Assembly: GCA_903928495.1 (NCBI GenBank)
Contig: CAIYQZ010000060.1
Span: 49,165-113,164 of the forward strand
Length of the DNA stretch: 64,000 nt
Reading direction: 5' to 3'
Source of the DNA: an uncultured bacterium
Lineage (GTDB): Bacteria > Pseudomonadota > Gammaproteobacteria > Burkholderiales > Burkholderiaceae_C
Shown here: one piece after another, positions 1 to 64,000 of the stretch
Position numbering within the stretch: the stretch's first letter is position 1
Layout of the letters: each line of letters opens with the position of its first letter
Notes under the pieces: generated by a model
Databases searched by the model: none
What the model was told of the DNA's origin: nothing
Seen by the model: the letters and a program-made list of their open reading frames with translations, nothing else
Translations under genes and position numbers: made by a program

Positions 1-273
1 CGCATCAAGGTGGTGGACACGCATGGCAAGCCCTTGACCCAGGGTCGTGCCTTGTTGCGCTACGTATGGAGCTGGCTGTGGTTTGTGCCCCCGCTGCTGT
101 GTGCCTGGCTGTTTGAGCTGGACGGCCCGAAATCCGGCGTGCTGGTGGTGGGCTGGGTGCTGGTGTGGGCCTTGTTGTCGCGTTTTCATCCACAGCGGCA
201 ATACCTCCATGACGTGCTGGCCGGCACACGCCTGGTGCCATCGAACACCGATGCCGGTCGGCTGAGCGCTTAA
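1..273 (+). CDS. RDD family membrane protein, C-terminal part (5' end outside window)
   Basis: Open frame from base 1 (RIKVVDTHGKPLTQGRALLRYVWSW...QYLHDVLAGTRLV); the LHDxxAGTxxV ending and TM segments are typical of RDD proteins. Confidence 0.75.
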   Translation, partial: RIKVVDTHGKPLTQGRALLRYVWSWLWFVPPLLCAWLFELDGPKSGVLVVGWVLVWALLSRFHPQRQYLHDVLAGTRLVPSNTDAGRLSA

Positions 274-308
274 GCACCGCACAAGTTGCAACCCACACAG
301 TGCATGAC

Positions 309-710
309 ATGAATTCACCCGCTGAACGCGATACCCCCGCCAATCCTCAAAAAGCCCGTCGCGGCATGCACCGTGTGTGGCACGCCTTCGGGTACTCGCT
401 GGCCGGGCTGAAGGCCGGCTGGCACGAAACCGCATTTCGGCAGGAAGCCATTTTGGCCGTGCTGCTGGTGCCAGCAGCCTTCTGGCTGGGTAATGGCTGG
501 CTGGAAACTGCCGCGCTGGCGGGCACTGTGCTGCTGGTGATGGTGGTCGAGTTGCTGAACACGGGCATTGAATCCGCCATTGACCGCATCGGCCCCGAAT
601 GGCATGACCTCTCCAAGCGCGCCAAAGACATGGGCAGCGCCGCCGTGTTGCTGAGCCTCTTGCTGTGCGCGGGCACTTGGGTGGGCGCTCTGTGGGCCCG
701 GTTTGCCTGA
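309..710 (+). CDS. dgkA: Diacylglycerol kinase
   Basis: GLKAGWHETAFRQEA...VVELLNTGIESAIDRIGPEWHDLSKRAKDMGSAAV is the DgkA signature; alternative ATG at 300. Confidence 0.93.
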   Translation: MNSPAERDTPANPQKARRGMHRVWHAFGYSLAGLKAGWHETAFRQEAILAVLLVPAAFWLGNGWLETAALAGTVLLVMVVELLNTGIESAIDRIGPEWHDLSKRAKDMGSAAVLLSLLLCAGTWVGALWARFA

Positions 711-716
711 CGCTGA

Positions 717-1319
717 ATGCCAAACATGACGCCTTCACCCACTTTTTCTCTGTGTGTCTATTGCGGCTCGCGCCCTGGAAATGACGTCCTGTTCACCGAC
801 GTCGCCACCCAAGTAGGCCACTGGATTGGGGAGCGTGGCGGTGCGCTTGTCTACGGCGGGGGCAACAACGGCCTGATGGGCACCGTGGCCCACGCCACGC
901 TGGAAGCAGGCGGAACGATGGTGGGCGTGATACCTCAGGCGCTGGTGGACAAAGAATGCGCCAACCATGCCTGCACCGAGCTGCACGTGGTGGCCAACAT
1001 GCACGAGCGCAAAGCACTGATGGCCGAACGCGCAGACGCGTTTTTGGCTCTCCCCGGCGGCATCGGCACGTTTGAAGAACTGTTTGAGGTGTGGGCCTGG
1101 CGGCAACTGGGCTATCACCAGAAACCCATTGGCCTGCTGAATGTGGCCGGTTATTACGACGGCTTGGTGCAGTTTCTGGAGCACACAGTCAATGCCGGGT
1201 TTGTAGGCCCTTGGCAAATGGACTTGCTCCATGTTGGCAGCGACGCTACCCGCCTGCTGCCCCAGTTGGTGCAAGCCGGCGGTTTCGGCTCCGCCGAGGG
1301 CTTGCGCGAGCGGCTCTAG
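717..1319 (+). CDS. LOG family / TIGR00730 Rossmann-fold protein
   Basis: VYCGSRPGND...LVYGGGNNGLMG...ALPGGIGTFEELFEVWAWRQLGYHQKPIG contains the PGGxGTxxE motif. Confidence 0.93.
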   Translation: MPNMTPSPTFSLCVYCGSRPGNDVLFTDVATQVGHWIGERGGALVYGGGNNGLMGTVAHATLEAGGTMVGVIPQALVDKECANHACTELHVVANMHERKALMAERADAFLALPGGIGTFEELFEVWAWRQLGYHQKPIGLLNVAGYYDGLVQFLEHTVNAGFVGPWQMDLLHVGSDATRLLPQLVQAGGFGSAEGLRERL

Positions 1320-1344
1320 AGCGCTGAAGCGCCGGGCCGACGAA

Positions 1345-1776
<432 letters not shown>

Positions 1777-1795
1777 TCAACACCCCTTCAGCCAT

Positions 1796-2806
1796 ATGTA
1801 CGACCTGCCCGCCCACACACCCATCACCCTCGTCCACCGAGGCGGACACCCCGAGCTGGTGCATTACGGCTCTGTGGCGGTGTGCGATGCAACGGGCCGC
1901 GTGCTGGCAGCGACCGGAGATGTGTTGTCGCCCATGTTCACCCGTTCGGCGCTCAAACCGTTTCAGGCCATGCCGCTGATTGCCCGGTTTGCGGAGCGCT
2001 ACCAGCTGACCGATGCCGACGTGGCACTGCTGTGCGCCAGCCACAACGGTGAGCCTGACCACACCCAGCGCGTGGCAAACCTGCTGTCCAAAGCAGGGGC
2101 TGACGACACCGCGCTGGCCTGCGGCAGCCACCTGCCCTACTTCTACAGCACCAACAACATCTCGCCCGAAACTGGCGCGGTGTTTGGCCGCCTGCACCAC
2201 AACTGCTCGGGCAAACACACCGGCATGTTGCTGCTGGCTGCCGCATTGGGCGAACGCATGACCGGCTACCTGAACACCGACCACCCCGTGCAGCAGGCCA
2301 TCACGGCCAGCGTGAGCCACTTCACCGGCGTGCCGCCGGAGAAACTGGTGCGCGGCACCGACGGCTGCAGCGCCCCCAACCACGCCGTGCCCCTGCCCGC
2401 GCTGGCCACCGCGTTTGCCCGGCTTACCCTGGCCGAGCCCGATGCCGAGTACGGCACAGGCCCGAAGCGTGTGGCCCAGGCCATGTGCGCCCACCCCGAG
2501 ATGGTCAGCGGTCAAGGTCGAAACGACCTGACCCTGGCCCGTGCTGGCAGGGGTGACTGGGTGTGCAAAGTGGGTGCAGACGGCGTGCAGGCCATCGCCA
2601 GCCGCAGCCGGGGTATCGCCCTGGCCGCCAAGGTGAGCGATGGCAACCTGAAAGCGCTGATGGTGGCAGTGGTCAGCGTGTTGGAGCAACTGGGCTGGCT
2701 GGACGCCGAGGCACGCGCCGCCCTGGCAGAGTTCACACCGCCGCCCATGAAAAATGCTGCCGGGCTGGAGGTGGGGCAAATGGTGCCGGTGGTGAAGCTG
2801 GCCTGA
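1796..2806 (+). CDS. Asparaginase (asparaginase II / PF06089-like family)
   Basis: LVHRGGHPELVHYGSVAVCDATGRVLAATGD...CASHNGEPDHTQRV...NCSGKHTGML...GTDGCSAPNHAVPL. Confidence 0.88.
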   Translation: MYDLPAHTPITLVHRGGHPELVHYGSVAVCDATGRVLAATGDVLSPMFTRSALKPFQAMPLIARFAERYQLTDADVALLCASHNGEPDHTQRVANLLSKAGADDTALACGSHLPYFYSTNNISPETGAVFGRLHHNCSGKHTGMLLLAAALGERMTGYLNTDHPVQQAITASVSHFTGVPPEKLVRGTDGCSAPNHAVPLPALATAFARLTLAEPDAEYGTGPKRVAQAMCAHPEMVSGQGRNDLTLARAGRGDWVCKVGADGVQAIASRSRGIALAAKVSDGNLKALMVAVVSVLEQLGWLDAEARAALAEFTPPPMKNAAGLEVGQMVPVVKLA

Positions 2807-2820
2807 CCCTTGGGTTTGCG

Positions 2821-4512
2821 TCAGCCCCGGTACTTGCTGGTGATGGGGTAACGCCAGTCTTTGCCAAAGCTGCGGTGCGTCACCCGGATGCCCACCGGCG
2901 ACTGGCGGCGTTTGTATTCGTTCAGCCTGATCAGGCGGGTCACCTTGTCCACATCGGCCTGGGCGTAGCCAGCGGCGACTATTGCCGAGGGCTGCTCGTC
3001 GTTCTCCATGTAGCGCTGGATGATGGCGTCAAGTACCTCGTACTCGGGCAGGCTGTCCTGGTCTTTCTGGTCGGGGCGCAGTTCGGCGCTGGGCGGGCGG
3101 GTGATGATGCGCTCAGGGATCGGGTTGGTCCCCGTGCCATAGGGGTCGTTGGCATTGCGCCACCACGCCAGTTTGAACACCATGGTTTTCACCACGTCTT
3201 TGATGACGGCAAATCCACCCGCCATGTCGCCGTAGAGCGTGCAGTAGCCGGTGGCCATTTCGCTCTTGTTGCCGGTGGTCAGCACGATGCTGCCGAACTT
3301 GTTGCTCAAGGCCATGAGCAGCGTCCCACGGATGCGGGCCTGCAAGTTCTCTTCGGTCGTGTCTTCAGCCAGGCCCGCAAAGTCGGTGGCCAGGCTGGCC
3401 TTGAAGGCCTCGAATTCGGGTGCGATGTTGATTTCCTGATAGCGCACACCCAGTCGGGCTGCCATGTCGCGCGCGTCGATCCAACTGATGTCGGCCGTGT
3501 AGGGCGACGGCATCATCACCGCCCTCACCTTGTCAGCCCCCAGTGCGTCCACCGCAATGGCCAGCACCAGGGCCGAATCGATGCCGCCCGACAGCCCCAG
3601 CAGCGCGCCGGGGAAGCCGTTTTTGCCCACGTAGTCGCGTACGCCCAGCACCAGGGCGTGCCACAAATCGGCTTCCAGGCTGTGTTCAGCGGCCACAGGA
3701 CCTGATATTTGTGTAGCTAACTCATCAATATCGACGAGCGCTAGAGGCATATTTTCTTTAAAACTCTCAGCACGCAGCGCCACCGAGCCGTCGGCGTTCA
3801 GCGCGAAGCTGCGGCCCTCAAACACAATTTCATCTTGCCCACCCACCAGGTGGGCGTACACCAGCGGCAGGCCGGTGGCGGCCACGCGCTGGCGCATGGC
3901 GTCTTCGCGCTCACTGCCCTTGCCGGTGTGGAACGGCGACGCGTTGATGACCACCAGCGCCTGCGCCCCGTCCTGGCGGGCGGCTTCGGCGGGGCCGTCA
4001 AACCACGCGTCTTCGCAAATCAGCAGGCCGCAGCGCAGGACTTCACCTTCCGCATTCGGCACCTCGAACACGCAGGGCGACTGGCCCGGCGTGAAGTAGC
4101 GGCGCTCGTCGAACACCTGGTAGTTGGGCAATTCCTGCTTGGCGTAGGTGTGCAGCTTGTCGCCGTGCCGCAGCACGGTGGCAGCGTTGTACAGGCGGGG
4201 CACCGACACGCTGCGGGTGCGCACCGTGCCCCCGTCCAGCGACCGGGCCGGGTGCCCCACCACCAGCGTGAGGCCTGTCAACCCGGCGGTCCCCAAGGCC
4301 ACGTGTTCCAAGGCATCATCACAGGCATCCAGAAAGCCGGGGCGCAAAAACAGGTCTTCGGCGGCGTAGCCACACAGCGCGAGTTCGGGCGTCACCAGCA
4401 AGTCAGCCCCCTGGGCGTGCGCGGCGATGGCAGCGTCCACCACGCGGCGGGCGTTGCCGGCCAAATCACCCACCACAAAGTTCAACTGGGCCAGACAGAG
4501 TTTGAAGGTCAT
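2821..4512 (-). CDS. nadE: Glutamine-dependent NAD+ synthetase
   Basis: N-terminal nitrilase domain (FKLCLAQLNFVVGDLAGN...LLICEDAWFDG) and C-terminal synthetase (LLGLSGGIDSALV...TTGNKSEMATGYCTLYGDMAGGFAVIKD). Confidence 0.95.
   Translation of the reverse strand: MTFKLCLAQLNFVVGDLAGNARRVVDAAIAAHAQGADLLVTPELALCGYAAEDLFLRPGFLDACDDALEHVALGTAGLTGLTLVVGHPARSLDGGTVRTRSVSVPRLYNAATVLRHGDKLHTYAKQELPNYQVFDERRYFTPGQSPCVFEVPNAEGEVLRCGLLICEDAWFDGPAEAARQDGAQALVVINASPFHTGKGSEREDAMRQRVAATGLPLVYAHLVGGQDEIVFEGRSFALNADGSVALRAESFKENMPLALVDIDELATQISGPVAAEHSLEADLWHALVLGVRDYVGKNGFPGALLGLSGGIDSALVLAIAVDALGADKVRAVMMPSPYTADISWIDARDMAARLGVRYQEINIAPEFEAFKASLATDFAGLAEDTTEENLQARIRGTLLMALSNKFGSIVLTTGNKSEMATGYCTLYGDMAGGFAVIKDVVKTMVFKLAWWRNANDPYGTGTNPIPERIITRPPSAELRPDQKDQDSLPEYEVLDAIIQRYMENDEQPSAIVAAGYAQADVDKVTRLIRLNEYKRRQSPVGIRVTHRSFGKDWRYPITSKYRG
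3701..3763. repeat. Dispersed repeat copy inside nadE
   Basis: GATATTTGTGTAGCTaactcatcaatatcgacGAGCGCTAGAGGCATATTTT matches the AGCT...AAGCGCTAGAGGCTATTTTT layout seen elsewhere in the window. Confidence 0.55.
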
Positions 4513-5740
4513 GAAAACAAGTAATGAATGGGTGCAAAACGATTATGTCATCCGGGTTTTGGCCCACCCCGCTGAAGTGACAGCCGCGCAGTGGGCGTTG
4601 CTGCTTGCTGCAGAGGCAGATCAGGGGCGCGATGCCATGCCTTTCGTCACGCCCGAATACATGGCCGCCCTGCAAGACAGCGGCAGCGCCACACCGGCCA
4701 CTGGCTGGACCCTGCAACTGGTGACGGCGTGGCAAGGGTCTGCGCTCTGCGCGGCAGCTGCGCTGTACATCAAGCCCCATTCGTACGGGGAGTATGTGTT
4801 CGACTGGGCGTGGGCCGACGCTTACGCCCGCCACGGGCTGGCCTACTGCCCAAAGGCCGTGGTGGCAGTGCCTTTCACGCCCGTGCCCGGCCCGCGACTG
4901 CTGGCAGTGGATGCCACCGCCCGCCACGCACTGATGGCGGCACTGGTGCAAACCTGTGAAGTACAACACCTGTCTTCATTGCACATGCTGTTTGGCCACC
5001 CAGCCGACGTGGCTGCCGCCCATGCCGCCGGGCTGATGCTGCGGCATACCGTGCAGTTCCACTGGACCAACCGCACACCCGAGCCCTACCGGGACTTTGA
5101 CGACTTTCTGGCCAGCCTGAGCCAGGACAAGCGCAAGAAAATCCGGCAGGAACGCCGCAAAGTGGCCGATGCGGGCGTGCGCTTTCGCACGCTGGAAGGC
5201 CGCGCCATCACCGAGCAAGATTGGGACTTTTTTTACCGCTGCTACGAGCGCACCTATCTCGAACACGGCAACGCGCCGTATTTAAGCCGCGCCTTTTTTG
5301 CCCAACTGGCCGACACCCAGCCCGACAACTGGGTGCTGTTTGTGGCTGAAACCGACCACCCGGTGGCCTGCAGCTTGATAGCTACGAACTCAATACCATC
5401 AAGCGGTGAGGAACAAAAACACATCGAAACCGAGCCTCGCGTGGCCTATGGCCGCTACTGGGGTGCACTGGAGCGGGTGGACTGCCTGCACTTCGAGGCC
5501 TGCTACTACCAACCCCTTGCCTGGTGCATGGCCAACGGCTTTGACCGGTTTGAAGGGGGCGCGCAGGGAGAGCACAAAATGGCCCGTGCCCTCATGCCAG
5601 TGCAAACCACCAGTGCGCACTGGCTTGCCCACCCAGCCTTTGCCGACGCCATTGACCGCTACCTGCAGCGCGAGGGCGAAGGTATGGCGCAGTACATGAA
5701 TGAGCTGGAATCGCGATCGCCGTTTCGACGAGTGGGGTGA
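4511..5740 (+). CDS. GNAT/FemAB-like acyltransferase (peptidogalycan biosynthesis family, DUF482-like)
   Basis: HLSSLHMLFG...RHTVQFHWTNRTPEPYRDFDDFLASLSQDKRKKIRQERRKV...YGRYWGALERVDCLHFEACYYQPLAW; start chosen at 4511, overlapping the divergent nadE start. Confidence 0.85.
   Translation: MKTSNEWVQNDYVIRVLAHPAEVTAAQWALLLAAEADQGRDAMPFVTPEYMAALQDSGSATPATGWTLQLVTAWQGSALCAAAALYIKPHSYGEYVFDWAWADAYARHGLAYCPKAVVAVPFTPVPGPRLLAVDATARHALMAALVQTCEVQHLSSLHMLFGHPADVAAAHAAGLMLRHTVQFHWTNRTPEPYRDFDDFLASLSQDKRKKIRQERRKVADAGVRFRTLEGRAITEQDWDFFYRCYERTYLEHGNAPYLSRAFFAQLADTQPDNWVLFVAETDHPVACSLIATNSIPSSGEEQKHIETEPRVAYGRYWGALERVDCLHFEACYYQPLAWCMANGFDRFEGGAQGEHKMARALMPVQTTSAHWLAHPAFADAIDRYLQREGEGMAQYMNELESRSPFRRVG
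5372..5420. repeat. Dispersed repeat copy inside the FemAB/GNAT-like gene
   Basis: GCTTGATAGCTacgaactcaataCCATCAAGCGgtgAGGaacAAAAAC aligns with the 54041-54110 copy. Confidence 0.6.
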
Positions 5741-5830
5741 CACGGTGCGGCTGTGTTCGGCAGCGCACAGACGTGGCACTGAAAAGGCACGTGCTTTAAT
5801 GAAGCACACTGTTTTGAAGCACCCCGCGCC

Positions 5831-6418
5831 ATGCAACGCACCATTTTCAACACCCCCATCGTCAACACGGTTCTGAAGGCGTTCTCCATCACCTTCCTGC
5901 GCTTGACCGGTTGGAGGGTGGAAGGACATCTGCCCCCAGAGGCACACAAAAGCGTGCTGATTGCCGCCCCTCATACCAGCAACTGGGACTTGCCCTACAC
6001 CCTGATGGTGGCGTTTGCATTGGGTCTGCAGGTGCGGTGGATGGGCAAAAGCAACATCTTCCGCTTCCCGTTTGGGGGCGTCATGCGCTGGCTGGGTGGC
6101 ATATCGGTCAACCGGGAACAGTCCACCAACCTGGTGGCGGCGTCGGCAGACAGCATTCGGCAGGCCAGCGGCCCCCTGCAACTCATCGTGCCACCGGAGG
6201 GCACGCGCAGCAAAACCCGCTACTGGAAAACCGGGTTTTATTACATCGCCTTGGGCGCGGGTGTGCCCATCGTGATGGCTTACATGGACTACGCCAACAA
6301 GCGCAGCGGCCTGGGCCCGATCTTCAAGCCCACGGGCGACATCGAGCGCGACATGGCCGACATCAAGGCCTTCTACGCCCCCTTCAAGGGCAAAAACGCG
6401 CAGCAGTTCGAAACCTGA
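5831..6418 (+). CDS. Lysophospholipid / 1-acylglycerol-3-phosphate acyltransferase
   Basis: VLIAAPHTSNWD (H-x4-D type motif), PPEGTRSKTRYWKTGFYYIA, GVPIVMAYMDY. Confidence 0.88.
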   Translation: MQRTIFNTPIVNTVLKAFSITFLRLTGWRVEGHLPPEAHKSVLIAAPHTSNWDLPYTLMVAFALGLQVRWMGKSNIFRFPFGGVMRWLGGISVNREQSTNLVAASADSIRQASGPLQLIVPPEGTRSKTRYWKTGFYYIALGAGVPIVMAYMDYANKRSGLGPIFKPTGDIERDMADIKAFYAPFKGKNAQQFET

Positions 6419-6441
6419 CGCAGCACGCGGGCTGCCGCGGC

Positions 6442-8547
6442 TCAGCGCGCCCGGTTGCGCGGATAGCGCATGTACTCCACCAGGGCCTGTACCCTGGGCG
6501 GCGGCGGTGGGGTGATCCAACTGACGATCCAGATCACCGCAAAACCCAGCGGCACCCCGAACACCCCGGCTGAAATGGGTTGAATGCCCCACCACAACCG
6601 CACCGGCCCCTGCACCCCAAACACCTCTCGCAGCCAGGGCTGGGTGGTCACCATATAGTAAAACGTGATGCCCAGGCCCGCCACCATGCCCAGCGACGCC
6701 GCGACACCGGTGGCCCGCTTCCAGAAAATACCCATCGTCAATGCCGGGAAAAATGCCGCTGCCGCGAATGAAAACGCGGCAGACACCAGGAACAGAATGT
6801 CTGCTGGCTTCTGCGCAGCCACATAGGCCGCCGCCAGGGCCACCACCAGCAACAGCATTTTGGAAATGCTGACCCGGCGCGCCGTGCTGGCGTTGGGATC
6901 GATCATTTTGTAGTACAGGTCATGGCTCAGCGCATTGGCGATGGTCAGCAACAAACCGTCTGCGGTGGACAGCGCAGCGGCCAATCCACCCGCCGCCACC
7001 AGACCAGAAATGACATAGGGCAAGCCCGCAATCTCAGCCGTGGCCAGCACGATGATGTCTCCCCCAATGCTCATTTCGTTGAGTTGCAGCACGCCGTCGC
7101 GGTTGACATCGGTCAGTGTCAGCAGGCTGGGGTCGACCTTGTTCCATGCCGCCACCCACGACGGAAGCGCATCGAACGACGTCCCCACCAGCACATGGAA
7201 CACCTCGAACTTGACCAGCACCGCCAATGCTGGCGCGGTGAAATACAGCAACACAATGAACACCAGGGACCAGGTCACCGACTCTCGGGCCTGCTTCACG
7301 CTGGGCGTGGTGTAGTAGCGCACCAGAATGTGCGGCAACGCCGCAGTACCAACCATCAGACAGAACACCAGCGCCAGAAAGTTGCGTCGCGACAGCTCGT
7401 ACTCAGCCTGTTCGGCAGGCGTTCCATCCGGGTCACCGCTGAACTGCTGCGCCTGCGGCGGCATGCCATTGAGCGGCTTGGACTTGGTTTGCGCTTCGGC
7501 CAGCTCAGCCTGCCACAGCCGAACGGCGGTATCGGCGTCGCGGGGCAGGAGGGCCAGGGCCTTTTCGGCCGCAATTTGCTCGGTTTGTGTGGCCCGTTTG
7601 GCTTTGGCCTCTGCCACGCGGGCCATTGCGGCGGCACGGTCATCTGCCAAGGCACGCGCGGGTTCCACCAGCTTGGCACTCAGTGTGTCCACGCGTTCGA
7701 CGTACCACTGGCGAACCGCCTGCTCCTTGGGGTCGTTCGTCAGTTCCCTCTCTTTTGCAGAGATTTTTTCGAGCTGAAACCCATACACCACCTGTGGCAC
7801 AGGCACGCCGGTCTGCTTCACGCTAAGCCACACAACGGGCAACATGTAAGCCACGATGATGACCACGTACTGCGCCACCTGGGTCCAGGTCACAGCGCGC
7901 ATGCCACCCAGGAACGAACACACGAGGATGCCGCCCAGCCCCAGGAAAATACCCAGCTCAAAGGCCACACCGGTCAGCCGGGAAGTGATCAGCCCCACAC
8001 CGTAGATCTGGGCCACCAGGTAGGTGAACGAGCACAGAATGGCGGCACAAATGCCCAGCAAGCGCGGCCAGTTGCCGCCGTAACGCTCCCCGAGGAAATC
8101 AGCGATGGTGAATTGTCCGAACTTGCGCAGGTAAGGCGCCAGAAACAACGCCACCAGACAGTAACCACCCGACCACCCCATGATGAACGCCAAGCCGCTG
8201 TACCCGCTGAGGTACAAGGTGCCTGCCAGCCCCAGAAATGAGGCGGCAGACATCCAGTCTGCACCGGTGGCCATGCCGTTGTAGATGGCAGGAACCCGCC
8301 GACCCGCCACGTAGTACTCGGCAGCATCGGTCGTACGGCACATGATGCCTATGCCCGCATAGACAGCCATGGTTGAGAGCAGGAAGATGAAACCGATCCA
8401 ATCGCGGGACAACCCCACTTGCTCCGCCAGTGCCAGCAGCAGCACAAACCCCAAAAAAGCCAGCGTGTACCAGCCGTAGACACGGTTGAGCTGACGCCGG
8501 AACTGGACGCTCGCAGCTTCTTTTTCGCTGGCTTCGGTGTCAAACAT
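6442..8547 (-). CDS. Sodium:solute symporter family protein (VC_2705/ActP-like)
   Basis: Many TM segments; AAEYYVAGRRVPAIYNGMATGADWMSAASFLGLAGTLYLSGYSG; GLVAAGGLAAALSTADGLLLTIANALSHDLY. Start taken at MFDTEASEKE. Confidence 0.9.
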   Translation of the reverse strand: MFDTEASEKEAASVQFRRQLNRVYGWYTLAFLGFVLLLALAEQVGLSRDWIGFIFLLSTMAVYAGIGIMCRTTDAAEYYVAGRRVPAIYNGMATGADWMSAASFLGLAGTLYLSGYSGLAFIMGWSGGYCLVALFLAPYLRKFGQFTIADFLGERYGGNWPRLLGICAAILCSFTYLVAQIYGVGLITSRLTGVAFELGIFLGLGGILVCSFLGGMRAVTWTQVAQYVVIIVAYMLPVVWLSVKQTGVPVPQVVYGFQLEKISAKERELTNDPKEQAVRQWYVERVDTLSAKLVEPARALADDRAAAMARVAEAKAKRATQTEQIAAEKALALLPRDADTAVRLWQAELAEAQTKSKPLNGMPPQAQQFSGDPDGTPAEQAEYELSRRNFLALVFCLMVGTAALPHILVRYYTTPSVKQARESVTWSLVFIVLLYFTAPALAVLVKFEVFHVLVGTSFDALPSWVAAWNKVDPSLLTLTDVNRDGVLQLNEMSIGGDIIVLATAEIAGLPYVISGLVAAGGLAAALSTADGLLLTIANALSHDLYYKMIDPNASTARRVSISKMLLLVVALAAAYVAAQKPADILFLVSAAFSFAAAAFFPALTMGIFWKRATGVAASLGMVAGLGITFYYMVTTQPWLREVFGVQGPVRLWWGIQPISAGVFGVPLGFAVIWIVSWITPPPPPRVQALVEYMRYPRNRAR

Positions 8548-8551
8548 GGCG

Positions 8552-8809
8552 TCAGTCCTCGCCCATGCCATGCGCTTCGTCCAGGCGTGCCATGGCGCGC
8601 GCGTACACCGCCACCAGCAACACGTACACGATGAGCGCCCCCTGAGCCCCTACCCAAAAACTGAAGGGCCAACCAAAGAAGTTGAAGCTCAGCTCCCTGG
8701 CAAAAAAAGCCACGCCAAACGTCACCGCAAACCACACCACCATCAAGCCGGCTGTCAACCGCAAGGTTCGGCGCCAGTAGGCACGCTGGTTGGGAGTTGT
8801 GTCGCTCAC
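8552..8809 (-). CDS. DUF4212 domain-containing small membrane protein (symporter partner)
   Basis: GTG start; NQRAYWRRTLRLTAGLMVVWFAVTFGVAFFARELSFNFFGWPFSFWVGAQGALIVYVLLVAVYARAMARLD. Confidence 0.85.
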   Translation of the reverse strand: MSDTTPNQRAYWRRTLRLTAGLMVVWFAVTFGVAFFARELSFNFFGWPFSFWVGAQGALIVYVLLVAVYARAMARLDEAHGMGED

Positions 8810-9417
8810 GGGCGCACACCCGTCAGCTGGGCCACGACCGGCTCGAGGGCCATTGCCTGGCGCGGTGCAAAGGCCCTGAGTTGACCCAACCGTTGCGAGG
8901 CCTGCTCCGATTGACCGAGGGCGGCATGCAGTTGCACCAACCGTTCCAAACCATCGGCGCACAGGGGCTGGATTTCGGTTTGCCGCGTCCAGGCCGCCTC
9001 GGCTTCGGCATGTTTGCCCTGCTGGCACAGCACATCGCCCAACCCGAACCAGGCCAGGTCCATCCGGGGCGACGCGGCCAGCGCGTGGCGGAAGGCCTGC
9101 TCCGCACGGAACCAGTCACCCAACTGCTGCCAGGCGAACCCAGCATTGAAATGGTGGGCGGCATGACCCGGCAACACCTGCTGCAACGTCTGAAACTGCG
9201 CCGCCGCCTCTGCCCACCGGTTCAATGAACCCAACAGGTGGGCGCGCGTGGCCCACGCGTGCCAGACGGCCGATTGTGTGCGGGCATCGGGATTCAAGGG
9301 CGCAGCAGACAACCAGCCCTCCAGCAGATCCAAGGCCTGGAGGGTATGGCCCCGCCACAAGGCCAGGCGCCAACTCAATGCAGACAGACGCCAGCGCCAG
9401 GACGCCGCAGGCCCCAT
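8806..9417 (-). CDS. Tetratricopeptide repeat protein
   Basis: A..F..LQQVLPGHAAHHFNAGFAWQQLGDWFRAEQAFRHALAASPRMDLAWFGLGDVLCQQGKHAEAEAAWTRQTEIQP is a TPR pattern; start overlaps the upstream stop. Confidence 0.75.
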   Translation of the reverse strand: MGPAASWRWRLSALSWRLALWRGHTLQALDLLEGWLSAAPLNPDARTQSAVWHAWATRAHLLGSLNRWAEAAAQFQTLQQVLPGHAAHHFNAGFAWQQLGDWFRAEQAFRHALAASPRMDLAWFGLGDVLCQQGKHAEAEAAWTRQTEIQPLCADGLERLVQLHAALGQSEQASQRLGQLRAFAPRQAMALEPVVAQLTGVRP

Positions 9418-9719
9418 CACCGGCAAAGCGACACCCCAACCTGCAAGCACCAGAAAATTTTGGTCAGCACCAACGCCAGCCACGCCACAGCCAACAAAGA
9501 AAAGGCCACCCACGGATGGTGCCGGGGCAAGACAACTTTGGGTGTGATGGGGCGCACCATCGACACAAACGGCTGTGTCGCAGCCGTGAGCAAGCCGTAC
9601 ACGACGTTCCCGTGGCGTGCCGGTCCGGCCAGCACAGCCAGCACACCGCGCCCAACCAGACACAGCAAGGCAATTTCGCACACCAATTTGGCGGCCACGA
9701 TCACGGTCAGCATGGGCAC
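9417..9719 (-). CDS. Small hypothetical membrane protein
   Basis: MPMLTVIVAAKLVCEIALLCLVGRGVLAVL...HHPWVAFSLLAVAWLALVLTKIFW; ATGA-type overlap with the TPR gene suggests co-translation. Confidence 0.65.
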   Translation of the reverse strand: MPMLTVIVAAKLVCEIALLCLVGRGVLAVLAGPARHGNVVYGLLTAATQPFVSMVRPITPKVVLPRHHPWVAFSLLAVAWLALVLTKIFWCLQVGVSLCR

Positions 9720-9872
9720 ACGCAGAGCATGTGAAGGATTCTGGAGCAGGGTCTTACCGCTTTCTTACAAATGCGGCTGCAAAGGGAACGCTTCAGGCAG
9801 ATGCACGGGCAAACCCCAAGGGGACATACCCGCTCAAGGCAGGTTGCCGTGCCATGAAAGCCACACCACAAA

Positions 9873-9898
9873 CAAAAACCGCACCCCTCAGGGTGCGG
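9873..9898 (-). terminator. Rho-independent terminator for clpA
   Basis: Minus strand CCGCACCC-TGAG-GGGTGCGG followed by TTTTTG, just downstream of the clpA stop. Confidence 0.8.
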
Positions 9899-9924
9899 CG
9901 GCGGTCTGGGATTCAGCCCACAGG

Positions 9925-12255
<2,331 letters not shown>

Positions 12256-12349
12256 GGGCTTTTCCTGGTAGAGGTGAAAAGGAAGTGTGGACTGAAAGTC
12301 AGTGAGGTAACGAAAGAGGTGGGGTCGACAAGGGGGCATTCAACCGCCC

Positions 12350-12697
12350 TCATTCAATGGGCTCATGAACGCACTGCAGCGGGTGCCCGGCCTGCCGGGC
12401 CGCGCCCAGCACCTGGTCGACCTTGGTCGCTGCAATGTCTTTGGGAAACACACCGCACACGCCTTTGCCCTCAAGGTGGATCTTCAGCATGATTTGGGTG
12501 GCGGATTCGCGGTCTTTGTTGAAAAACTCCTGGATGACCAGCACCACGAATTCCATCGGGGTGAAGTCATCGTTGAGCAGCACCACCTGGTGCATTTGCG
12601 GGGGTTTGGTGCGCTGGGGGCGACGCTCCAGCACCACCGAGTCGCTGCCGCCGGTTCTGCCGGGGGCGGGTGTGGTTTTGGGAATTTTCGTAGCCAT
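12350..12697 (-). CDS. clpS: ATP-dependent Clp protease adaptor ClpS
   Basis: [66 protein letters not shown] at 12718 is an alternative start. Confidence 0.95.
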
Positions 12698-12765
12698 GCG
12701 ATCCATTCTAGCCAGCACGCAACCCCCCTGCCCAGCTCAGCCTTTGCAGCCGCTAACATGCGCCC

Positions 12766-13299
12766 ATGCAACCCATGACCTTCTCCATCCCAAGCGCCCG
12801 AATCCTCCCTTTCCGCAGCCGTGTGCGCACAGCACGGCAGCTGGCGTGCGTGGCTGTGGTGTGGCTGGCACAAGCTCTGGCGGCGCCGCCAGCGCTTGCC
12901 CAGGCTGCCTCGGGTACACCGCAACTCAACCTGCCCCGCACCACGCTGCGACTGGGCATGTTCAACATCGACGTCCAGGTGGCGCAAACGCCGGAGCAGC
13001 GCTCCGTCGGGTTGATGTGGCGGCGTGGGATGCCCCAACACGAGGGCATGTTGTTCGTGTTCGAGCAACCAGCCGTGCAGTGCTTCTGGATGAAAAACAC
13101 ACCCAGCCCGCTGACCGCTGCGTTTGTGGCCGACGACGGCACGCTGGTCAACCTGGCCGACATGCAGCCCCTGAAGGAAGACAGCCATTGCTCGGCCAAG
13201 CCCGTGCGTTACGTGCTGGAAATGAACCAGGGTTGGTTTGCCAAACGCGGGTTTGCCGCTGGTGCCCGCATCGTGGGCAGCCCTTTTCAGGCCAAATAA
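12766..13299 (+). CDS. DUF192 domain-containing secreted protein
   Basis: FNIDVQVAQTPEQRSVGLMWRRGMPQHEGMLFVFEQPAVQCFWMKNTPSPLTAAFVADDGTLVNLADM with N-terminal signal peptide. Confidence 0.88.
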   Translation: MQPMTFSIPSARILPFRSRVRTARQLACVAVVWLAQALAAPPALAQAASGTPQLNLPRTTLRLGMFNIDVQVAQTPEQRSVGLMWRRGMPQHEGMLFVFEQPAVQCFWMKNTPSPLTAAFVADDGTLVNLADMQPLKEDSHCSAKPVRYVLEMNQGWFAKRGFAAGARIVGSPFQAK

Positions 13300-13300
13300 G

Positions 13301-13350
13301 TCATAGCAATCTATTGAATACAGAAAAGCGACATAGCCAAATTCCATTGA
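13301..13350. repeat. Possible degenerate copy of the dispersed repeat
   Basis: tcATAGCaatctattgaatacagaAAAGCGacatAGCCaAATTcc; weak match to AT(A/G)GCT...AAGCGCTAGAGCC. Confidence 0.3.
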
Positions 13351-13387
13351 AAAAGGCCGGAGCACCTCTCGGTGCTCTGGCCTTTTT
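13350..13387. terminator. Bidirectional rho-independent terminator between the DUF192 gene and sodB
   Basis: AAAAAGGCCGGAGCACC-TCTC-GGTGCTCTGGCCTTTTT inverted repeat with A and T tracts, between convergent genes. Confidence 0.88.
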
Positions 13388-13420
13388 CGTGGTGAGCGCA
13401 CAGGGCGCGCAGTGCTCAGG

Positions 13421-14002
13421 TCAGGCGAAGTTGGCTTCGGCAAAAGACCAGTTCACCAGTTTGTCGAGGAAGGTCTCGACAAATTTGGGGCGCATGTTGC
13501 GGTAGTCGATGTAGTAGGCGTGTTCCCACACGTCCACGGTCAACAGCGCGGTGTCGCCGCTGGTCATGGGTGTGCCGGCCGCACCGGTGTTGACAATGTC
13601 GATGCTGCCGTCGGCCTTTTTCACCAGCCATGTCCAGCCGGAGCCGAAGTTGCCCACGGCGCTTTTCACAAACGCTTCTTTGAAGGCGGCGTAGCTGCCC
13701 CACTTGGCAGTGATGGCTGCGGCCAGTGCGCCGGTGGGTTCACCTCCACCGTTGGGCTTCATGCAGCTCCAGAAGAAGGTGTGGTTCCACACCTGTGCGG
13801 CGTTGTTGTAGATGCCGCCGCTGGCTTTCTTGATGATGGACTCCAGGTCCATGCTCTCGAACTCGGTGCCTTTTTGCAGGTTGTTGAGGTTGACCACGTA
13901 AGCGTTGTGGTGCTTGCCGTGGTGGAACTCCAGCGTTTCCTGGCTGTAGTGGGGGGCCAGCGCGTCGATGGCGTAGGGCAGTGCGGGCAGGGTGTGTTCC
14001 AT
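13421..14002 (-). CDS. sodB: Superoxide dismutase [Fe]
   Basis: [42 protein letters not shown]...[13 protein letters not shown]...[20 protein letters not shown]. Confidence 0.95.
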
Positions 14003-14085
14003 GGTGTTCCTATCGTGGGTGGTGAGTTGAAGCATACCGGCGTGAACCGTTCCGTCGCGCATTGTAGGAAGCGCGCAGAAAGTGT

Positions 14086-15369
14086 TCACACCACCTGCAA
14101 ATCGACCTCACCGTCAGCAAGGCTTGCGCGCAGTGCTTGGCCGCTGTGGGTCTGTGCAGCAAGGGTCACGGGCAGGCCCTGGTCGTTGCTCAGCCAGGCG
14201 TAGCCGCGTTGCAGCACCAGCCGGGGGTCGAGCGATGCCAGGGCCACCTCGGCCCGCGCCAGCCGCTGTGCCTCACGCTCAAACGCACGGGGAAATTTCT
14301 GAGTCAAATTGGCATCCAGCGCTTGATGTAATTGGCTTTGTTGCTGCATTTTATTGTGTACACACTGGCGCAGCCGAAAGCCCAGCTCCATCAGCCTCTG
14401 GTGCTGCTGCGACACCCGGTCTGACGGGCGAGCCATGCGCTGTGCCAGGCGATCGAGGCGCTGCGCCTGCGTGTCAAGGCGAGCGTGGGTGCCATCTTGC
14501 AGCCGTTGGTCGTACCAGGCCAGCAAGCCCAATGCCGTGGCCCGGTCGGTGGCACACAGTTCTGCCGCAGCGGTGGGCGTGGGTGCGCGCAGATCGGCCA
14601 CAAAGTCGGCAATCGTGAAATCGGTCTCATGGCCCACACCACACACCACGGGCATGGGTGCGGCGGCGATGGTGTGCGCCAAGGCCTCGTTGTTGAACGC
14701 CCACAGGTCTTCCAGTGAGCCTCCGCCCCGCACCAGCAGCAGCACCTCGGGTTGACCTGTTCGCTGGTGCTCGGCATACGCGGCCTGCAAAGCAGCACAG
14801 AGTTCAGCTGGCGCCTGAGCGCCCTGCACCGCTGCGGGGTACAAGGTCACCGGGATGTGTGGCACACGCCGCACCAAGGCTGTTGCCACATCTCGCAAGG
14901 CAGCCGCCCCCAAGGACGTGACCACACCAAGGGCACGAGGCATCGTCGGCACAGCGCGCTTGCGGGCCGGGTCGAACAGACCCTGGGCCTCCAGACGCAG
15001 CTTGAGTTGCATGAACTGCTCGAACAGGGTGCCCTGCCCCGCCTGTCGCATGCCCTCAACGATCAGCTGCAGATCGCCGCGCGGGCCGTAGACATCGAGC
15101 TTGCCCTGCACGTCCACCTGGTCACCATCGCGGGGGGAAAAGCCCAAACCCGTGGCTGCACGCCGGAACATGGCACAGCGAACCTGGCCTTCCGCGTCTT
15201 TCAAGGAGAAATAGCAATGCCCGCTGGCCGCTCGCGAGAAGCCCGATATCTCACCGCGCACCTGCACTGGGTTGAACCGCAACGCGAGCACGTCAGCCAC
15301 CGCGCGCATCAGGGGGCCAACGGCCCACACCGGGGCAGGTGCAGACCGTTCTGTGACAAAACCGTTCAT
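14086..15369 (-). CDS. xseA: Exodeoxyribonuclease VII large subunit
   Basis: [34 protein letters not shown]...[13 protein letters not shown]...[21 protein letters not shown]...[26 protein letters not shown]. Confidence 0.95.
14293..14352. repeat. Dispersed repeat copy inside xseA
   Basis: AAATTGGCATCCAGCGCTTGATGTAATTGGCTTTGTTGCTGCATTTTATT; its core is the reverse complement of CATCAAGCGCTGGATG at 54070. Confidence 0.6.
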
Positions 15370-15496
15370 GGCAACTTCCAAAAGGCGCTGCCCCTGTTTT
15401 TGGAGCAGTGTGTACAGGCCGGACAAGCCTCATGGGGGCACAGGTGTCCACAGCCAAGCGCTGGCGACGCGATTGCTTGCTTCAGAACCCGTAGCA

Positions 15497-15535
15497 CATG
15501 CAGGGGCTTGCAAGCTATTGTTTTTAAAGCATTTT
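15497..15535. repeat. Possible degenerate copy of the dispersed repeat upstream of xseA
   Basis: GTAGCACATGCAGGGGCTTGCAAGCTATTGTTTTTAAAG resembles the ...CTTG...AGCTATTNTTTTT end of the element. Confidence 0.3.
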
Positions 15536-15618
15536 TCACTGCCTGATTTTTCACCAGTCTGTCCAAAGCCAGGTACGGCGCGGTTTTGGGTCGGTTATAC
15601 CGGAGGTTCTTCACAAAG

Positions 15619-15627
15619 TTATCCACA
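15619..15627 (+). promoter_or_regulatory. Perfect DnaA-box sequence TTATCCACA
   Basis: Exact 9-mer TTATCCACA in the divergent xseA/exbB intergenic region. Confidence 0.45.
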
Positions 15628-15721
15628 GAAAATGTGGGCTGTGTGCGCTGCGTCCATCAGACGGACCATGCCATGGGTGTGGGCCATAATCCGGGCTCGT
15701 TTGTCATGCCCGGAGCCCGAT

Positions 15722-16351
15722 TTGCTGACCATCATACAAGCCGCTGGCTGGCCCATTTGGCCCCTGATTGCATGCTCCATACTGGGTCTGGCCCTGGTCA
15801 TCGAGCGCTTTGTCAGCCTCAACACTGCAAGAGTTCTGCCGCCCACGTTGCTGGATGAAGCGCTGGCCGTGTCACAACACCGGTTGCCGGCAGCAGACGT
15901 TGTGGTGCAGCTGGAGCAGAACTCTGCTCTGGGTGAAGTGCTGGCAGCCGGGTTCCGCGAAGTGGGTCGCCATCCCAAGGTGAGCGAAGCAGACCTGCGC
16001 GCCGCGCTGGAGGGCAAAGGCCGCGAGGTGGGTGCCCGGCTGGAACGCTACCTGGGTGCACTCGCCACCATTGCGTCTGCGGCACCCCTGCTCGGTTTGC
16101 TGGGCACCGTGATCGGCATGATTGAAATTTTTGGCGCCCAGGTGGGCGGTGGCGGGGTCGGCGGTGGCAACCCTGCACAGCTGGCACAGGGCATCTCCAT
16201 TGCCCTCTACAACACCGCTTTCGGTCTGATCGTCGCCATCCCGGCGCTGATTTTCTGGCGCTATTTCCGCGCCAAGGTCGACAACTACCTCCTCGGGCTG
16301 GAGTTGGCCGCAGAGCGCCTGCTGCGGCACTTGGTTCGGCTCCGGGGCTGA
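15722..16351 (+). CDS. MotA/TolQ/ExbB proton channel family protein
   Basis: LLTIIQAAGWPIWPLIACSILGLALVIERF...YLGALATIASAAPLLGLLGTVIGMIEIFGAQ...GISIALYNTAFGLIVAIPALIFWRYF; TTG start inferred. Confidence 0.9.
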   Translation: MLTIIQAAGWPIWPLIACSILGLALVIERFVSLNTARVLPPTLLDEALAVSQHRLPAADVVVQLEQNSALGEVLAAGFREVGRHPKVSEADLRAALEGKGREVGARLERYLGALATIASAAPLLGLLGTVIGMIEIFGAQVGGGGVGGGNPAQLAQGISIALYNTAFGLIVAIPALIFWRYFRAKVDNYLLGLELAAERLLRHLVRLRG

Positions 16352-16356
16352 ATGCC

Positions 16357-16812
16357 ATGAACTTTCGCACTGGCTCCCGCGACGAGCCCGAAATCAACCT
16401 GATCCCGTTCATTGACGTTTTGTTGGTGGTGCTGATTTTTCTGGTGCTGTCCACCACCTACAGCAAATTCACTGAACTGCAGGTGCAACTGCCCGTGGCA
16501 GACGCCGAACAGGCCCGCACCCGGCCCACAGAGGTTCTGGTGTCGGTGTCTGCCGAGGGTCGCTATGCCATCAACGGTTCGGTGCTCGAAGCCGGTAACG
16601 TACCCGCTTTGGCTCAGGCCATGGCCGAAGCGGCCAAGGGCGATGAAAACACCATGGTGGTGATCAACGCAGATGCCGCCGCCAGCCACCAAGCCGTGGT
16701 CAGTGTGATGGACGCCGCCCGACGGACGGGCCTGGGGCAGATCACGTTTGCCACTCAGTCCAGCGGCCCGACAGCTGCCGCCAGGGCAACGCCCACACCG
16801 GCCAAGCCCTGA
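16357..16812 (+). CDS. ExbD/TolR family biopolymer transport protein
   Basis: DEPEINLIPFIDVLLVVLIFLVLSTTYSKFTELQVQLP; downstream of the ExbB/TolQ gene. Confidence 0.92.
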   Translation: MNFRTGSRDEPEINLIPFIDVLLVVLIFLVLSTTYSKFTELQVQLPVADAEQARTRPTEVLVSVSAEGRYAINGSVLEAGNVPALAQAMAEAAKGDENTMVVINADAAASHQAVVSVMDAARRTGLGQITFATQSSGPTAAARATPTPAKP

Positions 16813-16840
16813 ACCACCGCGCAGGCGTGATGCGCTGACT

Positions 16841-17968
16841 GTGCAAGACCACCCTCCAGAACCCACGCAGCGCGCACACTGGCACGCACGCCTGTCCCAG
16901 GCTTGGCTGCGCCGTGGCTGGCTGGCACGCTTGCTGTGGCCCATCTCGCTTTTTTACGGGGCGTTGGCCCGCATGCGTTTCCTGGCCTATCGCCGGGGTT
17001 GGCTGGCCTCCACCCATCTGCCCGTGCCGGTGATCGTCGTGGGCAATGTAGTGGTGGGTGGCGCGGGAAAAACACCCACCGTGATCGCCGTTGTGCAGCA
17101 CCTGATGCGCCAGGGGCACCGCCCCGGCGTGGTGTCGCGTGGGCATGGACGCACATCGATTCGTGCCGGTGAACCGCTGCCCGACGTATTGGCCGTGTTG
17201 CCTGGCACGCCCCCACAGGCCAGTGGCGACGAACCCGCGTTGATTCAGCAGGCCACAGGGGTCCCCGTGTTTGTCGGCCGCTCCCGGGCTGACACCGGCC
17301 GCGCTCTGCTGGCAGCCCACCCCGACACCACTGTGCTGGTATGCGACGACGGCTTGCAGCACATGGCACTTCATGCTGACGTGGCGGTGGCCGTGTTTGA
17401 CGAGCGGGGCGTGGGCAACGGCTGGTTGTTGCCCGCCGGGCTCTTGCGGGAGCCATGGCCCCAGCCTGTGGGTCGGCGCGTGGACATGGTGCTGCACGCC
17501 CAGGCATCGCACGCTGGCAGCAACCGGCTGCCAACACCAGACGCCGTGCCGTGCTTTAGCGCCCTCAGACAACTGGCCGTTCATGCCACAGCGCTCGACG
17601 GCAGCACAGTGCCCCTGGACGCCTTGCCTCGGCAAGGCCTCACCGCATTGGCGGGCATTGCCAAGCCCCAGGCTTTTTTTGACATGCTCAGTGTGGCCGA
17701 GGTGAGCATCAGCCATCGGCTCCCTTTGGCTGATCACCAGGATTTTGATGTTTGGATCAATAGCAAAGAATTCAATATCATCAAGCGCCAGGGCATTGTT
17801 TGTACTGAAAAAGACGCCGTCAAGCTGTTCCCACTGCTGAGGTCAGCTTCGAACCCCAACGTCCCCATGTTGGCATGGAGCGTGCCGCTGGTGTTCACGC
17901 CGGAACCAGCCTTCTTCGACATGCTGGACGAAAAGCTATCATCCGCCCATGGACACCAAACTGCTTGA
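16841..17968 (+). CDS. lpxK: Tetraacyldisaccharide 4'-kinase
   Basis: [28 protein letters not shown]...DEPALI...[41 protein letters not shown]...[11 protein letters not shown] start inferred. Confidence 0.94.
17755..17801. repeat. Dispersed repeat copy inside lpxK
   Basis: GATCAATAGCaaagaattcaatatCATCAAGCGCCAGGGCATTGTTT matches ATAGC...CATCAAGCGCTAGAGGC(T/A)TTTTT. Confidence 0.5.
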
Positions 17969-18164
17969 ATTGCTGGTCTGCCCCGTCACCAAAGGGCCGC
18001 TGCGCATGGCAGCGGACCGATCGGAACTGCTGTCGCGCAGCGCCCGCCTGGCATACCCCATCCGCGACGGCATCCCGATTCTTCTGGAACAGGAAGCCCG
18101 CACACTCACCGATGAGGAACTGGAGCGCATGCACCAGGCGGCTACCGGCACACTGGTGCCATGA
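17949..18164 (+). CDS. Trm112 family protein
   Basis: [18 protein letters not shown]...[23 protein letters not shown] between lpxK and kdsB. Confidence 0.93.
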
Positions 18165-18958
18165 GTGCACCGCCCCCTGGTCTCACAGCGCCCGCCTTCT
18201 GGGTGCTGATTCCCGCTCGGCTGGCCTCCACCCGCCTGCCGGACAAACCGTTGGCCGACATCGCAGGCTTGCCCATGGTGGTCCGGGTTGCGCACCAGGC
18301 GGCACTCAGTCTGGCCCAAGGCTGTGTGGTGGCCACCGATCATGAACGCATTGCCGAGGCATGTGCACTGCACGGCGTGCGCTGTGTGATGACTGCAGCG
18401 AGTCACCCATCAGGCAGTGACCGCCTGGCCCAGGCCTGCGATGTGTTGGGGCTGCCCGACGAGGCCGTGGTCGTCAACGTGCAGGGCGACGAGCCTCTGA
18501 TACCGCCCGAACTGATCAACGACGTGGCCAGCACCTTGCAGGCCCATCCTGACGCAGTGATGTCCACCGCCGCGCACCCCATCCACGCCGTGGCCGACTT
18601 CCTCAACCCCAATGTGGTGAAGGTGGTGACCGACCGCGCTGGGCGTGCCCTGTATTTCAGCCGGGCGCCCATCGCCTGGTGGCGCGACGGGATGACCACT
18701 CTGACGGCCGAGACACCGCCCGCTTGCCTGCCCGACCCGGCGCCGTTGCGCCATGTGGGCATTTATGCCTACCGAGTGGGCTTTCTGCGCCGCTTTCCGC
18801 AACTGTCGCAAAGCCCGCTGGAGCAAGTGGAAGCATTGGAACAATTGCGTGTGCTGTGGCATGGAGAGCGCATCGCAGTGCACATCACATCTACCGCACC
18901 CGCCGCAGGGGTGGACACACCCGATGATCTCGCACGGGTCCGTGCATTGCTGGCATGA
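18161..18958 (+). CDS. kdsB: 3-deoxy-manno-octulosonate cytidylyltransferase
   Basis: [30 protein letters not shown]...[16 protein letters not shown]...[15 protein letters not shown]...[14 protein letters not shown]. Confidence 0.95.
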
Positions 18959-19135
18959 GACACCGCGATTCAGGCACCATCACCGCAGTAAGGCAAGCAG
19001 AGGTGACTGCGTGCTATCCTGATCCGGCTTAAGGCCACACGCCCGCACCGCTTTCACCAGGTGCTCCAAAAGTCCCCTGCGCGAACTGGCCCGAGACAAC
19101 GGCACCGCAGACGCTGCGTGTGCCCGCACATTTGA

Positions 19136-19810
<675 letters not shown>

Positions 19811-19834
19811 CGCATTCCGGCCCTCGCTTCAGAC

Positions 19835-19857
19835 AGCCCCAGCAATGGGGCTTTTTT
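19835..19857 (+). terminator. Rho-independent terminator after adk
   Basis: AGCCCC-AGCAAT-GGGGCT followed by a T tract, about 25 bp past the adk stop. Confidence 0.85.
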
Positions 19858-19878
19858 GTGGCCAACCGAAATCCGACT

Positions 19879-20877
19879 TCAACTCAGCAAAGCCAAGGCG
19901 AGCGCGATGCGGGCCTTCACCGGCGACAACGGCACGGCAGGTGGCCACACGGTGCCGGGCCCATCAACAATTTGGCCAAACGCACAGCGGGTGCTGCGCC
20001 ACACCACCACGCCCTGCGCCCGGGCTGTATCCAGAGCGGGCAAAAGGGAGGCGTGCACCGTGCCGTTCCCTGTGCCCGCAACAACCAGGCCGACCACCGG
20101 GCTCACACCCGGCACAGGCTGCAGCAGCGCGTGCACCAGCGCGCCGTCAGCCCCCGCGTGGCTGGTGATCATCTCCACACGCGGCCAAGCGGCAGTCGTG
20201 ACTGCACGCTGCCACACGGCATCTGGCCCCACATCCGATTCATTTCCCGCAACCGTCAGCCGTTGGGCCGATGGATTAGCCCTGAACCAGCGCACCCGCC
20301 CTTCCTCGACGCTGGCCAGTGGCCCGGAATCTCCCGAACTGAAGGCATCCACCCGGTAGGTATGGGCCTTGGCCACCGACTGAGCTGAATGAACTGTGCC
20401 AGCCGCCACCACACACACGCCCTGCGCATGGGGGTTGGTGGCCACTGCCAGCGCATCCAGCAGGTTTTGCGGGCCATCGGGCACCAGTGCTGAGGCGGGC
20501 CGCATGGCACAGGTGAGCACCACGGGATTCGAACTCTGAAGCACCAGGCTGAGAAAAAAGGCCGTCTCCTCCAGGGTATCGGTGCCGTGGGTGATCACAA
20601 CAGCGGCCACATCAGGATCATTCCCGGCAGCCACAACCGCCTGAGCCAATGCCCGCCACGTGGCCAGATCCATGTCCTTGCTGTCCAACTGGGCGACCTG
20701 CCGGGCCTCCCACTGCCAATCAGACATCCAGGAGGCCACCTTCGCCAACGGCGCCAACAGCTCCTGAACAGGCACTTCACCGGCCTTGTAACCCACGTTG
20801 TCACCCGCCACCGTCGCTTTGCCGGCAATGGTGCCGCCGGTGCCCAGGATCAACACTTTCTTCTTTTCCACTTGCAA
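19879..20877 (-). CDS. L-asparaginase (PF00710 type)
   Basis: KKVLILGTGGTIAGKA...VVITHGTDTLEETAFFLSLVLQSSNPVVLTCAMRPASALVPDGPQNLLDA; TTG start apparent. Confidence 0.92.
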   Translation of the reverse strand: MQVEKKKVLILGTGGTIAGKATVAGDNVGYKAGEVPVQELLAPLAKVASWMSDWQWEARQVAQLDSKDMDLATWRALAQAVVAAGNDPDVAAVVITHGTDTLEETAFFLSLVLQSSNPVVLTCAMRPASALVPDGPQNLLDALAVATNPHAQGVCVVAAGTVHSAQSVAKAHTYRVDAFSSGDSGPLASVEEGRVRWFRANPSAQRLTVAGNESDVGPDAVWQRAVTTAAWPRVEMITSHAGADGALVHALLQPVPGVSPVVGLVVAGTGNGTVHASLLPALDTARAQGVVVWRSTRCAFGQIVDGPGTVWPPAVPLSPVKARIALALALLS

Positions 20878-20888
20878 CCTCTAAAAAA

Positions 20889-20904
20889 CTGAGTAAAAAT
20901 ACAG
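20889..20904. promoter_or_regulatory. LexA (SOS) box 1
   Basis: CTGAGTAAAAATACAG = CTG-N10-CAG, upstream of lexA. Confidence 0.75.
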
Positions 20905-20907
20905 TTA

Positions 20908-20923
20908 CTGTATAAGCAGACAG
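20908..20923. promoter_or_regulatory. LexA (SOS) box 2
   Basis: CTGTATAAGCAGACAG = CTG-N10-CAG, 3 bp downstream of box 1. Confidence 0.78.
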
Positions 20924-20972
20924 CACCCAAGCCACCCGCTCCTGTTCCCGCACCCCACCCCGGAGGCCCGCC

Positions 20973-21659
20973 ATGCAAGACACCGCACAGTTTCCCCCAA
21001 AACTGACCGACCGTCAGAAACAGATTCTGGAACTCATCCAGCAGTCGGTGGCACGCACAGGTGCTCCGCCCACGCGCGCCGAGATTGCCACTGAACTCGG
21101 TTTCAAATCTGCCAATGCCGCCGAGGAACACCTGCAGGCCCTGGCACGCAAAGGGGCCATCGAATTGGTCAGCGGCACATCGCGTGGCATCAGGCTCAAA
21201 ACCGAGACCCTGCGTTCCATTCATGAAAACCGGTTGCACCAACTCGCACTGCCACTTCAGGGGCTGATGCAACTGGCGCTCCCACTGGTCGGCCGGGTAG
21301 CGGCGGGTTCCCCCATCCTCGCGCAGGAGCACGTGGACCAGACCTATCACCTGGAAAGCAGCCTCTTCCAACGCAAGCCAGACTACCTCCTGAAGGTGCG
21401 CGGCATGTCGATGCGCGACGCCGGCATCATGGACGGTGACTTGCTGGCCGTCCAAATCACCAAAGACGTCAAAAACGGACAAATTGTGGTGGCCCGTCTT
21501 GGTGATGACGTGACGGTCAAGCGTTTCTGGCGTGGCAGCGACGGGGTGGAACTACATGCCGAAAACCCTGATTTCAAAACCATCCATGTCGATCCCGGAG
21601 AGGTTTTTGAAATTGAAGGCCTGGCTGTTGGGCTGATCCGCAACACCATGCTGATGTAG
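20973..21659 (+). CDS. lexA: LexA repressor
   Basis: [55 protein letters not shown]; Ala-Gly cleavage region [15 protein letters not shown]; serine peptidase [16 protein letters not shown]. Confidence 0.96.
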
Positions 21660-21775
21660 GCCCTTCGCCCGTCGGCTTTTCCCACTCTTCTTTGATTTTT
21701 GCAGCCCTGATGCACCGGGGTCGGCCGCTGCTTTGCCCGCAAACCGCGTTTTGACTGTTTTTTCGGAGTCACACC

Positions 21776-22081
21776 ATGAGATTTTTCACACGCATTCCGG
21801 ACGCTTTTCGTCACATTGGCATGCCTTGGTCAGCGCCACCCGCAACGGCACCCGTGAGCGTATCCCGGCCGTGCACTGTCGGACGTGCAGGCCCCTGCAA
21901 GACACTGAGCACGCTCAATGCGCCGGTGAGCACGCTCACATTCAAGAGCACGTATTCGCCCGCTTCAGTGGCGGGCGCATCAGGAAACAGCGGTCGTGTC
22001 GTCATCAGCGGCCGAATGGCAGATGTGTGCGCCGAGCTTGACCGATTGGTGGCAATGGAAACCCAGCCCACCCTGCATTGA
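21776..22081 (+). CDS. Hypothetical small protein
   Basis: 101 aa ORF in the lexA/dehydrogenase gap with codon use resembling its neighbours; no recognised family. Confidence 0.45.
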   Translation: MRFFTRIPDAFRHIGMPWSAPPATAPVSVSRPCTVGRAGPCKTLSTLNAPVSTLTFKSTYSPASVAGASGNSGRVVISGRMADVCAELDRLVAMETQPTLH

Positions 22082-22143
22082 TCGCTCCAGCAGACCAGAC
22101 ACATGGCGGTTGGCACCCGTCTTCAGCGGTGCACAATAGCCGC

Positions 22144-23160
22144 ATGAACATCGTGATCCTGGACGACTACCAAGACGCCGTCCGCAAACTTGACTGCGCC
22201 ACCAAACTGGATACTTACCCTGCCAAAGTGTTCACCAACACGGTGAAAGGCGTCGGTCAGTTGTCGATTCGCCTCCGTGACGCAGACATCGTGGTGTTGA
22301 TTCGGGAGCGCAGCCATGTCACCCGGCAACTGGTCGAAAAACTCCCGAAACTGAAGCTGATTGCCCAGACCGGCCGGGTTGGCAAGCACATTGATGTGGC
22401 CGCCTGTACCGAGAGAGGCATTGCCGTGGCTGAGGGCGTTGGTTCGCCCGTGGCACCAGCTGAATTGACCTGGGCATTGGTGATGGCCGCCATGCGCCGT
22501 TTGCCGCATTACGTTGCCAGCCTCAAGCATGGAGCCTGGCAACAGTCAGGGTTGAAATCGCAGGCCATGCCACCCAACTTTGGCTTGGGGTCTGTGCTCA
22601 AAGGCAAAACTCTGGGCGTTTGGAGCTACGGAAAGATTGGCAGTCTGGTGGCCGGGTACGGACGGGCTTTTGGAATGCGGGTGCTGGTGTGGGGCAGCGA
22701 AGACGCTCGTCAGCGCGCCCGCATGGACGGGTTTGAGGTCGCTTCAACAAAAAACGAACTGTTTGAGTGCAGCGATGTGTTGTCCCTGCACTTGCGTCTG
22801 GCGGAAAGCACCACAGGATGTGTGTCTCTGGATGACCTAGCGCGCATGAAACCCACAAGCCTGCTGGTGAACACCTCACGCGCTGAACTGATCGAAACGG
22901 ATGCCTTGTTGGCAGGACTGAATCGCGGCAGGCCGGGCATGGCGGCGGTAGATGTGTTCGAGTCGGAACCCATTTTGCAGGGGCACGCCCTGCTGCGCCT
23001 GGAAAACTGCATTTGCACCCCCCACATCGGCTATGTGGAGCGGGACAGCTACGAGACTTATTTCAGTGCAGCGTTCGATAACGTGACGAACTTCATCAAA
23101 GGCACGCCCACCAACATTGTAAATCCGGGCGCGCTCCACATGCGCAACCGGCTCACCTGA
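22144..23160 (+). CDS. D-2-hydroxyacid dehydrogenase family protein
   Basis: MNIVILDDYQDAV...LIAQTGRVGKHIDVAACTERGIAVAEG...GKTLGVWSYGKIGSLVAGYGRAFGM...NTSRAELIETDALL...PHIGYVERDSYETYFSAAFDNV. Confidence 0.92.
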   Translation: MNIVILDDYQDAVRKLDCATKLDTYPAKVFTNTVKGVGQLSIRLRDADIVVLIRERSHVTRQLVEKLPKLKLIAQTGRVGKHIDVAACTERGIAVAEGVGSPVAPAELTWALVMAAMRRLPHYVASLKHGAWQQSGLKSQAMPPNFGLGSVLKGKTLGVWSYGKIGSLVAGYGRAFGMRVLVWGSEDARQRARMDGFEVASTKNELFECSDVLSLHLRLAESTTGCVSLDDLARMKPTSLLVNTSRAELIETDALLAGLNRGRPGMAAVDVFESEPILQGHALLRLENCICTPHIGYVERDSYETYFSAAFDNVTNFIKGTPTNIVNPGALHMRNRLT

Positions 23161-23177
23161 CGCTACCGAGGCAAACT

Positions 23178-25463
23178 TCAGCTTGGTTTGCCAGACTTTT
23201 TGATGGTGAAGGCCTCTGGCTCACCCAAGTCAGAAAAGTCAAGATCGAGCACGCTGGGGGCGAATGACGTGGGAGCACGCATGTCCGTTGGCGCAGCAGC
23301 CGTGGACGGCAACGCAACGTCGGGCTCAATGCCGAAACCATCGTCCGCAGGGGGGCTTTTGAGGACCTCCAAACGCGCATCGACCTCCGCAACATCTGAG
23401 TCCAGGCTCAGATCAAGGTCCAAACCAACTCCGCCGAATGCCTCATCACCCCCGGCATCGGCCGCCGCCGGGTTGCCGGTGTGCGATACCTCTGCCGGAT
23501 TCGACGTGGCTGCCTTGGCCAACGCAACCAGTGCAGTGGCTGCGACGGCTGTCACCGCAGGGCTCATGGTGACTGGCAGCGGTTGCATGGCCGTGTGCCC
23601 GAAATCAGAGTCACCGCCAGAAGCCGGTCGCTGGGAAACGGCAGCAGGTGCCACACCCATTGATTCAGCGCCCAGGCTTTCAATCACCTCGCGGGCAATG
23701 CCGTACAGCAACAGCAACTCCCGGTAAGCCTCTAGGTCAAACACCTCAGATTGGTCGTCGGGGTGTGAGCGGAATATCGAACGCTCAATCAGATGAAGAA
23801 CAGCGGGCTGCGGCCACAAGGCCTGTATGCGGCTGAGCGCGGCTTCGTACCTCTCGAGGCCACGCCGAGAGGTGGAGTACCGGTCAAACGTGGGCGCATT
23901 GCCGTTGAACTTGGCATTGAACACGTTGCGCAATGCTTCGTAGTCTTCGCGACGCCCCAACTCGTGATGCAGCTTGAGCAGGTCGAGATATGCCAAGGGG
24001 CTGGCGCCATCGCTGTCCGCCAGGTGTGCCTTGAGTACTTCTATGGCCTGGTCGGCCTGCCCCAGGGAGATGAAGAACTCGACCTGCTGCTGAAGATCGA
24101 ACAACTCTTCAGTGGCAACTGACCGTGCGGCCTCAAACAGAGCGCTGTGGCCGAAGTCCGAGTGCGCCTGCGAAGGGCGCACCTCGCGATGCTGAACAGC
24201 GGCCTGCGGGCGTTCGGGCCAATCATCTTCAGGCATCAGGGTTTCAACATCGATGTCCAGCACAGGCTCAGCACTGCCTTGAGCGCCGCTGGACAAAATC
24301 GGGCCACGTGGCTTGCGCGCGAATCTGGCCTTGAGCTTGTCCAACCAGGATTCTTTGGGCGCAGGATCAAACTCTGCATCCGGCTCGACAACAGGCGCCT
24401 TGGCTTTCAACCAAGATGCAACCGGCTTGGACGGAGCTTCCCCTCCACGCTGCTGTCGGCGCCACAGAGTGGCGACCCCACCGAGAGCCACCGCCAATGC
24501 TGCCAGCAAGCCCAGAAACAGAGGATCGGTGTAGCGCCCTTCCTGTTCTTGCAGCAACTGGGCTTGCGCGGCCTGTTCTGCCTGTTGTGCTGCTGCCAGG
24601 GCCGCCTTGATGCGTGCCGACTCCGCGTCGCCCGCCTCGGCCTTCAGTGCATTGGCAGCGAGTTGTTCAGGACTCTCGTTCAATGCCTTCCACAACAGCC
24701 GGGCAGCCTGCCTGCGCTGTTCAAGATCGGCGTTCTCTGCCGATTCCACCGGCGCATCCACGGACATGCGCAGCGCTGGCTGCATCTGATTCACAGCGGC
24801 CATCAGCTCCAGAGGGTCCAGCTTCAGTCGGGCACCTCCCGCTGCGGGCGCTTCGGCCACCTCGGACTTGCGCGGCTGGCTGGTAGCCCTGGGTGCGCGT
24901 GGCGCTGGAGCGTCTGCTTTGAGGGCCGCCCGAGGTGTTGGTGCCGCTCCGGCGGTCTGGGCAGGTGCCACCGTCACCGCTGGCTCTGAGACTGATACTG
25001 GATTTCGAGGCGTTTCAGTGGATGAGGGGGGTGCCGTCGGCAGATTCGAGGCGATAGCTGGCTTCGGCACACTCACCGCCATAGGCGGAGGCACAGGTGC
25101 AAGATCGGCCAGAACCACGTAGGAGCGCGACAAGCGCTGGGTACAACCAACCTGGAGTTCGATGCGAACAAATGCTTCGGGAAGGGGCACCGTGGTTTGG
25201 ACGCGTACAGAGGCCGCTTTGCCCGATGCACTGCCTGCAACGGCGGTTCGAACGCTGGAACTGGATACAGCATCGTCAGCGAAAAACACCTGGGAAGTGG
25301 CGCAAGCATCTGTGACCGTCTCGCCGTCGGCTAATGCCAAGGGAATGGAAACGTCAAGCGGGCGGCCAATCAGTGCTTGTCCCTGGACAGCGCCCAGCGA
25401 CAAAGCCGAGCAGCCCACACTGGCAACCAGCAGCCCTCCGCCAACCCAAACCTGACACGCCAT
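23178..25463 (-). CDS. FimV-like protein
   Basis: Signal peptide; SLGAVQGQALIGRPLDVSIPLALADGE; Pro/Ala linkers; single TM (YTDPLFLGLLAALAVALGGVATLWRR); TPR-like EFFISLGQADQAIEVLKAHLADS...LDLDFSDLGE C-terminus. Confidence 0.82.
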   Translation of the reverse strand: MACQVWVGGGLLVASVGCSALSLGAVQGQALIGRPLDVSIPLALADGETVTDACATSQVFFADDAVSSSSVRTAVAGSASGKAASVRVQTTVPLPEAFVRIELQVGCTQRLSRSYVVLADLAPVPPPMAVSVPKPAIASNLPTAPPSSTETPRNPVSVSEPAVTVAPAQTAGAAPTPRAALKADAPAPRAPRATSQPRKSEVAEAPAAGGARLKLDPLELMAAVNQMQPALRMSVDAPVESAENADLEQRRQAARLLWKALNESPEQLAANALKAEAGDAESARIKAALAAAQQAEQAAQAQLLQEQEGRYTDPLFLGLLAALAVALGGVATLWRRQQRGGEAPSKPVASWLKAKAPVVEPDAEFDPAPKESWLDKLKARFARKPRGPILSSGAQGSAEPVLDIDVETLMPEDDWPERPQAAVQHREVRPSQAHSDFGHSALFEAARSVATEELFDLQQQVEFFISLGQADQAIEVLKAHLADSDGASPLAYLDLLKLHHELGRREDYEALRNVFNAKFNGNAPTFDRYSTSRRGLERYEAALSRIQALWPQPAVLHLIERSIFRSHPDDQSEVFDLEAYRELLLLYGIAREVIESLGAESMGVAPAAVSQRPASGGDSDFGHTAMQPLPVTMSPAVTAVAATALVALAKAATSNPAEVSHTGNPAAADAGGDEAFGGVGLDLDLSLDSDVAEVDARLEVLKSPPADDGFGIEPDVALPSTAAAPTDMRAPTSFAPSVLDLDFSDLGEPEAFTIKKSGKPS

Positions 25464-25524
25464 AAAACCTCACCTCTTTAATGCGCGACATTCTGTCACA
25501 GCTGGCATAGTTGCTATTTTTTGG

Positions 25525-27057
25525 GTGAACAAACGTATGTTTTCTGCATTTAAATGTGTCGGGATCGTCGGCGCAGGGGCCATGGGACGGGGCATAGCCC
25601 AAATCGCGGCACAGGGCGGGTGCGATGTGTGGTTGCTGGACGCCCAACCACAAGCCTTGTCTTCGGCCCTCGAACAGCTCCATGGGCAATGGGACAAACA
25701 GCTGGCCAAAGGCAAGCTGAATACACAACAAGTCTCAGATTGGAAAGCCCGGCTGAAAACCACCACCGAACTGGCCGGCCTGGCCACCTGTGACCTCGTG
25801 GTTGAAGCCATCGTTGAGAACCTGGAGGTGAAGCGCCAGCTCATGCGCGACCTGGATGGACTGCTGCCCGCCGACGCAGTGCTGGCCAGCAACACATCGT
25901 CACTGTCCATCACAGCCATTGCGGCCGGCCTGCCTGGCGAGGCGCGGCTGGCAGGTTTTCACTTTTTCAACCCTGTGCCGCTGATGAAAGTGGTGGAAGT
26001 GGTACCAGGCCTGAACACGCACCCCGATGTGGTGCAGCGCCTGTGTGCGCAGGCACGCGCCATGGGCCACACGCCCGTGGTGACCAAAGACACCCCAGGC
26101 TTCATCGTCAACCACGCCGGTCGCGGCTTTGTGACCGAAGCCCTGCAACTGGTGAACGAAGGCGTGGCCGTCTTCGAGACCACCGACGCCATATTGAAAG
26201 ACCAGGCCGGCTTCAAGTTGGGCCCGTTCGAATTGATGGACTTGACCGGTCTGGACGTTTCGCACCCGGTGATGGTGGCCGTTCACCAGCAATACTTTGG
26301 CGAGCCGCGCTACAAACCCAGCGTCATCACCGCGCAGCGGCTGGCCGGGGGCGTGCTGGGCCGGAAAACGGGGCGGGGCTTTTACACCTACACCGATGGA
26401 CAGCGCCCTGCCCGCTTCGACCCGGCTGCCCCGGTGGTAGACACCCTGCCCCCGGTTTGGGTCAGCCCCAAAGCAGCCCGTCGCGCCGAGCTGTACCAGC
26501 TGCTCAAAGACCTGGGTGCACGCATTGAAACGGCGGCGAATCCGTCGGAGCAAGCGCTGATCTTGGTTGCACCCTTGGGTCTGGACGTGAGCACCATTGC
26601 GGCGGTGGAGCGTCTGGACGCGACGCGGACACTGGGCATCGACCTGATGCTGCCCGACACCGCCACCCGTCGCCGGGTGCTGGCCACCAACCCCGCCACC
26701 CGCGCCGACATGCGCGACGCGGCCTGGGCCCTGTTTGCACGAGACGGCAAAGCCGTTAGCGTGGTGCGCGACAGCGGTGGTTTTGTGACCCAGCGGGTGC
26801 TGGCACACATCGTCAACATTGCGTCTGACATGTGCCAGCAAGGCATTTGCACCCCTACCGACCTGGACACCGCCGTGACCCTGGGCTTGGGCTACCCCCA
26901 CGGCCCGCTGGCCTGGGGCGACCTGATGGGGCCCACCAACGTGCTGGAGGTGCTATTCAACCTGCAAACCGTGTATGGCGACACGCGCTACCGCCCCTCC
27001 CCCTGGCTGCGCCGACGTGGGGCGCTGGGCCTCAGCCTGACGCAGCCTGAACTCTGA
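25525..27057 (+). CDS. 3-hydroxyacyl-CoA dehydrogenase (PaaH-like)
   Basis: VGIVGAGAMGRGIAQIAAQGGCDVWLLD...SNTSSLSITAIAAGL...AGFHFFNPVPLMKVVEVVPG...TPGFIVNHAGRGF; second C-terminal domain. Confidence 0.93.
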   Translation: MNKRMFSAFKCVGIVGAGAMGRGIAQIAAQGGCDVWLLDAQPQALSSALEQLHGQWDKQLAKGKLNTQQVSDWKARLKTTTELAGLATCDLVVEAIVENLEVKRQLMRDLDGLLPADAVLASNTSSLSITAIAAGLPGEARLAGFHFFNPVPLMKVVEVVPGLNTHPDVVQRLCAQARAMGHTPVVTKDTPGFIVNHAGRGFVTEALQLVNEGVAVFETTDAILKDQAGFKLGPFELMDLTGLDVSHPVMVAVHQQYFGEPRYKPSVITAQRLAGGVLGRKTGRGFYTYTDGQRPARFDPAAPVVDTLPPVWVSPKAARRAELYQLLKDLGARIETAANPSEQALILVAPLGLDVSTIAAVERLDATRTLGIDLMLPDTATRRRVLATNPATRADMRDAAWALFARDGKAVSVVRDSGGFVTQRVLAHIVNIASDMCQQGICTPTDLDTAVTLGLGYPHGPLAWGDLMGPTNVLEVLFNLQTVYGDTRYRPSPWLRRRGALGLSLTQPEL

Positions 27058-27161
27058 ACGCCACACAAAGACGCTTGAGCGACACCCACCCCGGCAAACC
27101 CTGAGCGCCGGGGGTGGTCCCCATCGCGACAATCCACAGCCCCTCCAGTCACGGAAAAGAC

Positions 27162-27887
27162 ATGCCCATCGACGAACCCATTCTGACAATGGAAGAACGC
27201 GAGGCGATCAACTCAGGTCGCTGGTTCTCCAGCCTTTCCCCTTCATTGCGGCACGACATCCTTCGATGCGCTTACGTCAAACGGTTCAAAGACAGCGACC
27301 TGATCACCGCACGCGGCGACCCACCCAGCGAGTGGACCGCCGTGGCCAAGGGAGCCGTGCGGGTGAGTTCCACCTCGCTGTCGGGCAAACAGATCACCCT
27401 CACCTACGTGGAGCCGGGTGTGTGGTTTGGCGACATTGCCATGTTCGACGGCGACCAGCGCACACACGATGCCTACGCCCATGGTCCCACCACGCTGCTT
27501 TGCGTGGCCCGCACCGATTTCCAGAAAATTTTGTCGCAACACGTCGAGCTGTACGAAGCTCTGATGCGCCTGCAGGCGCGGCGCATCCGCACCCTGTTCG
27601 GTCTGGTGGAAGACCTGAATACGCTGCCCCTGCGCGCACGCCTGGCCAAGCAACTGCTGCACCTGGTGCGCAGCTACGGCGTGCCCTGCCTGGCCGACGG
27701 CAACGAAACACGCATTGGCCTGCAACTGGCGCAGGAAGAACTGGCCCAGTTGCTGGGTGCGTCGCGCCAACGCGTGAACCAGGAACTCAAATCCATGGAG
27801 CGCGAGGGTGCCATCCGCATCGAACCGGGCGGCCTGGTGGTGCGCCAGCGCGAAGCCTTGATGCGCATCTCCGAAACCGAAGCCTGA
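27162..27887 (+). CDS. Crp/Fnr family transcriptional regulator
   Basis: cNMP-binding-like domain (VEPGVWFGDIAMFDGDQRTHDAYAHGPTTLLCVARTDF) plus HTH_Crp (LAQEELAQLLGASRQRVNQELKSMEREGAIRIEPGGLVV). Confidence 0.92.
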   Translation: MPIDEPILTMEEREAINSGRWFSSLSPSLRHDILRCAYVKRFKDSDLITARGDPPSEWTAVAKGAVRVSSTSLSGKQITLTYVEPGVWFGDIAMFDGDQRTHDAYAHGPTTLLCVARTDFQKILSQHVELYEALMRLQARRIRTLFGLVEDLNTLPLRARLAKQLLHLVRSYGVPCLADGNETRIGLQLAQEELAQLLGASRQRVNQELKSMEREGAIRIEPGGLVVRQREALMRISETEA

Positions 27888-27930
27888 CCCTGCCACCCGT
27901 GTGCATGGGCAGCACAACCCCCGCTTGTCC

Positions 27931-29016
27931 ATGACACACACCACCCCCACCGACAACACGCGGGCTGTGCCTGCCAGCCACGCCTTTGACGAAGGCGCGC
28001 TGCTCACCTGGCTGCAAGCCCAGGTGGCCGGGTTTGAAGGGCCGTTGCAAGTCAGTCTGTTCAGTGGGGGCCAGTCCAACCCCACCTACAAACTCGTCAC
28101 TCCCAGCCGCACTTATGTGATGCGCGCCAAACCCGGGCCTGTGGCCAAGCTGCTGCCCTCGGCCCACGCCATCGAGCGTGAGTACCGCGTGATGCACGCG
28201 CTGCAGGGTACTGGAGTGCCAGTAGCTCACATGCTTGCCCTGTGCAAAGACGAAGCGGTGATCGGCCGCGCCTTTTATGTGATGGAGTTTGTGCCCGGCC
28301 GTGTGCTGTGGGAGCAATCGCTGCCTGGCCTTCAACCTGCCGAGCGCCGCGCCATTTACCTGGAAATGAACCGGGTGATGGCCGAGCTGCACACCGTGAA
28401 CCCCACTGCCATTGGCTTGGGCGACTACGGCAAACCGGGCAACTACTTCGAGCGACAGATTGGCCGCTGGAGCAAGCAATACGTGGCCTCCATCACCGAC
28501 CCCATTCCCGAAATGGACGCGCTGATGGCCTGGCTGCCCGCCCAGATGCCTGCCAGCGCCCGCGATGAATCGCTGGTATCTATCGTCCACGGCGACTACC
28601 GACTGGACAACCTCATGTTCCACCCCACCGAGCCCCGCGTGCTGGCCGTGCTGGACTGGGAACTATCCACCCTCGGCCACCCGCTGGCCGACTTTGCCTA
28701 CCACTGCATGTCGTGGCACATCGCACCCGGCGCGTTCCGTGGCATTGCCGGGCTGGACCTCGCCGCGTTGGGCATACCGGCAGAAGACGACTACATCGCG
28801 CTGTATTGCCAGCGCACCGGCTTCACCACGCCTGAGGTGCTGAAGGCCGACTGGAATTTCTACCTGGCCTACAACATGTTCCGCCTAGCGGCCATCTTGC
28901 AGGGCATCGCCAAGCGAGTGCAAATGGGCACGGCCTCCAGCGCACATGCCCAGGCGTCCGCTGCGGGAGCACGGCCCCTGGCGCAATTGGCGTGGCAGTT
29001 GGCCCAGGCGGCATGA
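27931..29016 (+). CDS. APH-type phosphotransferase (acyl-CoA dehydrogenase-associated)
   Basis: FSGGQSNPTYKLVTPSRTYVMRAKP...SIVHGDYRLDNLMFHPTEPRVLAVLDWELSTLGHPLADFAYHCM; next to an acyl-CoA dehydrogenase. Confidence 0.93.
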   Translation: MTHTTPTDNTRAVPASHAFDEGALLTWLQAQVAGFEGPLQVSLFSGGQSNPTYKLVTPSRTYVMRAKPGPVAKLLPSAHAIEREYRVMHALQGTGVPVAHMLALCKDEAVIGRAFYVMEFVPGRVLWEQSLPGLQPAERRAIYLEMNRVMAELHTVNPTAIGLGDYGKPGNYFERQIGRWSKQYVASITDPIPEMDALMAWLPAQMPASARDESLVSIVHGDYRLDNLMFHPTEPRVLAVLDWELSTLGHPLADFAYHCMSWHIAPGAFRGIAGLDLAALGIPAEDDYIALYCQRTGFTTPEVLKADWNFYLAYNMFRLAAILQGIAKRVQMGTASSAHAQASAAGARPLAQLAWQLAQAA

Positions 29017-29023
29017 CAGCAGA

Positions 29024-29088
29024 CAGTTTTCAATACTTTTTTGGCATCCAGCGCTTGTCAGTCAAGCGATGACAGCTACACATTCAAA
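29024..29088. repeat. Dispersed repeat copy, intergenic
   Basis: TTTTCAATACTTTTTTGGCATCCAGCGCTTGtcagtCAAGCGATGACAGCTACA, palindromic core. Confidence 0.7.
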
Positions 29089-29102
29089 CGAAAGGCAACA
29101 CC

Positions 29103-30362
<1,260 letters not shown>

Positions 30363-30368
30363 ACGACG

Positions 30369-30391
30369 CCGCCCAAGCGTGGCTTGGGCGG
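30369..30391 (+). terminator. Strong hairpin after the acyl-CoA dehydrogenase (possible terminator, no T tract)
   Basis: CCGCCCAAG-CGTGG-CTTGGGCGG, perfect 9-bp stem just past the stop codon. Confidence 0.5.
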
Positions 30392-30490
30392 GTTGATTTC
30401 CGCGCGTTGTCGCCATCTGCACACCACTGGCAGACAGCCTTCACAGCATGCTGGAATGTGTCGAGGGGAGGTAGCCTCACAGGTCCGGCT

Positions 30491-30907
30491 TCAAACGCTG
30501 ACGTTCACCCGCACACCGATGCGCTGGCCTTGCAGGTTCACCAAGCCCGCGCTCGGGGCCAATGCGGCGGTGCTTGCGGCGGGGGCTGCCTGTTCAGTGC
30601 TGCCAGCTGGCAGCGCCCGCTGAACCGCCTGCACGATTTGGGCTGACTGAGTCTGGGCCAGTTCACCCATGGCATTGGCTGAGTTCACCGTGGTTTTGGC
30701 GGTGTCAGCCCGGCCCTGTGCCTGGTCGGCCTGGATCGACAGGTTGTCAGCCCGCTGAGTGGCTCTGTCTGCCTGATTTTGTGCACTTTGGGCTTGAGCA
30801 CGCAACGATGAAGCACGTGCTTCGTATTGCTCAGCCAAGCGCGTGGCCTGTTGCCGCTGCAACTGACCAAAAGCGGCACTGGTGGCTGATGACGAAACCG
30901 ACAACAT
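30491..30907 (-). CDS. Hypothetical Ala/Gln-rich coiled-coil protein
   Basis: EARASSLRAQAQSAQNQADRATQRADNLSIQADQAQGRADTAK heptad-like pattern; same strand as the TCS operon upstream. Confidence 0.6.
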   Translation of the reverse strand: MLSVSSSATSAAFGQLQRQQATRLAEQYEARASSLRAQAQSAQNQADRATQRADNLSIQADQAQGRADTAKTTVNSANAMGELAQTQSAQIVQAVQRALPAGSTEQAAPAASTAALAPSAGLVNLQGQRIGVRVNVSV

Positions 30908-30933
30908 GGTTCACATGCCCGATGTGGCCCAGC

Positions 30934-31311
30934 TCAGGCTGACGGGTTGGCCGCCACCGCTTGCCGGGAAGTGCTGGAAGCCTGTGCAGACTGCAGGTTA
31001 CGGCGGTCCATTTCAATGCGCTCAGCGTCCTGCTGTTCAGAACTGCGGGCTTGAACCGGGTTGTTGCGTTCTCCGCCATTGACTTGATTTGCGGATGCAG
31101 CAGATCCGGCGGTGCGGGGGTTACCGTAGGTCACGCCGTTGGTGGCTGCCTGATTGGCCGAGCTGTTCAGGTTCAACACCACGCTGGGGCGGGGGTTGTT
31201 GTTTGCGGGGGCTGGTGTACCGCTGTCAGCAGCGGGCCTGCTGTTGTCAGCAGGGGTTGTGCGCCGGACGTTGGCAACCGCTGGGGTGCTGTCGAAGGTG
31301 ATGGGTGTCAT
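30934..31311 (-). CDS. Hypothetical Asn/Pro/Ser-rich low-complexity protein
   Basis: MTPITFDSTPAVANVRRTTPADNSRPAADSGTPAPANNNPRPSVVLNLNSSANQAATNG; adjacent to 30491-30907 on the same strand. Confidence 0.5.
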   Translation of the reverse strand: MTPITFDSTPAVANVRRTTPADNSRPAADSGTPAPANNNPRPSVVLNLNSSANQAATNGVTYGNPRTAGSAASANQVNGGERNNPVQARSSEQQDAERIEMDRRNLQSAQASSTSRQAVAANPSA

Positions 31312-31363
31312 GCGGAGCTCCACGAGGGGAAACACCCCGAATAATAGGCTTGCACCGGCTGGC

Positions 31364-32746
31364 TTACAAGTGCATGGGCAACACAACCGTCACCGCCAGC
31401 CCGGGCTTGGCGTTTTCAAGCGTGACGGTACCGCCATGCGCCAAGGCCACCAGCTTGCACAGGTGCAGGCCCAGGCCCACCCCACCCTGCGCCCGCGTGC
31501 GTGCGGCATCGGGTCGGGAAAAGGGCTCGGCCAGGCGGGGCAGATCGGCGTCGGGCACGCCAGGCCCATGGTCACGCACCGTCACCGTAGCGCCCTCTTC
31601 CCCCACCGACAGGTGCACCTCAGGCCATTGCGGCGCATCGCTGCCGTGTCGCAATGCGTTGTCCAGCAAGTTGCGCAACATCAGGCGCATGCGAGCCGCA
31701 TCCAGCGTCAGCACAGGAAAAGAGGCATCGGCACACACCCGCACCGCCGCCGCCCTCGGATAACGTGCCTGCAACTCGACCAACACTTCATGAGCCAGCA
31801 CGGGCAGCGCCACCGGCTCGCGATGCAGGGACGCGTGCCGGCCAGCCAGGCGCTCGCTTTCCAGCAAGTCTGAAATCAGGTTGGCCATTTCCTGCAGGTC
31901 GCGCAGCAGAGCGCCACGCTGAGCATCCACATCACCGGTTTCGGGCAACAGCTCGGCATGCAGACGTGCCCGGGTGAGTGGGCTGCGCAACTCATGGCTG
32001 ATGGCCAGCAGGAGGGCCCGCTTGGCGTCCAGCATCTGGCGGATGTCGTCGCCCATGGTGTTCAATGTGGCCGCCAGTTCGCCCAGTTCATCGGGCCTTT
32101 GCGGATTGCGCAGTGCAATCGGTTGGCTGAAGTCCCCCGCGCCAAAGCGGCGCGCACCTTCGCCAATGGCGTCCAGCGGCCTGAGCAGGCGACGCACATA
32201 CAACCAGGCCAGCAGGGTCAGCAGCAACACAGCGGCCAGTGCCACACCCAGCAGGCGCGGACGGCGCTCCAGCACCGCTTCGTTGATGCCGAATTCGATG
32301 GTGTGCCCATCGGCTGTGGTTCGCCTGACCAGCCTGTCCCAGGTTTTGTCGTCGTTCCAGTGGTTGGTGCTGTCATCGCCCTGGCGCCAGGGCGGCTGCT
32401 TCTGGTCCAGGTGGGAACGCCAGTTGACCACGGGTCCTGCAATGTCGACCGTCAACGGAAGGCGTTCGGTGATGGCCCTGGCCTGGTCGGTGCTGGGTGG
32501 TGCGGTTGTACCGGGGGGGCTGACGTCTGCGGCCAAACGGTCCACATAGTCCATCAGCAAGGGCCGGGCGGCTTCGCGCCAGCCCAGTGAAAAAGCCTTT
32601 TGCGCACCGGTGACGAACACCAACGTCATGGCCGCTGCCAGCACCAGGAACACCAGCACCATGCGCAGCTTGATGGAATGGGCCAGTCGACGCCTGATGC
32701 CGAGCCAGCGCGGCACCCGCTGATCAGCAACCGGAGCGGTCTTCAT
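31364..32746 (-). CDS. Sensor histidine kinase (CpxA/EnvZ-like)
   Basis: Two TMs, HAMP (RLLRPLDAIGEGARRFGAGDF), H-box (LLLAISHELRSPLTRARLHAELL), N-box (LRNLLDNALRHG), G-box (VRDHGPGVPD). Confidence 0.93.
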   Translation of the reverse strand: MKTAPVADQRVPRWLGIRRRLAHSIKLRMVLVFLVLAAAMTLVFVTGAQKAFSLGWREAARPLLMDYVDRLAADVSPPGTTAPPSTDQARAITERLPLTVDIAGPVVNWRSHLDQKQPPWRQGDDSTNHWNDDKTWDRLVRRTTADGHTIEFGINEAVLERRPRLLGVALAAVLLLTLLAWLYVRRLLRPLDAIGEGARRFGAGDFSQPIALRNPQRPDELGELAATLNTMGDDIRQMLDAKRALLLAISHELRSPLTRARLHAELLPETGDVDAQRGALLRDLQEMANLISDLLESERLAGRHASLHREPVALPVLAHEVLVELQARYPRAAAVRVCADASFPVLTLDAARMRLMLRNLLDNALRHGSDAPQWPEVHLSVGEEGATVTVRDHGPGVPDADLPRLAEPFSRPDAARTRAQGGVGLGLHLCKLVALAHGGTVTLENAKPGLAVTVVLPMHL

Positions 32747-33438
32747 GAAGTGACTGGCCGCAGCGCCAGCGAATAGCCCACGTTGCGCAGCGTTTTGATG
32801 CAGTCCAGCGGCTCCAGCTTGCGCCGCAGTCGGCTGACCACGATGTCCACCGCGCGGGTGTACAGATCTGCCTCGTGGCCACGCAGTTGGTTCAGGATGT
32901 CGTCGCGGCTGAACACCTTGCCTGGCTCACGCGCCAGCAACAGCAACAACTCAAACTCGGTGCCAGTGAGTTCGACCTCGGTACCCTGCCGAGCCACGCT
33001 GCGGCGGGTGGGGTCAATGTCAAGCCCATCGAAACGCAATTCGGCTGCCACCACATGACCGGCTACCGGCTGCGCGGGCTTGCGCCGACGCAACACCGTT
33101 TGCAAGCGGGCAACCAGTTCGCGAGGTTCAAAGGGTTTGGGCAAATAGTCGTCAGCGCCCAGTTCCAAGCCCACCACACGGTCCATCACGTCGCCGCGAG
33201 CGGTCAGCATGACGATGGGTATGTCGCTGACCTTGCGGATGCTGCGGCACAGCTCGAAGCCGTCCATCTCGGGCAGCATCACATCCAGAATGGCGGCATC
33301 AAAGCCACCGCTCTGCAGCTGTGCCAGCCCGGCAGTGGGCCGGGTGGCATGCACCAGTTGCAGCTCGAAGCGCTGGAAGTACGCCGCCAGCGGCGGGCCC
33401 AACTGCTCGTCGTCGTCGATCAGCAAGATGCGGTTCAT
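32743..33438 (-). CDS. OmpR-family response regulator
   Basis: ILLIDDDEQLGPPLAAYF...AAILDVMLPEMDGFELCRSIR...VMLTARGDVMDRVVGLELGADDYLPKPFEPRELVARLQ plus winged helix (LTGTEFELLLLLAREPGKVFSRDDIL). Confidence 0.94.
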   Translation of the reverse strand: MNRILLIDDDEQLGPPLAAYFQRFELQLVHATRPTAGLAQLQSGGFDAAILDVMLPEMDGFELCRSIRKVSDIPIVMLTARGDVMDRVVGLELGADDYLPKPFEPRELVARLQTVLRRRKPAQPVAGHVVAAELRFDGLDIDPTRRSVARQGTEVELTGTEFELLLLLAREPGKVFSRDDILNQLRGHEADLYTRAVDIVVSRLRRKLEPLDCIKTLRNVGYSLALRPVTS

Positions 33439-33472
33439 CGCACCCATTCTGACAGCGGGCCAGTGCCTGCTC

Positions 33473-33943
33473 TCAGCCCCTGCCCCACCAGCCGTGGCCG
33501 CGTTTGTCGAGCTTGTCCCGCACCTGCTTTTGCTGCTCGGGTGTCAGGCTGTCAAAAAAGTCGCCGAAGGCAGCCAACACCTTGGGGCCGTTGCCCTGCA
33601 CGGCCTGGGTTTTCTGGTCCAGCAGGGTTTGTGCTTTCGTGCGGTCGAACTTGTCACCGGCAACCAGTGCTTTCAGTTCGGTGCGGGGGTCGGCAGAGTC
33701 GCCTTTGATGGCTTTGCGCGACGCGATCATTTCATCGGCCAGCACGCCCAGCTTTTGCTTTTGTGCGCTGTTCAGGGTGAGCTTGTCGCTGATTTTGTCG
33801 ACCGCTTTGCCACGCATCTCGGTGATGCGCTCATCGCTCCAGGTGCGGGCATGGTCGCCACGCGTGCCGCAAGCGGTGATGCTGCCCAACACGACGGTGG
33901 CGGTGGCCAGGCCAATGAGGCTGCGTTTGATCCAGGTTTTCAT
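33473..33943 (-). CDS. Spy/CpxP family periplasmic protein
   Basis: MKTWIKRSLIGLATATVVLGSITACG signal; DKISDKLTLNSAQKQKLGVLADEMIASRKAI...FDSLTPEQQKQVRDKLDKRGHGW (LTxxQ motifs). Confidence 0.85.
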   Translation of the reverse strand: MKTWIKRSLIGLATATVVLGSITACGTRGDHARTWSDERITEMRGKAVDKISDKLTLNSAQKQKLGVLADEMIASRKAIKGDSADPRTELKALVAGDKFDRTKAQTLLDQKTQAVQGNGPKVLAAFGDFFDSLTPEQQKQVRDKLDKRGHGWWGRG

Positions 33944-34091
33944 GGGGTTACTCCTTTCGGGTAGCTGTTGAACATGGCCATGATGGTGCCGGGCAGGCCG
34001 CTGCCTTGGGTGTCGGTCCGGTAGCGGTTTATGTCGTTTTGTTTCATTCGGCCGCCAAGCACGATGGCGCTGCCGCAACACCACACGAAAG

Positions 34092-34146
34092 TGAAGCTAC
34101 AAACCCACGCCGGATAAGCGCTGGAGGCTAAAAATACTTGAAAATG
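34092..34146. repeat. Dispersed repeat copy, intergenic
   Basis: GAAGCTACAAACCCACGCCGGATAAGCGCTGGAGGCTAAAAATACTTGAAAAT. Confidence 0.65.
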
Positions 34147-34154
34147 TCAGCACC

Positions 34155-35438
34155 ATGACACAGCCCCCCATCCACATGCAGCCCAGCAACCTGACCCCGC
34201 CCCAGGTTGTGGTGCTGGGCGCAGGCATGTTGGGCGTGTGCACTGCGTTGCACCTGCAGGCGCGGGGGGTGCAGGTGGCGCTGATCGACAGGCGCGGGCC
34301 TGGGGAGGAAACGTCGCACGGCAATGCAGGTGTCATACAGCAGGAAGCCGTTTCGCCCTACGCGTTCCCGTTTGACGCCGCAACGCTGTTGGCCACGGCT
34401 TTGCGCCGGGGGGTGGACATCCACTGGCAAGCCGCTGCCATGCCACGGCTGCTGCCCTATCTGTTGCGTTATGCATGGCACTCGCTGCCAAGACACCATG
34501 CAGCCATCACCCTGGCGTACAGCCGACTGGTGGCACATGCCACCGCAGAACACCAGCCCCTGATAGAAGCGGCCGGCGCACAACACCTGGTGACGAGGCG
34601 GGGTTTCCGGTTTGGCTACCGCACGCTGCAGGCGCTGGACAAAGCCCTTGCCAACGCACACCGGGTACATGCCACACACGGTGTGCCGTTTGAGGTGGCA
34701 GACGCTGCGGCACTGTCTCAGGCCGAGCCCGCCTTGCGACCTGGCACGCTGGCGGGTGCCCTGCACTTCACCAGTTCCTGGAGCGTGAGTGACCCTGGTG
34801 GGCTGGTTGCGCTGTACGCCAAGCTGTTTGAGCAGCGCGGCGGCACTGTGTTGCAAGGTGATGCGCTCACCCTGGAGGCCCACGCCAGCGGGTGGCGCGT
34901 GCGCACCCACGGCGGTTGGGTGGGCGCACCGCAGGCCGTGGTGGCGCTGGGGCCATGGTCGGGCAACCTGATGCAGCGCCTGGGTTGCGCACTGCCGCTG
35001 TTTGTCAAGCGCGGTTACCACCAACACCATGCAGCGCCACAAGGCTTGGCCTTGCCACTGCTGGATGCCGAACGCGGCTACGTGCTGGCGCCCATGCGCA
35101 AAGGCCTGCGGCTGACCACCGGCGCAGAGCTGGCGCGGCTGGATTCACCCACCAACCCCGTTCAATTGGGCCGGGCACAAGCCTGCGCCCGCGAACTGCT
35201 GGACCTGGGTCCCGAGGTTGACAGCGAACCTTGGCTGGGCAACCGGCCCTGCATGGTTGACATGTTGCCGGTCATGGGCCCGGTGGCGCGGCACCCCGGC
35301 CTGTGGTTCAACTTTGGCCATGGCCACCAGGGCTTCACGCTGGGCCCGGTGTCGGGCCGGCTGCTGGCGGAGCAACTCACGGGCAGGCCCACGGTGGTGG
35401 ACCCTGCGCCGTACCGGCCCGCACGTTTCGGGGTGTAG
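34155..35438 (+). CDS. FAD-dependent oxidoreductase (D-amino-acid dehydrogenase/DadA-like)
   Basis: VVVLGAGMLGVCTALHLQARGVQVALIDRRGPGEETSHGNAGVIQ...WLGNRPCMVDMLPVMGPVARHPGLWFNFGHGHQGFTLGPVSGRLLAE. Confidence 0.9.
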   Translation: MTQPPIHMQPSNLTPPQVVVLGAGMLGVCTALHLQARGVQVALIDRRGPGEETSHGNAGVIQQEAVSPYAFPFDAATLLATALRRGVDIHWQAAAMPRLLPYLLRYAWHSLPRHHAAITLAYSRLVAHATAEHQPLIEAAGAQHLVTRRGFRFGYRTLQALDKALANAHRVHATHGVPFEVADAAALSQAEPALRPGTLAGALHFTSSWSVSDPGGLVALYAKLFEQRGGTVLQGDALTLEAHASGWRVRTHGGWVGAPQAVVALGPWSGNLMQRLGCALPLFVKRGYHQHHAAPQGLALPLLDAERGYVLAPMRKGLRLTTGAELARLDSPTNPVQLGRAQACARELLDLGPEVDSEPWLGNRPCMVDMLPVMGPVARHPGLWFNFGHGHQGFTLGPVSGRLLAEQLTGRPTVVDPAPYRPARFGV

Positions 35439-35565
35439 CAAAGGGCCCACACGGGCTGCCAGGGTTGAATATGCCGGTTTTTATGCCCTATTTATCTTTT
35501 TAAATAATTTAAATGATAGGCACAATCGGCATCATTGATAACCCAACCCGGATTCAGGTGCCAAA

Positions 35566-36291
35566 ATGACCTTCGCCATCCAGCCCATTCGCTTTGCGCC
35601 CGCCCCTGTCAGCACAGCTTTCGGGACAGTGCCGCACCCGGCGGAAAGTGCATCAAGTGCCGAGTTGATGTTCGGGTCAGGCCTGCCCCGCAGCGAGGCC
35701 ATTTCACTGCCCGACATGGTGCATGCCGTTTGCACCGAGCTACGCCCGCTGCTGGCTCACCATCAGGTCAGCCTGTTGTTCAACGGCGATGCGCGCGCCC
35801 TACCGCTGGTGTTTGGCCACCGGGACAAACTTCGCACCGCACTGTGGGAATGCGTGGAGGCTGCCGTGGTTCATGCCCGCCTGGCACTGGAGCCCGACAG
35901 GTCCTTGGCCATGGAGTTGCTGTTTTCAACTGATGCCGACCAGGTTCACCTGACCATTCGCAGCCTGGGCGCCATCGAAGAAGTGACGTTGGCCAGCGAC
36001 GGCAGTGCAGCGCCTGCTGCAACCGACGGCACATCAGGCGCCGTACAGCCAAACGAGCCGCGCCAGCACATGGTGTTTCCCTTCGCGCGCCTGCTGATGC
36101 AAAGCCAGGGCGGGCAAGTGGTGGTCAACCAGGGTAACGACGGCGGCATGGAGTGCACCTTGTCGCTCCCCTGCGCCGACGACCATGTGGCCGAGGCCCC
36201 ACTGGGCAAACACCATGCCCAGATTTACGCCGGGCTTCTGACCCGACTGACCCAAAACGGCCTGATCAACGGGCAACACAGCGCCTGCTGA
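35566..36291 (+). CDS. Hypothetical protein resembling a degenerate, standalone HATPase_c domain
   Basis: LPDMVHAVCTELRPLLAHHQVSLLFNGDARALPLVFGHRDKLRTALWECVEAAVVHA...FARLLMQSQGGQVVVNQGNDGGMECTLSLP follows HK ATPase-domain layout but lacks the N and G1 boxes. Confidence 0.6.
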   Translation: MTFAIQPIRFAPAPVSTAFGTVPHPAESASSAELMFGSGLPRSEAISLPDMVHAVCTELRPLLAHHQVSLLFNGDARALPLVFGHRDKLRTALWECVEAAVVHARLALEPDRSLAMELLFSTDADQVHLTIRSLGAIEEVTLASDGSAAPAATDGTSGAVQPNEPRQHMVFPFARLLMQSQGGQVVVNQGNDGGMECTLSLPCADDHVAEAPLGKHHAQIYAGLLTRLTQNGLINGQHSAC

Positions 36292-36298
36292 GGGGCGG

Positions 36299-37159
36299 TC
36301 ACTGCGACACGCGGCTGCCCCAGTAAGCAGCCCCCATGATGAGCACGGCTGCCAGCAACACGTTCCACTGCAAGGCATCGCCCCGCACCATCACCAGGAT
36401 GACTGTGGACAACAACGGTGTGAGAAACGCCATCAGCCCAATGCGGCGCGGATCACCCGCCTTGATGGCGGCATCCCACAGAAAAAACGCTCCGCCCAAG
36501 GGGCCCAGACCCATGGCAACGATCAGCAGCCAGTCGTGCGCAGACAGCTGGACCGCAGGTTCGAGTGCCCAGTGGCACAACAACGACAGCACCCCCGACA
36601 CCGCAGCAAAACTGCCCACAGCCGCTGTCGGAAACGCGGGCACCCTGCGGGTCAGCAGCGAATAACTGGCCCACACAAAAGCCGAGCACAGCGCCAGCAC
36701 GTAGCCGAATTCAAAGGTGAACTGCAACCCTCCCCCGCCACCACTGCGCCCCAAGATTGCAATGGCTGCGCCCGCAAAACCCAGCACGGCGGCCCCGACG
36801 TGCTGCCAGCGGATGTGCATGTCAGGCAAAAACAGCGGCGCCATGACCACCATGCCCAAAGGCCACAGGTAGTTGACCAAGTTGGCCTCCACCGGCGGCG
36901 CATGGCGCAGTGCCAAAAAAAGTAAAAAATGAAACCCGAAGAGCCCGTACACGCCCACGGCCAAAGTGGGCAGTGGCACACGCCAGGCCGCAAAACGCAA
37001 GCGCGACAGAGGCAAGGCAATCAGGCTGCCGATGAGCAGCGACAAACCCGTCAGCAAGAACGGAGGCACATGGGCCAACGAGACCCCCAAGCTGGCCAGC
37101 GAACCCCACAGAACAATGGCCGCCAGCGCCAGGCCGTCGGCATAGAAGTGCGATCTCAT
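36299..37159 (-). CDS. EamA/DMT family transporter (YddG-like)
   Basis: Ten-TM pattern; ALRHAPPVEANLVNYLWPLGMVVMAPLF...VGAAVLGFAGAAIAIL...GPLGGAFFLWDAAIKAGDPRRIGLMAFLTPLLSTVIL. Confidence 0.88.
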   Translation of the reverse strand: MRSHFYADGLALAAIVLWGSLASLGVSLAHVPPFLLTGLSLLIGSLIALPLSRLRFAAWRVPLPTLAVGVYGLFGFHFLLFLALRHAPPVEANLVNYLWPLGMVVMAPLFLPDMHIRWQHVGAAVLGFAGAAIAILGRSGGGGGLQFTFEFGYVLALCSAFVWASYSLLTRRVPAFPTAAVGSFAAVSGVLSLLCHWALEPAVQLSAHDWLLIVAMGLGPLGGAFFLWDAAIKAGDPRRIGLMAFLTPLLSTVILVMVRGDALQWNVLLAAVLIMGAAYWGSRVSQ

Positions 37160-37169
37160 GCCCGGCTGG

Positions 37170-37634
37170 TCACAGGGTCGTGCGCGCATGAATGCGTTGC
37201 AGGCCTTCCAGTGCCAACAGGTAACCGTCCACACCAAACCCAACCACGATACCGGCGGCCACAGGTGACACCCAAGAGTGGTGGCGGAATTCCTCCCGTG
37301 CGTGCACGTTGGACACATGCACTTCGATCACAGGCAAACCATCCACACCTTTGATGGCGTCCTGCAGTGCAATGCTGGTGTGGGTGAATGCCCCGGGGTT
37401 GAACACGGCGCCGACGGCTTCGCCAGTCTTGTAGAGGCGACCGTATTCGTGAATTTTGTCGAGCAGCGCCCCTTCCCAATTGCTTTGGAAACACTCGGCT
37501 TCAAAACCCAGCCTCTGTGCGGCCTGAGTGAACAGGGCTTCCACATCAGCCAGCGTGGTGTGGCCGTATTGGTTGGGTTCTCGGGTGCCCAGCAGGTTGA
37601 GGTTAGGGCCGTTGAGCAAAAGGACTTTTTTCAT
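37170..37634 (-). CDS. aroQ: Type II 3-dehydroquinate dehydratase
   Basis: [24 protein letters not shown]...[18 protein letters not shown]...[17 protein letters not shown]...[33 protein letters not shown]. Confidence 0.96.
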
Positions 37635-37724
37635 GTGCGGTACGAAACGCTGGGTTTGACAACCACACAAGTGGCGCCGGGTTGCACATTGTGTCCCGGC
37701 TTTCAGTGACGCAGCCCGCTCAGG

Positions 37725-38684
37725 TCACCGTGCGTTGAGTTGTTGCTCCAAATCGTGCAACACCTGGTAGCAAGCCAACACGCTTTCCACACAAGAGTTG
37801 GGCTGGCGGCCTTCCTTGATGGCAGCAAAAAACTCGCGGTCTTGCAGTTCAATGCCGTTCATGCTGACCGCCACTTGGCTCACGTCAATTTTTTCTTCCT
37901 TACCGGTGAACAGGTCGTCATACCGGGCGATGTAGGTAGCCGTGTCGCCGATGTAGCGGAAGAACGTACCCAGCGGGCCGTCGTTGTTGAAGCTCAAGCT
38001 CAAGGTGCAAATGGCGCCGTTGGCTGCTTTGAGCTGGATGCTCATGTCCATCGCAATGCCCAGCGTGGGGTGAATGGGCCCCTGGATGGCATTGGCCTTC
38101 ACGATCGGGCTGCCGCATTGGTAGGCAAACAGGTCCACCGTGTGCGCGGCGTGGTGCCACAGCAGGTGGTCGGTCCAGCTGCGGGCCTGGCCCAGCGCGT
38201 TCATGTTGGTACGGCGGAAAAAGTAGGTCTGCACATCCATTTGCTGGATGTTGAATTCGCCCGCCTTGATCTTGTTGTGAACATATTGGTGGCTGGGGTT
38301 GAAGCGGCGCGTGTGCCCGCACATGGCCACCAGGCTGCTTTGCTTGGCCACGCGCACCACCTCTTCGCCCTCGGCCAACACGTCGCACAGGGGAATTTCC
38401 ACCTGCACGTGTTTGCCCGCGTTCAAGCAGGCCAAGGTCTGGTCAGCGTGCATTTGTGTGGGGGTGCACAGGATGACGGCATCCACTTCTGGCATGGCCA
38501 AGCTGTCGGCCAGCTCGGTGGTCACGTGCTGGATGCCGTACTTGTTCGCCACTTCTTTGGTTTTGTCGAGATCGCGGCTGATCAGACTAACCACCTCCAC
38601 GCCGTCGATGTTCCGGATGCCGTCCAGGTGCTTGATGCCGAAGGCGCCGGCGCCCGCCAAGGCGACTTTGATGGTTTTGGTCAT
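37725..38684 (-). CDS. ligC: 4-carboxy-2-hydroxymuconate-6-semialdehyde dehydrogenase (Gfo/Idh/MocA family)
   Basis: VALAGAGAFGIKHLDGIRNIDGVEVVSLISRDLDKTKEVANKYGIQHVTTELADSLAMPEVDAVILCTPTQMHADQ, beside ligB. Confidence 0.9.
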   Translation of the reverse strand: MTKTIKVALAGAGAFGIKHLDGIRNIDGVEVVSLISRDLDKTKEVANKYGIQHVTTELADSLAMPEVDAVILCTPTQMHADQTLACLNAGKHVQVEIPLCDVLAEGEEVVRVAKQSSLVAMCGHTRRFNPSHQYVHNKIKAGEFNIQQMDVQTYFFRRTNMNALGQARSWTDHLLWHHAAHTVDLFAYQCGSPIVKANAIQGPIHPTLGIAMDMSIQLKAANGAICTLSLSFNNDGPLGTFFRYIGDTATYIARYDDLFTGKEEKIDVSQVAVSMNGIELQDREFFAAIKEGRQPNSCVESVLACYQVLHDLEQQLNAR

Positions 38685-38686
38685 GG

Positions 38687-39544
<858 letters not shown>

Positions 39545-39597
39545 TCAGGGCTCCCATGGGTTCAGTTCGATCGGTTTAGGCGCCATGGCGGTGGGCA

Positions 39598-40602
39598 TCA
39601 CTGGCGGGGAATGCCCGCGCGGTCGATCACGCCCGTCCAGCGCTTGATGTCGGCGGCCAGCAGCTCAGCGGTTTGCTCTGGCGTGCTGGCCTGCGCGTCC
39701 ACATTGAGGTTAGCCAGCTTCTGTTTCACCTCGGCGCTGGCCAAGGCAGTGGCCACATCGCGTGCCAGGCGGTCCACCACGGCGCGGGGCGTTTTGGCGG
39801 GGGCCGCCAGAGCGTTCCAGGACGAGGCCACCAGGTCCTTCACCCCCGCCTCGCGGGCGGTGGGCACGTCGGGCAGCACACTGGCGCGGCGGGTGCCTGT
39901 GGTGGCCAACACACGCAAGGCACCGGCTTTCACGTGCGTGAGCGTGGGGCCCAGAATTTCAAGAGCCACATCCACCTGGCGACCGCGCAGCGCGTTGATG
40001 AGCGCAGGTGTGCCGTTGAATGGCACCACCTGCACGTCGATGTCGGCAGTGGCCTTGAACAGCTCGGCCGTCAGGTGCTGGGTGCTGCCAATGTTGATGC
40101 TGCCCACGTTCAACTTGCCTGGATTGGCCTTGGCAAACGCAATCACATCGCCCAGGGTTTTGAACGCGGATTCGGCCCCGGCCACCACGGCAATGTCGAA
40201 GGTGCCCAGCGTTGACACGGGGGCAAAGTCGCGCACGGTGTCAAAAGGCAGTTTGGCAAACAAACCGGCGGAGACCGCTGTGCCGTTTGACATGAGCAGC
40301 AATGTGTGGCCATCGGGCTCGGCTCGCGCCACGGTTTCAGCCGCCACCACGCCACCGGCACCCGGCCGGTTTTCGATCACAACGCCCTGCCCCAGCAGCT
40401 TCGACAATTCCTGCCCCACGGTGCGGGCGGTCAGATCGCCGACGCCTCCTGCTGCGAACGGCACCACGATGCGGACCGATTTGCTGGGAAACCCCTGGGT
40501 TTGAGCCTGGCCAAACGCCGGCAATCCTGCGCACACCAACGTAGTGGCGCAAGCCAGCAAGATGCGGCGACGTGAAGAAGTGGCTTTTGCGCTGGGGTTC
40601 AT
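39598..40602 (-). CDS. Tripartite tricarboxylate transporter (Bug/TctC) substrate-binding protein
   Basis: FPSKSVRIVVPFAAGGVGDLTARTVGQELSKLLGQGVVIENRPGAGGVVAAETVARAEPDGHTLL. Confidence 0.94.
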   Translation of the reverse strand: MNPSAKATSSRRRILLACATTLVCAGLPAFGQAQTQGFPSKSVRIVVPFAAGGVGDLTARTVGQELSKLLGQGVVIENRPGAGGVVAAETVARAEPDGHTLLLMSNGTAVSAGLFAKLPFDTVRDFAPVSTLGTFDIAVVAGAESAFKTLGDVIAFAKANPGKLNVGSINIGSTQHLTAELFKATADIDVQVVPFNGTPALINALRGRQVDVALEILGPTLTHVKAGALRVLATTGTRRASVLPDVPTAREAGVKDLVASSWNALAAPAKTPRAVVDRLARDVATALASAEVKQKLANLNVDAQASTPEQTAELLAADIKRWTGVIDRAGIPRQ

Positions 40603-41027
40603 GTACGTGCTCCTTGGGGTTGGTGGTGTGTCTGGGCATCTCCGTCTTCGCCCACGTAGCGGTTGCCTTCGGCGCTGCGGCCTCCGGCCATCATCATGGC
40701 GCGGTACTCGTCTTCGGTCATGCCGGTCATGCTGCCGGCCATTTGCTGGAAGCTCTTGCCGTCAGTAGCCCCAATCTTGGCGAGAAAGTAAATGTTGCCG
40801 CCGGTGCGCATGCACCAGTTGAGGTCGCGGGCAAGCACGGCCTGCTTTTGCTCTTCGGTCATGGCCCATTCATCGAGGTACGCACGCTCGTCGGCTTTGA
40901 AGCGCTCGCGGTTCTCGGCCTTCATCAGGCTCATGCAGAACTGGTTCAGCCAGTAGCCTTTCCGGCTTTGCTCGGCATCAAAAATGATGGTGCCGGGCAC
41001 GTCAAGGTAGGGTTTATCGAGGGCCAT
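40599..41027 (-). CDS. ligA: Protocatechuate 4,5-dioxygenase alpha subunit
   Basis: MALDKPYLDVPGTIIFDAEQSRKGYWLNQFCMSLMKAENRERFKADERAYLDEWAMTEEQKQAVLARDLNWCMRTGGNIYFLAKIGATDGKSFQQMAGSMTGM. Confidence 0.94.
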   Translation of the reverse strand: MALDKPYLDVPGTIIFDAEQSRKGYWLNQFCMSLMKAENRERFKADERAYLDEWAMTEEQKQAVLARDLNWCMRTGGNIYFLAKIGATDGKSFQQMAGSMTGMTEDEYRAMMMAGGRSAEGNRYVGEDGDAQTHHQPQGART

Positions 41028-41028
41028 T

Positions 41029-41955
41029 TCAGATTTCCTCTGGCCAATACAGGCGCATGGGGTTGGCGACCAGTAGCTTGTGCTGCAGCTCGGCCGTGGA
41101 TGCAATGTGGGGAATGAAGTCCACCAGCAGGCCGTCGTCGGGCATGTGGTCTTTCAGGTTCGGGTGCGGCCAGTCGGTGCCCCACAACACGCGGTCGGCG
41201 AATTCTTCGACCACGCGTTTGGCAAATGGAATGACGTCCGTGTAGGCGTTTTGTTCGCCATTTAGCGCCTTGGGGCCGGTCACGCTCAAGCGCTCGGGGC
41301 AGCTCACTTTGCTCCACACATTGGGGTGCTGGCGCATGAACTTCAAAAACAGTTCGAACTCTGGGCCGTCGACAGGCTTGCTGACATCGGGGCGGCCCAT
41401 GTGGTCCACCACCACGGTAGTGGGCAGTGCCGTGAAAAAGTCCCAAAGCTCTGGCAAATCAACCGCTTCAAAGTAAATCACCACATGCCAGCCCCAGGCC
41501 TTGATACGCGCGGCAATCTCCATCAACTCGTCTTTGGGGGTGAAGTCCACCAGGCGCTTCACGAAGTTGAAGCGCACACCGCGCACACCTGCATCGTGCA
41601 TGGCCTGAAGTTCGGTGTCGGTCACGGTGCGTTTGACGGTGGCCACGCCACGGGCCTTACCGTTGCTGCTGATCAACGCATCGACCATGGCGCGGTTGTC
41701 GGAGCCGTGGCAGGTGGCCTGCACCACCACGTTGCGCGCAAACCCCAGGTGGTCGCGCAGCGCAAACAGCTGCTGTTTGGAGGCATCGCAGGGTGTGTAT
41801 TTGCGCTCAGGTGCGTAGGGAAACTCCGCGCCAGGGCCAAACACATGACAGTGCGCATCCACTGCACCGGTGGGTACCTGGAAGCGGGGTTTGGCCGGAC
41901 CGCTGAACCAGTCCAGCCAGCCAGGGGTTTTATCGAAGGGACCAGAGGTTTGCAT
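41029..41955 (-). CDS. ligI: 2-pyrone-4,6-dicarboxylate hydrolase
   Basis: VDAHCHVFGPGAEFPYAPERKYTPCDASKQQLFALRDHLGF...ADRVLWGTDWPHPNLKDHMPDDGLLVDFIP. Confidence 0.94.
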   Translation of the reverse strand: MQTSGPFDKTPGWLDWFSGPAKPRFQVPTGAVDAHCHVFGPGAEFPYAPERKYTPCDASKQQLFALRDHLGFARNVVVQATCHGSDNRAMVDALISSNGKARGVATVKRTVTDTELQAMHDAGVRGVRFNFVKRLVDFTPKDELMEIAARIKAWGWHVVIYFEAVDLPELWDFFTALPTTVVVDHMGRPDVSKPVDGPEFELFLKFMRQHPNVWSKVSCPERLSVTGPKALNGEQNAYTDVIPFAKRVVEEFADRVLWGTDWPHPNLKDHMPDDGLLVDFIPHIASTAELQHKLLVANPMRLYWPEEI

Positions 41956-42085
41956 GTTCGGCCAGGGCGTTGTTGAGATGCGGGGCTGATTGTCAGAGGG
42001 CTGGAGCCCCCTGCCAATCCGCATGACACCACTAGCTGGTATGCAATATTTCAATACTCAGCAGCCCTGGACTGGGCTGGATGGT

Positions 42086-44464
42086 TCAACGTTTCAACGT
42101 CAGGGGCTCGCCAATGCGCTGGCGGGCCACGTCATCCGCATGGAAGGGCAAGGTGGGCCACTGTTTGTTTGCAAACAGGCGCAATTGGTCTGTGGCATGG
42201 GGCGACGCAGGGTTGGTGCTTTGGCCAAAGGTCAACAGCGCCTGCGCCACAGGCCCCCGGTCGTCAAAGGTGACTGTTTGCACGTAGCTGGTGCCGTAGT
42301 CGATGCGAATGCCGCGTTTGGTGATGCCGGGCCGCCCACGGTCACCCAGGTTGTTCAGCACGCCCTCGATCTCGTCGCCCCCATGCAGCGGAATGTCGGC
42401 ATCGGTGAACACGGCCCGCTGCACCTGACCCAGCGGCGCGTCCAGCGCAAAACCGGCATCGCGCACTTTTTTCACCGCTGCGCCCAACGCATCCCACACC
42501 TTGGTGGCCGTGGCAGCGTCGGCCAGCTTCAGGCCTGTGGGGGTGTCCACAGGGCGGGCTTTGTCGAATGGTTCGCGGTACACACCGGGAATCTGGCTGG
42601 CCGTGCGCCAAAACTCGCGGAACAGGTGGGCACCCTTGGCGTCGGCATCGTTGCGCATGCCGCCAGTGACAAAAGTTTGCAGGGCGGCACAGCCGTCGCG
42701 AACGTCGGTACTGGGCGTTGCCAGCGCTTTGCAGCCTGCCAGCAGGTCGGGCAGGATGTGGCGGGCCATGAGGTTTCGGTTTTCAAACAACTGGCCTTGA
42801 ATGCCCGCCAACGTGACCTTGCCCTTGCCAATCAGCTCCGGAATTTCGATCCACTCTGACCGGGTACGTGGCCTGCGCACCACATCATCCCCAATCAAAG
42901 GCGAATAGCTGCCCCACTTCACCGCAGGCTGGGTGTAGAAGAAACTGTCGTTGCTGTTGTGGACCCAGTCGGTGCGCATCACCGACGGCATGCGTGCAGG
43001 TGGCGTCAGACCAGGCACGGGTGAGGTGGGGTCTTTTTTCCAGTCACAGTCGCTGCGCGACCCGTTCAACACCACGAGCCCAGCCGCACCCAGCAGCCCC
43101 GCCGCAGGTTTGCTGGGCGCGCAGCGCTGAAGCTGTGCGGCATCCACGTCGGGCACCACACTCATGTCGGCGTACAGGGTATTGCCGTGGCGGTCGGCAG
43201 CCAGGGTGTTGACCCACGAAGTGCCCAGGTTGCCCAGCGCCTTGCGCATGTCTTCCACACTTTTGGCCTGGGCAAAGCCCAGGTAGGTTTCGGTGCTGCG
43301 CAGGCCGCCTGCGTTGGCGTCTTGCAAGGCATAGGCGGTTTGCGCGTTCCAGTTCAACCCGGCACGGGGCATGACCAGCACCGGCCCGAAGTGGGTGCGC
43401 CAGACGGTGTGCGACTTTTCCTGCACCTGGCCACTGGCGTCTTTCACACGGTATTTGATGGTTTTGGACTGCATGGTGCGGGGTTGGCCGTCCAACAGGT
43501 ACTGGGTGGGTTGGCCGGGCACCAGTGCCAGCTCGTGCAGCGTGAAGCGCTTGCCGGTGGACACCGTGTGCGACCAGGCCACGTCTTTGTTGAAACCAAT
43601 CTGCACCACCGCCGACAGGCCAATGCTGGCGCCCATCACGTCGTACTGACCAGGCACCGTGAGGTGCATTTGGTAGAAGCGGCTGGTTCCCACCCACGGA
43701 AAGTGCGGGTTGCCCAGCAGCATGCCCTTGCCATTGGCCGTCAGCTCTTTGCCGAAAGCCCAGGCGTTGGAGCCCAGGGGCGAGTCCAGCAAACCGGCCT
43801 CGCGCATCAGGCTTTGCGCTCCGGCCAGTCGGTCAGCCTCGGGCAGATCGGGCTGACCGGCACCGCCGGTTTTGGTGGCCTCGGGTTTGGGTGGGGTTGC
43901 AGCGGCAATGGCATCGGCCAACGCCCCAGCACCCGCCTGCACCTGCACCACCTCAGTGGCGCGGAAATAGTCGGCCAGTGTCATGGGCTGCACCCAGGGC
44001 TTGCCGTTGCAAGCCGCTGGCAGCTTGCCTGCGTTGTCTTGCAAAAAGCGGTTGTAACCGGCCACGTAGCCGCGAGCCTGTGCCTGGTTGGCCGCGCTGG
44101 AAGCTGACCACAGCTTGGCCAGGGCAGCATCGTCCATGTGTGCCGCAATGAAAATGTCGATTTGCGGGTTGGGCAGTCCGCGCACCCCCAGGATGCCGCC
44201 AGCAGCTTCACCAAAATGCAGGGAGCGTTCGCCACGCACCGTCACCAAGTGGTCAGCCGTCTGGCACACGTTGTCCTGCGCGTGGGCATAGGCCACGCCA
44301 AACGCCAGGGACTCCATATCGGGCGCTGTGATGTGAGGGATGCCGTGGGTGGTGCGAACAATGGTGGCCGTGCCGCTGCCAGTGCCGTCGGGCATCGACG
44401 AACAGCCCGCCAGCACACAGGCAAGAGCTACAGGTAACAGGGTGGAATGGCGATGTGAGGTCAT
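42086..44464 (-). CDS. Penicillin acylase family (Ntn hydrolase) lipoprotein
   Basis: LPVALACVLAGCSS lipobox; TTHGIPHITAPDMESLAFGVAYAHAQDNVCQTADHLVTVRGERS; Ntn nucleophile region DSPLGSNAWAFGKELTANGKGMLLGNPHFPW. Confidence 0.92.
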   Translation of the reverse strand: MTSHRHSTLLPVALACVLAGCSSMPDGTGSGTATIVRTTHGIPHITAPDMESLAFGVAYAHAQDNVCQTADHLVTVRGERSLHFGEAAGGILGVRGLPNPQIDIFIAAHMDDAALAKLWSASSAANQAQARGYVAGYNRFLQDNAGKLPAACNGKPWVQPMTLADYFRATEVVQVQAGAGALADAIAAATPPKPEATKTGGAGQPDLPEADRLAGAQSLMREAGLLDSPLGSNAWAFGKELTANGKGMLLGNPHFPWVGTSRFYQMHLTVPGQYDVMGASIGLSAVVQIGFNKDVAWSHTVSTGKRFTLHELALVPGQPTQYLLDGQPRTMQSKTIKYRVKDASGQVQEKSHTVWRTHFGPVLVMPRAGLNWNAQTAYALQDANAGGLRSTETYLGFAQAKSVEDMRKALGNLGTSWVNTLAADRHGNTLYADMSVVPDVDAAQLQRCAPSKPAAGLLGAAGLVVLNGSRSDCDWKKDPTSPVPGLTPPARMPSVMRTDWVHNSNDSFFYTQPAVKWGSYSPLIGDDVVRRPRTRSEWIEIPELIGKGKVTLAGIQGQLFENRNLMARHILPDLLAGCKALATPSTDVRDGCAALQTFVTGGMRNDADAKGAHLFREFWRTASQIPGVYREPFDKARPVDTPTGLKLADAATATKVWDALGAAVKKVRDAGFALDAPLGQVQRAVFTDADIPLHGGDEIEGVLNNLGDRGRPGITKRGIRIDYGTSYVQTVTFDDRGPVAQALLTFGQSTNPASPHATDQLRLFANKQWPTLPFHADDVARQRIGEPLTLKR

Positions 44465-44552
44465 GATGTCGGGGCCTTGGTGATACAGAGACGCTCCACA
44501 CCTTGCGCCTGCAACGACCTTGCCACCTGACACACAAGTGACGTTTTACGGG

Positions 44553-45614
44553 TTAGCCCTGAGGGGTACCGCCGGGCGGTACGGCGCCTTCGGCAACAGG
44601 CCCGCGGAACAACCGCTTTGCAAATGCCCAGACCATGCGTGACGCGTCTGGCCCATGCGCGTCGCTGAATGGGTGACCGGGGGCCCCACCGCTCCAGGCA
44701 TGGCCAAGGCCAGCCAGGGTTACCAGCGTGACCACTGTGTCGCCCTGGCATTTGAACTCGGTCACCGACATCGGGTAACGCTTTCCGCGCTGCACTTGGC
44801 GGGGCGCGGACTCTTTAGCACCCGCCGCCTCGGCCCAAATCACGGCAGCCGCACGGGCGTTGCTGGGCGACACAGTGGTGTCGGCGTTGCCGTGTATGAC
44901 CAACAAGGCGGGCAAGTCTAGGGGGGCCCCTTGCGGCGCGGCAACCAAAGGGGGCGTCGTCCGCCGTCCCCGCATGGCGGCCATGGCCGTCAGGGTGGAA
45001 TGCGCAGTACCGGGTGGAATGCCCGAGTGCATCACCACGCCCTGAAAACTTTTGGGCTGCCGCAGGGCCATCAACGCGGCCAGGCTCGCACCGGCGGACA
45101 GGCCCGCAACGAGCACCCGTTCCCGATCCAATGGATGCAGCTGGCACACCTGCTCCAAAGCGTTGAGGATGAGGTCGGCTTCGGCAAAGGCCCGGCCACT
45201 GTCGGTGTCAAACCAGTTCCAGCACCTTTGGGGGTTGGCAAGCCCGCTTTGTTCGGGGTAAAGCACACAAAACCGCTCTTTGAGAGCCAGCCGGTTCATT
45301 CGGGTGACCGCGGCAAACTCGTCGGCATCCTGTCTGCAACCGTGCAGCATCACCACCAGCGGCAACCGCTCGAGGGCCTTGAGTTGGGGCGGCCGGTACA
45401 GGCGAAAACGCAATGCACCGCCAACGCCTGTGACCAGGCCTGGCAGCCAATCGCCCTCAGGCGGGGACCTTTGTTTGCGTGGGCGCGACGGACGGGCTGA
45501 GTTGAAGGCACTTTTCACGATCTGCCGGGCCGAATCGCTGGCCGTTCGTCTCAGCTCCGCCATGCCACGGTTGACCGCCTTGGCCCAGGCAGCGGTGATG
45601 CGCGTTCGGGTCAT
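44553..45614 (-). CDS. PHB depolymerase family esterase
   Basis: RFRLYRPPQLKALERLPLVVMLHGCRQDADEFAAVTRMNRLA...VLVAGLSAGASLAALMALRQPKSFQGVVMHSGIPPG...VIHGNADTTVSPSNA. Confidence 0.92.
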   Translation of the reverse strand: MTRTRITAAWAKAVNRGMAELRRTASDSARQIVKSAFNSARPSRPRKQRSPPEGDWLPGLVTGVGGALRFRLYRPPQLKALERLPLVVMLHGCRQDADEFAAVTRMNRLALKERFCVLYPEQSGLANPQRCWNWFDTDSGRAFAEADLILNALEQVCQLHPLDRERVLVAGLSAGASLAALMALRQPKSFQGVVMHSGIPPGTAHSTLTAMAAMRGRRTTPPLVAAPQGAPLDLPALLVIHGNADTTVSPSNARAAAVIWAEAAGAKESAPRQVQRGKRYPMSVTEFKCQGDTVVTLVTLAGLGHAWSGGAPGHPFSDAHGPDASRMVWAFAKRLFRGPVAEGAVPPGGTPQG

Positions 45615-45669
45615 TTTGGGGTATCACGCCACAGCCATGGCTCCGAGTCAGCGGCTGGGTGATGTGCGA

Positions 45670-45804
45670 TCAGCGGATGAAGCGCAGCAAGAAAAGCACA
45701 ATCGCGACCACCAGCAACACGTGTATGAATCCCCCCAGCGCAGTGGACGTGACCAAGCCCAGCAGCCAGAGCACCAGCAAAATGATGGCGATGGTTTGAA
45801 GCAT
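45670..45804 (-). CDS. Lmo0937-family small membrane protein (44 aa; below the ORF-track cutoff)
   Basis: Manual translation: MLQTIAIILLVLWLLGLVTSTALGGFIHVLLVVAIVLFLLRFIR*, two hydrophobic helices. Confidence 0.8.
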   Translation of the reverse strand: MLQTIAIILLVLWLLGLVTSTALGGFIHVLLVVAIVLFLLRFIR

Positions 45805-45863
45805 GTGTTTTGTTCCTTGGGTTTACAGGCCTGCCTGCCGTTGCGGGTCGGGCAGGCCCTTGG

Positions 45864-46046
45864 TCAATTGCGACGCAAATCCTTGAGCACCTCTTTCGCG
45901 TCGCCAACGGTCTTTTGGATGTGACCGTCGGCCTGTTGGTGGCGGCCTTTGACCTCCAGCTTGGTGCTGCCCACCAGCTTGCCGGCCTGCTCCTGCGCCT
46001 TGCCTGCAACCGCTTTGGCAGTGCCTTTGACTTGGTCTTTGTTCAT
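45864..46046 (-). CDS. CsbD family stress protein
   Basis: MNKDQVKGTAKAVAGKAQEQAGKLVGSTKLEVKGRHQQADGHIQKTVGDAKEVLKDLRRN. Confidence 0.92.
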   Translation of the reverse strand: MNKDQVKGTAKAVAGKAQEQAGKLVGSTKLEVKGRHQQADGHIQKTVGDAKEVLKDLRRN

Positions 46047-46088
46047 GGATTCACCTCTTGGGGTTGAGATTGGGTCGGGGATGGGAGC

Positions 46089-46499
46089 TCACGACAGGCT
46101 GACGGGCGCGTCATAAAACTTGTGCACGGTGCCAGCCCATGTTGTGTCAGACATGGAAGGCCAGTTGTCTTTGTTGAACCCCGGGGCCTCCTTCAGCGAA
46201 TCTTTGCTGACGTTGAGGGTGAAGCGTTTGTTCACGGTGTCCAGACTCAGGGCCTTCCACGGCACGGCAAAGAGCTTGCCGCCCATGCCCATCAACCCAC
46301 CAAAGGCCAGAACCGCATAGCAAACTTCGCCGGAAGCCATGTCGATCATGATTTCCTTGATGTCGCCCAAGCTGTCGCCCTGGTTGTTGTAGACGTCGTT
46401 GCCCAGCAGGGTGTCAGCACCCATCAGCGTGGGGCCGGGACCATCGTTGATTTGGTTGTACATGCCGAAGTTGTCGCGTGTGAGGTAGTTAGATGACAT
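46089..46499 (-). CDS. PRC-barrel domain-containing protein
   Basis: LLGNDVYNNQGDSLGDIKEIMIDMASGEVCYAVLAFGGLMGMGGKLFAVPWKALSLDTVNKRFTLNVSKDSLKEAPGF. Confidence 0.9.
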   Translation of the reverse strand: MSSNYLTRDNFGMYNQINDGPGPTLMGADTLLGNDVYNNQGDSLGDIKEIMIDMASGEVCYAVLAFGGLMGMGGKLFAVPWKALSLDTVNKRFTLNVSKDSLKEAPGFNKDNWPSMSDTTWAGTVHKFYDAPVSLS

Positions 46500-46659
46500 G
46501 GTTGCTCCAGGTGTCGGTGAATGGGAGGTGTCAGCCCCCCGCAGAGTCAGCCCTGGTTCTGTTGGGCCACTCAGCGGGGAACTGGTGTCACGGTAGGCGG
46601 GGCTGATGCCGGGGTCTGTGCGTCTGAGCACGCAAGGCCGATGTGTTTGAGAGCCCGGT

Positions 46660-47701
<1,042 letters not shown>

Positions 47702-47746
47702 CTGCAACGCATTGATACAACCCCACACCACCCCGGTGTGGGCACG

Positions 47747-48409
47747 TCAGTGGGGCCGGTCCACCAGAAACTGGGCCACTTGTGCCAACACCTGTTGCAC
47801 CACAGCGTTGGCAGCGGCCACGCCGCCTTCCGGGGTGTCACTCGCTGCAGGAGCTTCAGCACTGAACGCTTGCCAGGCCAAAACCTTGCGGGTTTTTTCA
47901 TCGGTCAGGTAAACGCGCAGTTGCACTTGCACCCTGCTGGGGCTGGTTTGAAAGTTGTGCTGCAACTGCAGCAGCTCGGTGCTCAGCCGCAGGTCGCCCG
48001 CCGCCGCCCCCGATACCAGCACCACCGCCGCAAACACACCCGTTTGCTGGACAGCTGACACCAGGAGCGGCCCCAGCATGTGCGCTGGCCGGTCCACCCA
48101 CTCGTGGCGGGCAAAGTACTCCAGCTGGTGGTCATGGCGGAGGTAGACGATGCGCTGGCTGTCAAAGCCGGGCGCTGCCCGGGGAGGGCTGATGACAAGC
48201 GTCAAGCGAGAAGCAGGTATCGCGCCTGGCACCGGTCGGGCCGTGGGCAACAGCGCGCTGTCCAACACATGGAACAAAGGCGGCTTTGCGGGTGTTGGGT
48301 TCAGCACGCTGCACGCGCACAGGCCCCAAACGCCCAGCAACCCGGTACAACCTCTGGCCCATCTGGAAATGAGGTGCAAGGGACCGTTGTGCCCGGTGGC
48401 AGTGTTCAT
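47747..48409 (-). CDS. ABC-type transport auxiliary lipoprotein (PqiC-like)
   Basis: LLGVWGLCACSVLNP lipobox; LTLVISPPRAAPGFDSQRIVYLRHDHQLEYFARHEWVDRPAHMLGPLLVSAVQQTGVF. Confidence 0.87.
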   Translation of the reverse strand: MNTATGHNGPLHLISRWARGCTGLLGVWGLCACSVLNPTPAKPPLFHVLDSALLPTARPVPGAIPASRLTLVISPPRAAPGFDSQRIVYLRHDHQLEYFARHEWVDRPAHMLGPLLVSAVQQTGVFAAVVLVSGAAAGDLRLSTELLQLQHNFQTSPSRVQVQLRVYLTDEKTRKVLAWQAFSAEAPAASDTPEGGVAAANAVVQQVLAQVAQFLVDRPH

Positions 48410-49335
48410 GGTGTGCCTTCTGTTTCACCCGGGCCGTCAGGCACGGGTGTTCGCCCAAAAATGAAACTGTTCGGATCGCGCCGGGTCTGGTCAGTCAACA
48501 GGCGCAGCGAGCCGCTCAGGGTGCTCAGCTCCCCCGCCAGGTGTTCGAGCTGGGGCAGCGTTTCGGTGCTGAAGCGCCTCACATCGGCGCCCACCCCATC
48601 GACCACGGTGCCGGCGCTGACGCTGGTTTTGGTCACCTCGACCCCCATCTGTTCCACGGCATCGGAGGCATGCCCGATGCGCTTGGCCAGAGAGTCCAGG
48701 TTGGCAGTCGCTTGGGCCGTGTTGCGCAGGGTTTTGGCGGCGTCGGTCAGCCCAGCATCGATGCTGCCCTGGCGTGCAGCCACGGTGCGCGCCAGGGTGG
48801 CCATATCGGCCAGCGTGCTGCTGATGGCGGCCTGGTTTGCCTTGCTGAGGATGGCGTTGATGTTGTGGGAGGTTTCATCCAACTTGCCCAGCGCGTTGGA
48901 CAACACGTTCTCCAGCCTGGCCGACAAGGAGGGTGTGGTGCGAATCACCGGATAGGGGGCACCACTTTTGGTCTGCAACAGAGGAGAAGTCACGCTGCCC
49001 CCGCTCAGTTCCACATACGCAATGCCCGTCAGGCCCTGGGTTTTCAGGGTGGCGATGGTGTCTTCCTTCACCGGCGTGCCGCGCTCTATGGCGAAGAAAA
49101 GATTGACGGTCTGGGGGTTGGTGTGGTCCAGCTTGATGGCTTGCACCTTGCCCACATCCACCCCGTTGTATTTGACAGGCGCATTCAGGTTCAAACCTGC
49201 CACGGACTCTTCTTCCACGGCTTGGTACACGTCATAGTGGGTTTGCCACGCGCCGCCTGAGGCCAGCCACAGCACCCCGGCCACCAGCAGTGCACCCAGC
49301 GACAGCACAAATGCGCCCACCAGGGTGAAGTTCAC
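48406..49335 (-). CDS. MCE/MlaD family substrate-binding protein
   Basis: N-terminal TM; SVAGLNLNAPVKYNGVDVGKVQAIKLDHTNPQTVNLFFAIERGTPVKEDTIATLKTQGLTGIAYVELSGG. Confidence 0.93.
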   Translation of the reverse strand: MNFTLVGAFVLSLGALLVAGVLWLASGGAWQTHYDVYQAVEEESVAGLNLNAPVKYNGVDVGKVQAIKLDHTNPQTVNLFFAIERGTPVKEDTIATLKTQGLTGIAYVELSGGSVTSPLLQTKSGAPYPVIRTTPSLSARLENVLSNALGKLDETSHNINAILSKANQAAISSTLADMATLARTVAARQGSIDAGLTDAAKTLRNTAQATANLDSLAKRIGHASDAVEQMGVEVTKTSVSAGTVVDGVGADVRRFSTETLPQLEHLAGELSTLSGSLRLLTDQTRRDPNSFIFGRTPVPDGPGETEGTP

Positions 49336-50162
49336 TTTGGTTTCGATGATGGTTCCTTTGATTGGGCCGCAACCTGGGTTTCGGCCTGCGCCTGAGCGGC
49401 ACGCGCGCGTGGCCCTTTGAAAAATGGCTGAACGGCGGGGTGCTCCATCGTGGCCAGTGCTGCCATGGCACCCACCGCCTGAACCTTGCCGTCGGCAAGC
49501 ACCGCCACGCGGTCGGCCACCTGCCAGAGCAAATCCATGTCATGGGTGATCATCACGATGGTCAGACCAGACTGCTGGCGCAAGCCCAGCACCAGCGCAT
49601 CAATGCCTTCGGCGCTTTGCGGATCAAGCCCAGCGGTGGGCTCGTCCAGAAACAACAGCTCTGGCTCTAGCACCAGCGCACGGGCCAACGCGGCACGTTT
49701 CAACATGCCGCCGCTGAGTTCCGACGGGTATTGGCTGCCCACCGCCGCGTCCAGCCCCACAGCAGCCAGCTTTTGCGCCGCCAAGGCATCCACTGCCGGG
49801 TCGGTCATCTGACGGTGCTCTCGCAGTGGCAAACCAATGTTTTCCAGCACCGTCAGCGCGCCAAACAGGCCGCCGTGCTGAAACAGCACACCAAAGCGTT
49901 GGCGCAAGGCAAGGACAGCGTCATCGGAGATGTGGGCCAAGTCCACGCCCAGTACCTTGACGCTTCCTTCGCTGGGCAGTTGCAACACAATCATCTCGCG
50001 CAGCAGCGTCGATTTGCCCGAGCCACTGCCTCCGATGACGGCAAAAATCTCGGCCTGGCGCACCTCAAGGTCAACGCCGTTGTGCACCACGTGATCGCCA
50101 AAACGCGTCACCACCCCTTTCATGGCCAGCACTGTCTTGGGGCTTTCCTTTGCTTGGGTCAT
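49332..50162 (-). CDS. ABC transporter ATP-binding protein (MlaF-like)
   Basis: Walker A GGSGSGKSTLLREM; signature ELSGGMLKRAALARAL; Walker B LLFLDEPTAGLDP. Confidence 0.95.
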   Translation of the reverse strand: MTQAKESPKTVLAMKGVVTRFGDHVVHNGVDLEVRQAEIFAVIGGSGSGKSTLLREMIVLQLPSEGSVKVLGVDLAHISDDAVLALRQRFGVLFQHGGLFGALTVLENIGLPLREHRQMTDPAVDALAAQKLAAVGLDAAVGSQYPSELSGGMLKRAALARALVLEPELLFLDEPTAGLDPQSAEGIDALVLGLRQQSGLTIVMITHDMDLLWQVADRVAVLADGKVQAVGAMAALATMEHPAVQPFFKGPRARAAQAQAETQVAAQSKEPSSKPK

Positions 50163-50163
50163 G

Positions 50164-50952
50164 TCATAGGTCCAGCACGCTGAACGCCACCGAAAACAGC
50201 GCGTCGGCCACGATCACCAAAAATATGGACTGCACCACCGCCCGCGTGGTGTGCTTGCCCACGCTGTCTGGCCCGCCGCGGGTGCGAAACCCCTGAAAAC
50301 AACCCACCAACACCACGATGGCGGCAAACACCGGGGCTTTGCCCAGCCCCACAAGGTACGACGTGACGCTGACGGCTTTGGCAAAGCGTGCCAGGAAGTC
50401 ATCGAAACCCACACCCAGCTGGGCACGCGCCATGAACATGCCCCCGAACACACCCAGCAAGTCGGCAAACACGGTCAGCAGCGGCAGGGCCACCAGCAGG
50501 GCCAGAAACTTGGGCAGCACCAGCATTTCCAGCGGCGCGATGCCTATGGTGCGCATGGCATCAATTTCCTGCGTCACAGCCATGGTGCCGATCTGCGCAG
50601 CGTAGGCCGAGCCAGACCGCCCAGCCACGATGATGGCCGTCATCAGCGGCGCGAATTCGCGCAGCATGGACAGGCCCACCAAGTCGGCCACAAAAATATT
50701 GGCACCGTAGCGGCGCAGTTGGTCGGCCCCCTGGTAGGCCACCACAATGCCCATCAAGAAGGCCAGAGTGCCCACGATGGGCAACGCATCAAACCCTGCA
50801 GTCCGCAGGTTGAAGGCTATGGGCCGCCAGCGAATGCGCGCAGGGTGGGCAAGCCAGCCCGCCAGTGCCATGGCGTTTTCACCCACAAAGGCCAGCAATG
50901 CCAGGGTCTGTGCGCATGCAACGCTTGATTGGTGACCCACCGCTGCCAGCAT
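50164..50952 (-). CDS. MlaE-like ABC transporter permease
   Basis: IVGTLAFLMGIVVAYQGADQLRRYGANIFVADLVGLSMLREFAPLMTAIIVAGRSGSAYAAQIGTMAVTQEIDAMRTIGI. Confidence 0.94.
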   Translation of the reverse strand: MLAAVGHQSSVACAQTLALLAFVGENAMALAGWLAHPARIRWRPIAFNLRTAGFDALPIVGTLAFLMGIVVAYQGADQLRRYGANIFVADLVGLSMLREFAPLMTAIIVAGRSGSAYAAQIGTMAVTQEIDAMRTIGIAPLEMLVLPKFLALLVALPLLTVFADLLGVFGGMFMARAQLGVGFDDFLARFAKAVSVTSYLVGLGKAPVFAAIVVLVGCFQGFRTRGGPDSVGKHTTRAVVQSIFLVIVADALFSVAFSVLDL

Positions 50953-51114
50953 GGTTGTCCTTTTTTGTGTGGGGATGGGGCTCGCAAAGAGCTGCACTCG
51001 GTTCGGTGACGCTCTGACTTTGACGCCACAGCAGTGTGCTGTCCGTGTGGCAGCCAACAGTCGTGGCAGCAACATGCCGCGAGCATTGGGCTGCCACACA
51101 CACAAGGACCCAAC

Positions 51115-52275
51115 ATGCAGCAACCTCCTCTCCCTTTTGCACCTCCTTTGCCCCATGCCGCGCCAGTGGTGGATGGCGACCTTGCCGAGCAGGCCCTTCC
51201 TGGCCACGGCATTCCGTCGCAAGACCCCGACGGCGGCGCACAGGTTGCACTGTCCCAGCAGGAATCGTTGCGTGAGATCAACTCGGTGCTCACCGGCGGA
51301 GGCATGGTCGCGGGTGCCGCCACGGGCGCTGCCATTGGCATTGCGTTGGGCGGACCGGTTGGGGTTTTGGTAGGGGCGGCGGTGGGAGCCGTTGCAGGTG
51401 CACTGGGTGGTGGCGCAACGGGCGCAGCCTCAGACGCTGACGCACAGGGCAGCACCGACGCACCACCCGCTGATGCCGTGCGCCTGCACATTGAAGACAG
51501 CGGGGGCACAGGCCGCCCGGTGGTGCTGATCCATGGCTGGCCGCTGTCTGCGCAAGCGTGGGCGCCGCAAGTGCCGGCGTTGCGCGCGGCCGGGTATCGC
51601 GTGGTGGCTTACGACCGGAGGGGCTTTGGACACTCAGACAAACCAGAGGCCGGTTACAGCTACGACACGCTGGCCGACGACCTGCACCACGTCATCACCC
51701 AATGCGGGCTGCAAGACGTCACGCTGGTGGGCTTTTCGATGGGTGGTGGCGAAGTGGCGCGCTACATCGCCCGGCATGGCGAGACGCGTTTGCACAGCGT
51801 GGTATTTGCCGCTGCCGTGCCGCCGTACCTGCTGAAAACGGCCGACAACCCCAAAGGCCCGCTCACAGCCGAAAAAGCGCAGCAGCAAAAACAAGCACTG
51901 GAACAGGACCGCCATGCGTTTTTCGAGCAGTTCACCACGCACTTCTTCTCGGCCAATGGAGTGCTGCAGGTCACCGAAACGCAGCGCAGCGAGGCCACCG
52001 CCCTGTGCCACCAATCTGCGCAGCACGCGGCGCTGGCGTGCATGGAATCGTTTGGTACCACCGACTTCCGCGATGACCTGCGGCAAGTGACCGTGCCCAC
52101 GCTGGTGATCCACGGCGAGGCGGACGCCATCGTGCCCCTCGAAGGCTCAGGCCAGCTCACCCACTGGGCTGTGCCGCACAGCCAGCTGGTGACAATGAGC
52201 GGTGCACCCCACGGATTGAACGTGTCGCACGCCCAGGCATTCAACGACGCGTTGTTGTCGTTCCTGCGGAAATGA
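51115..52275 (+). CDS. Alpha/beta hydrolase (non-heme chloroperoxidase-like) with N-terminal glycine-zipper segment
   Basis: GGGMVAGAATGAAIGIALGGPVGVLVGAAVGAVAGALGGGATG, then VVLIHGWPLSAQAWAPQVPAL...AYDRRGFGHSDKP...VTLVGFSMGGGEVARYIARHG. Confidence 0.88.
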   Translation: MQQPPLPFAPPLPHAAPVVDGDLAEQALPGHGIPSQDPDGGAQVALSQQESLREINSVLTGGGMVAGAATGAAIGIALGGPVGVLVGAAVGAVAGALGGGATGAASDADAQGSTDAPPADAVRLHIEDSGGTGRPVVLIHGWPLSAQAWAPQVPALRAAGYRVVAYDRRGFGHSDKPEAGYSYDTLADDLHHVITQCGLQDVTLVGFSMGGGEVARYIARHGETRLHSVVFAAAVPPYLLKTADNPKGPLTAEKAQQQKQALEQDRHAFFEQFTTHFFSANGVLQVTETQRSEATALCHQSAQHAALACMESFGTTDFRDDLRQVTVPTLVIHGEADAIVPLEGSGQLTHWAVPHSQLVTMSGAPHGLNVSHAQAFNDALLSFLRK

Positions 52276-52320
52276 ATGCCGGGCGGTGCCACCCGCAACT
52301 CAAAAAAGCACTGGCCAACC

Positions 52321-53304
52321 TCAATCCAGCTTCATTCCACTCGCCTTCACCACCTCGCGCCAGCGCGGAATTTCGCGGGCGATCAGGTCGGCAAAGGCTT
52401 TCGGGGTCCCGCCCAGCGGTACAGCACCTTCGGCGGCGAGGGACTTGGCCATATCTGGGCGCTGAAGGCCTGCGTTGGCGGCTTCGTTCAGGCGTTTGAT
52501 GACATCGGCAGGCGTGCCCGCTGGGGCCACCAATCCGTACCATTGGTCGGCCTCGAAGCCGGGAAAACCCGATTCAGCCACGGTGGGCACATCGGGCAGC
52601 GTGGGCAGACGTGTGGTGCTGGACACCGCCAACGCACGCAACCGCCCGCTGCGGATGTGGGGCAACAGCGCAGGTGAACCGGTGAAGATGCAGTCCACAT
52701 GGCCCGCGATCACGTCGTTCACCGACGGCGCCGCTCCCCGGTAGGGAATGTGCGACACAAAAATGCCCGCGCGCATTTTCAGCAATTCAAAGGTGGTGTG
52801 CGCGGCGCTGCCGTTGCCACCCGACGAATACGTCATGTGCCCGGGGCGGGCTTTGGCTTTGGCAATCAGGTCTTTCAGGGTTTTGATGTCCGAGCTCACG
52901 GGCACGACCAGCACGTTGGGCACGCGGGCCACACCCATCACCGGGTCAAAACTCTTGATGGGGTCGTAGCCCATCTTGGGGTACAGCGATGGGTTGATGG
53001 CGAGGGTGCCGATGTGGCCCATCATGAGCGTGAGGCCGTCTGGCTTGGCCCTGGCCACCAACTCGGCACCGATGGTGCCGCCCGCGCCGGGTTTGTTGTC
53101 AATCACGACCGACTGGTCGCTGCCACTGGCCAGGTAAGGGGCAATGGCACGGGCCAGTATGTCGGTGCTGCCGCCGGGGGTGAAGGGCACCACCAGGCGC
53201 ACCGTCTTGGCACTTTGAGCCAGCAGGGGCCAGGGGGCGCTGGCCGCCAATGCGCCCAGCACAAAGGCGCGGCGGGTGGGGTCGGTCAACAAGGTGTGAG
53301 GCAT
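52321..53304 (-). CDS. Tripartite tricarboxylate transporter (Bug/TctC) substrate-binding protein
   Basis: VRLVVPFTPGGSTDILARAIAPYLASGSDQSVVIDNKPGAGGTIGAELVARAKPDGLTLMMGHIGTLAINPSLY. Confidence 0.94.
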   Translation of the reverse strand: MPHTLLTDPTRRAFVLGALAASAPWPLLAQSAKTVRLVVPFTPGGSTDILARAIAPYLASGSDQSVVIDNKPGAGGTIGAELVARAKPDGLTLMMGHIGTLAINPSLYPKMGYDPIKSFDPVMGVARVPNVLVVPVSSDIKTLKDLIAKAKARPGHMTYSSGGNGSAAHTTFELLKMRAGIFVSHIPYRGAAPSVNDVIAGHVDCIFTGSPALLPHIRSGRLRALAVSSTTRLPTLPDVPTVAESGFPGFEADQWYGLVAPAGTPADVIKRLNEAANAGLQRPDMAKSLAAEGAVPLGGTPKAFADLIAREIPRWREVVKASGMKLD

Positions 53305-53345
53305 TGCGGTCTCCATTGCGCTGGGTTACAGGGGTTGAAAGGGAT

Positions 53346-54029
53346 TCAGTCGATGTAGCGGAAGCCCGCTTTTTCAAGACCGGGGCGCATGTTGTACATG
53401 TCGAGCCCCAGCACGCCAGCGGCGAATTTGGCGCGTTTTTCGCCTTCAAAGCTTTCGCGCTTGGTGGCGGCGGCAAACACCTCCACGGCTTTGGCAGCGG
53501 GCACCACCACCACGCCGTCGTCGTCGGCCACCACCACATCGCCCGGCGTGACCAGCATGCCGGCGCACACCACCGGAATGTTGACCGAGCCCAGTGTGGC
53601 CTTGATGCAGCCTTTGGCGCTGATGGTTTTGCTCCACACGGGGAAGTTCATTTCCTGCAAGGTTTTCACGTCGCGCACACCCGCGTCGATGATGAGGGCG
53701 CGGGCACCCCGGGCCTGAAAGCTGGTGGCCAGCAGGTCGCCAAAGTAGCCGTCGGTGCACTCAGCAGTGACTGCGGCCACCACCACATCACCGGGCTGAA
53801 TTTGCTCGGCAGCCACATGCAACATCCAGTTGTCACCTGGTTGCAGCAGCACAGTCACCGCTGTGCCCGACACCTGTTGCCCCCCAAAAATGGGGCGCAT
53901 GTAGGGCTTGAGCAGGCCCACGCGGCCCATGGCCTCGTGCACGGTGGCGCTGCCCAATGCGGCCATGCCATCGGCAGCGGCGCGGTCGGCGCGGGTGATG
54001 TTGCGGTAACAAACGCCCAGTTCAAACAT
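53346..54029 (-). CDS. ligK: 4-carboxy-4-hydroxy-2-oxoadipate aldolase/oxaloacetate decarboxylase
   Basis: [94 protein letters not shown]. Confidence 0.93.
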
Positions 54030-54040
54030 GACAAGAACTC

Positions 54041-54110
54041 CGATAAAAATATAGCTCCCAGTGCTTATCCATCAAGCGCTGGATGTCTAAAAGGCTTAAA
54101 AATACGAATC
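54041..54110. repeat. Dispersed repeat copy, intergenic; best-preserved palindrome
   Basis: CGATAAAAATATAGCTCCCAGTGCTTATCCATCAAGCGCTGGATGTCTAAAAGGCTTAAAAATACGAATC. Confidence 0.72.
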
Positions 54111-55161
54111 AAAGACCTTTGGCCTTCAAACGGGCGTCCAGGCGGCTGAACACGCGGCGGGCGTTGCCCTCGTACACCTGGTGCCGCTGGGCATCGGTGA
54201 GGTTGCCGGTGGCTTGCACGTAGCGCTTGGTGTCGTCGAAGTAGTTGCCGGTGTCGGGGTCAATGCCGCGCACGGCGCCGATCATTTCGCTGGCAAACAG
54301 GATGTTCTCCACCGGTATCACCTTGGTCAGCAGGTCGATGCCGGGCTGGTGGTACACGCAGGTGTCAAAAAACACATTGCCCAGCAGGTGGTCTTTCAGC
54401 AGAGGCTTTTTCAGCTCTTGTGCCAGGCCACGGTAGCGGCCCCAGTGGTAGGGCGCAGCACCGCCGCCGTGGGGCACGATGAACTTCAGCGTGGGGAAGT
54501 CTTTGAACAGGTCGCCCTGAATGAGCTGCATCACGGCTGTGGTGTCGGCGTTGATGTAGTGCGCGCCAGTGGTGTGAAAGCAGGCGTTGCAACTGGTGCT
54601 CACATGAATCATGGCGGGAATGTCGTACTCCACCATTTTTTCGTAAATGGGGTACCAGGCCTTGTCGGTCAGAGGGGGAGAAGTCCAGTGGCCGCCGCTG
54701 GGGTCGGGGTTGAGGTTGATACCCACGTTGCCAAACTGCTCCACGCACTTCACCAGTTCGGGGATGCAGGTGGCGGGGTCCACACCGGGGCTTTGGGGCA
54801 GCATGGCTGCGGGGACAAAGTGGTCGGGGAACAACTGGCTGACGCGAAAGCACAGCTCGTTGCAAATGGCGGCCCAGGTGCTGCTCACCTCAAAGTCGCC
54901 AATGTGGTGGGCCATGAAGCTCGCGCGCGGGCTGAAGATGGTGATGTCAGAGCCGCGCTCTTTCATCAAGCGCAGCTGGTTGGTTTCAATGGTTTCGCGC
55001 AGCTCGTCGTCTGAAATTTTCAGGTCAGCGACTTTGGGCTTGAGCGCCGGGTCTTTGATGCCCGCCACTTGCTGGTTGCGCCAGGCTTCAAGCGACTTGG
55101 GTGCGGTGGTGTAGTGGCCGTGGCAATCGATGATGAGGGGGGAGCCGTTGGTTTTGGGCAT
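54109..55161 (-). CDS. ligJ: 4-oxalomesaconate hydratase (amidohydrolase family)
   Basis: LIIDCHGHYTTAPKSLEAWRNQQ...FFDTCVYHQPGIDLLTKVIPVENILFASEMIGAVRGIDPDTGNYFDDTKRY. Confidence 0.93.
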   Translation of the reverse strand: MPKTNGSPLIIDCHGHYTTAPKSLEAWRNQQVAGIKDPALKPKVADLKISDDELRETIETNQLRLMKERGSDITIFSPRASFMAHHIGDFEVSSTWAAICNELCFRVSQLFPDHFVPAAMLPQSPGVDPATCIPELVKCVEQFGNVGINLNPDPSGGHWTSPPLTDKAWYPIYEKMVEYDIPAMIHVSTSCNACFHTTGAHYINADTTAVMQLIQGDLFKDFPTLKFIVPHGGGAAPYHWGRYRGLAQELKKPLLKDHLLGNVFFDTCVYHQPGIDLLTKVIPVENILFASEMIGAVRGIDPDTGNYFDDTKRYVQATGNLTDAQRHQVYEGNARRVFSRLDARLKAKGL

Positions 55162-55193
55162 GGCGGATGTGCGGTGGAAAGAACAGAAGTGCC

Positions 55194-55904
55194 TCAGGCG
55201 CTGACAGGGGTCATGCCGTGGCGTTGTTTGGTGGCGGCGGTGTCGGGCCTATTCAGGTGTGCCAGAAAGCGCTGGGCCAGTTCGGGTTGGGTGCTGACGG
55301 TGGCCACACAACCGCTGAAGGTGGTCACCACCGCGCATTCTTGAGGCAACAGGCCAACAATCTGGATGCCGGGCAAGCCCTGCAACTCGCTGAGTTGCTG
55401 AAAGCCCAGCGCCACCTCGCCGCTGGCCAGCTGACTGCCCACAGGCACGCCGGGCTTGGCTTGCACGGTGCGGCTGGCAAGGTCGGCGGCAAGGCCCCAG
55501 CGTTCGAACAGGCGCATCAGGTGTTGCCCACTCGCCCCTGTGCTGTAGCCAATGGTGGCAGCGGCTTGCACGGCGGCTTTCAGTGCCGCTTCGCTGCTCA
55601 CATCGGGCAACGGTGCACCGGCTTGCACAGCAATGGCCACGGGCGAATGCACGTAGTCCACCCGGGGCGTGCGCACGTGGCCCGCAGCGGCCAGTTTGTC
55701 CAGCGCGTCGCTGGCCAGCAGCACCAGGTCAAACGCTTCGCCTGCGGCCACGCGTTTGGCAGCGTCCACACCACCCACCGATTCAATGGCCACCGCTGTG
55801 CCGGTTTGCGCTTCAAACCCGGCCACCAGCTCGGCGAGCAGAGCGCGGGTGGCCATGGAGGAAATACCTTTCAGGGTGGCAATGGCGGGCATGGGCGGCA
55901 TCAA
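55194..55904 (-). CDS. Substrate-binding (ModA-like/extracellular solute-binding) protein
   Basis: LLAELVAGFEAQTGTAVAIESVGGVDAAKRVAAGEAFDLVLLASDALDKLAAAGHV...ASGEVALGFQQLSELQGLPGIQIVGLLP. Confidence 0.83.
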   Translation of the reverse strand: MMPPMPAIATLKGISSMATRALLAELVAGFEAQTGTAVAIESVGGVDAAKRVAAGEAFDLVLLASDALDKLAAAGHVRTPRVDYVHSPVAIAVQAGAPLPDVSSEAALKAAVQAAATIGYSTGASGQHLMRLFERWGLAADLASRTVQAKPGVPVGSQLASGEVALGFQQLSELQGLPGIQIVGLLPQECAVVTTFSGCVATVSTQPELAQRFLAHLNRPDTAATKQRHGMTPVSA

Positions 55905-56023
55905 GGAAGCAGGTGGACAACGCAGGGGTTACCGCATTCTCAGCGGCCGCAAACCATGCGTAAAGCTGATAATGCCCATAGCTGATAGCCAATTTTTCAA
56001 TAGCGCAACCCACTGGGCACCCC

Positions 56024-56941
56024 ATGGACTTCAAACAAATCGAGGGTTTTGTGCGCGTGGCCGAGCTGGGCAGCTTCACCCGCGCCGCGCAAATGCTCAA
56101 CACCACGCAGCCCGCGCTATCGCGCCTCATCCGCATGCTGGAGGTGGACCTGCATCAAACCCTGCTGGTGCGCAACGGCCGGGGCGCCGTGCCCACCGAG
56201 GCTGGACAGGTATTACTGGCACACGGTCGGGGCATCTTGCACCAGGTGCAGCGGGCCCGGGAAGATTTGGGCACCGTGCGCGGCGGCTTGTCGGGCCAGG
56301 TGGCCATTGGCCTGCCGCCCAGTCTGGCGCGGGTGTTCACCGTGCCGTTGACCCGCGCGTTTCGCGCCCAGTTGCCCGATGCCAGCTTGTCCATCAGCGA
56401 GGGGCTGAGCACCCAAATGCAAGAGTGGCTGGTGAACGGACGGCTGGACATTGCCGTGCTCTACAACGCCCGCGCCAGCGCGGACATTGAGATCAGCCCC
56501 TTGGGCGACGAAGACCTGTGGCTGGTGCAAGCACGCCAGCCCGGCCTGGCCGAAGACCCACCGCCCGGCCCCATCGACCTGAAAGACGTGGCCGAGCTGC
56601 AACTGGTCATGCCCAGCCGCCCCAACGCCATCCGCACGCATGTGGAAACCGAAATGGCGCAAATTGGCTGCCGCTTGAAAGTGACGCTGGAAATTGACGG
56701 CGTGGCCGCCATCCTCGACCTGGTGGCCGACGGCGCAGGTGCCGCCCTGCTGTCGCGCAACGCGGTGGCCAGTTGCATACGCCCCAGCGCCTACCTGGTG
56801 CGCGCCGTGCGCAACCCGCCGCTGAGCACCCGGCTGTTTCTGGCCACCAGTTCCATGCGGCCCACCACCCGCACCCAGCAAACCACGCTGGCGCTGATTC
56901 GGCAGACGCTGGCGGTTGCGTTGGAAGACACAGCTGCATGA
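56024..56941 (+). CDS. LysR family transcriptional regulator
   Basis: MDFKQIEGFVRVAELGSFTRAAQMLNTTQPALSRLIRMLEVDLHQTLLVRNGRGAVPTEAGQVLLAHGRGIL. Confidence 0.95.
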   Translation: MDFKQIEGFVRVAELGSFTRAAQMLNTTQPALSRLIRMLEVDLHQTLLVRNGRGAVPTEAGQVLLAHGRGILHQVQRAREDLGTVRGGLSGQVAIGLPPSLARVFTVPLTRAFRAQLPDASLSISEGLSTQMQEWLVNGRLDIAVLYNARASADIEISPLGDEDLWLVQARQPGLAEDPPPGPIDLKDVAELQLVMPSRPNAIRTHVETEMAQIGCRLKVTLEIDGVAAILDLVADGAGAALLSRNAVASCIRPSAYLVRAVRNPPLSTRLFLATSSMRPTTRTQQTTLALIRQTLAVALEDTAA

Positions 56942-57600
56942 GCGTGGCCAGCCAACCCGCCCCTGCCAGCGCCCTGCCCCTGCTGTATTCCTTCCGCCGG
57001 TGCCCGTACGCCATCCGCGCACGGTTGGCGCTGGCCCAGGCAGGTGCAGCGGTGAGCACGGTGGAAGTGGATTTGAAGCACAAACCCGCCGCGCTGCTGG
57101 CCGCGTCCCCTGCAGGCACTGTGCCCGTGCTGGTGCTGCCCGGTGGCGAGGTGTTGGCCCAAAGCCTGGACATCATGCGCTGGGCTCTGGCGCAGCACGA
57201 TCCGGCAGGCTGGCTGCGGACCGAGCCGAATTGTGATGAAGAATTTTGGATCAAAAGCACCGACAGCGCTTTCAAGCATTGGCTTGACCGCTACAAGTAT
57301 TTCGAGCGCCACCCCGCCCACCCGCAAACCCATTACCGCCAGCAGGCCATTGACTGCCTGCTCGGCCCCCTGGAACAAGCCCTCGTCACCCACGGCCCTT
57401 GGCTGGGTGGCACACAACCGGTACTGGCCGATGCGGCTGTGTTCCCCTTTGTGCGCCAGTTTGCGGGGGTGGAGCCCGCCTGGTGGGCCGCCAGCCCCTT
57501 GCCTGCCACCCGCGCCTGGTTGAACGCCTGGGTGGAAAGCCCGCTGTTCAAGAGCGTGATGCAAAAGCCCGCCTCTCAAACAGCCAATGGCCATGGCTGA
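56938..57600 (+). CDS. Glutathione S-transferase family protein
   Basis: LPLLYSFRRCPYAIRARLALAQAGAAVSTVEVDLKHKPAALLAASPAGTVPVLVLPGGEVLAQSLDIMRWAL; ATGA overlap with LysR stop. Confidence 0.92.
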   Translation: MSVASQPAPASALPLLYSFRRCPYAIRARLALAQAGAAVSTVEVDLKHKPAALLAASPAGTVPVLVLPGGEVLAQSLDIMRWALAQHDPAGWLRTEPNCDEEFWIKSTDSAFKHWLDRYKYFERHPAHPQTHYRQQAIDCLLGPLEQALVTHGPWLGGTQPVLADAAVFPFVRQFAGVEPAWWAASPLPATRAWLNAWVESPLFKSVMQKPASQTANGHG

Positions 57601-58264
57601 CACGCAGCCAGCGCAAGCTGCGGCCCTGCACCTGCCACTGGCCGACCTGGGCACTTTGCTGGCCGGGCTGGGCACAGCCCAACGCCACACCGTCGCCGAG
57701 CACCTGCTGCGGCTGGTGGGCGCACACGTGCCGCTGGCGCAGTGCGCCATCTTCAGCTTCGAGCAACCCAACCGCCCGCGCACCGTGGCCATGGGCGACC
57801 GTTCCCGCACCAGCGCCCTGCCCCGCATAGCGCAGGCGTATGTCACCCGGTTTTTCCGGCTCGACCCCGCGTTTGCGCTGATGCAGGCCCAAACGCCCAT
57901 CGCCCGTCTGGCCCCGCCCCAGCCGCTGCTGCACCGCCAGCGCCCCGCCGACATTGCCCACCCCGAGTACCGGCAGGTGTGCTACGAGCTGCCCCGCGTG
58001 GCCGAGCGCTTGGCAGTGCTGGCGCTCTACGAAGGGCGGTTTTGGATGTCGGTGAATTTTTACCGGGGTGAAGAACACGGCCCGTTTGACGATGCCAGCC
58101 TCGCCGTGATGGCCGCCTTTGCTCCCACCGTGGTGCACGCCGTGGGCCTGACCACCGCCAGCGCCCAAACCTACCAAAAGCGCCTGCACGCCAAGCTTGG
58201 CGTGGCGGGCCAGCGCGAGCTGCTGGCTTTGCTGATGGAGGCATCACCCCCATCCGAGACCTGA
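57587..58264 (+). CDS. LuxR-related regulator-like protein with shortened/degenerate HTH
   Basis: GAF-like core plus C-terminal GLTTASAQTYQKRLHAKLGVAGQRELLALL, the end of a LuxR HTH without its first half. Confidence 0.65.
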   Translation: MAMADTQPAQAAALHLPLADLGTLLAGLGTAQRHTVAEHLLRLVGAHVPLAQCAIFSFEQPNRPRTVAMGDRSRTSALPRIAQAYVTRFFRLDPAFALMQAQTPIARLAPPQPLLHRQRPADIAHPEYRQVCYELPRVAERLAVLALYEGRFWMSVNFYRGEEHGPFDDASLAVMAAFAPTVVHAVGLTTASAQTYQKRLHAKLGVAGQRELLALLMEASPPSET

Positions 58265-58292
58265 GGCGCTCCCCGCGCCAAGTACTAGCGCT

Positions 58293-58310
58293 TGTCACTA
58301 TTTGGTGACA
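58293..58310. promoter_or_regulatory. Inverted repeat TGTCAC-N6-GTGACA, candidate operator
   Basis: Perfect 6-bp arms, about 80 bp upstream of the monooxygenase ATG. Confidence 0.4.
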
Positions 58311-58388
58311 CACGCCAGCCCGGACCGTGCCTACACTGCGTCTCTCAGCCCGAATCTCAGCCTGGGCCACACACGCGGAAGACACCCC

Positions 58389-60110
58389 ATGCACCAGCCC
58401 CACGCCGAGCCCCGGCGCTCCATTTATTACCCCTACCAGGTGTTTGACGCCTGGTTGCCGCCAACCAACCACCACACCGATGCCAGCGCACCGGTGGTGA
58501 TAGCCGGGGCCGGTCCGATTGGCCTGGTCACGGCGCTGGAGCTGGCGCGCCACGGCGTGCGTTGTGTGGTGCTGGAGAGCGAGCGGCAGGTGTCAGAAGG
58601 CAGCCGGGCCATCGTGTTCACCCGCCGGTCGATGGAAATCTTGCAGCAGGTGGGCGTGGCGCAGCGCGTATCGCAAAACGGCTTGCCCTGGCGCTTTGGC
58701 AACTCGTTCTACAAGGGTCAGCGCGTGTTCCGCATGGAAGCACCGCACGACGCAGACGACCGATTTTTCCCCATGATCAACCTGCAACAGCAGTACCTGG
58801 AGGAATACCTGGTGGACGCGGCCAACGCACAGCCGCTGATCGACCTGCGCTGGGGCAACCGCGTGACCGGCCTTGCCCAAACAGCCAGCGGTGCCACGCT
58901 GACTGTGGACACCCCCGCAGGCCCGTACACCCTGCCCACCCAATGGCTGGTGGCAGCCGACGGTGCGCGCTCCGGGCTTCGCAGCCTGCTCGACCTGAAG
59001 CTGGAGGGCAGTTCGTACGAAGGCAAGTTTGTGATTGCCGACATCCGCATCGACCTGCCCCTGCCTACCGAGCGCCTGGCGTTTTTCGACCCCGCCTGGA
59101 ACCCTGGCAACACCGTGCTGATGCACCGCGAGCCGCACGGCATCTGGCGCATTGACTACCAGTTGCCCCCCAACGAAACACCCGAACAGGCGCTGGCCCC
59201 TGAATCGATGGCCAAGCGCATCAACGCGCAACTGGCAGCCATTGGCCACGGGGACACGCCTTGGGAGATGGACTGGAGTTCGGTCTATTCAGCCCGCACC
59301 CTCACCCTGCCCGACTACAGATGTGGCCGTGTGCTGTTTGTGGGCGACGCGGCCCACCTGCTGCCCATTTTTGGCGTGCGCGGGGCGAACACGGGCTTCC
59401 AAGACGCGCAGGCCTTGGCCTGGCGACTGGCCTTTGTGGTCAACGGCACCGCACCCGAGCGCCTGCTGGCCACCTACAGCCAGGAACGCGTGGCAGCGGC
59501 CCGCGAAATCATCGACGAAGCGGGCAAAAGCACCCGCTTCATGACACCACCCACCCGGGGCTTTCGGCTGCTGCGCGACGCGGTGCTGTCGCTCTCACTC
59601 ACCCAGCCGTTTGTGGGGCCGCTGTACCACTGGCGCACTTCTCGGCCGCACGAATACACCCACTCGGCGCTGAACGCCACCGGCGACGACACCCTGCTGT
59701 TCCAGGCCGGGCCGGGCCACGGCGCACCGCCCCAAAACGTGCAACTGGGGCCCGACAACCACCTGCTCGACCATGTGGGCCACCACCTCACGCTGCTGTA
59801 TTTCACGGCAGATGCGGCCTTACCCCAAGGGCTGCAAGCCGAGGTGGCCGCATGGCGCGCACGCGGCGTGCCGCTGAACGTGCTGGCCATCAACGGCAAC
59901 ACCGCCACCCCGGTGGCCGGGGCCGATGCCACCTTGCCCGACGCAGCAGGCCGCGTGCGCCAGCGCTACGGCGTGCGCACCGGCGGTGCGGCTTACCTGC
60001 TGCGCCCCGACCAACACGTGTGCGCCCGCTGGATGGCGCTGGACGCCACCCGCCTGCACGCCGCACTCAAAACCGTCACCGGCCAAGCCACTCCCGGAGC
60101 CCAAGCATGA
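58389..60110 (+). CDS. FAD-dependent aromatic monooxygenase (MhpA-like)
   Basis: VVIAGAGPIGLVTALELARHGVRCVVLESERQVSEGSRAIVFTRRSMEIL...CGRVLFVGDAAHLLPIFGVRGANTGFQDAQALAWRLAFV. Confidence 0.93.
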   Translation: MHQPHAEPRRSIYYPYQVFDAWLPPTNHHTDASAPVVIAGAGPIGLVTALELARHGVRCVVLESERQVSEGSRAIVFTRRSMEILQQVGVAQRVSQNGLPWRFGNSFYKGQRVFRMEAPHDADDRFFPMINLQQQYLEEYLVDAANAQPLIDLRWGNRVTGLAQTASGATLTVDTPAGPYTLPTQWLVAADGARSGLRSLLDLKLEGSSYEGKFVIADIRIDLPLPTERLAFFDPAWNPGNTVLMHREPHGIWRIDYQLPPNETPEQALAPESMAKRINAQLAAIGHGDTPWEMDWSSVYSARTLTLPDYRCGRVLFVGDAAHLLPIFGVRGANTGFQDAQALAWRLAFVVNGTAPERLLATYSQERVAAAREIIDEAGKSTRFMTPPTRGFRLLRDAVLSLSLTQPFVGPLYHWRTSRPHEYTHSALNATGDDTLLFQAGPGHGAPPQNVQLGPDNHLLDHVGHHLTLLYFTADAALPQGLQAEVAAWRARGVPLNVLAINGNTATPVAGADATLPDAAGRVRQRYGVRTGGAAYLLRPDQHVCARWMALDATRLHAALKTVTGQATPGAQA

Positions 60111-60298
60111 CCACCCCCACACCCCTCACCGTGCCCGGCCTGGAAGACGTGTACGACGCACTGGCCACCGCCATCGACCAGGCAGGCCCCGACAAAACCG
60201 AACTGTTTCTGGTGAAACTGGCGCTGCTGCAAGCCAATGCCGTGGGCGACCCCGCTGTGGTGCGAAAACACATCAACGCAGCGCTGCAAGACCTGTGA
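60107..60298 (+). CDS. DUF2783-like small protein (63 aa)
   Basis: ATGA overlap with the monooxygenase stop; MTTPTPLTVPGLEDVYDALATAIDQAGPDKTELFLVKLALLQANAVGDPAVVRKHINAALQDL. Confidence 0.82.
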   Translation: MTTPTPLTVPGLEDVYDALATAIDQAGPDKTELFLVKLALLQANAVGDPAVVRKHINAALQDL

Positions 60299-60400
60299 AA
60301 CCCATCTGACCCAAGGGGTGACATGCTTATTTCACATAACAGCTAGAGCCTGCTTTGGCTGGCCGCTGGCGGCCTCGAATTCGACAATTCGCGCTTCTGA

Positions 60401-61621
<1,221 letters not shown>

Positions 61622-61669
61622 AGCAAGTGATTGCGACGGATTGAACCGTCGGCCGTTACAGAACCAGTG

Positions 61670-61960
61670 TCAGATCGCAGAGTGGGTGCGCAGCCACTCT
61701 TTCAAGGCATCGTTCATCCGCGTTTGCCAGCCAACGCCCCCAGCGCGAAACGCGGCCAACACCTCCCGGTCGATGCGTATGGCCACCTGCTCCTTCACAC
61801 CACTGCCTACCGGACGACCCCGCCGCTTGGCAGCGGCGGCCATGCCCGCACGCATTTCATCCTGGGACAAGGGGCGATCGTCTTCGGACACCCCATCCCA
61901 AACGTAATGGTGGTCAGCTGGAATCGCTCGCAAGGCATCCAGAACTTCTGTCCGCGTCAT
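61670..61960 (-). CDS. brnA: BrnA family antitoxin
   Basis: KEQVAIRIDREVLAAFRAGGVGWQTRMNDALKEWLRTH RHH-like C-terminus; immediately downstream of BrnT. Confidence 0.88.
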   Translation of the reverse strand: MTRTEVLDALRAIPADHHYVWDGVSEDDRPLSQDEMRAGMAAAAKRRGRPVGSGVKEQVAIRIDREVLAAFRAGGVGWQTRMNDALKEWLRTHSAI

Positions 61961-61961
61961 G

Positions 61962-62252
61962 TCATTCGTCTTTTTCAAGCCACTCACGGTACACCTCGCA
62001 TTCCTCTCGGCTGGCGGGGCGAAAACTGATCACACGCGCCGCATTGCCACGGCTCGTGTGCACAACCGTCAACACAGCCAGCACATTCAACACATACGAA
62101 AACGACTGCACGCGGTATTCACCGCTCCGCACAACGTCCACATCCAGCCGGTAGACCGAATCCAGCACCCAATGCGCTTGTGCAAAGTCCAGCCCGTGCT
62201 TGACCAAGTTGCTTGCCCGCTTGGCTTCATCCCAGGTCAACTGCGTTTTCAC
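61962..62252 (-). CDS. brnT: BrnT family toxin
   Basis: LTWDEAKRASNLVKHGLDFAQAHWVLD...VLTVVHTSRGNAARVISFRPASREECEVYREWLEKD. Confidence 0.92.
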   Translation of the reverse strand: MKTQLTWDEAKRASNLVKHGLDFAQAHWVLDSVYRLDVDVVRSGEYRVQSFSYVLNVLAVLTVVHTSRGNAARVISFRPASREECEVYREWLEKDE

Positions 62253-62334
62253 AGAATTATTGTAGATGCGTTTAATGGAAATTCAACCCCACGACTTTTG
62301 TCAAGGTTTTCGGTATGCAGCGTGTTGAATCAGA

Positions 62335-62784
62335 TCATTGCGCTGGCTTGACCATCGGCCAGCCGTTCTTGGCCCAGGTGCTCATGCCGCCGTGCACGTA
62401 GCGCACGTTGGTCCAGCCGGCTTCTTTCATGCTCTGCGCCACCTTGCCGGAGCGGTTTTGCGTGTTGCAAATGAGCAGAACCGGCTGCGCCGGGTCTTTG
62501 GGAATTTCACTCAACCGCTGGTTGAGCTGCGACATGGGCAGCAGCACCGCCCCGCTGGCCACGCCGGTGGCGTGCTCTTTGGGCTCGCGGATGTCAAACA
62601 TCAGCACCTGCTTAGACTCGAACAACTGACGACCCTCTTCAAGGCTCACGCGCAGGGTGTCGGCGTCGGCTGGCGATTCGGAACAACCCGACAGCGCCAA
62701 CACGCTGGCGCAGCAGAGCAGGCTCGTAGTGATCAATCGAGACACAAACCGACGGAACGATGAGGAAGGGCTAAATGGCTTCAT
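62335..62784 (-). CDS. Rhodanese-like domain lipoprotein
   Basis: ASVLALSGCSES lipobox; LMFDIREPKEHATGVASGAVLLPMSQLNQRL...VLLICNTQNRSGKVAQSMKEAGWTNVRYVHGGMSTWAKNGWP. The CNTQNRSG loop has Cys at the usual catalytic position. Confidence 0.9.
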   Translation of the reverse strand: MKPFSPSSSFRRFVSRLITTSLLCCASVLALSGCSESPADADTLRVSLEEGRQLFESKQVLMFDIREPKEHATGVASGAVLLPMSQLNQRLSEIPKDPAQPVLLICNTQNRSGKVAQSMKEAGWTNVRYVHGGMSTWAKNGWPMVKPAQ

Positions 62785-62942
62785 TGGGAATATGGGTTTG
62801 CAGGTGTTGCTCTTTATTTTTGAATCCGCCAACCTTAACGCACCTATCAACAGCGCAAAGTCGCTTGGCCCCTACATCCAATCGGTCGCGTTCTGTGGGG
62901 TAGAGCAACCACCACGCCAGCACCGTCGGTATCACTTCGCGT

Positions 62943-63815
62943 TTATGAATCAAGACCATTTGCCATCTGTCCCGCACGGCGGGCTATGCAGGTGGCAATG
63001 GTTGCCTTATTGAAGTTCATAGCAACAAAGCTAATTTCTAAAAGCGCCGTTGGTCTTTTTTGTCCAGATTTTTGGCAAGGTAAGCGCTTGTTGTTCAGGC
63101 GATACGTGTTCTGGCCGAGCACATTCCCGGATTGGTGCTTCTCTTTGCGCGTGACCAGCGCCTGCAGCATGGCGGCACGGTCGGTGTACCAGTTGTCGCT
63201 GTAAGTGGGTTGTTTGCTGGTGTCGCCGTACAGGCGGGCGTTCTTATCGGCGTTCCAGTCGGCGTACAGGCTGGGGTGGGCGGTTTGCAGAACGGCGGTG
63301 GCCGCCGCGTTGCTGCCGGTGCTCAGCACCACGGGGCTTAAACCGTGCAGGCTCAGGAAGGCGCCAAAGTCGGCCTTGGCCGTGCTGGCCAGGGCGGCGC
63401 TGGCCACGCTGAGAGTGACGGCGCCGCTGGTGGCCAGTGCTTGGAACGCAACATTGGTGTTGCTCTGCAGCTCATTCAGGCGGCTGTAAAGCGCTTGATC
63501 GTTCCCCGTGGCAAGCAGGGTGGCATTGGCGTTCAAAACCCGGTCCACGCTGTAGATCAGGCTCTCCAGCGCGTTGGCGCTTTGGTTGCTGGCGACCATG
63601 AACATGCGGTTGGCCGTTTGCAGGTAAAGCTGCGGACTCAACTTGCTCAGCATGGCAAACACGGCCAAAGACTGGCTGATGCGGCTGACGGAATGGTTGC
63701 CAAGGCCCGGTGCGGGAGCGGGCTCAATTTCCACGGGAATGGTGGTGCCCAGCTGCGAGCCTGTACCGGCAATCAGCGAAAGCCCTACCGATCCGCGCAA
63801 TCCATGCACTTGCAT
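62943..63815 (-). pseudogene. Probable fragment of a large repetitive/surface-type protein gene
   Basis: Low-complexity segment followed by a basic/Cys tail (NNKRLPCQKSGQKRPTALLEISFVAMNFNKATIATC) that does not look coding. Confidence 0.5.
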
Positions 63816-63916
63816 TGATTACACCAGATCGGTCCATGCGCTCGCAGTGTATTGATTTGCAATTTAGTCGGCCACGGATTCAATTTTCGCAGCTATACAA
63901 GAATGTAGGTTTTTAA

Positions 63917-64000
63917 ATGCGTGTAATTACCATTTTAAAGTGCTTTATTATTTTTATTGCATTAGGTTTTATCTACTTAATCCTTCCCAATGAGGACGGA
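63917..64000 (+). CDS. Hypothetical protein, N-terminal part (runs off window), hydrophobic N-terminus
   Basis: MRVITILKCFIIFIALGFIYLILPNEDG... open to window end in AT-rich DNA. Confidence 0.45.
   Translation, partial: MRVITILKCFIIFIALGFIYLILPNEDG

Follow-up and report, generated by a model that had tools for sequence, protein, structure and literature searches.

A dispersed, evenly spaced motif in Comamonadaceae genomes with likeness to DNA uptake sequences

Published accounts describe DNA uptake sequences as unique to the Neisseriaceae (DUS, as in Neisseria) and the Pasteurellaceae (USS, as in Haemophilus), and copies of both types are reported from DNA replication and repair genes. Their counts run from hundreds to several thousand (PMC5031613). 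The USS exist as a Hin type, AAGTGCGGT, and an Apl type, ACAAGCGGT; in both, the core is followed on its 3' side by two A/T-rich segments (PMC1626085). Regular spacing has been published for USS as well as for DUS (PMC1626085). For the Neisseriaceae, concerted differences between lineages have been described as dialects (PMC3630211).

We analysed a 64-kb stretch of bacterial DNA, here called the window (G000:C60:49165-113164), from an assembly of 3.79 Mb in 79 contigs, in which an A/T-rich motif of about 55 nt recurs at a density of about one copy per 6.4 kb. Like the USS, this motif is dispersed on both strands, in coding and non-coding DNA, more regularly than at random; its core is followed by two A/T tracts, it has lineage dialects, at least one copy appears to have arisen by substitution, and the 8-mer CAAGCGGT of the Apl core is found within one motif variant. 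It differs from the USS, which occur once per kb, in its length and density, in an extra RTAGC block about two helical turns upstream, in a GC-rich stretch between core and A/T tract, in a looser consensus, in having some copies with indels, in belonging to another bacterial class and in a function that is putative. With the DUS it shares dialects between related species, a betaproteobacterial host, a preference for permissive places (PMC3630211) and, in Acidovorax-type genomes, inverted pairs able to form stem-loops. However, the DUS is unrelated in sequence, is 12 nt long, has no A/T tracts and is present in about 1900 copies per genome (PMC3630211), and its receptor ComP is known, whereas here a receptor is only proposed.

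Three further families of repeats share some features with the motif. Rickettsia palindromic elements also lie in the ORFs of ordinary enzymes and are read in frame (PMC10969869), but they are insertions of about 150 bp, whereas our motif is about a third of that length, mostly non-palindromic in this genome and in at least one case apparently present without insertion. BRE are dispersed in Comamonadaceae too, with some copies in coding sequences; those of Bordetella measure 75-91 bp, have about 69% G+C, are often in tandem and number at most 29 per genome (PMC3110155). Set against that published description, the motif is A/T-rich, shorter, about 20 times more frequent and never separated by less than 680 bp, and composition and size exclude identity with BRE. 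REP/REPIN sequences with their RAYT genes are likewise short dispersed repeats that form hairpins in some genera, but the motif has no GTAG tag, no RAYT gene adjoining its copies and an even spacing.

Copies and architecture of the motif

A profile seeded with 30 copies and iterated to a refined version of 56 columns gave 184 matches at E ≤ 1 in 1.24 Mb of the genome, or 183 once overlaps were merged, from which we estimate about 560 copies per 3.79 Mb. A second-order Markov shuffle of the genome sequence gave no match at the same threshold. The first-pass annotation of this DNA had proposed a dispersed repeat family and had named a profile search without enrichment over shuffled genome sequence as a refutation; with 184 matches against none (183 copies per 1.24 Mb), the family is real. 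An earlier, shorter model gave a concordant picture, with no matches at E ≤ 1 in reversed sequence, and a simple pattern matched 116 times against once in the backward control. Counts of 8-mers under a maximum-order Markov model were uninformative, because the longer motif carries 8-mers along. No near-identical recent copies were seen among the 183, and exact copies of a consensus 19-mer are fewer in this genome than copies with one or two mismatches.

Eleven copies were accepted in the window with the refined profile (Table 1). All seven main places listed in the first-pass annotation match it (E from 1e-5 to 1e-8); as for the weaker candidates, the one at 13301 also matches (E=0.002), the one at 15497-15535 is not a member, and three copies had been missed, at 38733-38788 (-), 57242-57297 (-) and 63016-63071 (+). 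The element had also been described as encoding no protein, but four of the seven main copies lie inside conserved genes, for NAD synthetase, a FemAB-like protein, exonuclease VII and LpxK, and are translated in frame. The NAD synthetase copy (3710..3765) falls in the linker between CN_hydrolase and NAD_synthase, with an open antisense reading. The copy at 29027..29082 is among the few with a CGCTT/AAGCG inverted arm, and the orthologous place in the congener G118 is without the element. An Rfam search of the window returned no match.

Table 1 Copies of the motif accepted in the window, with the parts and setting of the focal copy.
Feature	Position	Strand	E-value	Remarks
Focal copy	54048..54103	+	9e-7	Element at same place in G154, G155, G151, G118
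Focal copy, blocks	RTAGC 54051-54055; CAAGCG 54073-54078; A/T tracts 54089-54092, 54100-54102			
Focal copy, setting	79-base gap			Between RraA-like gene (53346-54029 -) and amidohydrolase gene (54109-55161 -); neighbours by Pfam
Copy in glutamine-dependent NAD synthetase gene (2821-4512 -)	3710..3765	+	9e-8	Host by Pfam
Copy in FemAB-like gene (4532-5740 +)	5375..5430	+	1e-5	Peptide SLIATNSIPSSGEEQKHIE
Weaker copy between 12766-13299 (+) and 13421-14062 (-)	13300..13355	+	0.002	
Copy in exonuclease VII large subunit gene (14086-15426 -)	14295..14350	-	1e-8	Coding-strand reading; host by Pfam
Copy in lpxK (16841-17968 +)	17757..17812	+	3e-6	Host by Pfam
Copy upstream of acyl-CoA dehydrogenase gene (29103-30362 +)	29027..29082	-	5e-7	
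Copy immediately upstream of DAO-family FAD oxidoreductase gene (34155-35438 +)	34090..34145	+	1e-6	
Weaker copy near 3' end of gene 38687-39544 (-)	38733..38788	-	0.009	Orthologous element in G118
Weaker copy in gene 56938-57600 (+)	57242..57297	-	0.001	
Weakest accepted copy, in gene 62943-63815 (-)	63016..63071	+	0.04	

The block layout is rigid, RTAGC-N17-CAAGCG-N10-A/T tract-N7-A/T tract. In the profile, RTAGC occupies columns 4-8 and CAAGCG columns 26-31, followed by N-YR-GAGGC up to column 39, by A/T at columns 42-45, where most copies have A or T and either letter is allowed, and by an A/T-rich end at columns 53-56. The loose stretch between RTAGC and CAAGCG often reads AAAANNCAATACCATC in this genome, and indels are absent from the motif core. 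A CGCTT-type arm facing AAGCG is present in only 18 of the 183 copies and no tested arm pair covaries in this genome, so the palindrome is not the conserved feature here. The outer stem shows weak covariation in five other genomes (P ~0.02-0.08 per pair) and the inverted arm is regular in Acidovorax-type relatives; for this genome the initial description as palindromic is wrong, and the exact inverted motif as first written barely exceeds chance in the window (3 against 0.36 expected). In Acidovorax sp. MR-S7 conservation extends over positions -8 to +54, has crisp edges and covers a hairpin-forming version, its 5' arm GCGCTTG being inverted to CAAGCGC, with a small upstream hairpin, RCTAY-n7-RTAGC. 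On another contig of our genome (C61, ~26533-26571), two overlapping copies on opposite strands make a long near-perfect palindrome, GGCACCCAGCGCTTGACAGTCAAGCGCTGGGTGCC-like, which resembles inverted DUS pairs.

Placement, spacing and change at orthologous sites

Gene classes were assigned with a simple gene caller of our own, according to which 87% of the DNA is coding. Of the 183 copies, 70 lie in genes and 52 straddle a gene end; the other 61 are intergenic, and given the coding fraction this means that intergenic DNA is strongly preferred. The reading frames of in-gene copies are uneven (22/21/10/7/5/5), with two frames favoured (~8e-5 against uniform, chi-square), and where a stop codon would result such copies are altered, for example with GAGC or CAGC for TAGC, or TAGCAA for TAGCTGA. 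Through Pfam matches or alignments with solved homologues we recognised the following hosts: NAD synthetase, the FemAB-like protein, exonuclease VII, LpxK, GlmU, Tex, MurG, AroE, MltG and IleRS. Several in-gene copies lie in replication or repair genes, namely xseA and those which we take, from their translations, to be polA, dnaX, uvrD and rarA. No promoter-like placement was seen, with copies at all positions within housekeeping genes. Since either orientation occurs throughout genes, a promoter-like reading of the reverse strand was dropped.

The two orientations reported at first pass are confirmed, with 97 copies on the plus and 86 on the minus strand and no bias. Gaps between copies average 6.4 kb with a coefficient of variation (CV) of 0.63, against 0.98 for random placement (2.5-97.5%: 0.85-1.12), and none of 2000 random placements was as low (P<0.0005). 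Another 2000 placements that kept the gene or intergenic class of each copy gave a CV of 0.945 with a minimum of 0.77, all above the observed value. Gaps shorter than 1 kb make up 2.9%, against 14% at random, and none is below 680 bp. The same holds in 360 kb of G118 (CV 0.67 against 0.96, P=0.0005). The evenness is kept at stricter cut-offs down to 123 copies and is not significant with the 71 best copies only (P=0.13). Even spacing of this kind does not result from independent insertions.

In order to compare orthologous sites, we aligned 35 copies to G118, a congener about 80% identical, regardless of motif retention, and 32 were comparable. Identity is kept in 29-30 of these sites for AGC, in 27-32 for AAGCG and in 28 of 30 for columns 43-44, against roughly half for columns 10-25 and 64% for the flanks. 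The early suggestion of a conserved structural or regulatory site therefore holds in part, in that species about 80% identical retain the blocks at their orthologous places. Of the A/T bases that changed in columns 42-45, 8 were replaced by A or T and 4 by another base, compared with 18 and 42 in control columns. The stretch after the core has shifted in concert, with the blocks kept, from YRGA here to AAAA in G118: in columns 33-36, A is the outcome in 39 of 47 cases where a non-A base changed, compared with 65 of 147 in columns 10-25. G118 thus has a consensus of its own, AAGCGYAAAAGGC; at E ≤ 1, 400 kb yield 63 copies and a shuffle yields none. Decaying transposon copies would not change together.

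The focal copy has counterparts at the same place in G154 (97% identical there), G155, G151 and G118, where the sequence flanking the element has diverged. In G118 and G151 (loci L060 and L055), the region that corresponds to window positions 54030-54110 has a long G+C-rich repeat with GGCGGCGGGGTGTCCGCG-like sequence adjoining the motif, and this repeat may be the published BRE (PMC3110155). Two genes with a TGATG overlap in our genome (C48:123931-123955) have the motif between them in G154 (L194:15399-15437), and in that operon the downstream gene appears to have its start displaced by it.

The published criterion of substitution against gap, used for USS (PMC1626085), was applied to copies inside genes. 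In congeners the mltG copy of this genome can be recognised as variants. The 23 relatives that align over the motif are equal in length except for one outgroup, in which the additional residues fall outside it. Since length around the motif is equal in family members and outgroups, the alignment plainly indicates that this copy arose by substitution, without a gap. There are no added residues in murG and ileS relative to solved homologues, about three in nadE (against 4f4h) and five in aroE (against its solved homologue). Indels also contribute in tolerant places, because the FemAB-like protein, GlmU and Tex have 13-22 extra residues in loops at the motif (13-16 in the FemAB-like protein relative to family members without it) and because two intergenic copies (C48:132236 and C60:78207) are missing as whole elements in G118. 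In these few examples the empty places show no target-site duplication by eye, and the consensus has no terminal repeats.

A putative uptake sequence and rival explanations

We give a probability of about 0.5 to the reading that the motif works like a DNA uptake sequence. By analogy, such a function is suggested by what matches USS and DUS: a dispersed copy number, regular spacing without orientation bias, coding and non-coding copies in preferred and tolerated frames, dialects, an apparent origin by substitution in at least one copy, A/T tracts after a GCG core and the presence of competence genes. What the motif does not share is a very strong consensus, with perfect copies outnumbering those with single mismatches. 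Because this feature is missing, the consensus is looser and the uptake role is one that we infer, we do not file the motif as USS or DUS. To the fuller proposal of a third, independently evolved family of uptake sequences, in the Comamonadaceae, with a composite site (RTAGC, CAAGCG and two A/T tracts) and genus-level dialects that change within one genus, we lend slightly less than even belief.

Under this proposal, the motif in free DNA would be bound by a receptor that belongs to the competence machinery and, on the model of ComP, is probably a type IV minor pilin; this would favour the uptake of kin DNA. Recombination of the preferentially imported DNA would seed, maintain and space the sites in intergenic DNA and tolerant gene parts, and if the receptor's preference changed, every site would be drawn towards a new dialect. 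We infer the uptake machinery to be the recogniser and transformation the driver of the pattern. Of competence genes, the genome carries one for ComEC and one for an exported HHH protein resembling ComEA; both are widespread, and their presence is not discriminating. Verminephrobacter, which belongs to the Comamonadaceae (PMC3110155), is reported to undergo natural transformation that shows signs of sequence specificity (PMC4212676).

The best rival is that the copies are sites of a sequence-specific chromosomal protein, acting in nucleoid organisation, nucleoid occlusion, segregation or global regulation, which co-evolved with them. Even spacing and lineage-specific dialects could fit a chromosome-organising protein too, as could blocks conserved at orthologous places and A/T tracts that stay A or T. 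However, a shift of hundreds of sites within one genus is hard to obtain under site-by-site selection and natural for a driven sequence, placement is not promoter-like, copies being at all positions in housekeeping genes, and no candidate protein was identified here. We consider this explanation unlikely.

Ranking after it, and more doubtful still, is an old mobile palindromic element, of REP/MITE or Rickettsia type, which would have inserted in and between genes and then decayed. High copy number, a long consensus, the crisp-edged hairpin version (-8 to +54) in MR-S7, in-frame extra peptides in FemAB, GlmU and Tex, and whole-element presence or absence at two orthologous places speak for it, but it sits poorly with the even spacing, the concerted change of orthologous copies, the apparent substitution origin in mltG, the absent or small length change in murG, ileS, nadE and aroE, the lack of near-identical recent copies among the 183 or of a transposase beside copies, and the absence of exact-pattern matches in viral contigs. 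The overly even spacing, concerted dialect change and gap-free mltG copy leave the MITE or REP-like element of the first-pass annotation without support, as does the viral-contig result, and they also led us, with the unchanged lengths of several other proteins, to abandon an earlier working idea of a Rickettsia-type palindrome inserted in frame. A check for the REP-type transposase envisaged at first pass found one such gene in the genome, a weak Y1_Tnp candidate of RAYT type (L031:1450-2187(+), contig C77; 245 aa, 27 bits), whose 3-kb locus has only a partial profile match (E=0.03); as this lone candidate is not flanked by good copies, a RAYT-driven REP was rejected.

An RNA hairpin in transcripts, serving as a terminator, RNA stability or translation element, is very improbable, for inverted arms in other genera, weak outer-stem covariation and, in G155, a single focal-locus change that looks compensatory stand against most copies of this genome lacking the 5' arm, no tested pair covarying, no Rfam match in the window, many copies lying antisense inside genes and the absence of a T run after the hairpin on either strand, for which a transcription terminator was rejected.

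Distribution and consequences

The motif was counted across genomes with a dialect-free pattern defined by block spacing alone (backward controls 0-4), which matched 288 times in our genome, 347 in G118, 471 in G016 and 353 in Acidovorax sp. MR-S7 (G137). At least 20 matches were found in about two dozen sampled genomes of the family and 0-2 in most others; outside the Comamonadaceae only single matches were seen in the order. The motif is confined to some Comamonadaceae genera, and the first-pass annotation was right to place similar repeats in this family: named carriers include Acidovorax, Simplicispira, Giesbergeria, Comamonas, Diaphorobacter, Extensimonas, Oryzisolibacter and Rhodoferax. 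No member was found with the exact pattern in 2.9 million viral contigs, and a literature search gave nothing relevant on uptake sequences in Comamonadaceae or Acidovorax, nor on REP-type repeats in these genera.

In Acidovorax sp. MR-S7 an integron-type cassette array (G137:C33, L207, 725-9414) has the motif in five cassettes, and ORFs across the array match Pfam DUF1010 (PF06231); the observation also covers L379 2834-3151. Because these ORFs run across motif-bearing cassettes, part of DUF1010 appears to be an antisense reading of motif plus cassette spacer, and not a conserved protein. The same DUF1010/motif segment adjoins known cassettes on clinical plasmids, which suggests that the segment is of Comamonadaceae origin.

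With more than a third of its copies in genes, those of housekeeping enzymes included, the motif shapes protein sequences. If the uptake-sequence reading is true, a third case, in environmental bacteria, would turn the co-evolution of specificity and tag, and the question of drive versus selection, into comparative tests, since species of a single genus here differ in dialect. Should a chromosomal protein be the recogniser, the motif would expose a hitherto unknown organiser of the genome, whose hundreds of sites are evenly spaced.
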